Origin: Hexactinellida sp. DTS-2022
Taxonomy: Eukaryota > Porifera > Hexactinellida
DNA: 64,000 bases
NCBI GenBank assembly: GCA_028753945.1
Contig: JAPNXP010000001.1
Location: 4,702,501 to 4,766,500, forward strand
Direction: 5' to 3'
Position 1 is the first letter of the stretch. The number at the start of each line of letters is the position of its first letter. A program made the position numbers and the translations under genes. This document shows, piece after piece, positions 1 to 64,000 of the stretch. The notes beneath the pieces are model-generated. The model saw nothing but the letters and a program-made list of their open reading frames with translations. It did no database searches and was not told the origin of the DNA.

Positions 1-3000
1 CCGAGGTCCACATTCAGTCCGCTGATCCCCATCTCATCTAGCTTCATCCAGTCTGGCAGCTTCCCTCTGGTCCAAGCCATCCACTCGAACAGTCCCGGCT
101 CCACCTTAATGCGGACACTCCCCTCTGCGCCTATTCCCTCTAGGATGTGGTGTGCTGTCTGCACACAGCGCAGCGAGGGGGAGGAGAATGCTTGCGTTAA
201 ACGCACGCCCTCTTCGCGCATCCCCTCTCCAGTGATTTTCGACTGGAACTGTCCAATCAGAGTAATCGGGGAATCATTGTTGTATCTCTCGGGGCCTCCC
301 TCCCGCTTGGGTAAGCTGATAGGCATGTTCAGGTTCTTTCTCTCGTAGTTCCCCGCCTTGTCGAAGGAACAGCGAATCCAGTTGTTCCCGAATGTGGCGT
401 CCACACGCTCAGCGTGCCGAAAAATAAATATCCGGTTTGGTCCCTGTGGCTTAGGTACAGGCGAAGGCAGATACTCTGGTGATACTTTAGATGCCTTTTC
501 TGTCTTCTTGACCTCTGTGTAGAGGTGAGCTTTAGAGAGCAGGTCGTCTGACTTGTAAGCGGTCTCCGCCTCCTCGTACTCGTGCGCTTTCTTCTTTATC
601 GTCTTTCTGAACTGAGGCACTACTTCGCGGTGGTTGTACAGGTAGCAGGTCCTGGAAAAAATGTATATACAAGGCTCTCCCGTTATTGATGGATAAAAAT
701 GTGTAATTATTTATGGAAAATGGTATCAATAATGATTATTATTATTATTATTTATTCCTTAACCCCGAAGTGCCGCAAAATATTTACTTAATATATTGGG
801 CCTTGGATTGGATTTACTTATCATACTGTACGTATTAGATTAAGGGCTTACTTATATATCGGCTCACACACTTTTTAATATAAATCCCCGGCTTCGCAAT
901 GAATTTTGATTGTAAAAAATGACTTGCAAAGTGCCTGAGAAAAGTGAGAATTACATAAGAAATTGTGTATATGTAATTCCTTAGATACATATTGAATTAC
1001 TACATTGCCAAGTTGATTTAGCCTGAAATCATAGAGCTCTTATATTTTACTATAACTTTCCTACTATAAATCTTGTTTTGTAGTAAAATATTTAATATTT
1101 AGTATACTGTTATTACTAATGTAATCTTATCAGTCTCAGACCTGTGTAGAACCCAGCAGTCCGACTCGGGTGCAACTTCCACATAGTTCCCTGGAAATAA
1201 TCCACTGATCCCCTTCTGCCAGGAAGTGCCATAGAACCAACCTTTGCTCGTGTCCCTCTGCAAATCTAGCTCTGTCATATAAATGTAATCTTCCTTTAGC
1301 AGTTCCAGATCTTCTTTCTTCTGGGGCGTGTACTCAAACAGCACACGATAGATCTAAACAGAGAGCTAACTTGATTCTAGCGTCTATAGAATCAATTCTT
1401 TAATTTACTTTTTTCCAGAAGTTTGTAAATTGTACTGGTAAAATTACAACATTTGTTGCATTCTCATTTGAAGTATAAAACAAACTTGCTATATATCTAG
1501 TAGTTTATAGGCTAGATTTTACATTGAAATTAAATAGCATTATTGAGCAATAAATGGTTCCAATAAATTAAATGTTTGCTACGTGTATTATAGGTAATAA
1601 TAGGTAGGATAAGATGAAATTGATGGTAGATATACCTTTAGTACAAATTGTGCAATGATGCAAGCTTACCTAATTTCATTTCCTTTACATATACGTGTAC
1701 GTACATAATAGAAAATAATACTATCAATTGCTTGTCAACAGAATTCCTCTCAGCTATTCCTGAATGCTATTGCTCAACGAGTGATACCATATTGCTTAAG
1801 AGTAGGTCTCAGATTTCTTGACTCAATCGAGTATAAATAACGATGTTTTATAGAATTGGTAATTTTAATAAATTTCTTTTCATCATTTTAGTAGGTTTAG
1901 TTAGATAGGGAATTGATTTATAATATGGCATGCGTTACGTTAAAACGATCGATTGATTTGTCTTTCCATGGGGACATGGATACCAACTGCTCCTCTCACA
2001 AACGGTCCAGATGCTCGTCAGTAGCGGGACTCGCTCCCTGGAGGTCTGCAGCCGAGAAGAGGCGGAGGAGGATTCTCCGTCTCAGACAGGAGGCAGCCGA
2101 CACCTGTGAGAGCATCAGAGAGACTCCTGACTACCGACACCTCTTCCCGCAGTCCGACTCCGCTCAGAGTGGAGAGTTCGTCAGGAGCAACTTACAGGAT
2201 GAGGCGAAGCGACTGAAACACCGAAACCAGCTATCCGTGGGTCCTCCCACTCCCCTCACGGTAGCAACGAGTGCCCCCCTCTCCGGCCTCTCGCACTCTC
2301 CTCTCACAAACATCAACTCCGCCAGCTCCGCCTCCTCTCGTGACCAGCCCCTCTTCACCCTGAGACAGGTGGAGACCATCTGCTCCCGGATGTTGCAGGA
2401 GAACGAAGAGCAGCTGCGGGAGCAGTACGGACAGGCTCTAACCGAGAGGCTCAGCGAGCAGTACGACGACTTCCTCAAGTTCACACACGACCACATTCAG
2501 AAACAGTTCTCTAACACAACTTGCTCCTACATCATGTAATACGATCCCATCAGTGATAATTGGAAAGCATCTTTTACGTTGATTTATGATTATTGTCTTG
2601 TCTAAATTGCAATTTCTTCTTATCTTGAAAGCAGACCTTCATATCACGTTATTTTAACACTTTGTATTTATAATTCTTAACTAAATTGTATGTATCACAA
2701 TGTTATTGTATGGAATAATTATGTGTACTTCAATTAATGATGAAGTGTTGCAAATTACTTCATAAGTCATCATTTATGTACTAGGCCCAGGGCCCTGCGA
2801 GATCATATTAATGTGGCCAGGTCAAACCTGGATATTACATAATACCTTCCAGTCTCCAGATAGATATTTTGAGTTCAAGCAAACCTATTCTGTTTTCAAC
2901 TTCACAATCCCTGATTCTTGATTTGTGTATTCATCACACAGTTATACGTTTATTCATCTTGTTTGCAAATTAACTATAACTATACATGAACCCAAGGGAA

Positions 3001-6000
3001 CTCCAGGATATGCAACTGTTTTACTATATTAATTAATATTGTTTATACGAACACCGAGCGAGTGAACATTTTAGACATTCTACCCCTCTAGAAACGTGTA
3101 CACTGCATTTTCGGCACGCGTACAGGGATTTGTATAGACTAAGTTGGCAGGTATTATACTATTATCTAAGAACAATTGTCTTTACTTAGGTATATTCTGA
3201 ATCACTGAATCATACTTGGGAAGACTAATTAGATAATTGAGTAGTACAAAATAATCAGAGTATTAAACGCTTCTGCTCCGCGCTCTTTGTCTCAAAAAGA
3301 GCGCACTTCCATTTCCGTTCCGAAATTTCAAAAGAAGCGCGCCCTTTTTGTATTTACCAGGATACCATTTATATATTAAAGGAAATTGGGCAATTGGATG
3401 ATAATAATAATTTTATTGTGGCTTATATCTTCAAATGTTGTATGTCCTGGTACCACTAGATTCCACCATTCAGTCAACCCCCAATTTTGGGCTAATATAC
3501 GCAAAAATCAAAATTTTATCATAATTTCTCAGCAATTGTTAATAGTAAATATGAGCGCACTCCCGTGAGCGCTCCGCAAAAATGTGGCGTGGCGCTCCTT
3601 TAATACTTTGAATATAATGTATTTATGATAAAGCTATATTATTAAATCTCGATTGTTGTGTGTGCGTGAGTGTGTGTTTATCCGGATTGAATTAAAGTGA
3701 TGGGGGAATAGAAACCGCAGTTATATATGAGATATAAACTAACTTTCAAATGATACAATAGGTAAACAAGTATGCTGATTTCGAATTTCGCATTTATAAA
3801 TTTCTAATATGAATATTTATTGTTGTTGTTTACAAAAAAAGGTAAACAAATTGATGAAATTCAAAATCAACCTAGAATTAGCTTTCAACGGGTATTATAG
3901 GTAAACAAGTAAGCTGAACAAGCATTTATACATTTAGAATATGAAAAACAAGTTAAATCTATGGAAATATTATAAAGGAATGTATATAACGTCCCTTTCT
4001 ACCATTTTCCATGGCAGAAAGGATGAGGAGTAAGGTTGCACAGCTGCCGTTAACTTGAGGTGCATAGCACCGATCTGTCGTAAAGCGATCGAGACCGAAG
4101 GGCTCGTAATACGTAAAATCAGGGACATTGTGACATGATTGTGATAGCCCGGAACTCCAGGTTAACTCTAGCAGTTGGCCCAGGTAATCAGAAGAAGTTT
4201 ATACGAGCAGTCTATCCGATATACTACTGTATGTTGTTAAGATCTTTAAAGATAATTGAAAAACCGCTCGCTGGAAACAATATACGTACAGTAGAACCTC
4301 GTTAGTAAGACCACCGTTGATGCGAACACTATTTCAGTCCCCTTCAATGCCTTCTCAATACAAATTATATTGGTTAATAAATACGAATTTCGGACAAGGC
4401 GAACGCATTTTGACGGTCCCCTGGCGTTCGTACTAACTAGGTTCTACTGTATATCGTCTGTCCATTAAGCGGAGCTGAGTCGACTATATATACTGATAGT
4501 TTTGAACAACCTCATGCTAGCTACATTACTCAAATATAGAATTACAGATTATTACACCCAAACATAATGACTTGCTTTCTTAACCAAATTGATTCCCCTA
4601 AATGATTAGTACGGTAGTAATTAATTCAAAGAATTATTTATTAGTTTTTGTATAGCTAACAGATTTCAATCATATGGATAGTCATCTTAACTCTTAACAG
4701 ACGATAAAAGCACGTCTTGATGGTGATTTCACCACTACGTATTTAATTACTTTATTCATGGCATTAATAATTACTGAGTAATAATAATCTAATCTAGTGA
4801 GTGTTGAATTAATGGATCGCGAATTTGATATGAAAGCTGATAAGGTATTCTTTGGGGGAAATATATTCACTCTTGAATGAATTGTCCTAGAGTAGGATCA
4901 GTAGCAGTTAAGAAAATATCTCTGCTTTGGGTCCGCTATCCTCCTTTGTAATGCAGTTTGTTGGAGAGCCAACTGAAATTATTTATCTAAAGTTCTAAAC
5001 AAGTAATCTCTCTTCCCTGGATTCATTGAACCAACATGCTATTTTGAGGGCATACCAGGTGTGTAGACATTGGTGCTTACTATTTCCAAACAGCTGATGA
5101 TGAATATAATTCACTGCGACCACAAATCTGAGATTCTCAAAAGTGGTTCCATTGGACTCGCAATGGTTGATTACCCCATATACAACCCAAATACGTAATA
5201 ACAATAGGAGGCATAGTTTATCCTATAATTAAATTTATAAACTGGCCTTCTATTTTTTTGGCCTTCTCGGTGACATACACGGCCGTATATTAAGTAGGCC
5301 ATGCTGCGAGGTTAGTAAGGCTCTTACACCAAATGAGGATTGTCCCAGTCATTGGTGTATTTTATATGGTTGGGATCCGGAAATATTACCGAATCTTCCG
5401 AAATTGAACGCCGAAATAATCAATACCGAATCTGCTTTAATTCCTACATATTATTATCTCCACTCAAAGTTCCCATTCTTCTTGGGGTAACCACAAGGTG
5501 TTTGAATTAATTGACACAACTGGTCTGTGTGTAGTTAAGGGCGACAGCTATGCAGATAGGCAGCCAGTTTTCTGAAAAATTGAAAAACGATTGCCCCTAT
5601 GAGGTATTTTTTAAATAAATTAATCAAAATTACATTATAATCTGTATTTTTGTATAGTTTATACAATCCAACTTTGCAGATGCATACCCCAATTGATTTA
5701 AATTGTAACTTATACGTTTTCCCAAAGCAATATTTTATAAATCTTATTAGCATTCCAAAGACCAAAAGGAATTCTAATTAATAAGATACGACAAAATTAT
5801 TCGACCACATTTATTTCGTGTGATGTATTTTAATAAATTACTTATTATCAGATCTGCATATGCTTCATATATATCTTTAATTTTATAATTAATCAGTTTA
5901 GGACTAAGAGAGACATTTATGACATAAGGGAGACAGTCGTCCACGTTGTTTAGGTAGAAATAATACATAATAGTTCATTCAATAGTATTATAACTTATAA

Positions 6001-9000
6001 GTAATAATAATTCAATAAATCTAAAGTTTAAACATTATGGATTATTGTCAATTCCTTGGCAAAACGTGTTCCGCAAAAATGGCATGGTTTCAATTTCATA
6101 CAGGGGGTTGTAGGGGGGGGCATTTCCCCCCCCTAAAAAATCACTTACACTACGAAGTTTAATTTATGCCCCCTCCTTAAGAACATACATATCCCAGAGT
6201 GCCCTCCTTAAGAACATACATATCCCAGAGTGCCCTCCTTAAGAACATACATATCCCAGAGTGCCCTCCTTAAGAACATACATATCCCAGAGTGCCCCCC
6301 TTGATAATTTATATAACCCAGATTGCCCCTCTTGTATGCAAATTCTGTATGAAACACTGAATGGATACCACTTTAACACGTGGCGCATCCAGATTGTCTC
6401 AATATTTTCTCTGTGTCATCTGATAAATTATCGTCGCAACTGTTGGAAACACCTTCATAAATTTTGATAACGCTTTGTTACCCGATGCGCAATACTAGTT
6501 CTTTTTTCGAACACCATTCTTCGGGGTTAGATCATGGATTTATCAGCCTTGGAAATCCTTATTTGGAAGAAGAATATAAATTGCGAATTACTGCTCAACC
6601 CCTAAAAGTTGCTATAATGAGATGGGGAATGATCTATAGGTTTAGGGCTTATAGCTATAGCTTGGACAGCAACAGGTAAAAGCAAAGTTGATATGATTAA
6701 CAATGATAAAGCTATCAAAGCTATCAAAGCTATCAAAGCTATCAATATCCTCTCAAAACTCCATATTCACTGCCATGGTAGAGAACAACATAATGAGCGA
6801 TTGAACAAGAGGCTGAGGAAATGCATTAGGATTACAGCAAGTATTACGTTAACCTGATATTTTTGGTCCAAAAACAGTTAAAAAAGCCGATAGTATTGTA
6901 CAAAACCGATGGAATTTCTATGTTAGAAACATCTGCAACAAAAAACGTACAAAAACCCCATTAGTAAAAACAGTATAAAAAACTCGATGTCGACTGTACA
7001 ATCATTCTATAATTATAAATTTATCTAAATAATGCCCCCCCCCCCAAATAATTTTGGGTGGCTACGCCCATGTTGGCAAGTACGTAATAATTAAATATAC
7101 TATGTCGAGTTATTGGTAGAAGGAATTCTAATTTACAATATTCTTAATAATTGATCCACGAGAAATTAAAGGCTCGAATATTTTGTCCTCTGAGTGTATT
7201 TATAATTCCAGTTGTATTTTGTGATTTTAAATTGTTATCCAGAGTGTGAGTATTGTTAGATAAGAAATATCCCACAAGATATGGCATGCGTTACGTTAAA
7301 ACGATCGATTGATTTGTCTTTCCACGGGGACATGGATACCAACTGCTCCTCTCACAAACGGTCCAGATGCTCGTCAGTAGCGGGACTCGCTCCCTGGAGG
7401 TCTGCAGCCGAGAAGAGGCGGAGGAGGATTCTCCGTCTCAGACAGGAGGCAGCCGACACCTGTGAGAGCATCAGAGAGACTCCTGACTACCGACACCTCT
7501 TCCCGCAGTCCGACTCCGCTCAGAGTGGAGAGTTCGTCAGGAGCAACTTACAGGATGAGGCGAAGCGACTGAAACACCGAAACCAGCTATCCGTGGGTCT
7601 TCCCACTCCCCTCACGGTAGCAACGAGTGCCCCCCTCTCCGGCCTCTCTCACTCTCCTCTCACAAACATCAACTCCGCCAGCTCCGCCTCCTCTCGTGAC
7701 CAGCCCCTCTTCACCCTGAGACAGGTGGAGACCATCTGCTCCCGGATGTTGCAGGAGAACGAAGAGCAGCTGCGGGAGCAGTACGGACAGGCTCTGTCCG
7801 AGAGGCTCAGCGAGCAGTACGACGACTTCCTCAAGTTCACACACGACCACATTCAGAAACAGTTCTCTAACACAACTTGCTCCTACATCATGTAAGAGCT
7901 AAGTAGCTGCAGAGTTATTAAAGCAGATTTTCTATTTTAAATGTTAAAATGGAGCACCTGTAGAAATACTTATTATCCATTATTTATAATTAGGTTTATT
8001 GGCAAATGCTCTTATCGCTACAACTTTTAACAGTGCTATGGGATAGATGTGTGATTATTTTATGCCAGATTATTTGACATTAATTAAACTTGATTGTAAC
8101 TTCAAAACATATTTTGGTATCGATATCCGTGACCTTCGTTATATATATAACGAAGGTCACGCGATATCTTTTGTTTAATAATGTCAATAGTTGACGTTAA
8201 TAGCAGAGCTTTAGGTGATCATCAAAAAAATGATCGCCGATCCGATCTAGATCGTTTTTGCAATCTTTTACTACGTATGTTAACAATGTAAAAAAAATTA
8301 ACGAAAAATTGAATTAGTTCAGAAATATTCCGAATTCTTACTATTTGGTCTGATCCCTGATAAAAATAAGATGGCCGATCCTACTCCGATCGTAAAAAAG
8401 ATCGTGATCGGGTGATCAAAGATCGTCCGAGCCTAAAGCACTAATTATATATACTGTATAATATAACACCATATAATATTATTTATTAATTCACCCAAAG
8501 TGACTTCAAATCGAATCGAATTACTTTAAACGAACGATGATCCAATTCTATAACAAACCTTATTATTATACCACACTTTAAAGGAAATTAATTTCTACCT
8601 TAATAAGTACTACAGTTGGGAGCCGCTTAATCGGGACGTCTCAGCCCGGTAATCAGCATTTGTCCCAATTAACCCATTTACGAATTGCACATAAGATACA
8701 TGGAACCTATGAATTATGAATTTTAGCCTCTTCTTCTGCTTATTGGGATCTCATCGCCCAAAAAACTGACGATTCAAAGTTTTCCTTTGTTGATTAAGAT
8801 TATATCTCCCGATTTAATGGATGTGTAGCCTATTATATTAACAACTCACTTTATAATGCAAAATAAGGTTTCCCATCAGATTGTCCCGATTATCCGTCTC
8901 CCAATTACCGCTCCCACTGTGTTATTATAAATTAGCTACATCTACTAAATCTACTAACATTGTTAATCTTTTATTTTTTATGAAAATATTTTCAATAGTC

Positions 9001-11190
9001 TAGCACACTACACAAATAAATATTAGTTTTTTGCCTATTTGTATACAATATTTTGGACATCAACGAATATTCGTTCTAGCCACAGTTTAATAAAGTACAG
9101 CTCTACTCGGAATTAAATATTATTTCCAAGGCAAGCTAAGTATTCATACTCTACTCCAGGGCTCTTCAATTAGTTTTAACCCCGGGCCACTTTTGGAAAA
9201 TCAGGCAAAGCCCCCGGGCCACTATTCATTGATCTTCTACAATACTTAACATTACCAAATATACGCGGCGGCCCACTTTTGGCCCGCGCCCGCTAATTGA
9301 AGAGGCCTGCTCTACTCAATCTGTCTATAATCTGGTATAACCACTTCATTATTATAGCATGAGCTGAAATAGACAGATTATATCAGTTATAATATTATTA
9401 AGCATGGAACTCTCCAGCATTGGTCTCCTCTCACTGGTCGCGGTCTTATGGGGCGTAACGAACCCCCTCCTGAGGTTGACTAGCAGCGGAATGAAGAATA
9501 AAGAGAGCGACACTCTACCCGGACAGGTCGGATCAGACCTCCTGTACCTACTCACGAATGTTAGCTATTGGGCGGTGTTCTGCCTGAACCAACTCGGGTC
9601 TCTCATATTCTACTGGACACTGGGCGAGTCCCGCTCTCCACCGCTGTCCCCCTGGCTAACTCAGGCACCCTCGTGATCTCCCTGCTAGCTGAGGAGTGTA
9701 TTGGCACGAAAATCAACAGACTTCACTCGTATACAGGAATTGTATTCGTTTCTATTGGAATCTATCTTTGCATGTTGTAACCAGTTCTAGTTATAATATT
9801 ATTTATTGTTATTTCTATGCCATCTTGTAGGCTCCGAACTTGACTCCAATTATACTGTGACCTATTTCCTCGGATCATAACCGTTGCAATTATTAATTAT
9901 TAGATAGAGGTTTAATTAAGTGTTCTTATTTCCCCTATTTTTGAAGCGAGCTGCGGCATTTTATTTAATTAACAGGTGGCACATATATAATATAGTGTAT
10001 TACCTCGGAGTTGGCAAGTCTAGGATCTCGAGAGTAAAGTCTCATCTCCCAATTTGCGGGGGCCTGGTAGTTAATCTTCTTACTGAGCTGATCCAGCTGC
10101 AGTCTGTGCTCATGTAAGAACTTAAATGCTAGCGTCAGATGCAGCTGCTTCTTGTGAGGTTCCACTTCCATATCTGTAGGCAGTAGTCTTTATTACAGTA
10201 CATAATGGATTTAGTGATAATTTTGTCGCTTTAGGTGTGTCCCCGAAGCCCGAGCAAATTCCATACACATTTTATTGGTTATAGTGAATGATTATTGGAT
10301 ATAGTGATATATTTGATATACAGTAGTGATAAATTTGGCCAAAATTCCCATGTCCCCACCATTATCACTATATCCATTATGAACTGTATCAAAGTAAAGT
10401 GCCACGACACTAATTCCGGTGTCGAAACTTATTGGATGATAAAATTAAGCATTATTCTGAATATTACAGATTTTCTGATAAATTCATTGCAAACAAAGGT
10501 CCTTCCGAAAAGTGGTATGACGGAGAATTTACAGTATTCGAATGCGCTCTGGCGCACTGCACCAGTATTTCTTGTATGATTTGGCGAAGCCGTACCAGTT
10601 AAAAATCTTACGGAGGGGATTTATTCTTACAACCTGTCTACAATCTGTACAGCTTTAAAGGTACAAATAATCATTAAATGATCAATGAATTGTTCAATTT
10701 CGAACAGACAGAGGTGGTACAGCAAAGTTGGCCATCCTGAAAAGTCTTATGGCACTCGCCGCCCCTGATAAGTATAACTTTGATTATCCAAATTCGTTGG
10801 GACAAGTCGAACATGTTCGGATAATCTACAGTTCGGATAATTTAAGACTGAACTAATTTATGGAATAACATTAGGACCAGCAGGTGCTAGGTGTGTTCGG
10901 ATAATCGAGGTTGCACTCGTATAATCAGATTTGCTAAATTGGAACATAATATGTTTAGCATAAAAGTATACATTGAATTAACTAACTTGCGTACCTAATT
11001 TGGAGACTTCATGAGCGAATTCACAGAGCATATTCTTGAACCAATCAGCCGTGTTGTCATCTAACAGCAGTCCAAAGTACTTGTCTGCCTTGTAAGGCTG
11101 TAGATTAAATGACTTTGGTGCAGAAGCGAGGTATTTGTCGAACACCTGTTGCATTATGTGTACACATTTCGCCATTTGGGAATCTTTGCA
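1..11190 (-). CDS. UBASH3: UBASH3 (STS-type) phosphatase, 3' part of gene, four exons seen
   Basis: This is a member of the UBASH3A/B (STS-1/2) family, which in vertebrates damps tyrosine-kinase signalling. Exons on the minus strand are 11190-10995, 10173-10004, 1353-1142 and 651-1 (running off the window). All have GT-AG borders and join in phase. The first two carry part of the 2H phosphoesterase domain, including the second H-x-T motif (HLTLA). The third is an SH3 domain (FEYTPQ to GLFPGNY). The last is the histidine-phosphatase domain, with RHAER, SPSLRCVQTAH and VEPGLFEW, matching UBASH3B closely. The catalytic His is kept, but the usual RHG reads RHA. The second catalytic His would lie beyond position 1. 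The exon with the first 2H motif and the N-terminal UBA domain were not found up to 12595, so they lie further away or are lost. The 8.65-kb intron 1354-10003 hosts three plus-strand genes. Confidence 0.9.
652..1141 (-). other. UBASH3 intron between SH3 and phosphatase exons
   Basis: A 490-base AT-rich intron. The donor is at 1141-1140 (GT on the minus strand) and the acceptor is a pyrimidine tract ending in AG at 653-652. I see no gene or recognisable element in it. Confidence 0.75.
1925..2539 (+). CDS. akirin: Akirin, copy 1 (single exon)
   Basis: Akirins are small nuclear proteins that bridge transcription factors such as NF-kB to SWI/SNF chromatin remodellers and also help proteasome nuclear import. 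The 204-residue product starts MACVTLKRS, the family's N-terminal signature. It has a basic cluster (EKRRRRILRLRQ) near residue 40. It ends in the conserved C-terminal block QPLFTLRQVETIC to YDDFLKFTHDHI, finishing SYIM where vertebrates have SYVS. An in-frame ATG four codons upstream (1913) exists, but the family start is at 1925. The gene has no introns and lies antisense within a UBASH3 intron. Its coding sequence differs from copy 2 (7281-7895) by five substitutions, two of them amino-acid changes (P/L and T/S), while the flanks are unrelated. Confidence 0.93.
   Translation: MACVTLKRSIDLSFHGDMDTNCSSHKRSRCSSVAGLAPWRSAAEKRRRRILRLRQEAADTCESIRETPDYRHLFPQSDSAQSGEFVRSNLQDEAKRLKHRNQLSVGPPTPLTVATSAPLSGLSHSPLTNINSASSASSRDQPLFTLRQVETICSRMLQENEEQLREQYGQALTERLSEQYDDFLKFTHDHIQKQFSNTTCSYIM
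3636..4111 (+). mobile_element. Helitron-like non-autonomous element
   Basis: The 5' end is CTATATTATTAAATCTCG followed by a GT-rich tract, and the 3' end is GACCGAAGGGCTCGTA. The same two ends recur at 55330-56439 (plus strand) and at 11708-12091, 20600-21167 and 21168-21911 (minus strand). The 5' motif resembles the TCTMTAYTA start of Helitrons. The element has no terminal inverted repeats and no coding capacity. Confidence 0.6.
4289..4449. mobile_element. pogo-like MITE (161 bp)
   Basis: The terminal inverted repeats are CAGTAGAACCTCGTTAGTA and its complement ending AGGTTCTACTG. TA dinucleotides flank both ends, as expected for Tc1/mariner-type insertion. It has no coding capacity. Relatives are at 21953-22100, 24699-25542, 34328-34511 and 35230-35410. 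Confidence 0.75.
6169..6298. repeat. Tandem repeat, about 31-bp unit, four copies
   Basis: Four near-identical head-to-tail copies of a unit beginning CCTCCTTAAGAACATACAT. A diverged fifth copy follows (about 6297-6330). Confidence 0.85.
7281..7895 (+). CDS. akirin: Akirin, copy 2 (single exon)
   Basis: A second intact, intronless akirin of 204 residues. It has the MACVTLKRS start, the basic cluster and the QPLFTLRQ / KFTHDHI C-terminal block. It differs from copy 1 at five nucleotides in 615. Similarity begins at the start codon (only an AT precedes it in both) and stops at TAA; upstream and downstream sequence does not align. There is no poly(A) tail or target-site duplication to mark a simple retrocopy. 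Both copies are open and conserved, so both may be expressed. Like copy 1 it lies antisense in the UBASH3 intron. Confidence 0.93.
   Translation: MACVTLKRSIDLSFHGDMDTNCSSHKRSRCSSVAGLAPWRSAAEKRRRRILRLRQEAADTCESIRETPDYRHLFPQSDSAQSGEFVRSNLQDEAKRLKHRNQLSVGLPTPLTVATSAPLSGLSHSPLTNINSASSASSRDQPLFTLRQVETICSRMLQENEEQLREQYGQALSERLSEQYDDFLKFTHDHIQKQFSNTTCSYIM
8122..8168. repeat. Long hairpin (perfect core)
   Basis: GTGACCTTCGTTATATATAT runs into its own complement AACGAAGGTCAC, with GATATC at both ends. This is a near-perfect palindrome of about 47 bases with one mismatch pair. Confidence 0.85.
8613..8919. mobile_element. MITE with CAGTTGGGAGCGG-type ends
   Basis: The left end is CAGTTGGGAGCCGCTTAATC and the right end is the imperfect complement ending CCGCTCCCACTG. 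TA precedes the left end. It is probably a diverged pogo-like family. Confidence 0.55.
9157..9309. mobile_element. hAT-type MITE with 8-bp target duplication
   Basis: The ends are CAGGGCTCTTCAATTAG and its near complement CTAATTGAAGAGGCCTG. A perfect 8-bp direct repeat CTCTACTC flanks the element at 9149-9156 and 9310-9317, diagnostic of hAT insertion. It is 153 bp long and non-coding. Confidence 0.85.
9404..9780 (+). pseudogene. TMEM234: TMEM234-like membrane protein, frame-broken
   Basis: TMEM234 is a small four-helix membrane protein of the EamA/DMT-like group; a role in the kidney filtration barrier has been reported in vertebrates. From 9404 the frame reads MELSSIGLLSLVAVLWGVTN and continues to NQLGSLIFYWTLG, matching the N-terminal half. 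The C-terminal half (STAVPLANSGTLVISLLAEE to SIGIYLCML) is in another frame ending at 9780. The break lies around 9620-9640. No GT-AG intron fits there, and one missing base would explain it. This is either a real frameshift or an assembly error. It is intronless and lies antisense in the UBASH3 intron. Confidence 0.8.
10174..10994 (-). other. UBASH3 intron with decayed repeats
   Basis: This intron splits the 2H domain. It holds a repeat related to 46140-46350 (10490-10745; both contain AAAGTGGTA and TTCGAATG blocks) and a decayed pogo-like sequence (about 10780-10925) with GGATAATC words. No gene is seen. Confidence 0.6.
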
Positions 11191-11273
11191 CTATAAATAT
11201 CATCGTTACTTGAAAAGAATCAGTAGAAAATATCAAGAAAATCAAGTTTCAAATTGAAATTTAAGCTAGATTT

Positions 11274-11573
11274 AACAGTGCTCTCAAATTAGGTGGTTTG
11301 GTGGCTGTAGCCACCAAAAATATTTTTTAAGCCAAATTTTGCCTTCGGTGGCTTAACTAATTCACCATAAATTGTGAATTATTTGACTTTATGTACTAGA
11401 TTATATTTTTCTTTGCATTATTTGTTAGTAATATCAGTGTTGTTTTACTGCATCAGAAGTTTGTTTAACCATCAGTAGTTTGTTAAAAGGGCGTTGTTTA
11501 TTCTTTAGCCACCAGAAAAAGTGAGGTGGTGGCTTAATTAGCCACCATCAAAATTTCATTTTGTCGAGCACTG
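11274..11573. mobile_element. hAT-like MITE
   Basis: The ends are CAGTGCTC and GAGCACTG, with internal complementary blocks GGTGGCTGTAGCCACC and GGTGGCTTAATTAGCCACC. The flanks CTAGATTT and CTAGATTA (11266-11273 and 11574-11581) look like an 8-bp target duplication with one mismatch. Confidence 0.6.
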
Positions 11574-11707
11574 CTAGATTACCCCTTCCTGTATGGGCGC
11601 TTGGCGGCAGATTACCCGAATCACTTTATTTATATAATATGTATTTACTATTTAGTAACTTCATATTCTTATTTTACAACAAAAATATTAATATTAGAAA
11701 TATAAAA

Positions 11708-12091
11708 TACCAGGCCTTTGGTCTCGGTCGCTTGGCGACGGATAACATAACTGCTACGCAGTCTAACTTTTTTTAATAGACAATAATATCTACGTACATA
11801 AATATTTGATAAAATTGACTTTGTAATCAGCACACTTGTTACTATTTTTTACATTTGGAAGTTAGTCTCTAGGTTCATTTTGAATTTTAATAGATTTGTT
11901 TAGTAAACAAAATCAGTATATTCATATTATACATTTGTAAATGCGAAATTCTTGTTTACCTATTATAACATTCGGAAGTTAGTCTCTATCTCAAATATAA
12001 TTGCGGTTTATAATATTCCCCTATCTCTTTAATATAATCCGGACAAACAAACAAACAAATACACAAACATACAACAATGATTTTTAATAAT
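11708..12091 (-). mobile_element. Helitron-like element, minus orientation
   Basis: It begins with a diverged version of the family's 3' end (GGTCTCGGTCGCTTGGCGAC) and ends with TTTTAATAATA, the complement of the 5' end. It has the usual TCCGGACAAACAAACAAAC tract and GTTTACC blocks. Confidence 0.6.
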
Positions 12092-12595
12092 ACAGTGGAT
12101 GCCGGTTATAAGAACATGTTCTATAACCGGCATAGATTATATAGGGGTATATGCTAGCCGTTTTCCAGTATTATATTCGGCAGCAAGATAAATATGAAAT
12201 TCGTAATCTTGTTTACCAGTATAGTAGCTGCAAGCTACTCTCAATACAAAATGATTTATATTTTTCTATTATAAGATAATCCGAACAAATAACAGTCGAG
12301 TTAATTAGTTTAATTAGCTTACTATTCAGTATATTCTGACCATAGGCGTCGTAAACCCCCCCAGGCGGCCCAGAGGAGCTACCTCCGGGTAATAGCACAC
12401 TTGTATATATTTGTGTCGAACTACGGCTCTCTAGCAGTTGACACGGCCCTAGATTTCATTTTCCGGGCGGCATGACCTTCTTATTTACGACGCCTTGATT
12501 CTGACCTGAGTGGGTAGCAAATTTTCAATAGCATCAATTAGTATCTGTCAGGTTAATGCATATATTTACTGCTTCAATAGCTAATAAGACTGAAC

Positions 12596-12808
12596 ATGCA
12601 GCAAGCCGCAGCTCCTAGCACAACCAAACTAGCGAAGGTTATCAAAGTAATCGGGCGCACTGGCAGTCAGGGACAGTGTACACAGGTCCGCGTGGAGTTC
12701 GTGACAGACACGACTCGCTCTATCATCCGGAATGTGAAGGGCCCGGTGCGAGTCGGAGATGTGCTCTGTCTCCTGGAGTCTGAGAGGGAGGCCAGAAGGC
12801 TACGCTAG
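12596..12808 (+). CDS. RPS28: 40S ribosomal protein S28 (eS28)
   Basis: A small subunit protein at the mRNA exit region of the 40S subunit. The 70-residue product contains the family core [26 protein letters not shown] and the C-terminal [12 protein letters not shown], nearly identical to the 69-residue human protein. Only the first dozen residues are free to vary. It is a single exon with ATG at 12596 and stop at 12806-12808. It lies 494 bases upstream of SCAI on the same strand. Confidence 0.97.
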
Positions 12809-13302
12809 AGGACTAGACTTAGCAGCTAGGCAATGATATTCCTGTTAGAATAGGAGGTAGATTATTAGCTATTATTAGACTAAATGGGTTAGAAAGTCCT
12901 AAGTATTTGATATAAAATAGTTGTATTCAAGGAATTGAAATTATTGCATAAATCCTCGCCCCTGAAATATATCCTAACTATATTACTAGTATAAATCTGA
13001 TTCCAGCGTTGCCATGTGATATTTAATTCTTATTCCCAATTAATTTTTCTGGAAATCCACGGGATTCCTGTTATAACTTTGACATACTGGAGTTTCACAG
13101 ATAATTATCACATAAGTAGACTTTTAGGTAAAAACGATTACCATTGACATGGCAACTTATTAGAAACGGTTGATACAAACTAGTAAGTTTACTACTCAAT
13201 ATTTTATGGACAAGATTATTAATCTGGGAGCTGCGAAATGTATTTGTCCCCTAACTATTTATTCAATTTCCTAATTCAGTGTTTAAAGGATAGATATGTG
13301 TA
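12809..13302. other. RPS28-SCAI intergenic spacer
   Basis: AT-rich and unique-looking, with no repeat family or open frame recognised. It should contain the RPS28 3' UTR and the SCAI promoter. Confidence 0.5.
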
Positions 13303-14955
13303 ATGGAGGGCGTTAAGTCAGATAATGGGAAACAAGATTATTCAAACGACAAAGAGCGTACCGCAGCTACTACAGTGTATAACGCCACAGAAGTTGTGAT
13401 GCGATTCGACGAACTATGTCGTAACACAAACAATATGTTCTCTCGTATACAGCAACTCCCCAGCTACACAGCAGATCCGACTAAGTGGAAGTCCCTCTTC
13501 TTCCACGCGTTCTCTCAGTTCGATCTGCTCTGGCAGTACCAGCAGGAGCAGAGACAGACGCTAGAGCTGAGGCGGAGCCAGATCGGCGAGATAGGCTCAA
13601 AGATAGCTCAGCTGTACTTCAGTTACTACCTGCACACCTCTCAGGTCAAGTTCCTCAGAGAAGCGATATCCTTCTATGACGCAATACTTAAGAGGGACTA
13701 TTTTGACTGGCAGACCCAGACAGAAGTGAGCGCAGTTAACTTGATGCACAAGAAGCTGAGAGCCTACTCCAGGGCTATTCAGGCCGCATTCTTTATTGAA
13801 GACTTCAGGTCAGCACAGGAGTACCTGACTCGTATCTCCGAAACAATCCAGAAGAACAAAGGAGAGGGCACACCTGAGGAGTATGCGCAGGTCCTGTCAG
13901 AGTTCAGTTCTTTCCTGTCTGTTGTCTGTCTCCCAATCGAAGAAGAAATGAAATTAGACATGTCTCCATTCCAGACTGTGCCCTCAATACCGCCAATCAG
14001 TGCGGACTCCGTGTCCCTGGTGCTAGCGCACAGTGTGCTAGTGGGCGGGAGTAGTAAGCAGAACAGACTCATTGAGTTTACTGTAGACCACTATAGGATG
14101 ATGCGCTTCTTAGCGTGGGCAGCCGGAGAGGGGGCTGAGTCCGAAACAACACATTTCAATAAAATCAGCACTCTCTCTCTGCTCGAGGCTCTGTCCGGCA
14201 TAACCAATGCTCTCTCTCCGTCCCAGGCGCTGCTCCTGTATCTCTCCGGGGACTCCTCCCCCCTACCTCTGGCTCACACGCAGGCTGCAGACCCGCATCC
14301 CAGCTACACGACCAACTCCATTCTCCTGCGGGGACACAGGAGCAGTAGTTCCACGCCCCAGACTGATCAGCTGTTCCTGGAGGATATCTATCCGTTTATG
14401 CGCAAGCCTCTCTTCCTGCTCATCGACTCTCCTGGCTTCCTCCCTCAGTCGGACTCCCTCTCCTTCCCAGAGAGATTCCACCAGCCGTTCATCTGTCTCG
14501 TGTCCCCTGCCCACTACCCGATCACTATAGAGAACTACATGGCTCGTGGGGGCGGGCTCCTATCCCTCTCCGTCTCCTCCCCTCTCCAAGCGCTCTGTCT
14601 CATCTGCGGCATACAGTCCCTCGCTGCTAAGCTAGCCAGCACTGCTCTGCAGGTTATAACACAGATTGAGGGCATTGCATTCAGCACCCTCACAAACCTC
14701 CCCAACCTCCCACTGCCCTACAAACAGCTCTGCACTGATCCCACACTGCAGTCTATAGTCCGACGCTTCTTGTTCTTCTGGGCCTGTCTCAGACTGCATC
14801 TCGGGTTCAAGAGGGAGTGTATGCCCCGATGCTACCCGCCAATTCCCACTGCGCTATTCCGTAGCTCCTACCTCAACACAGAGCTGTACGAGCTCTTCCG
14901 ATTGTTGGACGTGTCTGAGATGTTTGTTGACATGTCTCGTGCTATGGAGCTATAG
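13303..14955 (+). CDS. SCAI: SCAI (suppressor of cancer cell invasion)
   Basis: SCAI is a nuclear cofactor that represses MRTF/SRF transcription and acts with 53BP1 in double-strand-break repair in vertebrates. The 550-residue single-exon protein aligns along its whole length with the 606-residue human protein. Matching blocks include WKSLFFHAFSQFDLLWQYQQ, RRSQIGEIGSKIAQLYFSYY, the mid region ending ELTVD-like EFTVDHYRMMRF, DIYPFMRKPLFLLIDSPGF and the C-terminal RFLFFWACLRLHLGF. The first in-frame ATG (13303) gives a 30-residue variable leader before FDELC. GC content is well above the surrounding DNA. No transmembrane helix is obvious. Confidence 0.95.
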   Translation: MEGVKSDNGKQDYSNDKERTAATTVYNATEVVMRFDELCRNTNNMFSRIQQLPSYTADPTKWKSLFFHAFSQFDLLWQYQQEQRQTLELRRSQIGEIGSKIAQLYFSYYLHTSQVKFLREAISFYDAILKRDYFDWQTQTEVSAVNLMHKKLRAYSRAIQAAFFIEDFRSAQEYLTRISETIQKNKGEGTPEEYAQVLSEFSSFLSVVCLPIEEEMKLDMSPFQTVPSIPPISADSVSLVLAHSVLVGGSSKQNRLIEFTVDHYRMMRFLAWAAGEGAESETTHFNKISTLSLLEALSGITNALSPSQALLLYLSGDSSPLPLAHTQAADPHPSYTTNSILLRGHRSSSSTPQTDQLFLEDIYPFMRKPLFLLIDSPGFLPQSDSLSFPERFHQPFICLVSPAHYPITIENYMARGGGLLSLSVSSPLQALCLICGIQSLAAKLASTALQVITQIEGIAFSTLTNLPNLPLPYKQLCTDPTLQSIVRRFLFFWACLRLHLGFKRECMPRCYPPIPTALFRSSYLNTELYELFRLLDVSEMFVDMSRAMEL

Positions 14956-15140
14956 CCCGAGGTACTGGATCACTTAATACGTAATGTATATTTTTATACT
15001 GTATTTATGTTTATTTTTTTCTTTATTTCACGCAGACCATCTATCTAGTCCAGTTAATCTAAGAAAATTTGGGGATCCAGCTGGAACAAATTGCAACATA
15101 TTTATTCCAGTGCAACATATTTATTCCAGCTCCTTTGGTG

Positions 15141-15299
15141 CAGGGGTGGATCTAGCGAAAAATCTTTGGGGAGGTGCAAGTTTTGGATGGGTACAGTAGT
15201 GATTAAACATCGAGGGGGCGAAGTGGTCGTTTAGGTTAAAAACTCTAATATTATTTAATTTTTTTGGGGGGTACGCACCCCCCGCAAGAGCCACCCCTG
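15141..15299. mobile_element. hAT MITE with perfect 8-bp target duplication
   Basis: The ends are CAGGGGTGGATCTAG and AGCCACCCCTG. A perfect direct repeat CTTTGGTG lies at 15133-15140 and 15300-15307. Non-coding. Confidence 0.85.
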
Positions 15300-15408
15300 C
15301 TTTGGTGGAACTCTGCTAAAATCCCAGGACTGTCCTGGATATTCTTTTTTTTTGAGATTAATGGTTTCTCCCTAGATTTGCATTACTAAATACCTGAAAA
15401 TTGATATA

Positions 15409-16161
15409 CAGCCAACTCCGCTTAATAGAGTCACCTCGGTCGGGACCAGGGGCCTTATTCACTAAACTTCTTAAACTTAGTTTGTGCTTAAACTAAGCAT
15501 AAACTTAGTTTGTGCTTAGTTTAAACTAAGTTTAAGCACAAACCAAGTCTGAAACTAAGTCGGTATTCACGAAGCAAAACTAAGTTCAAACTAAGTTTGA
15601 ACTTAGTTTGTGCTTAGTTTTGAGATATAACTTAGTTCTTGCTTAGTTTTATGTTGAAAAGTAAACAAAAAGTTAAGTCTACTTCTTACCAGACTTAACT
15701 GAATATTTCACGATAATATACTTGTAATTTACAATTATTTAATTTATTTACGAATTATTTATCGTAACTTATCGTGGTTGTATCACTAATAGTGGTTGTA
15801 TCACTGAGTTTAGTTTTGAGAAGTTAAGAAAACTTCGAAAAAAGTAGTAATTACTTAGTTTAGACTAAGTTTAAGTTTAAGTTTAAGCAAAAAGTAAGTT
15901 TTTGGATAAGTTTTGAGAAGTTAAATAAACTTAGCATAAACTAAGTCGAGACTTAGTTTAGACTTAGTTTAAACTAAGTTTAAGTTTAAGAAATGTTAGT
16001 GAATAAGGCCCCAGGTTGTTTTAACCCGATTAAGCGGAGAAATCTATTAACCGAAATATTTTAAGCCAAAATGTAATTCCGTCCTATAAATCCTGTGAAA
16101 TATTGACCCGATTAAGCGGAGAAATATATTAACCGAGGGCTCTATTAAGCGGAGTCGATTG
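15409..16161. mobile_element. Pogo-like MITE carrying a nested insertion
   Basis: The outer ends are CAGCCAACTCCGCTTAATAG and its near complement CTATTAAGCGGAGTCGATTG. The element is interrupted by another at 15449-16012. The family also occurs at 34164-34265. Confidence 0.65.
15449..16012. mobile_element. Inverted-repeat element packed with CTTAG/CTAAG words
   Basis: The terminal repeats are GGGGCCTTATTCAC and GTGAATAAGGCCCC. The interior is built of dozens of alternating AAACTTAGTTT and AAACTAAGTTT words, so most of it can self-pair. A 69-base relative is at 50832-50900. Confidence 0.75.
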
Positions 16162-16255
16162 TACAAAAGAGTTGCTATAATTTCTATTGCACTTTTCGAT
16201 TAATCTTCCTGAAAAATAACATTATTAATTAATTAATTGTACTCACATTAGATTT

Positions 16256-16394
16256 AAAAAATCTAAAATTACAGCTGTGCCGACACTGGCCCGACAGCAT
16301 TTTCTTTTGTAGGCACTATATTTTGGTTGTTGGTTGATTAATAGTGCCTCCAAAACAAAATGCTGTCGACATAGCTGTAATTTTAGATTTTTTG
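16256..16394. mobile_element. Fold-back element, copy 1
   Basis: AAATCTAAAATTACAGCTG at the left pairs with CAGCTGTAATTTTAGATTT-like sequence at the right. The centre carries GGCACTATATTTTGGTTG between TGCC/GGCA blocks. Relatives are at 62525-62660 and 63365-63481. Confidence 0.75.
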
Positions 16395-16449
16395 GGTAAT
16401 GTTTCTATCATAATTATCCCATCTTTACTGATAAATGACATTCATTCAT

Positions 16450-16860
16450 CTATACTATTAAAACACAAGGCTGGGTGTATATCTATACTATTAAAACACA
16501 AACCTATGTGTGTATATATATATATATATATTTGTTTGTATGTTCCGAGTTGATTGAAGAAACTGGACGGTTTCCAAATGTGATTTTTGGCAATAGGGGT
16601 AACTTTTGGTACTCGCCAACAATTTGAGGTTTCCACTCAAAATTTCTCACACCTCGACAAGTTATGACGTCATTGTCATATTTCGAGAACCATGAAAATT
16701 GATTCAAAATTCACTTAATCTCACATAATTCGCTCCTTCTAAGTGATAAAAATCTGAAAATTTAATAGAACATGGACATTAATGATGCGGACACGTTGGT
16801 CACACAAGATTTCCAATATGCTTACTCATTATCGCATGATGACATCACTAAAATTTCATT
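16450..16860 (+). mobile_element. Helitron-type 5' end and interspersed repeat
   Basis: TCTATACTATTAAAACACAA occurs twice in tandem (about 16450 and 16481), followed by a GT/TA tract. The stretch 16540-16850 is an interspersed repeat found in inverse orientation at about 52060-52340 (shared TGACGTCAT, ATTTTGAGT, AACTTTTGG blocks). The two parts may belong to one element. Confidence 0.5.
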
Positions 16861-16880
16861 GTTAAAATTGACTACTAGGC

Positions 16881-17206
16881 CAGTGGTTCCCAACTTTTCC
16901 CAAAAAAAGTCAGGATATTACCCCCCTAAGCTATATTTTTGCTAAAATTCCCCCCCGGATTACAATGTTGAATTTTGGTATGGAAATAACTGAAAAACTA
17001 AGTGAAATATAAATAATACTGTCAAAGAGTACTGTCAATATAATCAATGCAAGGTATTTTAATTACTTAGTTATTAAATCATTCATTGAGACAAAGTAAT
17101 CCAGAAAATTTCATTAATATATCTAAGTATACCTATGTGGAATTCCTCTCCGAGGATGGCTAAATTCCTCCCCAGGGAGGAATTCCTCCCAGGTTGGGAA
17201 CCACTG
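16881..17206. mobile_element. hAT MITE (CAGTGGTTCCCAAC ends)
   Basis: The terminal repeats CAGTGGTTCCCAACTTTTCC and GGTTGGGAACCACTG are typical hAT ends. The flanks share CTAGGC, six of eight target-site positions. Confidence 0.8.
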
Positions 17207-17869
17207 ATCTAGGCCTATTTACGCTTTATAATCAATGTTAGAAGTATATAAACCACACACCAACCGCTTCGCGGTTGGTGTGTGGTTGTGCTCTGCCGCG
17301 AAGCGATCTAGCAAGCGAAGCGCGCTAGTAAATACTAAAATTCAATAGACGCCACCACCAATTCACAAGCTAAATCAATTTAATTATCGCAAGTTGAAAC
17401 AATAGAGTATAAGATTTAACAAGTTGATTCAATATATTTATTACTAGTTGAAACAATAGAATTAGATTTAACAGTTTTAAAAATCTGAAGTGCGAGGAAA
17501 TACAGGAGATTGGCACCCCAATTATGGCAGAAACTACGGACAATTTACAATTCGTAGCCTACTAAAAGGAGTAAAATTAAATTATCTATCCATACTTGTA
17601 AGTTTTATCAATGTCACTACAACAAGAGCGGGCCTGCAAGGCATGAGAACCCAAGTGGCTGTATTACGCTGGCCTAAACAAACAATAAATTTGTTTTCTT
17701 CTGCAGGCTCTTCTGCTGTTTCCTTGTCCGAAAATTCGCTATCGCTGAGGTAAAAGTGCAGTAAGAATATGAATTTCCATTGTATGGCTGATTGCTTCCA
17801 GGAACTGCCAAGGATCAAAATCTCCGTCACTTAACTTCTGCTTGAATGTACAATTACGTTCTAAATTTA

Positions 17870-19030
17870 TTAAAAAAAATTTTGTGGCCTACTAATTTCT
17901 CTTCCTTGGCACAAACGACCAACATCATTGTCCACATCCTGAATTATGTTGTTTAGAACTCCCATAAAACTCCTTATCCTCGGATGACTTGTACGTATAT
18001 TTGCTTTGAGTTTCGAATGGTAGCTATCAGCACCGTTGTTGGTTGTTATGTTTAAGTCATTGATTGAAGTTCCTCTGGAGAAATTCGACTTATCCACCTC
18101 CTCTTAAAGTAATTTTTAATTCCCTCAGAGTTTTATATTTCTTGCACTGGGATAAAATTAAAAGTAGGAATGATTAGAGGAGCTGCCAAAAAATGGGATA
18201 GCCATCAACTGTTGAATATAATTTTTTCTGTTATTGTATCCTTCGACGAATTCAAGCTTTTGGGTTTTCGCCCAAATACGCTGAGAAAATGAAACCAGCA
18301 TCCATAAATTTTACCTGGGGATATATTTCTCTAAATGCATTTCGAGAGGCGTCTTTCAAATCTTCAAAGGTTGAGATGATGCAAGGATTGCTAAGTATTT
18401 CTTGCTAATTATGCAATTTTTGGGTAGGTGGCTTGATATAGAAGTTGGTTCTTCCCGGTCAATAAACAGTGTATCTCAGGTAGAGTGTGTCTTCCAACTG
18501 AAATGAAATACAGGTAAACCTCTAAAAGCGGCACCTCTGAAATACGGCACAAAACCATTCTCCCGATTGACTTTCCCATATAAATAATGCATATGGGGGA
18601 AACCTCCGAAATTCGACAACCTCCGAATATCCGGCACAAGCGCTGCTCCAAAAAGTGTCGCATTTCGGAGGTTTACCTGTAGTCCACAAATGATAAAATT
18701 CAATGGGCACCGTGAAAAATGTCCCATCATATTGTATGTTGGTAACTTGCGATAAAAATTCATTCATTGGATCTGAAATGAATATCACACCAACTTCATT
18801 GCCTACTGTGACGCTAAATTTGTAATACTTGCCGAAGCTTGTAGTTATTATCATGTCACTAAATTCCTAAGGTGTCTGAGGAATCCTAGGATCTAAAGTT
18901 TTCTCGTGCGAAACATCGTAGATTCGCATTCTGGAAAAGATATTTCACATGCCAGTGGATCATCTCGTGAGACATCATCGAGAATCTTCCTAACGTTCGT
19001 CTGCGATTCTCTTGCAACTGATTTACATGA
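17870..19030 (-). pseudogene. Decayed Mutator-like (MULE) transposase
   Basis: Reading the minus strand from about 19030, broken frames give MULE-type blocks in the right order. They are RKILDDVSRDDPLACEI; VTNIQYDGTFFTVPIEFYHL (the MULE domain D-G-T-F motif); after an insertion, SVGRHTLPEIHCLLTGKNQ; then ASRNAFREIYPQVKFMDAGF; and TNNGADSYHSKLKANIRTSH. At least three frame breaks and stops separate them. A TA-flanked MITE (18511-18679) sits inside the core domain. I infer an inactive transposase of the type common in arthropod and sponge genomes. Confidence 0.75.
18511..18679. mobile_element. TA-flanked MITE inside the MULE remnant
   Basis: The ends are CAGGTAAACCTCTAAAAGCG and its near complement CGGAGGTTTACCTG. 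TA lies on each side. It is the same family as 31395-31578. Confidence 0.8.
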
Positions 19031-20454
19031 TTAGGACCTTGACTACACATGAATGGGATATTCTAACAAATGCAAACGTAGGAGAAAACTATTCTAACAA
19101 ATGCAAACGTGGAAGAAAAACTATTCTAACAAATGCAAACACCTCGTACTTTTATCAGTACACTAATTTTCAATTTGTCCCTAGTTTCTGCCATATTGGG
19201 GTCCTAATTTTCTTTGTTTCCTCACACTTCAGATTTCATACAACTGTCTACTCCCATTTGTTTCAACTTATATATTCGAGTAGGTTTACATTTAGTATAG
19301 TATTATATACAATGCAAATAAAATTAAATAAATAAATTTGCTCGACTTAATAAAATTCACTGTGGATATTATTGTTAAATTAATTAATTAATTAATTAAT
19401 TAACTGGGGTATGAGCAATACAATTTCAATTCAAAAGTATAGTAATGTACTAAAGTAATAAAAGTAGTTAAATATTGTATGTCCCATTGGGGCATTGATC
19501 CTAGAGTGGATATTCGAAATGACAAATTTGTACACACCTAAATTCCTCCAAATTCCACGCTCAAAACGGGGATAACTGGGATAACGCACACCCACAATTA
19601 ACCACGCAGATAACCGAAAAGTTTTTAATATCACTTCATTAAAGTCGCGAGTCTGCCTCCATAGAGAGATTATAAACATTATACAAATTCAAAATATTCG
19701 AATAACAAAGAGACTAACTTCTAATGTCTATTTTAGGTAAACAAGTATGTTGATTAGGAAATTGTTACTATTTTGTTAAAAGAAAAAGACTCGAGTAGAT
19801 TTAACTCACGGAGAAAAATTTACATAGAGTTGTGTGTGGGAATGTTTTGTGCGCTCCGTTCCTGCCACACTGTTCTATACTGGATTTCATAAAAGAGTTG
19901 AGTTCCTGAAGGAGGGGCCCCGTCGGCACCAGGTATATCACATACTCCCTATGCTTAACCTTTTCAAGGTCTTGATCATTTATGTGGTTTACAAGCCTAT
20001 AAATAATAAATTCTTAATATTCAGTGTTTTAAATTATATTTCCTTCCATGGCCTGGTAAAATACATTCAATGGTTAGGTCTTGTATACCTAAGGGACGAA
20101 GTAAACTATAAAGTATTAAAACCCAATTCCACTCACCAAGCACATGCATCTTCCACTCCGATATCTCCTGAAGCAGCAATAGACTTTTCACTAAGAAGTA
20201 AATAAGTTATTATGTCTGCAAGTAATTATAATAGAACATTATCAATTAGTATAATATATAATAATATACGTATTGTTCTCTTTTGACTAGAAAATACTAT
20301 TATTTCTTTTTATTATTACATATTGTAATAGTTGAAATCAAAACGACAGGAGTTTTCCCAAACAAACGAACGCTTGAATAATCTAAGAACCATTCTAAGG
20401 AATAGAATCGATCTCATATATGAGCCAAAGCCTGTCATATAATATAATACAAGT

Positions 20455-20595
20455 CAGGGCCGGCGCCACCGGGGGTGTCCTGGGTGTCCGGACACCCACT
20501 GCCTCAAGGAAATGAAGGGTGCTTGTACAGTGACACCCACTAGACTATACAGTGGACACCCACTACACCCACACTTCACAATACGTGGCGCCGGC
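20455..20595. mobile_element. hAT-like MITE, right end truncated
   Basis: The left end CAGGGCCGGCGCCAC pairs with GTGGCGCCGGC at 20585-20595, but the final CCTG is missing. A Helitron-like element starts within five bases. Confidence 0.55.
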
Positions 20596-20599
20596 AATA

Positions 20600-21167
20600 C
20601 GAGCCCTTCAGTCTCGGTCGCTTCGCCACTGATAACCCAACCGCTACGTGGTCTCGCTTTTTTCAATAGACAATAAATAATTACGTTAAAAGTTTGAAAA
20701 TATTTAATTCGTAGTCAGCATACTTGTTTACCTTATCTAACTTTTGGTAGTTAGTCACTTAGTCTCGAGGTTTAATTTGAATTATAACAAATTTTTTAAC
20801 CTCTATTTGTAAACAACAACAAGAAATGTTCAAATTACAATGTGTAGACTTTAATTTCGAAATCAGCATAGTACTTGTTTAACATTAATACCCGTTGGAA
20901 GCTAGCCTCTAGCTCTATGTTGGTTTTGAATTATCATTAATTTGTTTACCTATTTTTGTAAACAACACCAATAAATACTCATTATACATTTATAATTGCC
21001 AAATTCGAACAGTATAGTACTTGTTTACCAGTTATAACATTTGGAAGTTAGTCTCTATCTTCAATATATTTTCGGTTTTTATTTCCCCATCTCATTAATA
21101 CAATCCGGACAAACAAACAAACACACTAACAGTGACCAACACACAACAATCGAGTTTATAATATAGA
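20600..21167 (-). mobile_element. Helitron-like element, first of a head-to-tail pair
   Basis: It starts with ACGAGCCCTTCAGTCTCGG (complement of the 3' end) and ends CACAACAATCGAGTTTATAA before TATAGA (complement of the 5' end). The next element begins immediately. Confidence 0.65.
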
Positions 21168-21911
21168 CGAGCCCTTCGGTCTCGGTCGCTTTGCGACGGA
21201 TCGGTGCTACGCACCTCAAGTTAACGGCCGCTGTGCAGCCTTACTCATCCTTTCTGCCATGGAAAATGGTAGAAAGGGACGTTATATACATCCCTTTATA
21301 AGATTACATAGTTTTAACTTGTTTTTAATATTCTAAATTTATAATGCGAAATTCGTGTTCAGCATACTTGTTACCTTAATACCCATTGAAAGATAATTTC
21401 CAGCTTGATTTTGAATTTTCAGTAATTTGTTTACCTATTTGTGTAAACAACAACAACAAATATTCATATTATAAATTTATAATGCGAAATTCGTGTTCAG
21501 CATACTTGTTTACCTATAATACCCGTTGAAAGCTAACTTCTAGGTTGATTTTGAATTTTCATAAATTTGTTTACCTATTTGTGTAAACAACAACAACAAA
21601 TATTAATATTCTAAATTTCTAAATGCGAAATTCGTGTTCGGCATACTTGTTTACCTACAATACCCGTTGAAAGCTAACTTCTAGGTTGATTTTGAATTTT
21701 CATTAATTTGTTTACCTATTTTGTGTAAACAACAACAACAAATATTAATATGAGAAATTTATAATTGCGAAATTCAAATCAGCATACTACTTGTTTACCT
21801 ATTGTATCATTTGAAAGTTAGTTTCTATCTCATATTTAATGCGGTTTCTATTCCCCTTCACTTTAATAAATCCGGACAAACAAACACACAACAATCGAGT
21901 TTTAATAATAT
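21168..21911 (-). mobile_element. Helitron-like element, second of a head-to-tail pair
   Basis: It begins ACGAGCCCTTCGGTCTCGG, contains three copies of a roughly 140-base internal repeat (GTTTACC / GTGTAAACAACAACAAC blocks), and ends at AATCGAGTTTTAATAATATA. It is closely related to 55330-56439. Confidence 0.7.
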
Positions 21912-21952
21912 AGATTTCTACAATGACTATTCTTAGAGACTAGAGTAGAACC

Positions 21953-22100
21953 TCTTATTACGAACACGGTTGATACGAATACTAGTATTTCAGTCCTCTC
22001 AAAGCCTTCTCAATACAAATGATATTGGTTAATACGAATTCCGGATATGGAGTACTCATTTTGACAGCTTCCTGGTGTTCGTACTAACGAGATTCTACTG
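21953..22100. mobile_element. pogo-like MITE
   Basis: The ends are GAGTAGAACCTCTTATTACG and CGAGATTCTACTG. The interior resembles 4289-4449 and 34328-34511. Confidence 0.7.
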
Positions 22101-24346
22101 TATTAATAATTTAAATATTATATATATTTTTGTTGTTTACTCTATTAGATAAACAAATCATTGAAACTCGAATTGACTTTATGAGGCTTGTTTCAACAAG
22201 TATTATTTATAAACAAGTATGCTGAAGACTTTTTTTGTTATTGACAAAAAATTACGTCTACAGTAGAACCTGAGTAATCTGACCCTCTATAATCCGGAAT
22301 TCAGCAGAACCGAACACTTTTCCTTATCCCAATGAGCATTGTGAGCACAATCAAATTAAACTTACGAACGTTGTTTAGATATCCCCATCTTCATCAGTTC
22401 CTGAAGAGTGTTCAAGGAACGTTCAATTGTGGCACTACCATTCATAGCCATTCTCTCTCCGTATATCACTATACCACTTTGAGAATATTTCTCAATTTGA
22501 AGTTAAATCAGTTGAAAGATAAGCCTATGGAACATGTTTAATGGACCTACAATTTGAAGTTTCATTATTTTATAAAGAATCGCCAGCCACAAGAGATAAC
22601 CATCAAAATCAAATCATAATTTATTTATTATAATCTCTTGGAATATATCAAACATAATCAGTAAATTGATAGCAATTGGAGACAGCATTAATTGGTTTAA
22701 ATTTCTATGTAGTACTTTCTATACTTTATACTCTTAGTGCGAGATATGATCTGCATAGGATCTTTCACAAACTTATTATCCACTTGATTTGGTTGATGAA
22801 AAGTACTACAAGTTAGTTAGATAGAATAGTTTAGGGATTTATAACTTATCTAGGGGTGCACATGCGCCTAGAGGCGCGTATTAATTTACTACCATTTGAT
22901 AGACATAAATATCATTTATAATGATGTATACAAATTTATGTGCCAAAGATTTTATGCGTGTGACTCTGCCATGGATGAAACTTTAGTCTCGATATATAAA
23001 TAAATAAAGTTTCGAATAACAGACCTAACAGATTTTGTTCATGTCGACATTCGTAAAACTTAGTAAATTCGTGTGGAATCATACCAAAATAGGATATAAT
23101 GTCGTGCCTAATACTATTTTATGTTGTTACATATTCAAGACACCGAATTTTCATAAGCAATAATATTATACACGTATTATTAATTATGTTTTCTACTATA
23201 CACAGCAAGGCGGCTAAAATAAATAATAGCCATTCCCCAAAGGAAACTTAGAGTAATATACCCCCCATTAGAGTAATAAAAGCTTTAACACGCTAACGTC
23301 GGTACCATAGCGACGTACATTCGGGAGCGGAAGCAGCCTATAGTAATTTCGACCGCGGACCGAATTGACCTTAATCTTTTGAATTTGTTAAATCAACTAT
23401 AAAATGGCATTTAATATACTCAATCGGCTTAATCCAGTTGAATAAATTGGAATCGTGAATTGGAATAGAACCGTCTATTTCTAGATCATCTTTTATTGAC
23501 TTAAATAGTATTACACATACGTAAACGGCAGGTCTTTTGGTATACAAATTTTAGCTTAGTTTGTTTACTAATTGTGTACTACTAGTGCAACTTTGCTCAC
23601 AATTCTTGAGTTTCCAAGCTAAACAGTAACAAAATGATCAAATATAGAAAAAAACTACGTAGACCTTTCTGTGTCAATATTAATTAACTTGAGCTTAGCA
23701 ACCCGGACAATATATAAACGAAAACGTTTTACATAACATCCATAAGATTACATCTCTATTAACTCTGTACTCATCGAATAATCATATTTAAAAAGATAAT
23801 TAATTATTTCAAAATATATTATAAATGATTTTTATTTAAACTTGTGTTGTAAGGTAATCAAAACAACAAATAAAGTTCATTACGTTGCCTTACTTAATTA
23901 ATGATAAATACACTACTGAAGTATTGATTCATATCCTTCTTACGCAATAAAATACGGATTTGTTGTAATACGTATCAAAAACTCTAAGAGAAAGGTAAAT
24001 TTATTTAGAATATTGTTTAAACGAGGTAGATTGCATCTTACACAGTATCCGCTTTGCATAAAACACAGATAAATCTGTGTGTGAATGTTTAATGTTTATA
24101 CTGTCTATGTAATTGCTAAACAATTTTCTGAACTTTAAGGAAATCAAATATCGGTGCTCTTTAAAGGAAGTATGCCATTTCTCCTTACACAAGTTATATA
24201 GCTAATCTCAACCATTGTATAATTTATAGTGATTAATTTCTATTGATTAATAGTCAAATTGAGAGTTGAATTGCGATAATATTATTTAACTCGAACTATC
24301 AATATGAACGGTTAATAATACATACCTTCATATTGATACTAAAAAC

Positions 24347-24455
24347 ACAAGTAAATTGGAGGGATTATTAATTTATTATTACATTTTAATAGGCAGCATA
24401 ATTTATAGCTAAATGTAATAATAAATTAATAATTGCTCTAGTTTACTTGTGTTGA
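24347..24455. repeat. Inverted repeat with AAACACAAGTAAA arms
   Basis: AACACAAGTAAATTGGAG and then ATTATTAATTTATTATTACA are mirrored by their complements ending TTTACTTGTGTT. The arms are about 42 bases with a 25-base loop. It is probably a small MITE. Confidence 0.7.
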
Positions 24456-24782
24456 ACTTAAAAATAAATGCGGTTTTACGAATGTGGAATTATTAGGGTA
24501 CTTATTGCATTTAAATTAATGATCATAATTACAATCCTAACTGCACTGCACAAAATTGCATAATATATCCATGTAATATTATATTTCTGCATATTAATTA
24601 AGAATAATAGTTAACTTTAATGTGTTCCAATTTTTGCTATCGAACTTTTCCGAATTAATTCAGCACACTGTATAACCAGCTCGTAAAAATACTAGATACA
24701 GTAGAACCTCTTTAGTACTAACACGGTTAATACGAATTTCCTGATAAGACGAACAAACAGTTCCACAAAATCAGGTCCCTAC

Positions 24783-25150
24783 CAGACATGGGGTCAAGCC
24801 CTAACAAAAGGGCTTAAGCCCGAGCCCATCCCTTATCAGAAGGGCTTAAGCCCAAGCCCTTTTTCTAAGCCCTTTGAGAAAAAGGGCTTAAGTCCAAGCT
24901 CAAGCCCTTAATAAAGGGCATAAGCCCGGACTTAAGTCTTTTACTCCGATTATTTTTAAAATTCATACCGTATTTTATTCAACAAGTTCCTTGAAAAAGG
25001 GCTTGAAAAGGGCTTGAAGCTCATCTATAAAGGGCTTAAGTCCAAGTCCGGGCTTAAGCCCTTTTATCAAAGAAGGACTTAAGTCCGGATTTAAGCCCTC
25101 TTAAAAATGGGCTTAAGTCCAAAGGGCTTAAGCCCTTCGGGGCTTGGCCC
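24783..25150. repeat. GGGCTTAAGCCC array
   Basis: About 370 bases built of the palindromic word GGGCTTAAGCCC and variants (GGGCTTGAAAAGGGCTTGAA, AAGCCCTTTTTCTAAGCCC) in both orientations, mixed with AT-rich spacers. Confidence 0.85.
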
Positions 25151-25170
25151 CATGCCTGGTCCCTACTATA

Positions 25171-25424
25171 CCATAGGCGTCGTTGCAGGGAGGGCTCGCC
25201 CCTGTCTTGAAAATTAGTTGAAACAATGAAAGATAATAGGTTTTTAATTTCCCCAAATGTCAGGTTGCTAAAGCTTTCACAGTATTTATACACCTTACTT
25301 ACGTTATTAATTAAAAAATTATTTGTGGTTATTGATTATTAATTGCAACATTAAAATAAATGTTTTTAAATGTTGTTTGGCTGCCCCAGATTTTCAGAAA
25401 AATTAGAAAGTTCGACGCCTATGG
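25171..25424. mobile_element. Element with CCATAGGCGTCG inverted ends
   Basis: The left end CCATAGGCGTCG pairs with CGACGCCTATGG at the right. A fragment of the family is at 12343. Its class is unknown. Confidence 0.6.
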
Positions 25425-27043
25425 TTCCTACAATGGTTATCGAATGGGATTACTCCGGTTAATACAAACTCCCGATAAAACGAACAAATTTTTACCGTAT
25501 GTTGCATGTTGGTGTTTGTATTACGTGTACGAGGTTCTACTGTTTTTTTTTGTTAAATAATATTTAAGTTATCCTATCTCCATAAAAGGAATTATTAATT
25601 GAAGAGTAATATTGTAATTTCTAACTTTAATTAAGTCTATTTAAAGAAGATAGTATAGTTAAGCGAATAGGCAATCCGTGTATCTTCTATATTAAATCGC
25701 GTTTTTTTTTTGTTCAGAATTGATTGAGGAACTGGTAAGAGCTACAGACTTGAAATTTGGCAAGCGGTGGGGGATATTGTTTCTAGGAACAAGTTCTAAT
25801 ATCTAAGAAAAATATTCACATCTCCATAAGGTGACAAAACTTTAGCCAAATAAATTCGAGGGTTTTCCAGTATGGATTAGCAGCTAGTATTCAATTAGAT
25901 AAAGGATTTAGTGTCTCTATAAATTGTTAAGTGTACATTATAGAACGCATATCTGAGATTGTAATTTAATTGGTCGAGAGGAAGTTCATTAATCCAATCA
26001 ATTATTTGTGTTCCGTCTGTCTACCCATACATTTCTAACTTTCCATTGTGTCTATTTGATATCCAATAATTACCAATCAATACAATAACTTCTCCACTAC
26101 CCAAAGTCAGGGGTCCACAGAGTTGTACATTTCCTTAGTGATATTTAATTTTCTATTTGGAGTTGCTATATTATTATACACGGACATGCTTTGGTATCTA
26201 GAAAATTGTCAGTTCTAGTTAGCATAAATATTACCGGCGCTGATTAATATTTCCCCATATATTTGCTCTGTCCTTTTACGTATATACCTATGGCTGGGGC
26301 CAACGGAAATAAATAGGCAGCTTAGGGGGGCACAGCCCTACTCTGAAACATTAGTATTACTGTTACGTGGGTCACTAGCGGTCACCTAAATATTACCCAT
26401 ATGATTCCCCGTAATATAATTAACCAGTGTGTATAGGGCCTTTGAATTTTGAGTAATGCTTAAGGGGTAAGTATTACAGCCAGTCCTTTTATATTACAAA
26501 TTGGTAAAAAGCGTGATTTAGGGAGGGGGTATATAATTTTTTGATAATTTTTCGCACATAACCGACATTTTTTAATAGGCGGCTAGATTCAGTTTGAGCT
26601 CAATCATGCACATACATTACTCAATTTGCATTCCGTCTATTGGAGTATGTATTTAAATACAACCGGCATTTAATTTGAAAATGCCTGTGTTTTAAATACA
26701 AGCGAGGTCCGCAGGCCCGAGTGCAAGTTGTAAGAACGCGCGTAGCGCGGACGAGCAGCTTGTCTCTATAACATACAAGCTTCTGAGAGCAGATTTTACA
26801 AATTAGAGACATTTCCAAAGAATTCGTATTATTTTCAGGTTTCTTAACACGAAATCTCCATCTTAATAACAATATAATTTGGTTTAAATAGCGACAATAC
26901 ATTTTCGCGATGAGATAGAAACTTGCATAGATACTTGCATCATACTAAAATATAAATGTGAAAGGAGTTACACTAAATTTAGTATTTTACAATTCGATTC
27001 AACATACAAATACAATATTATATTCTCATATACTGCAACTGTA

Positions 27044-28078
27044 CTAGGGTAGCGGCACATACTCGTATGTGATCTCTAACAGAGGAGATCTCAGTTGGAG
27101 GTACCAGTAGGCCTTGTTGTAGTAGAGGTAGAACTCGTCATTGACCTCGAATGTAGTTATTATCGCGATGATACTCTGAATCCATTCTAGAATAGTATTG
27201 TGGCGAGGCTGGAAATTAGTGTACCAACTCATCAGAGCTTTAGCTAGCGTCTCGTTGTGCTTGTTAGGACCGAATATATCCGTCTCGTTACCCAGGAAGA
27301 TAGGCTTTCCAGAGAAGAGTGTGATGAAGGAATGGTTGAATTTCACATCCTGGTTGAAAACTGCGCCTAGTTTTTTCATTTCTCTGAAGGATCTTAGAAT
27401 AAAACTAGCACAGTCAAAAGGCACGAACCATTCTTGGTCCCCCTGCTTAGGTCCCTCCTTCACGCGCCACGTCTCGTAGTAGGGGCCGGTGTCATTGTCT
27501 AACTTTAACCACTTAGCCCATTCGAAGAACTGCTTCCCGCTCATTTCTGTAACCTTTCTTATGCTGCCGTTATCCAGCCACAGCTTATCCACTATTCCCG
27601 GGTAGAAGCAGGCCGCCCCCTGGTTGCACCACAGGGGACTGCTCTGCCCATCTAAGATATGTGGGAATGTACAGTTCATCAGTTCGAAGAGCTCGTACCA
27701 CTCGACTGTGAAGTTCCTCCCAGTGTTCTTGCTCCGGAGGCCGATCGCGTCGTGCCAGATGCCCAGCTTTCCCATAAGGTCTCCTGTTATGAATTGCCAG
27801 ACTGGCTTCTTCATAGCGAACACCTCTATCGTGTCATCAGTCCCGAATGACGGCACGAAACTGGTGCTAGAGGGACAGAAGGGGAACTTTCCCTGACAGT
27901 AGGGGTCTGGCACTGCTACCTTTGTCCTGTTGGAGTAGTAATTTGGGTATACTGGCCAGGACCTATCCGAGATATCACCACTGGCAACGCCGCCCAGCAC
28001 AAGCAACAACAAGCTAGCTTTCAGCAGATTTTGCATTTCAGTAAGGCTATTAAATAAATAAAAAAATTTAATAAACAA
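27044..28078 (-). CDS. CLN5: CLN5, lysosomal BMP synthase family
   Basis: CLN5 is a soluble lysosomal glycoprotein, lost in a human neuronal ceroid lipofuscinosis and reported to make bis(monoacylglycero)phosphate. The single-exon protein aligns from WPVYP through PDPYCQGKFPFCPSS, DDTIEVFAMKKPVWQF, WCNQGAACFYPGI, YYETWRVKEGP and the C-terminal ITYEYVPLP. The candidate catalytic pair is visible: His in GIWHDAIGLRS and Cys in PFDCASFILRSF. The open frame is 344 codons, but the likely start is the second Met (MQNLLKASLLLLVLGG), which begins a clean signal peptide. Several N-x-S/T sites fit a glycoprotein. The upstream neighbour on the same strand, the BEN gene, ends 135 bases away. Confidence 0.97.
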   Translation of the reverse strand: MFIKFFYLFNSLTEMQNLLKASLLLLVLGGVASGDISDRSWPVYPNYYSNRTKVAVPDPYCQGKFPFCPSSTSFVPSFGTDDTIEVFAMKKPVWQFITGDLMGKLGIWHDAIGLRSKNTGRNFTVEWYELFELMNCTFPHILDGQSSPLWCNQGAACFYPGIVDKLWLDNGSIRKVTEMSGKQFFEWAKWLKLDNDTGPYYETWRVKEGPKQGDQEWFVPFDCASFILRSFREMKKLGAVFNQDVKFNHSFITLFSGKPIFLGNETDIFGPNKHNETLAKALMSWYTNFQPRHNTILEWIQSIIAIITTFEVNDEFYLYYNKAYWYLQLRSPLLEITYEYVPLP

Positions 28079-28213
28079 ATAGTAATAAAAAGCGGAAAAA
28101 GATACATATACTGAATTATTATACTAACAGAATAGAACACTTAATAATTGAGAGTGAATGAACTGATAATCAACAGGAAAGGAGTCCAGCATTAACGTGC
28201 AGAATCGTAGCTC

Positions 28214-29566
28214 TCAGATAGTGTTATCCAGAGTTACGCTGTATGCACTCACTGGACAGTTCGGACCAGCATTACTCGCATCTAGCAGCTCTCCGTGTCC
28301 GGAGTAGAGTCCCGATGTCGGCACGATGCTCAAGTTTCCGTAATGCGAGTGTTCTACATTCGCGATTGCCCCAGAGCGCTTCTTGTATAGCATGCGCTTA
28401 TAAACACTCTTCTTTTGAAAGCGAAGGTAGCGTCCCTTCTCGTCGATAGCCCTCATGCACTCTTGCTTCCAGAAATCATCCTGGCTGATCCCCTCCTTCT
28501 CCAGCAAGGGCCAGTGCTGAAACACCAGTCCCTTTATCAGCATCATCCGGGTAGAGTCTAGCTTCCCTATTGTCCCTTCAGGGCATTTGCCGCTCGAATT
28601 GTTCAACATCAATCCCTCCTCACTGAAAATCCTTAAAGCTAATTTGGCTGCGAAGTTCCTCCTGGTATTGGACCTGCGTTTGAGCTCCATCACCTCGTAC
28701 TCGGAGGGGAACTCGGTTAGAATTGGCTTGTAGGCGATGTGGTGGCTGGGCAGCGCAGTAGAGTAGCTAGAGAAGGAGAGCGGCGTGGGCAAAGAGGAGG
28801 ACGTGATGGGGTGAGATGAGGGACTGTATTTGTTGGAAATCTGAATGAAGGAAGCTTCTCCGTTAGTCGGCGTATCTGCGACTGAACTGGTGCCTACAGC
28901 GGGAAGAGTTTCTACAACCATGGAAGTTTTCTGCGCCTGGACCCATTCAAAAATGTCAGTTATCATTGAATGCATACTCTGCACCCGCATCTCAATATTA
29001 GTAACCCTGTTCTTCAAAGAGCTCAGCTCTCTTCCTATTAGCACTGAATCCCGGTCAGTGATGGGTGAATCCACCTCATTTAATGTGTCAAGTATGAGCG
29101 GAGAGTCTAAGTGCTCATCTTGGAAATCGTGCTCGGCTGCTGGCACTCCTTCCGGGTTATCTTCGAGACTGTCTGAAGAGACCTCTTCCTTGGTCAGGAT
29201 GGGGCACTCGCTGGGAGAGGTACATGGCATCGTGTTAGAGGTGGAGAGGAAGAGGGGAGAGTCTTCGTGTGTCCTCTGGGATGGGACCAGGCTATTGGTG
29301 GTATGTTTTGTGTACTGTTTGTGAACAGATTTCTTCTTTATACTGTGAGATTGGTGAGGAATCGATGTACCATCTATGGATTGAGGGTTGATACAGATAG
29401 ACGGAATTTCTGAATTGTGACAGTTCCAATCAAGACTCAGGCTGTAGGTATCCTTGTCATCTGTAAAAAGTCTTATTTTATAGTTGTCTTTGTCGGCTAA
29501 GGTGATTGCTGGGAGGCAGGTAAGGTTTGGCTGTTGATTCCCTTCTCTCAATCTTTTCATATTCAA
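28214..29566 (-). CDS. BEN-domain-like nuclear protein
   Basis: A 450-residue single-exon protein. Residues about 290-385 (YEVMELKRRSNTRRNFAAKL, FSEEGLMLNNSSGKCPEG, KLDSTRMMLIKGLVFQHWP, DFWKQECMRAIDEKGR) have the helix pattern and the central G-K...LD...I.G..F block of BEN domains, which bind DNA or protein partners in chromatin and transcription. Residues about 176-214 look like a short coiled coil (LIGRELSSLKNRVTNIEMRV). The first 175 residues and 215-285 are Ser/Thr/Pro-rich and probably disordered. No transposase or zinc-finger domain accompanies it. The BEN call rests on pattern recognition, and the ortholog is not identified. Confidence 0.65.
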   Translation of the reverse strand: MNMKRLREGNQQPNLTCLPAITLADKDNYKIRLFTDDKDTYSLSLDWNCHNSEIPSICINPQSIDGTSIPHQSHSIKKKSVHKQYTKHTTNSLVPSQRTHEDSPLFLSTSNTMPCTSPSECPILTKEEVSSDSLEDNPEGVPAAEHDFQDEHLDSPLILDTLNEVDSPITDRDSVLIGRELSSLKNRVTNIEMRVQSMHSMITDIFEWVQAQKTSMVVETLPAVGTSSVADTPTNGEASFIQISNKYSPSSHPITSSSLPTPLSFSSYSTALPSHHIAYKPILTEFPSEYEVMELKRRSNTRRNFAAKLALRIFSEEGLMLNNSSGKCPEGTIGKLDSTRMMLIKGLVFQHWPLLEKEGISQDDFWKQECMRAIDEKGRYLRFQKKSVYKRMLYKKRSGAIANVEHSHYGNLSIVPTSGLYSGHGELLDASNAGPNCPVSAYSVTLDNTI

Positions 29567-31151
29567 TTAATCTCTCAGTATGCTGTTGTTTGCCCGTGTT
29601 AATGTAGAGAAATACTATTCGAGCTAGTTGTCCTTTTATATACTATTGTATTGTCTTCTGCATGCTAAATATAGTATTTAATAATCAGTTAGTCAGATTA
29701 ATTAATTAGCTAGTTTTGTAACAATATTATAACTCAATACCTCAGTGGATAATGTTGAACCAAATTAAATGAGCAGTGATTTAATAGTAATGTAATTTAT
29801 TATGCAACTATTATACATTGATAAGTTCATTATTACTGCAAAATCCATACAACTATGTTGTAGATATCAATGTAACAAACATATGATAACAGTTGACCAA
29901 TAATACGAATGCAATTGTACTGAAATAAAATGCAAGCGTCTGTCTGAATAATCCTCGACATGATTGTTGCTGTCGAATAGTATAACGTAGATTCTATTGC
30001 ACAACATGCATTAATATGATTTGAATCAAAAAGATTGCTCAATCGAATGATTAACAGTACACCTGATATAAGGCCACAATTAATGTTTAGGATTATGTAT
30101 ATTGAATTTAATTGAAGAATGCGTAAATAAGTTGTCACTATAGCAAGTAAGAGAAATTAATTATGAAGAAAATAAATACACTTTTAATACTTAAGAAATA
30201 AGCAGTGAAGGATTTAGAAACTCGTTCCTCTCAAAAAAAAGAAAAACAATGCATTTTGTACCACAGTATGTGTAATTGAAATTTAGAGTCAACAGTGCTT
30301 AAATGGGAGTCATTTTCCCAATTAACGGAATATCATATCTTAGTGTAAATTGATACTGAAACACAATGGTTCGTGGATATCAAATCATAAATTCATTAGT
30401 TCGGCAAGAACTAACCTAGTCTCTTCTAGGGTCTACACTACAGTTTTAGAATTAAACAAACTAAACTACTATATTTAGTTTAGTTTGACTAGGAATTAAT
30501 GATGCTTCAGTAACTTATTGGCAAATAGTCTATTGGTCTACCAATCAGTCGGCCGTGCCAACCGGTTTCATCTCTAATGAATAAAGCGCTCTATACATCA
30601 ATAGTAATTACCACATTCACTACCTTTGCTTTGAATATGATAAGCAATATTATAATTAGGCGAACAATTTGTGTTGGTTCAACTTTAAACATAGCATACG
30701 TATAGAATGCTACGGTTTAAACTTTAAATAATTATGTTTAGAATGGGAAAGATGACTAAGCAGTTTCTATAATTGTCCTCAAGGCGTTGCAAACTTAATA
30801 CAAAATTTAGATTATAATAACATTAAGTACCATTAATTATAGTAGTTTAATTATCAGACGACAAAGGATGCCTATAAGAGCATATGAATTAAGGTATTTG
30901 GATTAAAAGATTCACCCAATTATTCCATATACACAATACGGAAGAGCCAGTTCCTATTCAATACAAATGTATTATACTTTATACCTCAATTAGTTTATAC
31001 AAGTATATTAATAAAATAAACACATTATTTAAACATCACAAATACAATTACTACACCCTCGCTATTCCGAACGGGAGATCCTAAAATAAATTATGAATAA
31101 AAGTGGAAGAAGATCTTATAACTAATAAGTCTCAGACAAGAATTTGAAGTA

Positions 31152-31332
31152 CAGTGGAACCTCCACAAACGGGGCCTGTGGAACCGGGGATCCTCTGAAA
31201 ATTGGGTAAAAAATGCAGCAAATTCCTAGTCCCATATAAATGAACCTCCACAAACGGGGAATCGGCAGAAATGGGGAATCGGGGTGGCTAAGATCTTGCG
31301 TCCCTGGCACCCCATTTCTGCAGGTTCTACTG
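31152..31332. mobile_element. pogo-like MITE (CAGTGGAACCTCC ends)
   Basis: The ends are CAGTGGAACCTCCACAAACG and CAGGTTCTACTG, with TA on both sides. GAACCTCCACAAACGGGG recurs inside. Confidence 0.7.
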
Positions 31333-31394
31333 TAGTATACGTACTAGATGTATTGTTCGAATTAAAAAGATTTGGATAACATTGGTTCGGATTA

Positions 31395-31578
31395 CAGGTA
31401 AACCTCCCAAAGCGGCACCTCCGAGTAGCGGCAACCTCCGACAAGCGGCACAAAATCATTCTCCCGATGGGTGCCGCTTTGGGAGTTTTACCTTACGAGC
31501 AACCTCCCAAAGCGGCAACCTCCGAGAAGCGGCACAAAATGATTCTCCCGATGGGTGCCGCTTTGGGAGGTTTACCTG
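31395..31578. mobile_element. MITE with internal duplication (CAGGTAAACCTCCC ends)
   Basis: The ends are CAGGTAAACCTCCCAAAGCG and CGCTTTGGGAGGTTTACCTG, perfect complements over 20 bases. The centre repeats the CCTCCCAAAGCGGCA / TGCCGCTTTGGGAG pair, as if two copies were fused. TA flanks. Confidence 0.8.
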
Positions 31579-31831
31579 TATTGAGATTCTCATTTATAGA
31601 TGTCTATATAAAATATTTATTTCACTAATACTAATCCGTCCGAATTCACAAATCGGAACAGAAAATTTTGACCAGAACACCGTTGTTCGGAATAGCGAGG
31701 GTCTACTCTACTGTATAGATAGTTTCTAATAAAATGAGCTCAAATAATAATTACAAACCAAAATATAGCATCTACAATAACATACAGTAGAGAAATATAG
31801 TTTAATCGATTTAAAATTAGTTCCAAATTAC

Positions 31832-33361
31832 TCAGCAAGTACATTCTCCGTTGTTAGCAGTGCTATTTAGCAGAACGGATAAGTTACGGTTCCCTAAGCA
31901 ACACGGACCAGTGCCGTTAGAAGCTTTGTACAAAACAGTTTCATTAAACGGGAATGCAAGCAACGAACCAATGACGAGAGCTATTACTAGCATAAATATT
32001 CCCATTGAACTTCCGGACTGTCGATCTACTACCTTGAGTTTTCTGGGAATAATCACAAGCGGGACACTTCCGAAGTAACCATTGGTAAGTCCGAAAGCGC
32101 CTATAACCACGAAGAATATCGGAAGTCCATACTCTACATTAATGATTGGTTTGTCTAATGGGAAAATGAACAGGCAGATCAGTGGAATGAATAACACTCG
32201 AAGGAGACTTATAAGGAATAATACCAAACTACTGCATTTGACTTTGATAAGAGTGAACCAGCGAATGATGAAATCTGTAGTCACAAAAATAGTGAGTGTG
32301 ATTATCGGAACCCAATCACAGAGCTGCGTATGACAGGTGTATGCAGCTGTAATAAATGTTGGAAAGAGAAAAAGAGTAATTACAAAGTTGAAGAACAAAG
32401 TAAGTTGTAAGAAACAGGTCTTCTTAAAAATAATTAACTTCCTCTTCAACGATCTCATAAATGAATTACAAGTCTTGTGAAATCTATTTGTCTTAATCCC
32501 AAATAGGAGAGCACTCTCGTCTGTTATAGGGTCAACATGAGCAGATACCTCTGAGTCGTATAAACCATTCTCTCTTTCCTTTTCAAGTACCCTATACTCG
32601 ATGGCGAACTTCCCCTCCTTGAGCTGTTCTATAGAATATCGAATGAATTTGTGACAGTATATGAATGCCCACACAGCTACACTCATTAGCATTACGAGTA
32701 AGGTAAGTGCGATATAAGCTAGAGTGTCACTGGACTCACAAATATTATCATTGAATACTAACTTGGTCGTGATTCGGAAGAATGCAGAGGTGATCCCAGA
32801 TACAGTCTCACCTACGATCAGCGCCTGTGTGTACATACTCGGCAGTTGGCTGGCTATCCCATAGTAAGAGGGCTGGGAGGTACCGATGCCGGCTCCTGTT
32901 AGTATCCCCGCCAACAGAAGCGTATAGCCTATGGACTCAGGTAGGTCGTCAAACACTCCCACTGCCACCAGCGTACTGAATGCGAGGAAGAATATGAGGG
33001 AAATCAGGTAGAGAATGTGACCAGTTAAGATGCGCTTGGCTACTGAAATGTAATCAGAGACTAAGTTCGTGAACAGACAGAACAGGGCATTGGAGCAAAT
33101 CGTTATTGTAACCATAGACCAGTAGAATAAACGAAGATCACAGAACTTTTCTTGATAGAAGTCGAGCAGGAATACGAATGCATTGAAAGGAAACAACAAA
33201 GCCATGCCCTGGAAGAGGAACGCAAAGTAGAGTAAATAGCATCTGTCCACTGGCTTGACAATGCTCTCATTGCTAACAACTGGTATATCCCGTTTGGTAA
33301 TAGATACAGGGCGGTAATGGTCATCTGAGGATGAGTCAAAGTGTTTACTCTTTCTCTCCAT
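31832..33361 (-). CDS. Equilibrative nucleoside transporter (SLC29 family)
   Basis: A 509-residue single-exon membrane protein of the ENT family, which moves nucleosides down their gradient. An N-terminal cytosolic tail of about 45 residues leads into helix 1 (CYLLYFAFLFQGMALLFPFN, the ENT signature with the invariant P-F-N). A roughly 50-residue charged loop (about 235-300) separates helices 1-6 from 7-11, as in the family. The conserved GLTNGYFGSVPLVIIPRKL segment lies in helix 10. The C-terminus after the last helix is a Cys-rich tail with N-x-S/T sites (NGTGPCCLGN, ending ECTC), longer than usual. It could be any ENT paralog; I cannot assign 1-4. Confidence 0.9.
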   Translation of the reverse strand: MERKSKHFDSSSDDHYRPVSITKRDIPVVSNESIVKPVDRCYLLYFAFLFQGMALLFPFNAFVFLLDFYQEKFCDLRLFYWSMVTITICSNALFCLFTNLVSDYISVAKRILTGHILYLISLIFFLAFSTLVAVGVFDDLPESIGYTLLLAGILTGAGIGTSQPSYYGIASQLPSMYTQALIVGETVSGITSAFFRITTKLVFNDNICESSDTLAYIALTLLVMLMSVAVWAFIYCHKFIRYSIEQLKEGKFAIEYRVLEKERENGLYDSEVSAHVDPITDESALLFGIKTNRFHKTCNSFMRSLKRKLIIFKKTCFLQLTLFFNFVITLFLFPTFITAAYTCHTQLCDWVPIITLTIFVTTDFIIRWFTLIKVKCSSLVLFLISLLRVLFIPLICLFIFPLDKPIINVEYGLPIFFVVIGAFGLTNGYFGSVPLVIIPRKLKVVDRQSGSSMGIFMLVIALVIGSLLAFPFNETVLYKASNGTGPCCLGNRNLSVLLNSTANNGECTC

Positions 33362-34163
33362 TTCCTAACCAGTAAATGTAGCACTTACTGCTGAATAAGA
33401 TTGATATTATAATTGTACTAGGTTCAAAGAACAGTAAAATATAATAACTATCTCAAAGAGGAAGGGATTAGATAGTAAATTGGAATGAGATTTCCAGGGC
33501 TCGTGACTCATGAAATGCCCTGGTATTTTATTCAAAAAGGTTCAAGGTGTGGATGTAAATATATTTATATTTGTACGAAATGCAGTTTCTAAATCAAAAA
33601 ACTAATTATAACAATGAATTAAACTAATGTAGAAAACGTGAATGACATCTCGCGTATAACGTATTATATGTACGTACTAAATTTAAACATAGAACCTTAG
33701 AGAAAATTTACCTATTTAGAAGGTGAAATATTTTAATGCATGAAGGGGAAAGGCATTATTTTTTAACTGTAAATATTTGTAACTTAGAATAAATTGATTA
33801 AAGTACACATAAATATATACATTGTTATATTTCCTGTAAATAAGAAGATATTTTGTAAATTTGTATAATACGTGAAGCAACTTAACGTATTACGTATAAT
33901 ATGAATTAACGTAATACGCGCATTATACAACTTAGAATTAAACTCAATTAATGTACGATCAAGACGTATACGTAGTATAGTAGACTAGTATACAAATGGT
34001 AGATATGTTATATAATCATTAATCAAACACAAATGTTCGGGAAATCCATATAATAACACTCGTTAATATAACCCTAGCGTGAGAACGAGTATACCCACAT
34101 AAAATTTGAAAAGATTAATGTGATTATCACATTGAATTGGAAAAAATATATTATACATATATA

Positions 34164-34265
34164 AAGTAGACTCCGCATAATAGATAAACAGGTTAATTTG
34201 GTTACCCGCTTAATTGGGACAAACTACCCGCGGACCAATGTCGCCTAATTAAGCGGAGTCAACTG
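34164..34265. mobile_element. Short MITE (GACTCCGC / GCGGAGTC ends)
   Basis: AGTAGACTCCGCATAATAG at the left pairs with CTAATTAAGCGGAGTCAACT at the right. It is the same family as the outer element at 15409-16161. Confidence 0.6.
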
Positions 34266-34327
34266 TATAATAATACATACCCCATATATGTATAACTATC
34301 CATTGGCAAGGGTGTGTTGGCTATATA

Positions 34328-34511
34328 CAGTAGAACCAAATTAATAGTACGAACACGGTTAATGCGAAATTCCGGGTATTATAAACACTATTTCTGTCCC
34401 CTTCAAAGCCTTTTCAATACAAATGATATTGGTAAATACGAATTACGGTTAAGGCGAACACATTTTGACGGTCCCCTGGTGTTCGTACTAACGACTAGTA
34501 AAGGTTATACT
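34328..34511. mobile_element. pogo-like MITE
   Basis: The left end is CAGTAGAACC and the interior matches 4289-4449. The right end AAGGTTATACTA is decayed. Confidence 0.65.
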
Positions 34512-35229
34512 ATAATAGATATCTAATACAATTTTTTCCTGAGTTATATAACACGCGAATCTTCCTCGCATATAGTAATGTTTAGTAAGTACGTAGTACA
34601 GTATTAAACACACGACAAGTGAAAAATTATGCTAATTACAAAGTGAAAACTATTAATGCATGACAGGGGGAAATATTATTAACACTAATTTATGTGGATG
34701 TAGTATGTTAGCTACCACTAATAAACACTATCGTTAAAACAGTTGACAAGTATTGTAAATTTAAAATGTGTCAAAATCTCAATATTATTTATATCTTCAT
34801 GAAATTTCCAAAAAGCAGATTCAAAATGGATTCATGTCTGAACAAATCGTGTAATCGCGATAAGTTGATACAATTGTGAAGTGCTGCACCAAACGAGTAA
34901 ATACTACGAGGTTCTACTGGATACCAGTTTCTTGGGGTTTTGTTATTGCAAAAAAGCCAAGATTAGTCTGGCCCTGGGTTTCAATCATATAGCTATGGAT
35001 TTCAAATGTAATAATTTAAATTGAAATACAAAATCTATCTACACTGATCTCGAACTTCTGGTTTCATAATTAGGGAATTCAGAATAAATAACTGAACTTA
35101 ATTCAAATTATTGTTACAAGTGGGATCAGACGGTTATCAATGAATTTAAGTGAAGTTTTGTACATTAAAACCATTTAAATTGTATACTCAGTCTTCATTA
35201 GGTATACCTCTTAATGAAGAAATGTACTA

Positions 35230-35410
35230 CAGTAGAAATCGGTTATAACGTACCTGGGTTAATAGGTGCTTCGGTGTAGTATGAACTATTATTATTTACC
35301 TAAGTTTATGTAAAGCTTTTTTTATTTCTATGCAGGATAAAGTCGGTTAGTACGTACACTCGTACTTATTTTCCATTTCCGAGGGGGTACGTTATAACCG
35401 AGTTCTACTG
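35230..35410. mobile_element. pogo-like MITE
   Basis: The ends are CAGTAGAAATCGGTTATAAC and GTTATAACCGAGTTCTACTG, followed by TA. Confidence 0.75.
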
Positions 35411-35807
35411 TACCATTGAACCACTAGAATATATCAATTCAATGCGGGGTTTACTCAACGAATGCCTGAATAATGTAAGTAAAAGGGCATGAGTGTGGAG
35501 TCTATTTTTGGGGAGAAATGTAATAATCACTGACATAAGACCTTATAAGTGAATTTGCGTAAAATAATTAAAGAAAATACTCTGTGTACTGACTCGTATA
35601 ACTATGTCTGGAATAAATCCACAATCAACATTAGTTAATATCAATTGTGCATTCTAAGAAATTGAGTTAATCTCAAATCATCTCAATTCCATGTGCAGTA
35701 ATATAACAATACATTTCAGTACGGTAGTTTCCAGGCTGACGAAAATATACAAATATGATTGAATACTTACAAGCAATATTATGCAATACCTCGTGTCGCA
35801 GCAGCAG

Positions 35808-37268
35808 CTAGTAGTTCGTCATGAGACTTGAAAGAATGCTGGTTAGAATCTCTGCACAGTCGTACAGCTCAAAGTCATTGACAAACTTCCTGTCTATCTT
35901 ACTGAGTAGGGTTTTTGTGTGGTTCTGTTGGAGGAAATGTGTGAGGGAAGAGTCCTCAGTCTCCTGCTCTACTGTCCGTTGGAGCTGAGATATTTCATCC
36001 TGCGGGCAAGTGTACTCTCTACTTGCTTCAAAATGATTCAGGAATGCGTCCAGGCCTGATGCCAGAAGGTCTCTCTGCGAGAGATCCTCCCGTTGCACGT
36101 CCTGTACTCCTATAAGCAGGTTGTACACAACAGGCTGTATATAGGGGATGAGGGGGGAGCTATCGTCCCTGGTCCCCGCGTAGTAGGAGAGTGCGAGAGG
36201 CTTTAACTGCAGATCAAACACAGTAATGATGCTTGAGAACTTGTCTCTTAGGGCCTTCCAAGTTGTAGTTAGGGCTGTGACCTGTGGCGACATCAGGGCC
36301 TCCATCACCGACATAAAGCTGAAGGCGTTTCTGAACCAGGCGCCGGAGAGCTCCCGCGCAAGCGCAATCAGCTGTGAGATGACACTGGTGCGCGTCTCAA
36401 TACTCACAGATCCGAACACCGCGAGGATTGACAGGTACTTGATCTGAGCGTGTCTGAACCAAACCTCTCTCCGCAGAGCATCATTGTAGGGCATGAGTAG
36501 TCGCTGGGGCCCGGAGGCCCCGAGTCGGTCCGAAGAGCGGTCAGCTGTCAGCTGGATGAGTCTCAGGTCGTGGCGGATGAGGTGAGCAGCCAGAGCTGCC
36601 GGGGTGTACTGCTGGAGCTTCTGAGGGATGTAAGCCGCCTTGGAGGAGAAGAGAATGCTCTTCACAACTGCCATAATCTGCAGGTAGTGGGCAGAGTGTG
36701 TGTCCGACACCTGGCTGTCCAACTGGCGCGAGCAGAAGGAAGGGGAGAGACGAGAAGTGAGGTTCCTGCCCTTCGACCCCCTGCTAGGAGGGACCGGACT
36801 GTCGATGGAGCTGTGGGCCACTGCGGGGTGTGACGCGGCCTGTCTGTCCACAGGGTGCAGGAGTACGGCAGGGGAGGTCTCTGAGACCGGATATCCGGTC
36901 CTAAGGTGGTGCTGTATGAGCTCTGGCACGGTAGAGAACGCATCAGAAGTTAATCTGAACTTGACGCTACCGTCTGGCCTCGTAGAAGACGAAATTAGGA
37001 AGTTAACTGTCTCGTCCCCCCAGTGCACCACGAGGGTGTAGGAGCCGAGCTGAGAGATGCTCTCTCGAACAAGGAAGTCTCCGTTCTTGCTCACTAGCAG
37101 GTCTGCTGCCTTGCGCAGTGTTCTGAAGTGGAACCAGGGCTGATGCTCTATGTTGGTGTCTGTCACTCTGTGAGTCTGGTCTGGTGCTTGTAACGGGTTG
37201 AGACGAGCTGTACTCTCCATCAATAACAGGACTCTATTGGGGCCGGTATTGGCACTGGAAGTATGCAT
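35808..37268 (-). CDS. SH2 adaptor of the BCAR3/SH2D3 (NSP) family
   Basis: NSP proteins couple phosphotyrosine receptors to p130Cas-family scaffolds through an enzymatically inert CDC25-like RasGEF fold. The 486-residue single-exon protein has an SH2 domain at about residues 45-145 (PWFHFRTLRKAADLLVSKNG, with the phosphotyrosine Arg in GDFLVRES) whose tail YPVSETSPAVLLHPVDR matches the NSP SH2-linker junction. A Ser/Pro linker (about 155-195) follows. The C-terminal RasGEF-like/Cas-binding domain (about 200-486) includes WFRNAFSFMSVMEALMSPQV and LKPLALSYYAGTRDDSSPLI. The family's Cas partner is not in this window. The call rests on the SH2 plus RasGEF-like order, which is unique to this family. 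Confidence 0.88.
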   Translation of the reverse strand: MHTSSANTGPNRVLLLMESTARLNPLQAPDQTHRVTDTNIEHQPWFHFRTLRKAADLLVSKNGDFLVRESISQLGSYTLVVHWGDETVNFLISSSTRPDGSVKFRLTSDAFSTVPELIQHHLRTGYPVSETSPAVLLHPVDRQAASHPAVAHSSIDSPVPPSRGSKGRNLTSRLSPSFCSRQLDSQVSDTHSAHYLQIMAVVKSILFSSKAAYIPQKLQQYTPAALAAHLIRHDLRLIQLTADRSSDRLGASGPQRLLMPYNDALRREVWFRHAQIKYLSILAVFGSVSIETRTSVISQLIALARELSGAWFRNAFSFMSVMEALMSPQVTALTTTWKALRDKFSSIITVFDLQLKPLALSYYAGTRDDSSPLIPYIQPVVYNLLIGVQDVQREDLSQRDLLASGLDAFLNHFEASREYTCPQDEISQLQRTVEQETEDSSLTHFLQQNHTKTLLSKIDRKFVNDFELYDCAEILTSILSSLMTNY

Positions 37269-37292
37269 GTAACAAGGCGAATGGAATTCTGA

Positions 37293-37415
37293 TAATGCGG
37301 ATACCGGTTATAGGAATATCGTTGGGAGTGGAGAAATATCTTCTTATAGCTATCCTTTTCAATACTAATATAGAACCGTTACCCATAGTATGGTTCTTAT
37401 AACCGGTATCCACTG
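37293..37415. mobile_element. MITE (GCGGATACCGGTTATA ends)
   Basis: GCGGATACCGGTTATAGGAA at the left mirrors TTCTTATAACCGGTATCCAC at the right, which ends CACTG followed by TA. A fragment of the family begins at 12093. Confidence 0.65.
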
Positions 37416-37832
37416 TACAGCCCTATAGGAAGCCAAATGTTCTTGAACAATGCAAATAAGATAGAGAAACTGTCGCTAAAATCACAGTCATAATATAAGC
37501 GATCGAAACCAATAAATGCATCATAAGAATTGAAATCGCTGACTTAATTCGAGTTTTAAAATTCAGAGCTCAAATCAGTCGATAAGCGTTAAATATTATT
37601 CGTTAATTATTTAGAACATCAAAAGACAGTCCCTTTGGGAGCGTTACGTAACGTTTGAACAGGCAAAAATAAATGACATACCTGCCAACCGTACAGGTTT
37701 TTAACTATTTTGGCTGTTTTGTACAAGGCGTACAGGGATTTTTATTTGGGACAAAATTACTGATTGTGAGTCCATTGTTTTCTCCTTACCCAATTGATTT
37801 AGTCAATGTTTACAAATATAAATAACATGATA

Positions 37833-38005
37833 CAGTAGTGTTCGCCTAATAGCAATTGCTCTAATAGCAATATTGCTCTATTAGCAAGTTACTTTTTGTC
37901 CCCAAGCGAGCATTTAATGTTAAATTTGTTCCTCTAATAGCAAGTTCGCCTATTAGCAAGGAAATTTCGTGCAAAATGCGACTTGCTATTAGGCGAACAC
38001 CACTG
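37833..38005. mobile_element. MITE (CAGTAGTGTTCGCCTAATAG ends)
   Basis: CAGTAGTGTTCGCCTAATAG and the complement CTATTAGGCGAACACCACTG, with TA on both sides. The word CTCTAATAGCAA recurs inside. Confidence 0.8.
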
Positions 38006-39588
38006 TAGTTTATAACTTTGTGGCCAAGCTTTTTGCATTAATTTAAAGTGCAATCTTGGTTAGTGATATTGTTTATTTAAGTTTTAGTATATATGGAATT
38101 CCTAAACGAGAGAGTGTAGCGAGCAGAAATTTTTTAGGGATGTACAGCTATACAGGATTTTGGCTAATGTACAGGGGAAACCCCGTACAGGGATATGATT
38201 ATAATACATTGGCAGGTATTAAATGACTATCAGATTATCGCTGCAGGAAGCAAATGCTGTTATGAATAGCCAAATATTATTTTACATTATCTCCAGATCT
38301 TTAGTGGCAATTCTAGACAAATCTAGCTATAATATAGAGCTATTGGTATCAGGTGAACTACAATGTGGATCAATATTTGCATAGCGAAGAAAAACGGCAA
38401 TAGGTTCAAAAAACAAGGGTCAGACCATAAATATTGCATACATGCAAGAAAGAAGTTATCTTTATGGAAAATTAGTTGATACAGCCCTGCAAGCACGTCG
38501 CCATGGGGACGAATTCCCCCCACCTGGTAAAATATTTTGTAACTATTTCATGCTCTGATCCTTGAATTAATGAGTTCACATTTGCCAATCCATTTGAGTC
38601 ATATCCCTATACGAGGCCCAATTTCCCCTGTACATTACATTGGCCAAGATCCCTGGACATGCCAAATGTTTTTCTCGCTCGCTCCGCTCGATCGTCTAAG
38701 ATGTAAAACTACACTTATACTGAAACGAATTACACTTAAGGGGGGGTCTGGGGAGCAAGCCCCCATAATTTTTTTTGAATCTTAGAAGCTCAAACATCGA
38801 TGTACAGCTATTCTTGTCACATAGTATAGTAGGAGTGTAATATTGTGCAGTTGTACCAAATTATAAATAACAACATATCCCTTTTGGAAACCAGATATGA
38901 GGGTGGTGTTCGAACACCCAAATCCCCCCCTGGATACGCCACTGAATAGGTGTTAATTTACACAAAACAAACTTACATTTTTAAGGTTTAGGCATTTACA
39001 GGAATTAGACTTACTCATCTAGTAGCGCCTTATAGGATATTCTTAATTATTTTGGTTTTAACTTCTAAACAACTGTTTTACAAAGCCAATACACCTTACT
39101 TTAGACCTGTTACCCTGTAAAATTGACTTTTAACTGTCATTATAGGTATTTTTTTTCTTCCTGTAGTAGTATTTGGCTAGGGTTGGAAAATTATTGTTAA
39201 TGTATTAATTTTTTTGCTACTTTTCATACTTTTGAGAACATTAAACTAAAAAGGTTCATCTTTATGGCCTAGTTTTTTGGTAAGTCAACTGCTAGAACTA
39301 ACACCAAAATAATATTTGCCCCCTGGTAATTTCTATGCCCCCCCCATAGATGAAAAATCCTGGCAAAGTCCCTGTCTGCCAGGCTGAGCTAATGCTGTTT
39401 AAGTAGTTCGTCCCAATTAAAGGAAATTAGTTTAATGAATATTCTAACATAAGACAATAAATGACAATACCTATCTCTAACCAGTTCTTGCAATTCAATC
39501 CAATAAACTCTAATATATTGTCACTACAGTAGATACTTGGATACGCTAAGTCACACTAAGAATTTGCTACATGACTATTAACAATCAA

Positions 39589-41217
39589 CTAATCCTCGTC
39601 CCAGTTTTTCTTATCCGGTGGCTTGGGTCCCCCAGCAGTCTTCGCCATTATAATCTGATCTACCCTCAGTATAGTGAGGGCTGCTTGAGTGGCCAGCTTA
39701 ATGGCCCACTCTTTGGTGATGAGCAGGTCCAGAATCCTGTCTGAGAGCGCGTCCACTACCCCGCCTGTCATTACGTCTATCCCTTGGTTCACCTGTCCCT
39801 TCTGATGAGCCACCAGCAGCTTGGATAGGATGTCCGGGCCCTTGTAACCGGCGTTTTCGGCGATAGCGCGTGGTAGAGCCTCCAATGCCTCGGCGTACTT
39901 TTTGATTGCGTACTGGTCCAGACCAGGACAGGTGTCGGCGTAAGAAGCTAGCTTCTTTGCCAGCTCAATCTCGGTAGCGCCGGCTCCCGGCAGCAGTCGT
40001 CCATCTCTGGTTACCGCTTTGAAGCAATTGACTGCATCGTTAATTCCTCTCTCAACCTCGTCGATGAGATTGTCAGTGGCCCCGCGGATAACCAGAGTAG
40101 CGATCTTGCTGTCCCCAGGGGCCTGTTCAAACAAGACTACAGTCGTAGCTCCGAACTCTCTGACGTACACCTTCTGACAGGTGCCATACTCCTCGCTAGA
40201 AGGAGTCACCAGCCTGGGAAGGGCAGTCCCCTTAATTATCTTACAAATGCGTCGAATGTCAAATTTAGAGCCAAACCGTAGAGCCATAATATTGTATTTG
40301 TTGAGGTAATGAAGAGAAATGTCGCCTATCTTCCCCCCAGACACAACCACATTTACCCCGGCCTCTACCAGGGACACCACGTGATCCTCGATCTGTTTCT
40401 CCTCGCCATCAGTGAATCCCATCAGATCCTCAGCGGTTTTTATCAACACAGTACCCTTAGTTTCTGTGGAAACAGTGTCAAATGGGCAGCCATACACGAC
40501 TATTTTCGCATTCTCCACCGAATTAACATCTCCCTCCACTGCTCGCTTGAACATTGTTCCACTGACCAGAAAGGAGTCACGCACCCCGCCGCCCACTAAC
40601 TTGACTACACGGACATTGTCTACGTCGAAGTTCTTTGGGTTTTCAGGGAGAATAGAGATGCAACATTCTGCCACGAGAGTGGAGAGAAAGTCTTGATGGG
40701 GGAACTGCTTGGAAGCGACAGAGGACCTCAATGCTCTGGCAACCACTTCCTTATCACGGATATTCTCCACAGAGAACACAGAGAGATTTCCTAACAGTTC
40801 AACAACTCGCTTAGCTGCTTTATCGAATCCCTCCAGAATGTCTGTTGAAGAGAGTCCAGCCCGTATCAGCTCCTCCGCCCCTTCCAACAGACTCCCAGCT
40901 AACACAAGCACCATGTTGGTTCCGTCCCCCACTTCTTTCTCCATCTGCTGGGCAGCTAGAACCATCAGCTTAGCAGCCGGGTGCTGGATTTCTACCTCGT
41001 TTACAATGGTAGCTGCATCCTTGGTGACAAACAACTTTTCTAGATGGTTTACAACCATTTTGTTCATTCCAATGGGCCCATACGAGGTTCTGATCAAGTG
41101 ACTCAAGTCCTTGCAAGCTTCGATGTTTCGCAGAACCGCCTCTTCAGAGCCAGAAAAGCTTCGAGCTCCATCTTTGAGGAGCGAGGAAAATCCTGTTCTG
41201 GGAACATGGAGAGCCAT
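39589..41217 (-). CDS. CCT8: T-complex protein 1 subunit theta (CCT8)
   Basis: One of eight subunits of the cytosolic chaperonin that folds actin and tubulin. The 542-residue single-exon protein starts MALHVPRTGFSSLLKDGARS, the theta-type N-terminus. It carries the group II ATPase motifs TSYGPIGMNKMVV and VGDGTNMVLVLAG. It has the theta-type LVTPSSEEYGTCQKVYVREF apical segment, GRLLPGAGATEIELAKKLAS, and the C-terminal lid of the ATP pocket (QGIDVMTGGVVD). Length matches the human protein (548). The C-terminus KPPDKKNWDED is polar, as usual for theta rather than Gly-Met rich. Confidence 0.98.
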   Translation of the reverse strand: MALHVPRTGFSSLLKDGARSFSGSEEAVLRNIEACKDLSHLIRTSYGPIGMNKMVVNHLEKLFVTKDAATIVNEVEIQHPAAKLMVLAAQQMEKEVGDGTNMVLVLAGSLLEGAEELIRAGLSSTDILEGFDKAAKRVVELLGNLSVFSVENIRDKEVVARALRSSVASKQFPHQDFLSTLVAECCISILPENPKNFDVDNVRVVKLVGGGVRDSFLVSGTMFKRAVEGDVNSVENAKIVVYGCPFDTVSTETKGTVLIKTAEDLMGFTDGEEKQIEDHVVSLVEAGVNVVVSGGKIGDISLHYLNKYNIMALRFGSKFDIRRICKIIKGTALPRLVTPSSEEYGTCQKVYVREFGATTVVLFEQAPGDSKIATLVIRGATDNLIDEVERGINDAVNCFKAVTRDGRLLPGAGATEIELAKKLASYADTCPGLDQYAIKKYAEALEALPRAIAENAGYKGPDILSKLLVAHQKGQVNQGIDVMTGGVVDALSDRILDLLITKEWAIKLATQAALTILRVDQIIMAKTAGGPKPPDKKNWDED

Positions 41218-41731
41218 CTAATAAGTTATCACTAACAAAACTCAATAAATAAAGATGTTTTATGCCTCAAACAATGACTCTAACAAAATACTAAAAACAT
41301 AATCAGGGTTTTAAGTTTACGTTGCCTTGGTACGAGTTTTTTATATGAAACACTAAATTACAAATTCTATCTGCAAAATAGTAATATACTATCTTGGTTT
41401 TTCGGTTTTGAAAAACAAGATTCAAAAGTTTTATGAGAAACTCAACCTTTGGAGACACTGGCGAATACTTATAGTATAAATAGGACGCGTGATCTAATTT
41501 GTTCAGATAATCTCACGAATTAACATATTTACTCTACTGTATAATATTAATTAATCAATAACAACAATATTATAATTTAATACGTACTGTGTAATAAATT
41601 TACAGCACCAGGTAGAAAGATATTCCTCTCTGTAAGACCTGAGAGTAAGCAGAGTTGATTAATTAAAGGTGGCATGAGAGTGACTTTTGTGAATAAAAGA
41701 AACGAGTCAGTATGTTACATTATGACAATAT
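41218..41731. other. Spacer between CCT8 and MED12
   Basis: AT-rich. It should hold the CCT8 promoter and the MED12 3' UTR. No repeat or open frame is recognised. Confidence 0.5.
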
Positions 41732-44700
41732 TCAATCTTGGACGTAGTTCACTCCTTGATTAGCATCCTGAGGCATGACTTGTCCCTGTGCTCTAGGTAA
41801 TACCATCGGCTGCCGTGCTCCTGGAACGGTGTACTGTCGCTGAGGCATGTTCTGGTAGTTGCTCTCGAATTGTTGATACTGCATTGTATTCGTTTGGTAC
41901 TGGTTCATATGGGTAGAACCTGATCCCATCATACCGTTCTGTAAGGGCATCCTATTTGGCACAGAACGGAGGTGACGAGTCGGACGAGTGAGAGAGATAG
42001 GTCTCTGTCTCTGACTGGGATTGGGTTGGTTCTGGTAACGCACGGCCTGTTGTGAATGATATTGGTTAATTGAGGTGTTAGCGCCAGGCTGTATACCATA
42101 GTTGTCCACGTTAATTATCTTCTGGTTGATCTGGCCACGCGAAGTCTCGTAAGTAGGCATATTTTGCATTGATTGACGCCCATACATTCTTTGATTTGCA
42201 ACTGGATATTGTTGCTGAGATGCATTGACTGTACCATAGCTCGCTAGTGGATCGAGACCTAGCAATTCCTCATGGTTATAGCCCCTCAATGCCAGCTTGT
42301 CTTGATGTTGCTGTTGCTGGTGGTGATGTTGGTATTGGTAATTAGGATAGGATGACATAGGGTTCGCGCCCCCAATGTTCCTGTTGGAAAGGTAATAATT
42401 ATTTTGTTGGGAATAAGTTGGTCGAATGTGTTGCATACTCGTTTCATAGGTATTCGTGTTCATCATAATGTTCGGTTTGACGTCAATTGGAGTAAGTTGT
42501 TCCTGTCGCTTGTCCTTAGTACTTGAAACTGAAATCCGTTTTTGCTTTTTGCTGGTTGGGCTCTCCGTAGGCGTTGACATGATCAGCTCGGCGCTATGAG
42601 GTGGGACAGCACTCAGTACGGGGGTGGGGACTATGTCCGGGACCTCTGGAAGTGCCACGTGGTAGGGGGTGTAGTTCTTATCGGCGTGTGTATGTAGGAA
42701 GCAGAGTCTGTACTGCTCCTCGTACTTGAGGGGGCGAGGCTCGTGACGTAAGAACTTGAGGTAGTGAGAGAGGGAGAGGCTGTTGTTGTGTGGAAATCCC
42801 TCAAGCACGTCCCAAGCTGGGAGCGAATACTCTACCAAATCATCTGGGTTAAATCCATGGTCACTGTAACGGCTGAAGAGCTTCATATGGAGGGCTGGCT
42901 TTGGAATGCCGATGAGTTGGGAGAGCTCTTTGATGCATTTAGAGCTTATAAGGGACGAATGGGTTAATTCCTGCTTGACGAAATCGTTTAAGTATTTCCT
43001 CGGCTCTCTCGATGCGTTATTAGCACTACTCTCGGTTCCCAGATTCCTGTAGAGAATGCATAGCATGTCCAGTGTAGTGGTGTAGAGCTCCTGAGTGCCC
43101 GTGTAGTCGGGGTCTACGGCTCCAGAGCAGATCAACTGAGTGAGGAGGCTGCACCACTCGAAACAGGCGTTTTGGAGAGCAATGTTTAGGAGGGAGCCGA
43201 CCAGCCCGAGGCGAACCTTCAAGGAGGCGTTAAGGTGCGACCTAACTTTGGGATCTGAGGGCTGCTTCTCTTCCGCTGGAGCTTTGAGAAATGAAGTCAC
43301 TTGCTTGCTAAGAGGGTCGAGGAGCTCCTCTTGAGAGCCGGAGTGGAGACAAGCTAGCACGAGCTCTAAGAACGGCTGCTGCTTTCCAGAGGAACCTACT
43401 CCCTCCTTGTTGTCACAGGATTGGGCCCCTGCCCCCAGGGTCCACCACTCCCCCTTGCTGTGATCCCCTGCCAACTTCAAAATACGTCCGTGCACGTTGC
43501 TGGGTAGCCTAGACACGAGAGGCGCCACCAACCATGCGGGAGAAATGGAGTATATATCAATCTCTCCCGAATCCGGTTTGCAGTGCTGCTCCTGCTTCTG
43601 GGAGAACACGTCGAACGCACACTGAGAAATCGTGTCCGTTATCTTCATGAGCTGCTGCTGCTGCGAAGTAAGCTGCAACAACACATACAGTTGGATGAGA
43701 GAGGAGCGAAGGCTCCAAAGGTCGAGAGTCTCTAAAATCTTTAAAACCTGTGCCTTATCTTCCCTGATAATGAGCGCCTGTTTACTGCCGTGGTAGCAGA
43801 TGTAATTGGCCAGCAGTTTAACGTGTGAAGTCTTAAGCTTGGGATCTCCACCCATTCCTGGTACGGCCCCAGAGTCCTTGTCCTTCTCGGTCAGTGCTAA
43901 GGCCAGCTGCTCCACCTCACACTGGCACTTCTCTTGCACCCAGGACTGACTGACAACTGCCTCCAGGCATTTGTTTATCTTCTTGTGGTTGCTGCTCTTC
44001 TTCTCCCCGTAGGATTCCTGAAGCTGCATCATCGCCTTGAGCAGCTCCGAGACGGAGGAGAGCGGGAGCTGCTGGTCCTGCACGTACAGGAACCTCTTCA
44101 CGTAAAGCGGCAGCTTACGGAGAGGGTGCCAGTCCTCAGAGCCCCCTGACGTCTGTTTGGTAGTATCTTGGTGGGGGCGTCCCTCCTCCGTGAGGATCGA
44201 GAAGATAAGGAGACAGGTTATGTCCAGGGCGCTGGTCAGGTGATCAGATGAGTCCGGGTTCCGGTGGTACTGACAGGCAGCTGTCATCACGCTGTCGACA
44301 AGGTTCGGTAGGAGGAGAGGATTGTGAAATACTACAAACGCTATGAAAATAATCAGTTTGTTGTGGTTGAGTGGTTTCTCGGCTAAAATGTGTTTGTATA
44401 GCTCTTTGAACCCGTGCTTTGGAGAGGGCGCGCATATGGCACGAATTGCTTCCATGAACACGTTGTTAAGCGAGGGGCACTCAGAGCAAACGTCTGCTAG
44501 GATGTGCGCTAGATCGCGAATTATATCCACACTGCTCGCATTACACGCTTTGGCGTAAAACTCGCATATTAGGGAGAATGAGTCTACCACTTCTTTGTGT
44601 ATCATGCTGCATAGACTTCCCACAGTGCTTGATATATCGGTGGAGGAGTGTTGCTCCAAATCCAGCTTGTGTCTGAAAACCTGGTCCCAGGTCAGATCCG

Positions 44701-47700
44701 TGCAGTTCAGCTGGTAGTTGCAGTGGGTGGTGTGCTCCAGGCTCTTCTGGAAGGGGCCGAATGTGTCCTTGTGCGCCTCCTGCAGATAGAAACAGGACTG
44801 GTAGAGCTGGTTCAGGAAGAGGAACACCCGCATCTGGTCTGAGCGGAGGGCGTGGTCCGAGCTCTTTACCTTCTCGAACACAAAGGTTAGCCGCTCAAAT
44901 ATGTGTGAAGTGTGGTAGGCAGATGCGAGCAGCGATGGCAGGTAGGCGTGTAGGATCGAGACTACGGGTATCCTGAAGGAGAGCTGCAGCTCCTTCGGAC
45001 AAGGAGGGGGAGATTCTATGTTGGGGTGGCAGTCCTTCATGCTGTCTTCGTCTTGCATGATTACGATAACATCGAATAGGAACTCGATCAGCTTGTTGAT
45101 GCTTCCTGAGAGGTCCAATAGCTCCACGATAAATATGAGCTTGGGGAGGCAGAGCAGTTTGTTTCTTTTGTAATTTGTCGCGCAAGAGGAGGCCACCTCT
45201 TGCTGTAGACAAATTGGAAGGATTGAGAAGTTTTTCAGTACTTGTTTCGAGGGATACTGATCAAACCTCGCGCCTGCGAATTCTATCACTTCATCCTTGG
45301 TTGCAGCTAGCACCTTGAGACAGTACTCCTTCATAGCGCCTACACCATATAGCAGAGAGGCTCTCTGGGCTTCCACTCTGTCGCTGCAGTCGGGGGCAGG
45401 AAAGTGGACCACGTAGTAGTATGTCTTAGGCAACTTCTGCTCCTCTTCGCCTGGGGCGCCGGTTCTCGGGGGCTTGGGCTTAGGGGAGTTGCTCCTGGTG
45501 AGGTGCGACACGGGCTCCTTGAGGAGCGGCGCTACTTCGCCTGGTTCGGGCTGCGAAGAGGATTGGGAGGACAGAGTGCAGTTAGTATCCTCCTCCTTGA
45601 GTAGGGTGCTGTCAAACAAAGGGTCTAAGTAGGGACGGGGGGGCGGCAACTTGTAGGAGTCCGGGATCTTGATGTTGTGTTTGGGGAGATTGGATATGTA
45701 CGAGTGTTTTAAGTTAATTCCTTCAAAGTCTCCTCTCGCGACGAGGAACTTGAGATATCGCTCGAACGAGAATACCTCTCTCTGGATCAGCTCCGAGAAG
45801 AGAATGCATATAAGGAGGAAAGCGGCATTCTTGGGACTATGCTTACTGGTCGGACTAGACTCGTTTCTGTAGAGAAACAGAAACAATTAATTTGTGAGTT
45901 TATTACTGCGACTAATGGGAGAATAAAATTCAATAAATCTATTTCTCAAGGCACTGGAAGATGGTCATTTCCTAATAACTGATTTAGCAAGGGTGTATGT
46001 ATAAATTGGTTAACAACTTTTCAATATACAAACCCGGCTTGACAAAAGTGAATCTTTAATGTTAAAAATACCTTACCAGTGGCTGAAAATTACATTAGAA
46101 AAGGTGTTGGCCAATATAAAGTAATTCTTTAAACAGGCGCGGCACGTCCTTTCGAAAAGTGGTACGGCGGATAATTTTACAATATTCGAATGTGGTCCGG
46201 TGAACCGCACCAGGTAATTGAATGTGGTCTGGCGATCATTAAACATTAATTGAATAAATTATCAATAAATTGTTTAATTGCGAACATATAGAGGTGGTAC
46301 ATCAAAGCTGGTGACTCTGAAAAGTGGTACGCGCTCGCCGCACCAACCGTACCGGGTATGATATCCCTAATTTAAAGCATAATATAGATATGCATAATAA
46401 AGCGATAGTGCCACTATAAAACTTCCCTGTAAACCGATTATTGTCGACAATTAAAGTAGACCTCAGTTATAATGCACTTGGTAGTATCAGTACGTACATC
46501 GGAAATATGTACTTATTTTCCATCCTTATAACGCAGTTCTACTGTATTTAATAAATAAATAAATGAATTCATAAAGCCAATAGGATAAAATGAGAATCAC
46601 TAACCTGTCTAGGAAGCTAACGAGAGCCTGCTGGAAGGGAAATGCGTCTCTATTAGCCAGATCTGGACTACTTACAGATACTGTGTCCATAAAGTCCTCC
46701 TCAAACTCCCCAAACTCGTTCAGCAAACTTTCCACGAACTGTCCGGCCTTCTCCCTTTGTCTTGCCCAGATCAGCCCTGAGACCAGCAAGGGTCTGTGTC
46801 TGCCCACCTGATCAGCCGCCACGGCCCACCGACACAGCAGCTGGATAATGGTGTCGTCTCGGAGAGAGAGGGACTGCAGCGTGTCCGGCGAGTGGAACAC
46901 TCTCCGGTACAGGTCCAACAGTCTCGTCTTGGAAGTTACGTCAGTTAACTTGAAAGAGTTGAGATTATCGAGTATATCTACCAGCTCCCGCACAGCTGCC
47001 CCGCGGGAGGAGGCCTGTATCCCGACAGAAGACCACTTCCTCTCCGCCGTACGCCTTCTCTCTCTCAGCTCTTGCACTCTCTGGGACAGTTGTGTGTAAA
47101 TCTAGGGAAATATAATTTATTATACGTACAGTAACTCTCGTAAACACGAACAAGGATAAGGCGAAATATCGGTTGAGACAGAGGGCGGCAACTAGAGGTA
47201 TATTAATTAGTACATACTTAATTTCAAGTATTTTTGTGGTCATGAGACCCATCCGGTTACAATGTAAACGCAAGTTCAGTCTAAAAAATGAGCGCTAGCA
47301 ATTAATCAAATAATAAAGCAAAATACGCAAAATACGTTTTTCCTTCCCAATACCCACTTCCAAGCCCCCTATAACCCCAACATCGGCGCAATGCCTGTAC
47401 GATAATCTACTTATTACTGAAGCAATACAACTAAGTGTGGGCTGTTGTAACAACCTGAGAAGGAGTGAGGTTCGAGTCCGGCTGTGGGAGGATGGGGAGC
47501 GAGGTGATATCCACAGGGAGCTTGTCCAGCGGGAAGGTGTATCTGGTCTCATTCGGTAGCCAGATTAGAGCGAGAGGACACTCCAACACTATACAGTGTA
47601 GAATGGCAGATAGCTTGAGAGTGAGGGAGTAAGAGGGGAGGTTCATATCTGTCCTCGCCTCGCTCTCCCCAGCTCTGGACCGATGTTCCTCCTCGCAGTA

Positions 47701-49928
47701 GAGAGAGTCCGAATCGTGCAGCTGTATCAACTTGCGGATGCACAGGTCGGCAAGACTCCGGCTTAGGAACTGGGAGCACAGCAGCTCCTCCACGAAGAGC
47801 ATCACCAGCGGCAGAAATGCAAGGAGAGACTCGTTTGACTTCTTCTGCTCTAAAGATTCTATCAGATTCCTGAGGAACGCGTGTCTATCCAGGAGCCCGT
47901 CTTGATACAGCTTGAAACACAGCTGCACTAGGTACAGCAGCTGTTCTCCATTTGTAGCAGGACCGGTAGGAGCTGTAAGAAGAATGAACAGAGAATAAAA
48001 GCATATAATAGTAATAATATAGTAGACTCTCGTTAATAACACCATGGTATCGTCGAAAATTTGTATTAACAAGCCATTTGCATGCATTTGTTGCATTGCT
48101 AGGGAAAGTAAACTTTGTTGACCTTAACCAGGGGCTGTCACTTGGAGGGACGGTTGATTACTAGTGGGAATAAAGAATCCTCGGGAGGCAGGCGACCCAC
48201 CAATATAACTTTGTTCTACATATTTGTACACAACACTTTGATTTATTTTAATCTTTGATAAAATTTGTTAATTCAGAACAATTCTACGATTTGCTAGCAT
48301 TGTAAAGTCCTCAACAATTTTCTTTATATCATATAAAGCACAGAACTAAGATGAACAATCGTGTTACTGAGGGAGTATTAGTGCACCCTGGCGCTTTCAT
48401 TGACCTAATCTTACCCACTAGCAGATTCAGAAATGTTATAAAAGGGGGGGGGGGGTGGTTCAAGAAATAAAGCGAGCGCTTGTTAGGGGGTCTGGGGTAG
48501 GCCCCAATATTTTTAAAAAATTATATATACTCGGAAGTAATTTTATTGGCTATTCTAATTTCTAAATATAACTACCGTTAATACTCGAATAGTAGCCTAG
48601 GCGATTATTGTTTTTTTTTCCGCCATTTTGTGCCCAAAGTTTTTATGAATATTCGAAAATATCACATCTTTTGACATCTATTTATTATAGTCGGTTAATA
48701 AGCGTATTGAAAATTATAATAAATAATAATGTTTACTCCGGGCAGTTGTAATAAATGTTTATTTGCTACTTTGGGGGGCTACTATTCGAGTATATACGGT
48801 ATACTATAAAATTATTATTATCTTGGATTGACTCCAACCCAAACGAAAGAAAGAGTCAATAACTGGATACAAGTACTGTACTGTCACGAGTGCATTATCT
48901 TTGCTAGTTCTCAAAGGGGGGGGGGGGGGGGGGGGGGGGGGTTTATATTATAATTACAGTTTAATGATTTCCTTAAAATATCCATGGTGATATGGATCGG
49001 TGGGATGAGTTGAACAAGTTGCGATATTCTACTGTTTGGATAATTTAAAGAGGACTATTTTATACAAAAACATTGGGACCAGCCTGGGGAGTTCGGTTAA
49101 TCGAAGATTCCGGATAATCGAGGTTACACTGCACTGTAGCATGCTACCGTTAATTACCTGGATTTACTATTGACTGTATTATTGTAAACACTTTACCGTT
49201 TGAGGATTGAGCTTGTGGGGATCCTTTATTCTCTCCGATCAGCTGATTCGGTTGTCCCTTGAACTTGTTAGCCACAAAATCCAAGAGAGTTGTTGTCCAC
49301 TCGGGAGACGGGTCAGTATTTTTCCTACCTCTCTTCTCCGTTGTGAAGTGATGAGCATTGTTCATCTTGATGAACCAAGACGCTCTATCAAGTGGCACCA
49401 TATATCGCCACAGATACTCAAACACATCCTCCTTACGCATCGTTACAAGAACCTACATAAAAAGGAATAACAGTAAACCAGTGCAGTTGCTACGCAAAAT
49501 AAATATACTTTCTTCTGGATGATGGAGTTGATGCTAGCTGCTCCGCTGAGATCCTGGAAGAAGGAGGTAACTTTTATTTCATTGACGCTTGGCTTGATGT
49601 TCTGAAAATACTCCTTGGAGGTTGCGGGGCGCTTCTTGATGAGGGACTCGTAGGAGTAGAGCTCCTGCTTATTCTTATAGACTATCATACTTTGTAAGCT
49701 AGACTGCAGGTCTCCTGAGTTGATAGAGGAGACTTCAAGCTGAGCAGAGCTCCGTTCTTCTTTCACGTCCAGAGAGGAGACAGTGTACCTAAATCCGCCT
49801 TTCAGATTGCTCTCGGTGAGCTCGTCCTCTTTCTGCTTTCCGTCCTGTGCATAGACGTCAGGGGGGCCTAGTTTACACTTCTTCAGAGGCCTGCTCTCGC
49901 GTGAGGGGTAGAAAGAGAGCATTTTCAT
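41732..49928 (-). CDS. MED12: Mediator complex subunit 12, five exons
   Basis: MED12 activates the CDK8/cyclin C kinase module of Mediator. Exons on the minus strand are 49928-49509, 49452-49158, 47972-47455, 47101-46605 and 45866-41732. All are GT-AG, every junction is in phase, and they give about 1954 residues (human 2177). Exon 1 has the signature [20 protein letters not shown]. Exon 2 carries the Med12 domain ([20 protein letters not shown]). Exon 3 has [20 protein letters not shown]. Exon 4 has the LCEWAV-type block [20 protein letters not shown]. Exon 5 covers the rest, including [20 protein letters not shown] and a Gln/Asn/Tyr-rich C-terminal tail. The first intron is only 56 nt. The intron at 45867-46604 holds a small pogo-like MITE (46453-46544), and 47973-49157 contains a G homopolymer and other repeats. 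Confidence 0.96.
46453..46544. mobile_element. Small pogo-like MITE in a MED12 intron
   Basis: AAGTAGACCTCAGTTATAAT pairs with TTATAACGCAGTTCTACTG, followed by TA. Upstream in the same intron (46140-46350) is a repeat shared with 10490-10745. Confidence 0.6.
48914..48942. repeat. G homopolymer, about 29 bases
   Basis: An uninterrupted G run in the third-largest MED12 interval (intron 47973-49157). A shorter G run is at 48446-48457. The exact length is uncertain in any assembly. Confidence 0.85.
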
Positions 49929-50831
49929 AACTCTCTAGAGTTTCAAGTTATAATGGTATACAAAGAATTGTTAGGCATTCGTTTTGACAAATAAATTAGG
50001 GAGTAAAGATACAAAAAATATGTAAAGTAACGGTACCGTTGAAATTCAGGGCCGTAGGAAGTTGTTCGACTGTGGCCTGACCACTTCCTACGGCCTTGGA
50101 AATTAATTAAAATGTACTAGGTATCAGAAAAAACTAGCGAGCTCCGTGGCAGTACACAACGAACTAATACTTAACAGTCCAATAAGGGAGTGATTGAATA
50201 TATTAGTCACATAAGCTTTATTATTTAAATTTGGTGACCGAAAAAATTGGTCCGGGGACCAAATTTTCCCATAATATTGATCCCCCGCAGGCTTGGACCG
50301 GGTCAAGATTTCATGACTCGATGACTCGGTAAGCTCAGACTCGGTACCCGGTAAGTGACCCGGTTGACCCGTTAAATAAGTATAGAGTGACCAGCGATAC
50401 CAAAGAAATTCAATTGAAGTATATACTATGTTTCATAAATATTAAACGCCTTACTATCTTAGATGATCTTAAATTATCTAAGTTATATAATTCTACAAAC
50501 CAATTAAATTTAATTAGCATACTGTGAAGAACCGGGTCAAATCAAAATTAAGAGACCCGGTCCAAGCCTGATCACCCGGACCATTTTTTTCGTAGAAAAT
50601 TGGTCGGGGGACCAAAATTTAATGGAATTTTGGACCTAGGACCATTTTTCCAAGGGAATTTGGTCCCCTTGAATAATTTTCCAGAGACAGGCCTTTTCAG
50701 CAGGTACGCGTCTTGAATCAGATCTTGAGTCTCCCAAATCTCATCTTGATTCTAAAGAATTATTGAGTAACTAAATTAACATAAACCTCAGAGCAGTGTA
50801 TTATCAGAATTTGTAAATACGCTCCAAATCC

Positions 50832-50900
50832 GGGGCCCGTATTCACTAAGATTACTTAGTACTTAAGTACGTACTTAACTTCTTAGTGAATACGGGCCCC
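50832..50900. mobile_element. Minimal inverted-repeat element
   Basis: GGGGCCCGTATTCACTAAG and its complement CTTAGTGAATACGGGCCCC enclose TACTTAAGTACG-type words. It is a tiny relative of 15449-16012. Confidence 0.8.
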
Positions 50901-51164
50901 GGTCTGATCCAATTTTCATCGCCTAAATAACAAATTAATGTTTCTGTATAGGCTAAAATTCAAAAATCATGCTCCAAAGGAGCGTCTCGCACTCCTGGAT
51001 AATTCCTTGCTTCAGAGTGACCAACTTCCACAGAAGGACCAAATTTCCATGAATATTTTGGTCCCCGGGCCAATTTTCCAAGGGGACCAAAATTTCCGTG
51101 ACAGGCCTGTTGTATCGTATTTTGAGGCGCTATCGTATATTGAGGCGCTGTATGATCAGGGTTG

Positions 51165-51645
51165 CCGTGGGTATGGGAATCTTGTGGGAATTCCCACAGG
51201 ATTCCCATATGGGATGGGAATGGGAAATTTTTTTAGCCTGTGGGAATTCCCACATGTGGGAATCCTGTGGGAAACCTATGGGAATTCCCACATGTGGGAA
51301 TCCTATGGGAATTCCCATAGGACTATCATTAGAATTTCCACACATTCATATAGATCATCATGTTACAATAAAGCATAGTGTACATTATGGTTGTAGACAA
51401 ACCATAATGATTCATGAACACTATATATGCGAATTCCCATACGTAGGAATCCTGTGTAAAATTGTAAATGCTATGGGATTTCCCACATGTGGGAATCCTG
51501 TGGGAATCCTATGGGAAATCCTGTGGGAATCCTATGGGAAATCCTGTGGGAATCCTATGGGAAATCCTGTGGGAATCCTATGGGAATTCCCACAGAAATC
51601 CTGTGGGAATGGGATGGGAATGGGAATGAAAATTTCCTTCCCACG
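51165..51645. repeat. GGGAATCC / TATGGGAATTCCCA array
   Basis: Some 25 copies of the palindrome-prone words TGGGAATCC, TATGGGAATTCCCA and CACATGTGGGAATCC in irregular order, split at 51330-51430 by ordinary AT-rich sequence. Open frames here are by-products of the repeat. Confidence 0.85.
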
Positions 51646-52499
51646 GCAACCCTGCAGTATGATACACTAATATAAACTATGGATATGCTATTACAAATTA
51701 TACTGTGGTATTTTGAGGCTCTAGTAGATTGAGACGCTACTATAAATGTGATTTCCTATCATTTACGAGATAATTTATCGTAGATACTCGCAAATTTATG
51801 ATAAGTAATCAATTTTACATTAACTAAAATTAACTAAATTCTCGAAATGGAAAATTGTTTACTACGCGCCTCAAAATACTACAATATAATATTAATAGCG
51901 CATCCATGATTCACTTAAGTTATACAGAGTCTAGAGTTCATGATATAATGCAAAATGATAGGAAATGGTTTATATTAGTGTATCATACAGCGCCTCAAAA
52001 TACGATACAACAGGCCTATAAATTAATAGTCAAATTTGAAATTTTAATTATGTCATCATTCGATAATGAGTAAGCATATTGGCAATTCGGTGTGTCCAAC
52101 ATGTTCCCATAATTAATGTACATGTTATATTAAATTTTCAGATTTATAACTCGTAGAGGGTGCGAATCAGAGCGATTAAGTAAATTTTCACAATGTGATA
52201 ATGACGTCATAACTTGGCGAGGAGTGGGAAATTTTGAGTAGAAGTAGTAGTAGTCTAGTAGAGTATAATTGTCGTGGGCCAAAAGTTACCCTATTGGAAA
52301 CCGTGCAGTTTCCTCAATCAACGAAGAATATTCAACAAATACTTAAACTGATATACAGCCTTCTTAGTCAGGTCGCTTAACATCGAATTGTATCGGGATA
52401 CGCTGGACCAAAGCACCATATTTTTTGAGGTAATCTTCATGGCCCGGCATCGAATTTTTCCGCGGCCCCACGTCGAACGGCTATATTTTCGATTTGTTA

Positions 52500-53215
52500 A
52501 TAGCGGCTCTCTGTTAAAGTCCGTTTCAAGATAAGACTATAAGAAACAGAATATTTCATAAATGTCAGAAGCAGCATAATTCTCGTTAAAGATTGTATGA
52601 CTGAGTCGATTATTTTAAGGTTTCTCCCTTCAATATCTAATGTTGCAGAACGTCCCTGGATTACTTGATTGACGATGTCAATGAGAGCCATAATTTTAAA
52701 CCAAACAGTTGACATCATGATGCATGATACATTAGAATGATTGGATATATTTGATTGTCCCTAAGACCTCAGATTTTGCCTTGCTAGCTGATAATAGGTT
52801 AAGTTCCTAAAGGCTTTCTAAAGCTAATAAAACTCCAGGCAGCTGGTTAGAAAAGGCCCGAATGCTTGAGATCCGAGCGGTCCATCTAGTTTCTGACAGT
52901 CGATGAAGGAATGCTCCTATGTGATTCTGTTTTACACTGGCAGCAAATATATTGTAAACAGTCCGAACAGTATCAAAGAAAGTGACTGCTTTATTGTAAG
53001 ATTCTGCTGCATCAGTGCCGCAAAGATTTAATGAGTGACAAGCGCAGGGTGAGTAGAAGCAGAGAGGATTTTTGCGATTTTTTTAGATTGGACACCCTTG
53101 TATATGCCAGACATATTGGCAGCATTGTCATATCCCTGCCCACGACAATCTTGGTAAGAAATATTTGATTCATTGAGAAAGGTAATTATCATCGCAGATC
53201 TGCATCAGTCTTTTC
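52500..53215 (-). pseudogene. hAT transposase remnant (ZMYM1/DUF4371-like)
   Basis: Minus-strand frames give, in order, MIITFLNESNISYQDCRGQG followed by YDNAANMSGIYKGVQ (the hAT RGQGYDGAxNMSG block). After a one-base shift come PCACHSLNLCGTDAAESYNK and HRLSETRWTARISSIRAFSN. After stops comes WFKIMALIDIVNQVIQGRSA. These are the catalytic-core and later blocks of ZMYM1-like hAT transposases. The C-terminal dimerisation domain is missing, and the N-terminal part is cut by the insertion at about 53236-53575. The copy is inactive. Confidence 0.8.
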
Positions 53216-53235
53216 AAAGTTGTTGTTAAATGTAT

Positions 53236-53578
53236 AGAATCGTTGTTGGATTTTGTTCATATTGTTAGCTAGTGTTGTGAAGACATGCCCTAGCCTACAG
53301 GAGTACCTCCCTGGGAAAGAGGTAGGTCGTACTGTTAGGATTGTTAGGAAGCAGGGCCTGGCAGTGCGACTGGTAGCCTGTGTTCCGACACTAGGTTGGC
53401 GGGAGGCGCAATAAGAGTGGTCGAGGGTTACCCTCCTGATGAGTCCTTGAGATAGGACGAAACCACTACTCATGGCATCCCCATGAGGTAGGGTCCGCGA
53501 TGGCCGCTAGTCTTCATACTAGTCGGTGGCCCTAGCTCATGACAGAAGTGTGAGTAAACAAATAAATTTCAACCTCCA
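53236..53578 (+). mobile_element. Insertion carrying a hammerhead ribozyme, probable retroelement
   Basis: This GC-richer block of about 340 bases interrupts the hAT remnant. It contains the ribozyme at 53417-53466 and a stem (CTAGTCTTCATACTAG, about 53507-53522). It ends in GTGAGTAAACAAATAAA, which looks like a retroelement tail. No coding domain is recognised. The borders are approximate, and the retroelement nature is inferred from the tail and the ribozyme. Confidence 0.45.
53417..53466 (+). ncRNA. Hammerhead ribozyme (type III topology)
   Basis: All conserved core elements are present in order. Stem III strand GTGG is followed by U-C at 53421-53422 (G-U-C cleavage triplet). Stem I hairpin GAGGG-TTA-CCCTC spans 53423-53435. 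CTGATGA is at 53436-53442. Stem II GTCC...GGAC with an 8-nt loop spans 53443-53458. GAAA is at 53459-53462 and the closing CCAC at 53463-53466. Stems I and II are perfectly paired, and stem III (GUGGU/ACCAC) has five pairs and is the open stem. Predicted self-cleavage is after 53422. Hammerheads are known in animal SINE-like repeats, Penelope-like elements and retrozymes, but mostly in type I form. Confidence 0.85.
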
Positions 53579-54004
53579 TTTATGGCATGAATTAAACCCA
53601 TTCTTAATTAAAATTTGTCTTCTCCCATCAGACGCAAAATTTTATGCTGAATCCAATGATGAAATAAAAATTGGGGGTTTAGTATAACATTTTTTTAGTT
53701 ATGGACCAGAAATTCTTTGTATGGTGTTAAAAATGTGTCCAAAATTTGTTAATCAAAAATCGTAACCCAGGTGCAAATTAGACGGTAACAACGCACCTAT
53801 ATGCCAAGTTTTCAGGCCATTAAGGAATGTGCAAGTTTGTGAACAATGGCCGACAAAATAAATTTCTAAGATTTCTTCACAAATAAAACTTTAAATTAGT
53901 GGACACGATTCACCAGGATATATGCATACAAAATATGCAATATCAAGTGATTGTCTATACTAGAAGTTGAACTTTACTCCATTTTAGTTTCAATATGGCG
54001 GTCG
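53579..54004. other. Flank between ribozyme element and transposon
   Basis: AT-rich. The stretch 53750-53830 (ATCGTAACCCAGGTGCAAAT and onward) is a direct copy of 63264-63345 on the other side of the transposon. No gene is seen. Confidence 0.6.
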
Positions 54005-54218
54005 ATTTAAAAGTACCTGGCGCATGCGGTACTACTACTACTACATACTACATTTAATACGTATAGGCAACATTCCTATGAAATGTGACCGTTTCCAATG
54101 TGAATAGTATGTTTAAATGGAATGTTCAAATATTTTAACTACAAAACATATTAATTGTGGTTACCCGTTATATACCAATATTACTAATTGGAATGTATGC
54201 ATAATTTGGTTTCGAATT

Positions 54219-54930
54219 TAAGGCTAAGGTTCGCCTGGAGATGGAGAAAGTACATTGGCTTGTTATATTCAGCCCTTAAACGCTTTCGAATTTGCTATTG
54301 TTTAAGACAAAGTTTGACTCTCTAGCTTATATACTTCCCGACTTACAGCAAGGTATGTGAATATGGAACTGAATGACAAATGATTGACCACAACATTAAT
54401 TGAAAATTATTCATAACTCGAGTCATAACTGAAATTTGGGTTATTATAAATGCGATGTTAGAGTCGCTATAGTTAGTACAAAGTAAATGCTTGGGGGCGA
54501 TAGAGAGCATAATATGATCAAATGTTTACTTTTCACACTACGTGGGTGATCAGTCGGAATTTTCAGGATGATGAAACATTCCTGAAAATTTCCGACCGAT
54601 CACCCACGTAGTGTGAAAAGTAAACATTTGATCATATTATGCTCTCTATCGCCCCCAAGCATTTACTTTGTACTAACTATAGCGACTCTAACATCGCATT
54701 TATAATAACCCAAATTTCAGTTATGACTCGAGTTATGAATAATTTTCAATTAATGTTGTGGTCAATCATTTGTCATTCAGTTCCATATTCACATACCTTG
54801 CTGTAAGTCGGGAAGTATATAAGCTAGAGAGTCAAACTTTGTCTTAAACAATAGCAAATTCGAAAGCGTTTAAGGGCTGAATATAACAAGCCAATGTACT
54901 TTCTCCATCTCCAGGCGAACCTTATCCTTA
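54219..54930. repeat. Near-perfect inverted repeat, arms about 350 bp
   Basis: The left arm 54219-54567 and right arm 54581-54930 are reverse complements with about two mismatches and one 1-base indel, separated by a 13-base spacer. The right arm ends 69 bases before the transposase ATG, so it probably contains that gene's promoter/leader. The left arm is an inverse copy facing the left terminus. Confidence 0.9.
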
Positions 54931-55329
54931 AAACTATAAAAAGTTTTTGTCGTTCCTTAATTTGTTTTGCAAATCAAGTTCTCAAACACTTAGATTATAA
55001 TGGCAGAATACTTCACTTGCTCAATGATGTCTCTGAATTCGAAAAACAAAAAAAGAAAAGCAGAGGAAGAAGACATCACTTTTCTGACAGAGGATGTAAG
55101 GAGAGTGCATTTTGCAGAGGAACCCTTGATTATTTCAGAATTTAACGTATCACAAAGTAAGTGTTCTATTTATATAAATTATATTTGTTGTGAAATACTA
55201 TTTTTTATAGCGTGCGATGAAAATGAGGATTACTCAGAACTTATTAAAGAAATAGAACTTTCTACTATTGAACAGTATGTAAGAATCTTAATTGAGGAGT
55301 CTCAACTGTGTCAATTAGAGGACAGTAAA

Positions 55330-55354
55330 TCTATATTATTAAATCTCGATTGTT

Positions 55355-55409
<55 letters not shown>

Positions 55410-56439
55410 TTTGTTTGTTTGTCCGGATTGTATTAAAGTGATGGGGGACTAGAAACCGCATTTATTATTGAGATAGAGACTAAGTTCCAAATGTTATAAT
55501 AGGTAAACAAGTATGCTGAACACGAATTTCGCGTTTATAAATTTATCATATTAATATTTGTTGTTGTTGTTGTTTACACAAAATAGGTAAACAAATTAAT
55601 GAAAATTCAAAATCAACCTTGAAGTTAGCTTTCAACGGGTATTATAGGTAAACAAGTATGCTGAACACGATTTTCGCGGTTAAAAATTTATAATATGAAT
55701 ATTTGTTGTTGTTGTTTACACAAAATAGGTAAACAAATTAATGAAAATTCAGAATCAACCTAGAAGTTAGCTTTCAACGAGTATTATAGGTAAACAAGTA
55801 TGCTGAACACGATTTTCGCGGTCAAAAATTTATAATATGAATATTTGTTGTTGTTGTTTACACAAAATAGGTAAACAAATTAATGAAAATTCAAAATCAA
55901 CCTAGAAGTTAGCTTTCAACGGGTATTATAGGTAAACAAGTATGCTGAACACGATTTTCGCGGTTAAAAATTTATAATATGAATATTTGTTGTTGTTGTT
56001 TACACAAAATAGGTAAACAAATTAATGAAAATTCAGAATCAACCTAGAAGTTAGCTTTCAACGAGTATTATAGGTAAACAAGTATGCTGAACACGATTTT
56101 CGCGTTTATAAATTTATAATATGAATATTTGTTGTTGTTGTTTACACAAAATAGCTAAACAAATTAATGAAAATTCAAAATCAACCTAGAAGTTAGCTTT
56201 CAATGGGTATTATAAGTAAACAAGTGTGCTGAACACGAATTTCGCATTTATAAAATTCTAATATGAGTATTTGTTGTTGTTGTTGTTTACACAAATAGGT
56301 AAACAAATTAATGAAAATTAGATAGCTATCTACCATTTCCATGGTAGAAAATGTGAGGAGTAAGGCCGCACAGCGGCCGTCAACTTGAGGTGCGTAGCAC
56401 CGATCTGTCGCAAAGCGACCGAGACCGAAGGGCTCGTAT
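55330..56439 (+). mobile_element. Helitron-like element with 142-bp tandem repeats, inside a transposase exon
   Basis: It begins TCTATATTATTAAATCTCG, has a (GT)n tract at 55360-55405 and TCCGGATTGTATTAAAGTGA, and ends GACCGAAGGGCTCGTA. The middle (about 55495-56330) is a 142-bp unit repeated more than five times, each with GGTAAACAAGTATGCTGAAC and TTGTTGTTGTTTACAC. It lies between AGTAA and TGTTAT of the transposase exon. No coding capacity. Confidence 0.75.
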
Positions 56440-56662
56440 GTTATAATAACGGATTTCGAACATTCACAAGGTATGCCTTTATATTACTTTGTTTATATTT
56501 AATCGCTTTATCCAAGTTAATTATACAATGTAAGGACGACCAGTTACATGAAAACTAATATTATTTACTGCATACAAAGTTACAAACTAATCACATGTGA
56601 AAAATATTGATCAGTAAATATATTGCGCCTTAAAACTATTATACTATTGGTCTAGTTAGTCT

Positions 56663-56706
56663 GCATTACCCATAGATACAAAAGTTATTTGTATCTATGG
56701 GTAATG
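56663..56706. repeat. Palindrome in a transposase intron
   Basis: CATTACCCATAGATACAAA is followed by its exact complement TTTGTATCTATGGGTAATG after a 6-base spacer, just upstream of the acceptor at 56719. Confidence 0.85.
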
Positions 56707-57496
56707 CAATAACTTATAGGAAAACTGGTATTCAAAAGAAAAAGCCTTGTTATTGATACAGAACTTCAATTTTGCTCTTGCTGTGACAAAAATGATTGTC
56801 TTCACTATCAAGCTTTTGTCCAATGTTCACAGATGAAGTGCTTGAAAGTTTGTGAGGCCAACAAACTTGATGAAATAGTCTATTTTCTAGTCAATCCTAC
56901 GAATATATTTATCTCAGCACTTGATACTCTTCATAACTATACTTCAAGAAGTGGTAATTGGTTCTGCAATTCTTGTATTGATAAATGTAAACAACAACCT
57001 AAGCTATCAAATATCCTCGCTATGACTAGACATGACCTATCGATGAAAAATCAACGACGGATTGAATACACTGTGGTAACGTCTAATCAAATACCATTGA
57101 ATCTTGATGAAACTCTTTGCTCCAATTATGACAAACAGCTTTCCGAAGGTATCCATCTACCAACTCATATAATGCCTGAAAAAAAATACTGCAAGCAAGG
57201 TTATATTTTCAACGGAGAGGACCAACTTAAATTGGAAAACACTGGAATAGTTATATATACAGAAAATGATGTAATTGAACTCAAGGAACACAAAGGTAGG
57301 ATGCTACTTTAATAGCTATCTCTATTTAATTTTTGAATAAGAAAATTCTCGTTATTTCATATTACATATAATTTATCATTTAGTATACAGCTCGATATGT
57401 GAAGGTCCTTGTAAGTGCATAGCAGTCTACGAAGGAATAATTATTTGCTCTTAAATATCAACAACAAGTACTTCATTCATTATAGCTTATTATACG

Positions 57497-58204
57497 ATTA
57501 CTAGCCGGGTGCCCGCGCTTCGCCGCGGTATTCAAATTCACGGGATGTCTTATAATGAGTTGATGATTTGAAATATGACGGATGTGTAATATGACGGATA
57601 TACAGAAGTTAACAATATTGTAAACAGTTGTATTAATATTACGTGGACCATAGGAATGAGACTATTGACAACTCAATGCAAGCTGAAATTTTATTGGTTA
57701 AATAATGTCAGCTATAGCAAAGGGACATTCAATTGTTGTTTTCTTTCATACACAATTGACCCATTGAATTATAGACCAATAAAACTCGAGTCAGAATAAT
57801 GTGAAAACTCTGCAATCTGATAGGTCAAGGTCGGTACCCTCGCAAAGTGTGAAAAATATGCATGTGGTAAATTGCAAATTATGCATTATATTGACTTTAA
57901 AATATAATATTTGGATTCCTCATACAATAAAACCTAGATTGCACGTTTGAAATGTTTTTCTAGCAGCACTGTGAACTTTTGATAATTCTAATTGAAATGT
58001 ATGGGAAGGTGCCAAAAAAAATCACATATTTTGAGTTAACTTCGCGAGGAATGTAAATATCTCTTAAAAATTCCTTATTCAGGGTGGTTGGGTAGTCCCT
58101 AAGTGACATACAAAATTTGGTTCAGATCTGTTGTGAACTCTCGGAGGAGATGTGAGGACATACACACACACACACACACACACAAACAACTTTATATATA
58201 TAGA
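57497..58204 (+). mobile_element. Unclassified interspersed repeat, about 0.7 kb
   Basis: It starts GCCGGGTGCCCGCGCTTCGC and ends with a CA microsatellite and AACTTTATATATATAGATA. Repeats with such GC-rich heads and TATATAGAT tails are common retroelement 3' pieces (RTE-like by resemblance only). It interrupts the transposase between YSLLYDY and MSRNTLYGY coding blocks. Confidence 0.5.
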
Positions 58205-60172
58205 TAGTGAGCTCATGACGATGTCAAGGAATACTCTGTACGGATACTTGAGGTTAGTGTACATATCCATCGTATCTATTCCAGGTAATGTATATGTTTG
58301 AGCAGGGTTTTTTTTAAGGCCGATCTTGCTGTAAATTTTGCACCAGTATTTTTTGGAGTTACACCACGATTTGGGTCGGCCTGGGCCTGTGCAGTGTTGA
58401 GTTATAACAAGGCCGCGCTGAGTTACATCAAGGTATCAACCTTAAAAAAAACCCCTGTGTTTGAGTATACAGTACAACTCTATTAACTGAACTTAAGATG
58501 TACCCCTTCGAGAATAAAAAATAACATATTTTATCAGATTGTACGTACTAATTAGATCAATTACGTACCTAGCGAGAACTACTGTAATGCCAATATTATC
58601 TAAATTTATCCTATATTATACGTATATTTAATTAGTGCTAAAAACCGGAAGCTTCAACGAATGGGAAGAAAGAGTACCTTCAAGTATCACATAGTTTATC
58701 ATGCCTGGAACGCATATTTAAGATTAGTTGACCTTGATTACCCCTCACTTTACACCTGCCCCCAATGTAAGCTGCAGCCAAAAATAGTAATTCTAGATGG
58801 AATAGCTATGGGAACCATGAGATCACTACCAGAAGTTATTGAAACAGAAGACTACGAACAAAAATATTCTATGATTGCAATCTCTGACAGAGTATTTATT
58901 CATGATTCAACCCTTCGAAAAAATTTCTTAAACTACAGCCTGCAAGGCCTAGCAGAAGATAATTTCAATGAACTGGTAAACATTCATGATACGTTTTGTG
59001 ACTTCATAACTTCCACTTCTTCAAAGTTGGATAACTGGGTGACAATAAGTGAAAATCATGAGAAGGTTAGGAAAGTGATACAACTTCTGTGTCGTAACGA
59101 GCCGATAACAGGATTGTTTCAATTCTCTATTTTGGATGCAAGCGAGAGAAAAACTATTGTTCACCTGTCTGATGGGGGATCGGCCAAGGAAGAATCCTTA
59201 AACCTGATCTATCAAAAAATGCATACGCTTGAGTGTTTGATCAAGTCAATACAACCATCCATAGACATAACCGGATATGTCACGTTAGACCCAGTTGTTG
59301 CCTCATTATTGAAGAAAATAATGACTCAAATCGATTCCTTATCCAGAAAACCAACCCGAAGGCTAGTTGAATTCTGTCCCGATAGTAATGAGTACTACAA
59401 TTACTTCCCGGCTTTTGATAAAAACTACAAGTAAGTCTACTAGTAATCCTCTTGTTAAAATGTGACTACATAGAATATACTGTAATATTTTATATGTTTT
59501 CCACAGGATACCAGTGTACGAGAATGCAACCGTCGAGTCGGTGGATAACTGTTCAAAAAGATTTCCAAAGCATCACAAGTTTTCTCCAGGACTGATGGCT
59601 ATCACCTGCCAACATAGAGTTTGCTACGGATTTCAGATTCTTAGAAAACATGAATCTACTGTATTAGTTTATAACTTACAACTCAGAATATTCAAAGTGC
59701 AGCCGAAAGTGATAATATATGATAACGCTTGCAATACATAATACATGTATGAAAAGGTAATTTGTATTACCTCAGTGTTTAGCTCACTGACTGAAATTAT
59801 TTGCAGTCTATTTCAAAATTGTAGGAATTACCTTTCTCTCTTCTTTATAGAGATCCAAAGTTATTTATGAAGACTACCTTTCTCATCGATCGTTTTCACT
59901 CAACAAATCACAAGTGTTGTCCGTCCTACTCAATGAGAAATATTCACACAGAAGAGATGAAGAAAATTAACTCACAAGTTTGTGAACAATTATTCTCTTC
60001 ACTTAGAAGGATATCAACTCAGATTGCATATATGCGTGTCGAAAACGTCTTTTTCACGACAAGATATTTCCTGGCTTGTTTTAATTCTAGTAAACCAAAA
60101 GTTTAATAAATATAAATTTATATTTGATTAAAATAAATATTAATAGTGTGTAAAAATGTAATGTGGTAACAG

Positions 60173-61977
60173 TTATTCAGTCAATGAAGTTACATTTCGA
60201 GGGCTACAGGGGGGGCAAGAAAAAATCTCTACATCCTCGCTTACGTCTACGAATCCCACACATGGTTTATGATACCAATTAAGGCATTTAGGGCACTCTA
60301 CCATGTTAGCAAATGCATAAGATGGTAGGTTACAGAGACACCATAACTTAATCTTAAATTCTGATCTTAAAAGGGTGCACATTTTAGATCGAAGTATCTT
60401 GCTTTCTGTGGTCGGGAAGGGTTTTAACAATTCGTTATTGAAGCAATCACTTAGGTGCGACCTCATTCTATTTTGTTTCCAGCGAACAAGGGCTGGATCA
60501 TCTCCGTTTGCAATCGCCAGACAGACTGCAGCTGCAAACAATCCGCAGTCTGCACCTCCTCTTTGTTGTTGAATAGGTACAAAAGTAACTTTTAGTTCTC
60601 CAGAACTGCTCCCATAGAGGAGAGATAACTGTACATCCAACTCTTCACTTGTTCTGCTTGTCATCATTGAGTCATAAAGACTGACATTCCCTTCAATATC
60701 AACACTGGAGCACACCCAATGAAGTGCCCCGTCATGGTGTATTTGCATGCTTGGGCGGGGAGCTCTGACGAATTGCCGGTTCTAAAATAGAAATCTTAAA
60801 ATAAATTAGGCTGGTATGAGACGAGTGTTGGCCTAATTAAGTAGTAAACTTTATCTTAATTACTTACTTTGGAAAGAATTGTATCCTGATTCCTGAAGGC
60901 CCTGTACATGGGGATAAGTATTCTTCAAGAGATCCTATATAATTTACATCGTAAATATCATAACTATATCTGTTGCTAATCAACTTACACAAAATGCATT
61001 AATACACGTATCAGTTAGGAATGTATTTCCAGTTTACAGCTCATGAAGGGATTGTGCTTTGTCTTTTCGGGTGACTATCGGTGTAAATTCAAAAATGGGG
61101 CTCAACGGTGTCGTACCCAAAAGCGTGGCTAAGCTGGGTGTAGGTACAGGGCAAGTAGGGTCTGTGTAAGAAGAAGTTTCGATCTGTTTTAATTCTGGAA
61201 AGAAAGATCCGTTACTACTAGTATCGATATCGGATACCGGGATCGCTATGGCAGATGAACACTGAGGATGAGTAGTCTCTGCTGAGTGTGTTTGTTGATC
61301 CTCAAATCTGGTTTCTGGAGATATCCTGGGATTTTTACTAGAGAACGCTTCTGAAGATGTTTTACGCCTTTTAGTTGCGTGAGGAATCGTCTTTGGACTA
61401 CTATGAGATTGCTCTCGAACGTTATCGAGGTTTCTACTATCTTTGTAACACTTGATAATTTTACATAGAGACTCTCTATTGCAGAGCTTGATATTCTTAT
61501 ATTCCACGTCGTTTGGCCAAAATGATGGTTTAGGGAATCGTCCTTCCAAAAAGCACTGTTTTTCCCTAATTATAGGATGTCGAGTCACACTAAGCATACA
61601 TTCGGGGATACTATTCGTTTTAGTTCCGTTATTTAATAAATAAATGACAACTCACCAATCGAATCTTTCGTAATCCACGAGACAAGCTTTCGAAGGGTTG
61701 GTACATTGACGATGTCCAGATCTCCCCAGATAAGATCGATTATTCGTTGGTCATCAGATAGCTTGTCATGGCACGGTTCGATGAGTTTACCAACTATGAA
61801 CTTCGAAACGTCATCTTTCAGAGAATGTACGAGCTGTTGAAATTTCTCTGGCCCTATGGTAGCTAGTTTTCCTCTCCATGTGTGTACCACTCCTATACTT
61901 TCTCCTGTTATGGACCGGAATTGCTTGAGAGTAGAGGACAACATCTCACGAGCGTTCGATTTTGTCATTCGAGGCAT
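60173..61977 (-). pseudogene. Transposon-borne Ulp1-like cysteine protease with PHD finger
   Basis: Last exon 60780-60173 holds the C48/Ulp1-type core. His is in GALHWVCSS, Asp in VSLYDSM, Gln and Cys in PIQQQRGGADCGLFAAA, so all four catalytic residues are kept. A C4HC3 PHD finger follows (LWCLCNL, VECPKCLNWYHKPCVG, FSCPPC). Upstream exons 60934-60868 (DLLKNTYPHVQGLQESGYNS) and about 61610-60984 add the protease N-terminus (FLTDTCINAF) behind a Ser/Pro-rich region with KRRKTSS. A TAA after SLHEL (about 61034) breaks the frame in the same exon, and the 60868/60780 junction is one base out of phase. A first exon 61977-61656 (MPRMTKSNAREMLSSTLKQF) splices with doubtful phase. Such SUMO-protease-like genes accompany several eukaryotic DNA transposons. 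This copy is probably dead. Confidence 0.65.
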
Positions 61978-62000
61978 TTTAGCTACTTATAAATTATATA

Positions 62001-62078
62001 CAGTAAACTCTCGTTATAACGAAGTGCTTCAGATATCCATTTCGTTATAGCCGACTTCGTTACAAAGGGAGTTCACTG
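62001..62078. mobile_element. Very short pogo-like MITE
   Basis: The ends are CAGTAAACTCTCGTTATAAC and TACAAAGGGAGTTCACTG, with TA on both sides. The centre ATTTCGTTATAGCCGACTTCG pairs with the left arm. It lies just upstream of the protease gene's first exon. Confidence 0.65.
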
Positions 62079-62164
62079 TAACTGTTTAGTTAATTATTCA
62101 GATAGTGCCCAGTACTCAATATTTATTATTTAATAAAACGAAAGCCTATTTAATTAAGAGATAT

Positions 62165-62333
62165 CTTATATGTAGACCGTCTATTTCTAGACCAGGTTTT
62201 CTTACATATACATTAGTATTACCCATAAAAAGCAGGGCTTTTGGTCTACAGAATTTATAGACGGTCTACAAATTTTTGGCTTATTTGTATGGGCTTTAAT
62301 AGACCGTCTAGAAATAGACCGTCTACATATAAG
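62165..62333. mobile_element. MITE with TAGACCGTCTA words
   Basis: CTTATATGTAGACCGTCTAT and its complement ATAGACCGTCTACATATAAG form the ends, and TAGACCGTCTA occurs again inside. It sits within the right end of the large transposon. Confidence 0.75.
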
Positions 62334-62380
62334 GATGCTCTTTAATTAAACCACCTCATATACGGATGTTGCGTCACACG

Positions 62381-62468
62381 AGTAGCGCATGCGCCAGGTA
62401 CTAGTAGCGCATGCGCCAGGTACTTTTAGCGCATGCGCCAGGTACTAGTAGCGCATGCGCCAGGTACT
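62381..62468. repeat. Four 22-bp subterminal tandem repeats
   Basis: The units begin at 62381, 62403, 62425 and 62447, each containing AGCGCATGCGCCAGGTACT; only the first three bases vary. One inverse copy is at the left end (54012-54030). They may be transposase binding sites. Confidence 0.85.
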
Positions 62469-62524
62469 TTTAAATATATGCGATTTAATTAACTATAAAG
62501 CTCTGGCCAGGCACCGTCTACGGA

Positions 62525-62660
62525 GAAAAAAATAATCCAAAATTGCAGCCTGTGCCGACGCATGTTCCTTTGGTGGCACTATATTTTGATTGTGGTTTAT
62601 TGATAGTGCCTCCAAAGGAACATGCTGTCGGTACAGGCTGCAATTTTTGATTTTTTTTTG
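62525..62660. mobile_element. Fold-back element, copy 2
   Basis: AAAATTGCAGCCTGTGCCGA and GGTACAGGCTGCAATTTTTG form the arms, with GGCACTATATTTTGATTGTG in the centre, as at 16256-16394. Confidence 0.75.
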
Positions 62661-63364
62661 CCAAGTCATCAACGCCTCAAGGTGTCAAGAACCGTTTGTT
62701 AATTGGTCCGAGTCACAAGGAACGGTGATAAATTTGAAGTTTGTTTCTATCATAAACCATTTTGAGTTTAATGCCATTCATTCATTATGTATTGATAATA
62801 AATTATATTATCAGTTATATATTTTAGCAATGTTATCCACGGTTGGTTGAGTTGAGTCAACAAATTCCTTATATTATATTATTATATTTAATCCATTGTA
62901 TAGTAATACTACAATTAAATAGAAGCCAGCTGGAATTTATAAGTTAAATCAATATAATTATCGCAAGTTGAATCAATAGACTGAATAGAGCTTATTAGAT
63001 TTAACAAGTTAAATCAATATAATTATTACAACTTGAAACAGTAGAATTAGATTTAACAGTTTACTGAATCTGAAGTGTGAGGAAATACAGGAGATTGGTA
63101 CCCCAATTGTAGCTCAAACGTAGGCCAAATTGAACTTTTGTGATTTTCCAAAAGGTGTAGTATTTAATTCTCTATCCAAATATGTAAATCTTATCAAGTT
63201 CATTATTAATTAGTTGCTGTTAAGAGCCATAATTAGCTTAAATGGATGTTAAAATTATTTGATCAAAATCGTAACACCAGGTGCAAATTAGACGGTCACT
63301 CCGAACCTAAATGCCAAGTTTCAGCCCTCAATGTATCAAGGTGTGGTCAGGGCACCGTCTATGG

Positions 63365-63481
63365 AGAATTTTTTTTCCAAAATTGCAGCCTGTGCCGACG
63401 GATGTTCCTTTGGTGGCACTATATTTTGTTGGTGGTTTATTGATAGCTGTCGGTGAAGGCTGCAATTTTGGATTTTTTTTT
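63365..63481. mobile_element. Fold-back element, copy 3 (internal deletion)
   Basis: The same arms as copy 2. The right inner arm (TGCCTCCAAAGGAACATG) is missing, so TTGATAG runs directly into CTGTCGG. Confidence 0.7.
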
Positions 63482-64000
63482 CGCCATGTCATCATCACTA
63501 TTAAGGTGTTAAATTATTTCAGAAAGGTGTTTCAAAAGGCAACGACCCTTAGTGAGTGGGAAGTTTCCATTTAGCTCACATCATTTGAGAGATATTCAAG
63601 TTTCAGTAGAATATAATCTGTGATGACTCAGCATTTTTTAAAGTGCTTGTTGGGTATTCACCCAACTCCAACCGATCCATGCGAATTATTTAATTCACAA
63701 AATTGTAAAAATACATTTTTTGACGGTGTCATCATCACCTCAAGGTGTCAAGACCCACTTGTATAGGTGGTACGTGGCATAAGGACCAATTGATAAATTG
63801 AAAGTTTGTTTCTATCTTCTATAATCTCTGAGATTAATGATATTTAATTAATTATTTATAATATAACACCTATTTCAATGTCAACTTACAATTATTAAGT
63901 TAAATTATTTTGTCATGAATAATACATTAATTTATTTGGCTATCAAATTTCAATTCCGCACACTCGAAAACCCCTAATAAACAAATTGGAAGCATCTATA

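What the first reader, a model, noticed from the sequence alone, without database searches (positions are those of the whole stretch)
54005..62475. Two-gene transposon pairing a KDZ-like transposase with a Ulp1-PHD protease
Convergent transposase and SUMO-protease-like genes lie between matching 24-bp inverted repeats. The protease keeps its His-Asp-Gln-Cys set and is followed by a PHD finger, a combination suited to desumoylation at chromatin. A separate upstream ORF (61656-61977) of unknown fold may be a third component. I do not recognise this exact architecture as a named family.
Basis: partly seen in the sequence, partly recalled or inferred. Interest (0 to 1): 0.8.

Follow-up and report, generated by a model that had tools for sequence, protein, structure and literature searches.

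The report
Transposon whose protease reads its ends
This is a damaged copy of a recently active jumping gene in an animal genome that carries, besides its transposase, a SUMO-protease-like gene joined to a DNA-reading domain like that of the human gene regulator NRF1, and the transposon's own ends are lined with matching NRF1-type sites.

Summary
The window copy (54011-62480, flanked by CGATTTAA) is a KDZ-type (Zisupton-like) DNA transposon. Six compact relatives are 5.78-5.94 kb, 99.1-99.97% identical, with 8-bp target-site duplications; the window copy is broken by four nested insertions and frame changes. Transposase and protease travel together: 74 of 108 transposase loci have an Ulp1-PHD exon within 3 kb, all 74 convergent (random 1.1). 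The ends are arrays of 22-bp units centred on GCGCATGCGC, the NRF1 site. Of ten families read, four share this palindrome and six carry others, largely in step with residues aligned to NRF1's base contacts; exact tandem pairs of two of these (GCACATGTGC, TCGACAGTCGA) occur in the 112 Mb only at both ends of their own elements. Most likely the protease binds its own termini and removes SUMO there, to license transposition or resist silencing: binding is strongly inferred, the effect not shown. Transposase-Ulp1 pairing is known; the NRF1-like reader with co-varying arrays appears new.

The parts
54003..54010 (.). left target-site duplication CGATTTAA
   Evidence: read off; 8-bp duplications in other copies
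54011..62480 (.). element (broken copy; about 10 nt of the left tip missing)
54011..54038 (+). left terminus with one 22-bp unit (3 to 8 units in the seven other full copies, core with at most one mismatch)
54222..54927 (.). nested insertion: fold-back element, 347-nt arms 99% complementary, absent from the other copies
55000..60106 (+). transposase gene; exons by transfer from L019: 55000-55156, 55211-56470 (interrupted), 56720-57295, 57384-58252 (interrupted), 58636-59430, 59507-59756 (2 nt shorter than in L019), 59851-60106
   Evidence: gene model (7 exons, GT..AG introns, 784 aa open in L019 and L021); window coordinates read off
55331..56436 (.). nested insertion with (GT)n and 142-bp tandem repeats
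57501..58203 (.). nested insertion, absent from the other copies
60173..60781 (-). protease exon 4: Ulp1-type His/Asp/Gln/Cys and PHD finger
60868..60901 (-). protease microexon (27 nt, GLQDTILSK, in the copies modelled)
   Evidence: window coordinates read off
60989..61565 (-). protease exon 2: rest of the NRF1-like DNA-binding domain, linker, and (in L019) the first part of the Ulp1 domain, FLTDTCINAF; frame broken in the window copy
62158..62337 (.). nested short insertion with imperfect inverted repeats, many copies in the genome
62383..62470 (.). right terminal array: four 22-bp units, each with the NRF1-type palindrome GCGCATGCGC
62481..62488 (.). right target-site duplication CGATTTAA
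   Evidence: read off

Best explanation
A cut-and-paste DNA transposon of the KDZ (Zisupton-like) kind with two convergent genes: a KDZ transposase, and a companion protein made of an NRF1-like dimerisation and DNA-binding domain, an Ulp1-type protease and a PHD finger. The companion dimer binds the palindromes repeated at both ends of its own family (strongly inferred), and so places a desumoylase and a histone-reading finger on the ends (inferred). There it most likely strips SUMO from silencing or repair factors, or from the transposase complex, so that the element can be expressed and moved (inferred, weakest step). Protein and terminal array have diverged together, which would keep each family addressed by its own protein.
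For: Transposase: PF18758 35.5 bits, cut-off 26.6; 12 of 16 genome hits over cut-off, seven of them only with their neighbours in the frame. Recent mobility: seven full copies, six aligned at 99.13-99.97%; 8-bp duplications exact in 4 of 7, seven of eight bases in 2, shifted by one base in 1. Linkage: 74 of 108 transposase loci with Ulp1-PHD within 3 kb, 74 of 74 convergent, random mean 1.13. NRF1-like domain: PF10491 over cut-off (9 of 9 families at E <= 0.1, best 1.1e-11); profile against NRF1 structure 8k4l E 9.4e-12 over both domains; 35 of 42 non-host PF10491 hits lie upstream, same strand, of an Ulp1-PHD exon (random 0.13). Site: NRF1 binds GCGCATGCGC through R206, N242, R244 (PMC10810270, abstract and passages); the window's four right-end units carry exactly it. 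Aligned residues are R/N/K in the four GCGCATGCGC families. Asn at 242 goes with the outer G (7 of 7 families), Cys at 242 with its loss (3 of 3); among Asn families, Lys at 244 goes with the unchanged site (4 of 4), Tyr/Ala/Ser with changes at the two pairs that R244 contacts (3 of 3). GCACATGTGC pairs: 6 of 6 clusters are the two ends of three family-E copies; TCGACAGTCGA pairs: 8 of 8 clusters are the two ends of four elements; reversed-pattern controls 0.
Against: No binding, protease or transposition experiment. The covariation rests on ten families in about three groups, so few independent events, and the transposase could co-vary too. Families with Cys/Ser keep the two inner pairs that R244 contacts (G, H), and family I's palindrome is odd-length, so its register is a guess. 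In family G only 2 of 6 units match the core exactly; family K has a weak array of 2 exact and 1 near units at 26 bp, without the shared CATATATT end. Ulp1 and PHD scores of the window exon are below Pfam's cut-offs. In four near-identical copies (L010, L018, L019, L020) the last PHD zinc pair is altered by a frame change, so the PHD may be dispensable. GCGCATGCGC pairs: 6 of 20 listed clusters lie far from coding loci. GAGCATGCTC: only 2 of 18 listed clusters lie near coding loci; of the other 16, eight form four pairs 0.3-3.3 kb apart and eight are isolated. 27 of 108 transposase loci have no Ulp1-PHD within 12 kb and 52 of 135 Ulp1-PHD loci no transposase hit.
Confidence: 0.7

Rival explanations
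1. The arrays are host NRF1 sites: the element hijacks host NRF1 as promoter activator, and the protease's NRF1-like domain is incidental.
For: The window family and three relatives carry the exact host consensus, and a host-like NRF1 gene exists (C1:12370499, 176.5 bits).
Against: Six of ten families carry palindromes changed at bases that NRF1 contacts (contacts from PMC10810270), yet keep the array architecture and the NRF1-like domain.
Confidence: 0.12
2. The transposase, through its cysteine-cluster region, is the main binder of the arrays; the NRF1-like protein only modulates.
For: Transposases usually bind their terminal repeats (general knowledge); CxC4-like region present (20.3 bits, below cut-off 26.9).
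Against: The array palindrome is the NRF1 site and the NRF1-like domain is in the other protein; its contact residues track the site.
Confidence: 0.3
3. Ordinary Zisupton with an Ulp1 accessory; NRF1 resemblance is chance or remote convergence.
For: Single-sequence match to NRF1 structures is weak (E 0.002).
Against: Nine-family profile E 9.4e-12 across both NRF1 domains, Pfam over cut-off, and the terminal site is the NRF1 site.
Confidence: 0.04

Closest known systems
Zisupton (KDZ superfamily)
   Same: KDZ transposase over the Pfam cut-off, multi-exon genes, inverted repeats, 8-bp duplications (8 bp for Zisupton: PMC12730594, passages; multi-exon: PMC9297572, passages); SUMO-protease association (recalled from Bohne 2012, not held).
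   Different: Protease is a separate convergent gene (in the fish element, from recall, an alternative C-terminal isoform); NRF1-like domain and PHD; ends are arrays of NRF1-type palindromes.
Ginger1 and Mutator-like transposons with Ulp1 (and PHD)
   Same: Ulp1 plus PHD in a transposon (Ginger1-9_HM; PMC2836005, passages).
   Different: Other transposase type, domains C-terminal in the transposase itself, no NRF1-like domain in the passages seen.
NRF1 / Erect wing / P3A2 transcription factor
   Same: Dimerisation plus DNA-binding domains, two of three base-contact residues identical and the third Lys for Arg, GCGCATGCGC site (PMC10810270, abstract and passages).
   Different: Fused to protease and PHD inside a transposon; sites at transposon ends; specificity diversified.
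VANC anti-silencing proteins of VANDAL elements
   Same: Element-encoded second protein, family-specific short motifs in tandem repeats that evolve with the protein (PMC5735166, passages).
   Different: Plant elements; no protease or NRF1 domain in the passages seen; functional data exist there, none here. A parallel, not a relative.

Membership tests
KDZ / Zisupton | KDZ transposase domain (PF18758) | tested here: met
   35.5 bits vs cut-off 26.6 on the spliced L019 protein; 12 of 16 genome hits over cut-off, seven only with neighbours in the frame
KDZ / Zisupton | catalytic acidic triad of the transposase | not tested
   triad not mapped here
KDZ / Zisupton | 8-bp target-site duplication | tested here: met
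   exact in 4 of 7 full copies, 7 of 8 bases in two, shifted by one base in one; window CGATTTAA
KDZ / Zisupton | terminal inverted repeats | tested here: met
KDZ / Zisupton | cysteine cluster (CxC) region | tested here: inconclusive
   PF18717 CxC4 20.3 bits, cut-off 26.9
KDZ / Zisupton | placement within Zisupton rather than Kyakuja or Dileera by a transposase tree | not tested
   no reference transposases in hand
Peptidase C48 (Ulp1) | His-Asp-Gln-Cys catalytic set and C48 profile | tested here: met
   residues invariant in 8 rows; C48 matched in 7 of 8 at E <= 0.1, best 1.1e-5; 6dg4 E 3.8e-4; window exon itself below cut-off
Peptidase C48 (Ulp1) | SUMO as substrate | not testable with these tools
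   biochemistry needed
PHD finger | C4HC3 zinc ligands | tested here: met
   PHD matched in 8 of 8 at E <= 0.1, window exon 22.9 bits vs cut-off 24; last pair altered in L010, L018, L019, L020 and cut off in row L040
NRF1 family | PF10491 dimerisation and DNA-binding domain | tested here: met
   28.2 bits vs 23.5; structure profile E 9.4e-12
NRF1 family | base-contact residues R206, N242, R244 | tested here: inconclusive
   R, N and K in the window family: two of three identical; R invariant in the nine families aligned; 242 and 244 vary with the site
Ginger1 | Gypsy-integrase-like transposase | tested here: not met
   Pfam scan at E <= 1 gives KDZ, no integrase

The most novel reading that the evidence does not exclude
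The element encodes a sequence-specific anti-silencing desumoylase: an NRF1-type reader that addresses a SUMO protease and a histone-reading finger to the terminal palindrome array of its own family, with reader and array co-diversifying into separate families within one genome. A still bolder form: animal NRF1, a master housekeeping regulator, and these transposons share one origin, so that NRF1 and its palindrome could be a domesticated transposon-end recognition system (or the transposons captured NRF1).
Probability: 0.35. Interest if true: 0.9.

Novelty: new variant of a known kind. Interest (0 to 1): 0.8.

Why it matters
It gives a reason why SUMO proteases ride on DNA transposons: here the protease carries its own address label for the transposon ends. 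It offers a natural series of NRF1-like domains with altered specificity and matched sites, which makes the specificity code of this unusual fold testable, in a young KDZ family. It also raises a testable question on the origin of NRF1.

Tried and rejected
Third ORF as a separate gene: rejected, it splices in frame to the protease. The first gene model had several splice offsets wrong by one base; redone. Host-NRF1 hijack as sole explanation: disfavoured by the variant arrays. Viral contigs: no relative of the transposase exon; the nine-family alignment was too divergent to scan with. Structure prediction of exon 1: queue full four times, no model made. Rows not counted: family M is absent from A1 because its exon 1 was not in hand (exon 2 only, L041); L076 shares family C's domain and was not counted as a family; L022 and L023 are partial and L011 was left out of the copy alignment. 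The 52 of 135 Ulp1-PHD loci without a transposase hit within 12 kb include elements whose KDZ domain was found only by PF18758 (C9, C14, C15); others may be other transposon kinds. The tree cannot root the families: NRF1 falls on a long branch beside family K. Literature: searches showed no title or abstract start that links an NRF1-like domain to a transposon, but listings were capped (for example 15 of 804 papers, 12 of 200, 15 of 101) and the one paper that holds the name Nrf1_DNA-bind (PMC8122590) was seen only in the listing. Bohne 2012 and Iyer 2014 are not held; statements on them are recalled or second-hand.
Full report
Setting. The window lies in a 112.4-Mb genome of 18 contigs, which fits the published Xenoturbella bocki assembly (about 111 Mbp, 18 scaffolds; PMC11521371, passages); the identity of the host is an inference.

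The element and its ends. Blast of the window stretch against other loci of the same genome shows seven other full-length copies (L009, L010, L011, L018-L021) and two fragmentary ones (L022, L023). Six copies are 5.78-5.94 kb; L011 is 7.03 kb. The six are 99.13-99.97% identical to each other, and four of them (L010, L018, L019, L020) differ by 2-7 substitutions: the family moved very recently. All seven were delimited by GAGCTATTTAAA at one end and TTTTAAATATATG at the other, and the bases next to these are 8-bp duplications: exact in 4 of 7, seven of eight bases in L010 and L021, shifted by one base in L009. In the window copy the right end is 62480; the left tip has lost about ten bases; CGATTTAA stands at 54003-54010 and 62481-62488. 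The window copy holds four insertions absent from the compact copies: 54222-54927 (fold-back), 55331-56436, 57501-58203, 62158-62337.

Genes. The transposase model has seven exons with GT..AG introns; it is open in 3 of the 6 copies in which all junctions were found (784 codons in L019 and L021, 781 in L020) and broken in L009, L010 and L018; L011 lacked a junction. The L019 protein matches PF18758 KDZ over the curated cut-off and CxC4 below it. The convergent gene has four exons; it is open for 505 codons in L010, L018, L019 and L020, where a frame change alters the last PHD zinc pair; L021 keeps that pair but has a stop in exon 2; L009 and L011 are broken. Both genes of the window copy are broken (insertions and frame changes).

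Linkage. Genome searches with the main transposase exon and with the Ulp1-PHD exon (only the best candidates are scored) give 108 and 135 merged loci. 74 of 108 transposase loci have an Ulp1-PHD locus within 3 kb, and 74 of 74 are convergent; random placement gives 1.13 on average, at most 7 in 500 trials. Within 12 kb it is 81 of 108 (78 convergent, 2 same strand, 1 divergent); of the 27 without, ten are matches under 400 bp.

The NRF1-like domain. The first 140 or so residues of the protease protein match PF10491 (28.2 bits, cut-off 23.5). A profile of nine families (A1) finds in the Protein Data Bank only NRF1 at significance: 8k4l E 9.4e-12 over dimerisation and DNA-binding domains, 8k3d 2.3e-10; the next two hits are at E 0.43. 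In the genome PF10491 gives 43 hits at E <= 0.1: one host-like gene (C1:12370499, 176.5 bits) and 42 others, of which 35 lie upstream on the same strand of an Ulp1-PHD exon at 0.5-3.2 kb (random 0.13).

The terminal arrays. NRF1 binds GCGCATGCGC as a dimer through R206, N242 and R244 (PMC10810270, abstract and passages). The 22-bp units at the element's ends carry this decamer, counted with at most one mismatch: 3-8 units on the left and 2-6 on the right in the seven full copies, 1 and 4 in the window. In the window the exact decamer occurs four times, all at the right end. Protease-side ends of nine further families were read: B, C, D GCGCATGCGC; E GCACATGTGC; K GTGCATGCAC; M GAGCATGCTC; G TCGCATGCGA (2 of 6 units exact); H CCGCATGCGG; I TCGACAGTCGA (odd length). 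The period is 21-23 bp except in K (26 bp, 2 exact units and 1 near). Residues aligned to 242/244: A-D Asn/Lys; E Asn/Tyr; K Asn/Ala; M Asn/Ser; G, H, I Cys/Ser; Arg at 206 in all nine families of A1. N242 contacts the outer G: kept in 7 of 7 Asn families, lost in 3 of 3 Cys families. R244 contacts the next two pairs: unchanged in 4 of 4 Lys families, changed in 3 of 3 Asn families without Lys, but unchanged in G and H despite Ser. The FastTree tree joins A-D (support 0.985) and E, K, M (0.932, together with NRF1, which sits on a long branch beside K), leaving G, H, I; it is unrooted and these are few independent events.

Exclusiveness. Tandem pairs of GCGCATGCGC: 168 in the genome, reversed control 0. 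Of the 50 places listed (all on C1; the list is cut) 14 of 20 clusters lie within 6 kb of an exon-1, Ulp1-PHD or transposase match, 12 of them as the two ends of six elements; two of those six have only an exon-1 match. Four more clusters form two pairs 1.1-1.4 kb apart (probably non-autonomous), two are isolated. GCACATGTGC: 18 pairs, control 0, complete list: 6 of 6 clusters at the two ends of the three family-E copies. TCGACAGTCGA: control 0, complete list: 8 of 8 clusters at both ends of four elements on C9, C14, C15 and C17, in inverted orientation. CCGCATGCGG: 90 pairs, control 0; 10 of 10 clusters among the 50 places listed lie within 3 kb of a transposase or Ulp1-PHD match. GAGCATGCTC: 330 pairs, control 0; of 18 clusters among the 50 places listed only 2 lie near coding loci, eight form four pairs 0.3-3.3 kb apart, eight are isolated.

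Mechanism. Shown by sequence: linkage, domain homology, site identity, structured covariation, recent mobility. Inferred: dimeric binding of the companion protein to its own ends; units about two helical turns apart would put sites on one face. The PHD is closest to PHF2/PHF8/BPTF fingers, which from recall read H3K4me3; together with a desumoylase this suits keeping the ends in an open, SUMO-poor state, as SUMO is, from recall, used in animal transposon silencing. VANC proteins of VANDAL elements are a functional parallel (PMC5735166, passages), not relatives. The E, K and M palindromes, as read from the sequences, have lost the CpGs of the NRF1 site, which might relate to methylation.

Novelty. 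Ulp1 with KDZ is recalled for Zisupton and Ulp1+PHD is documented for Ginger1; an NRF1-like reader fused to them, with terminal NRF1-type arrays that differ in step with it, did not appear in the capped listings of the searches made. Hence: new variant of a known kind, with a mechanism that looks new in this setting.

Noticed in passing
window 54217-54932: Fold-back element with 347-nt arms, 99% complementary; dozens of related places in the genome. The target looks like TTAA by eye.
   Followed up: partly
window 55331-56436: Insertion with (GT)n and 142-bp tandem repeats; possibly a rolling-circle element (no clear duplication).
   Followed up: no
window 57501-58203: Insertion starting TAGCCGGGTGCCCGCGCTTCGCCGCGG and ending in TATATATAGA; resembles Helentron-like repeats from recall.
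   Followed up: no
window 62158-62337: Short inverted-repeat insertion; 29 related places at 91-97% identity are listed.
   Followed up: no
G000 C13:3115887-3116423, C3:829305-829808, C6:947737-948279: Ulp1-PHD matches inside long open frames (787, 487, 316 aa) without a transposase match within 12 kb: perhaps other transposon kinds with the same module.
   Followed up: no
G000 C1:3940842-3942093, C1:7494474-7495995: Paired terminal arrays 1.1-1.4 kb apart with no coding locus near: candidate non-autonomous derivatives moved in trans.
   Followed up: partly
families E, K, M (L069, L075, L077): Their terminal palindromes lack the CpGs present in the NRF1-type site, while the other families keep two.
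   Followed up: no
L010, L018, L019, L020: The most similar subgroup shares a frame change that alters the last PHD zinc pair.
   Followed up: no
window 52807-53082: Reverse-strand ORF that looks hAT/ZMYM1-like from recall.
   Followed up: no
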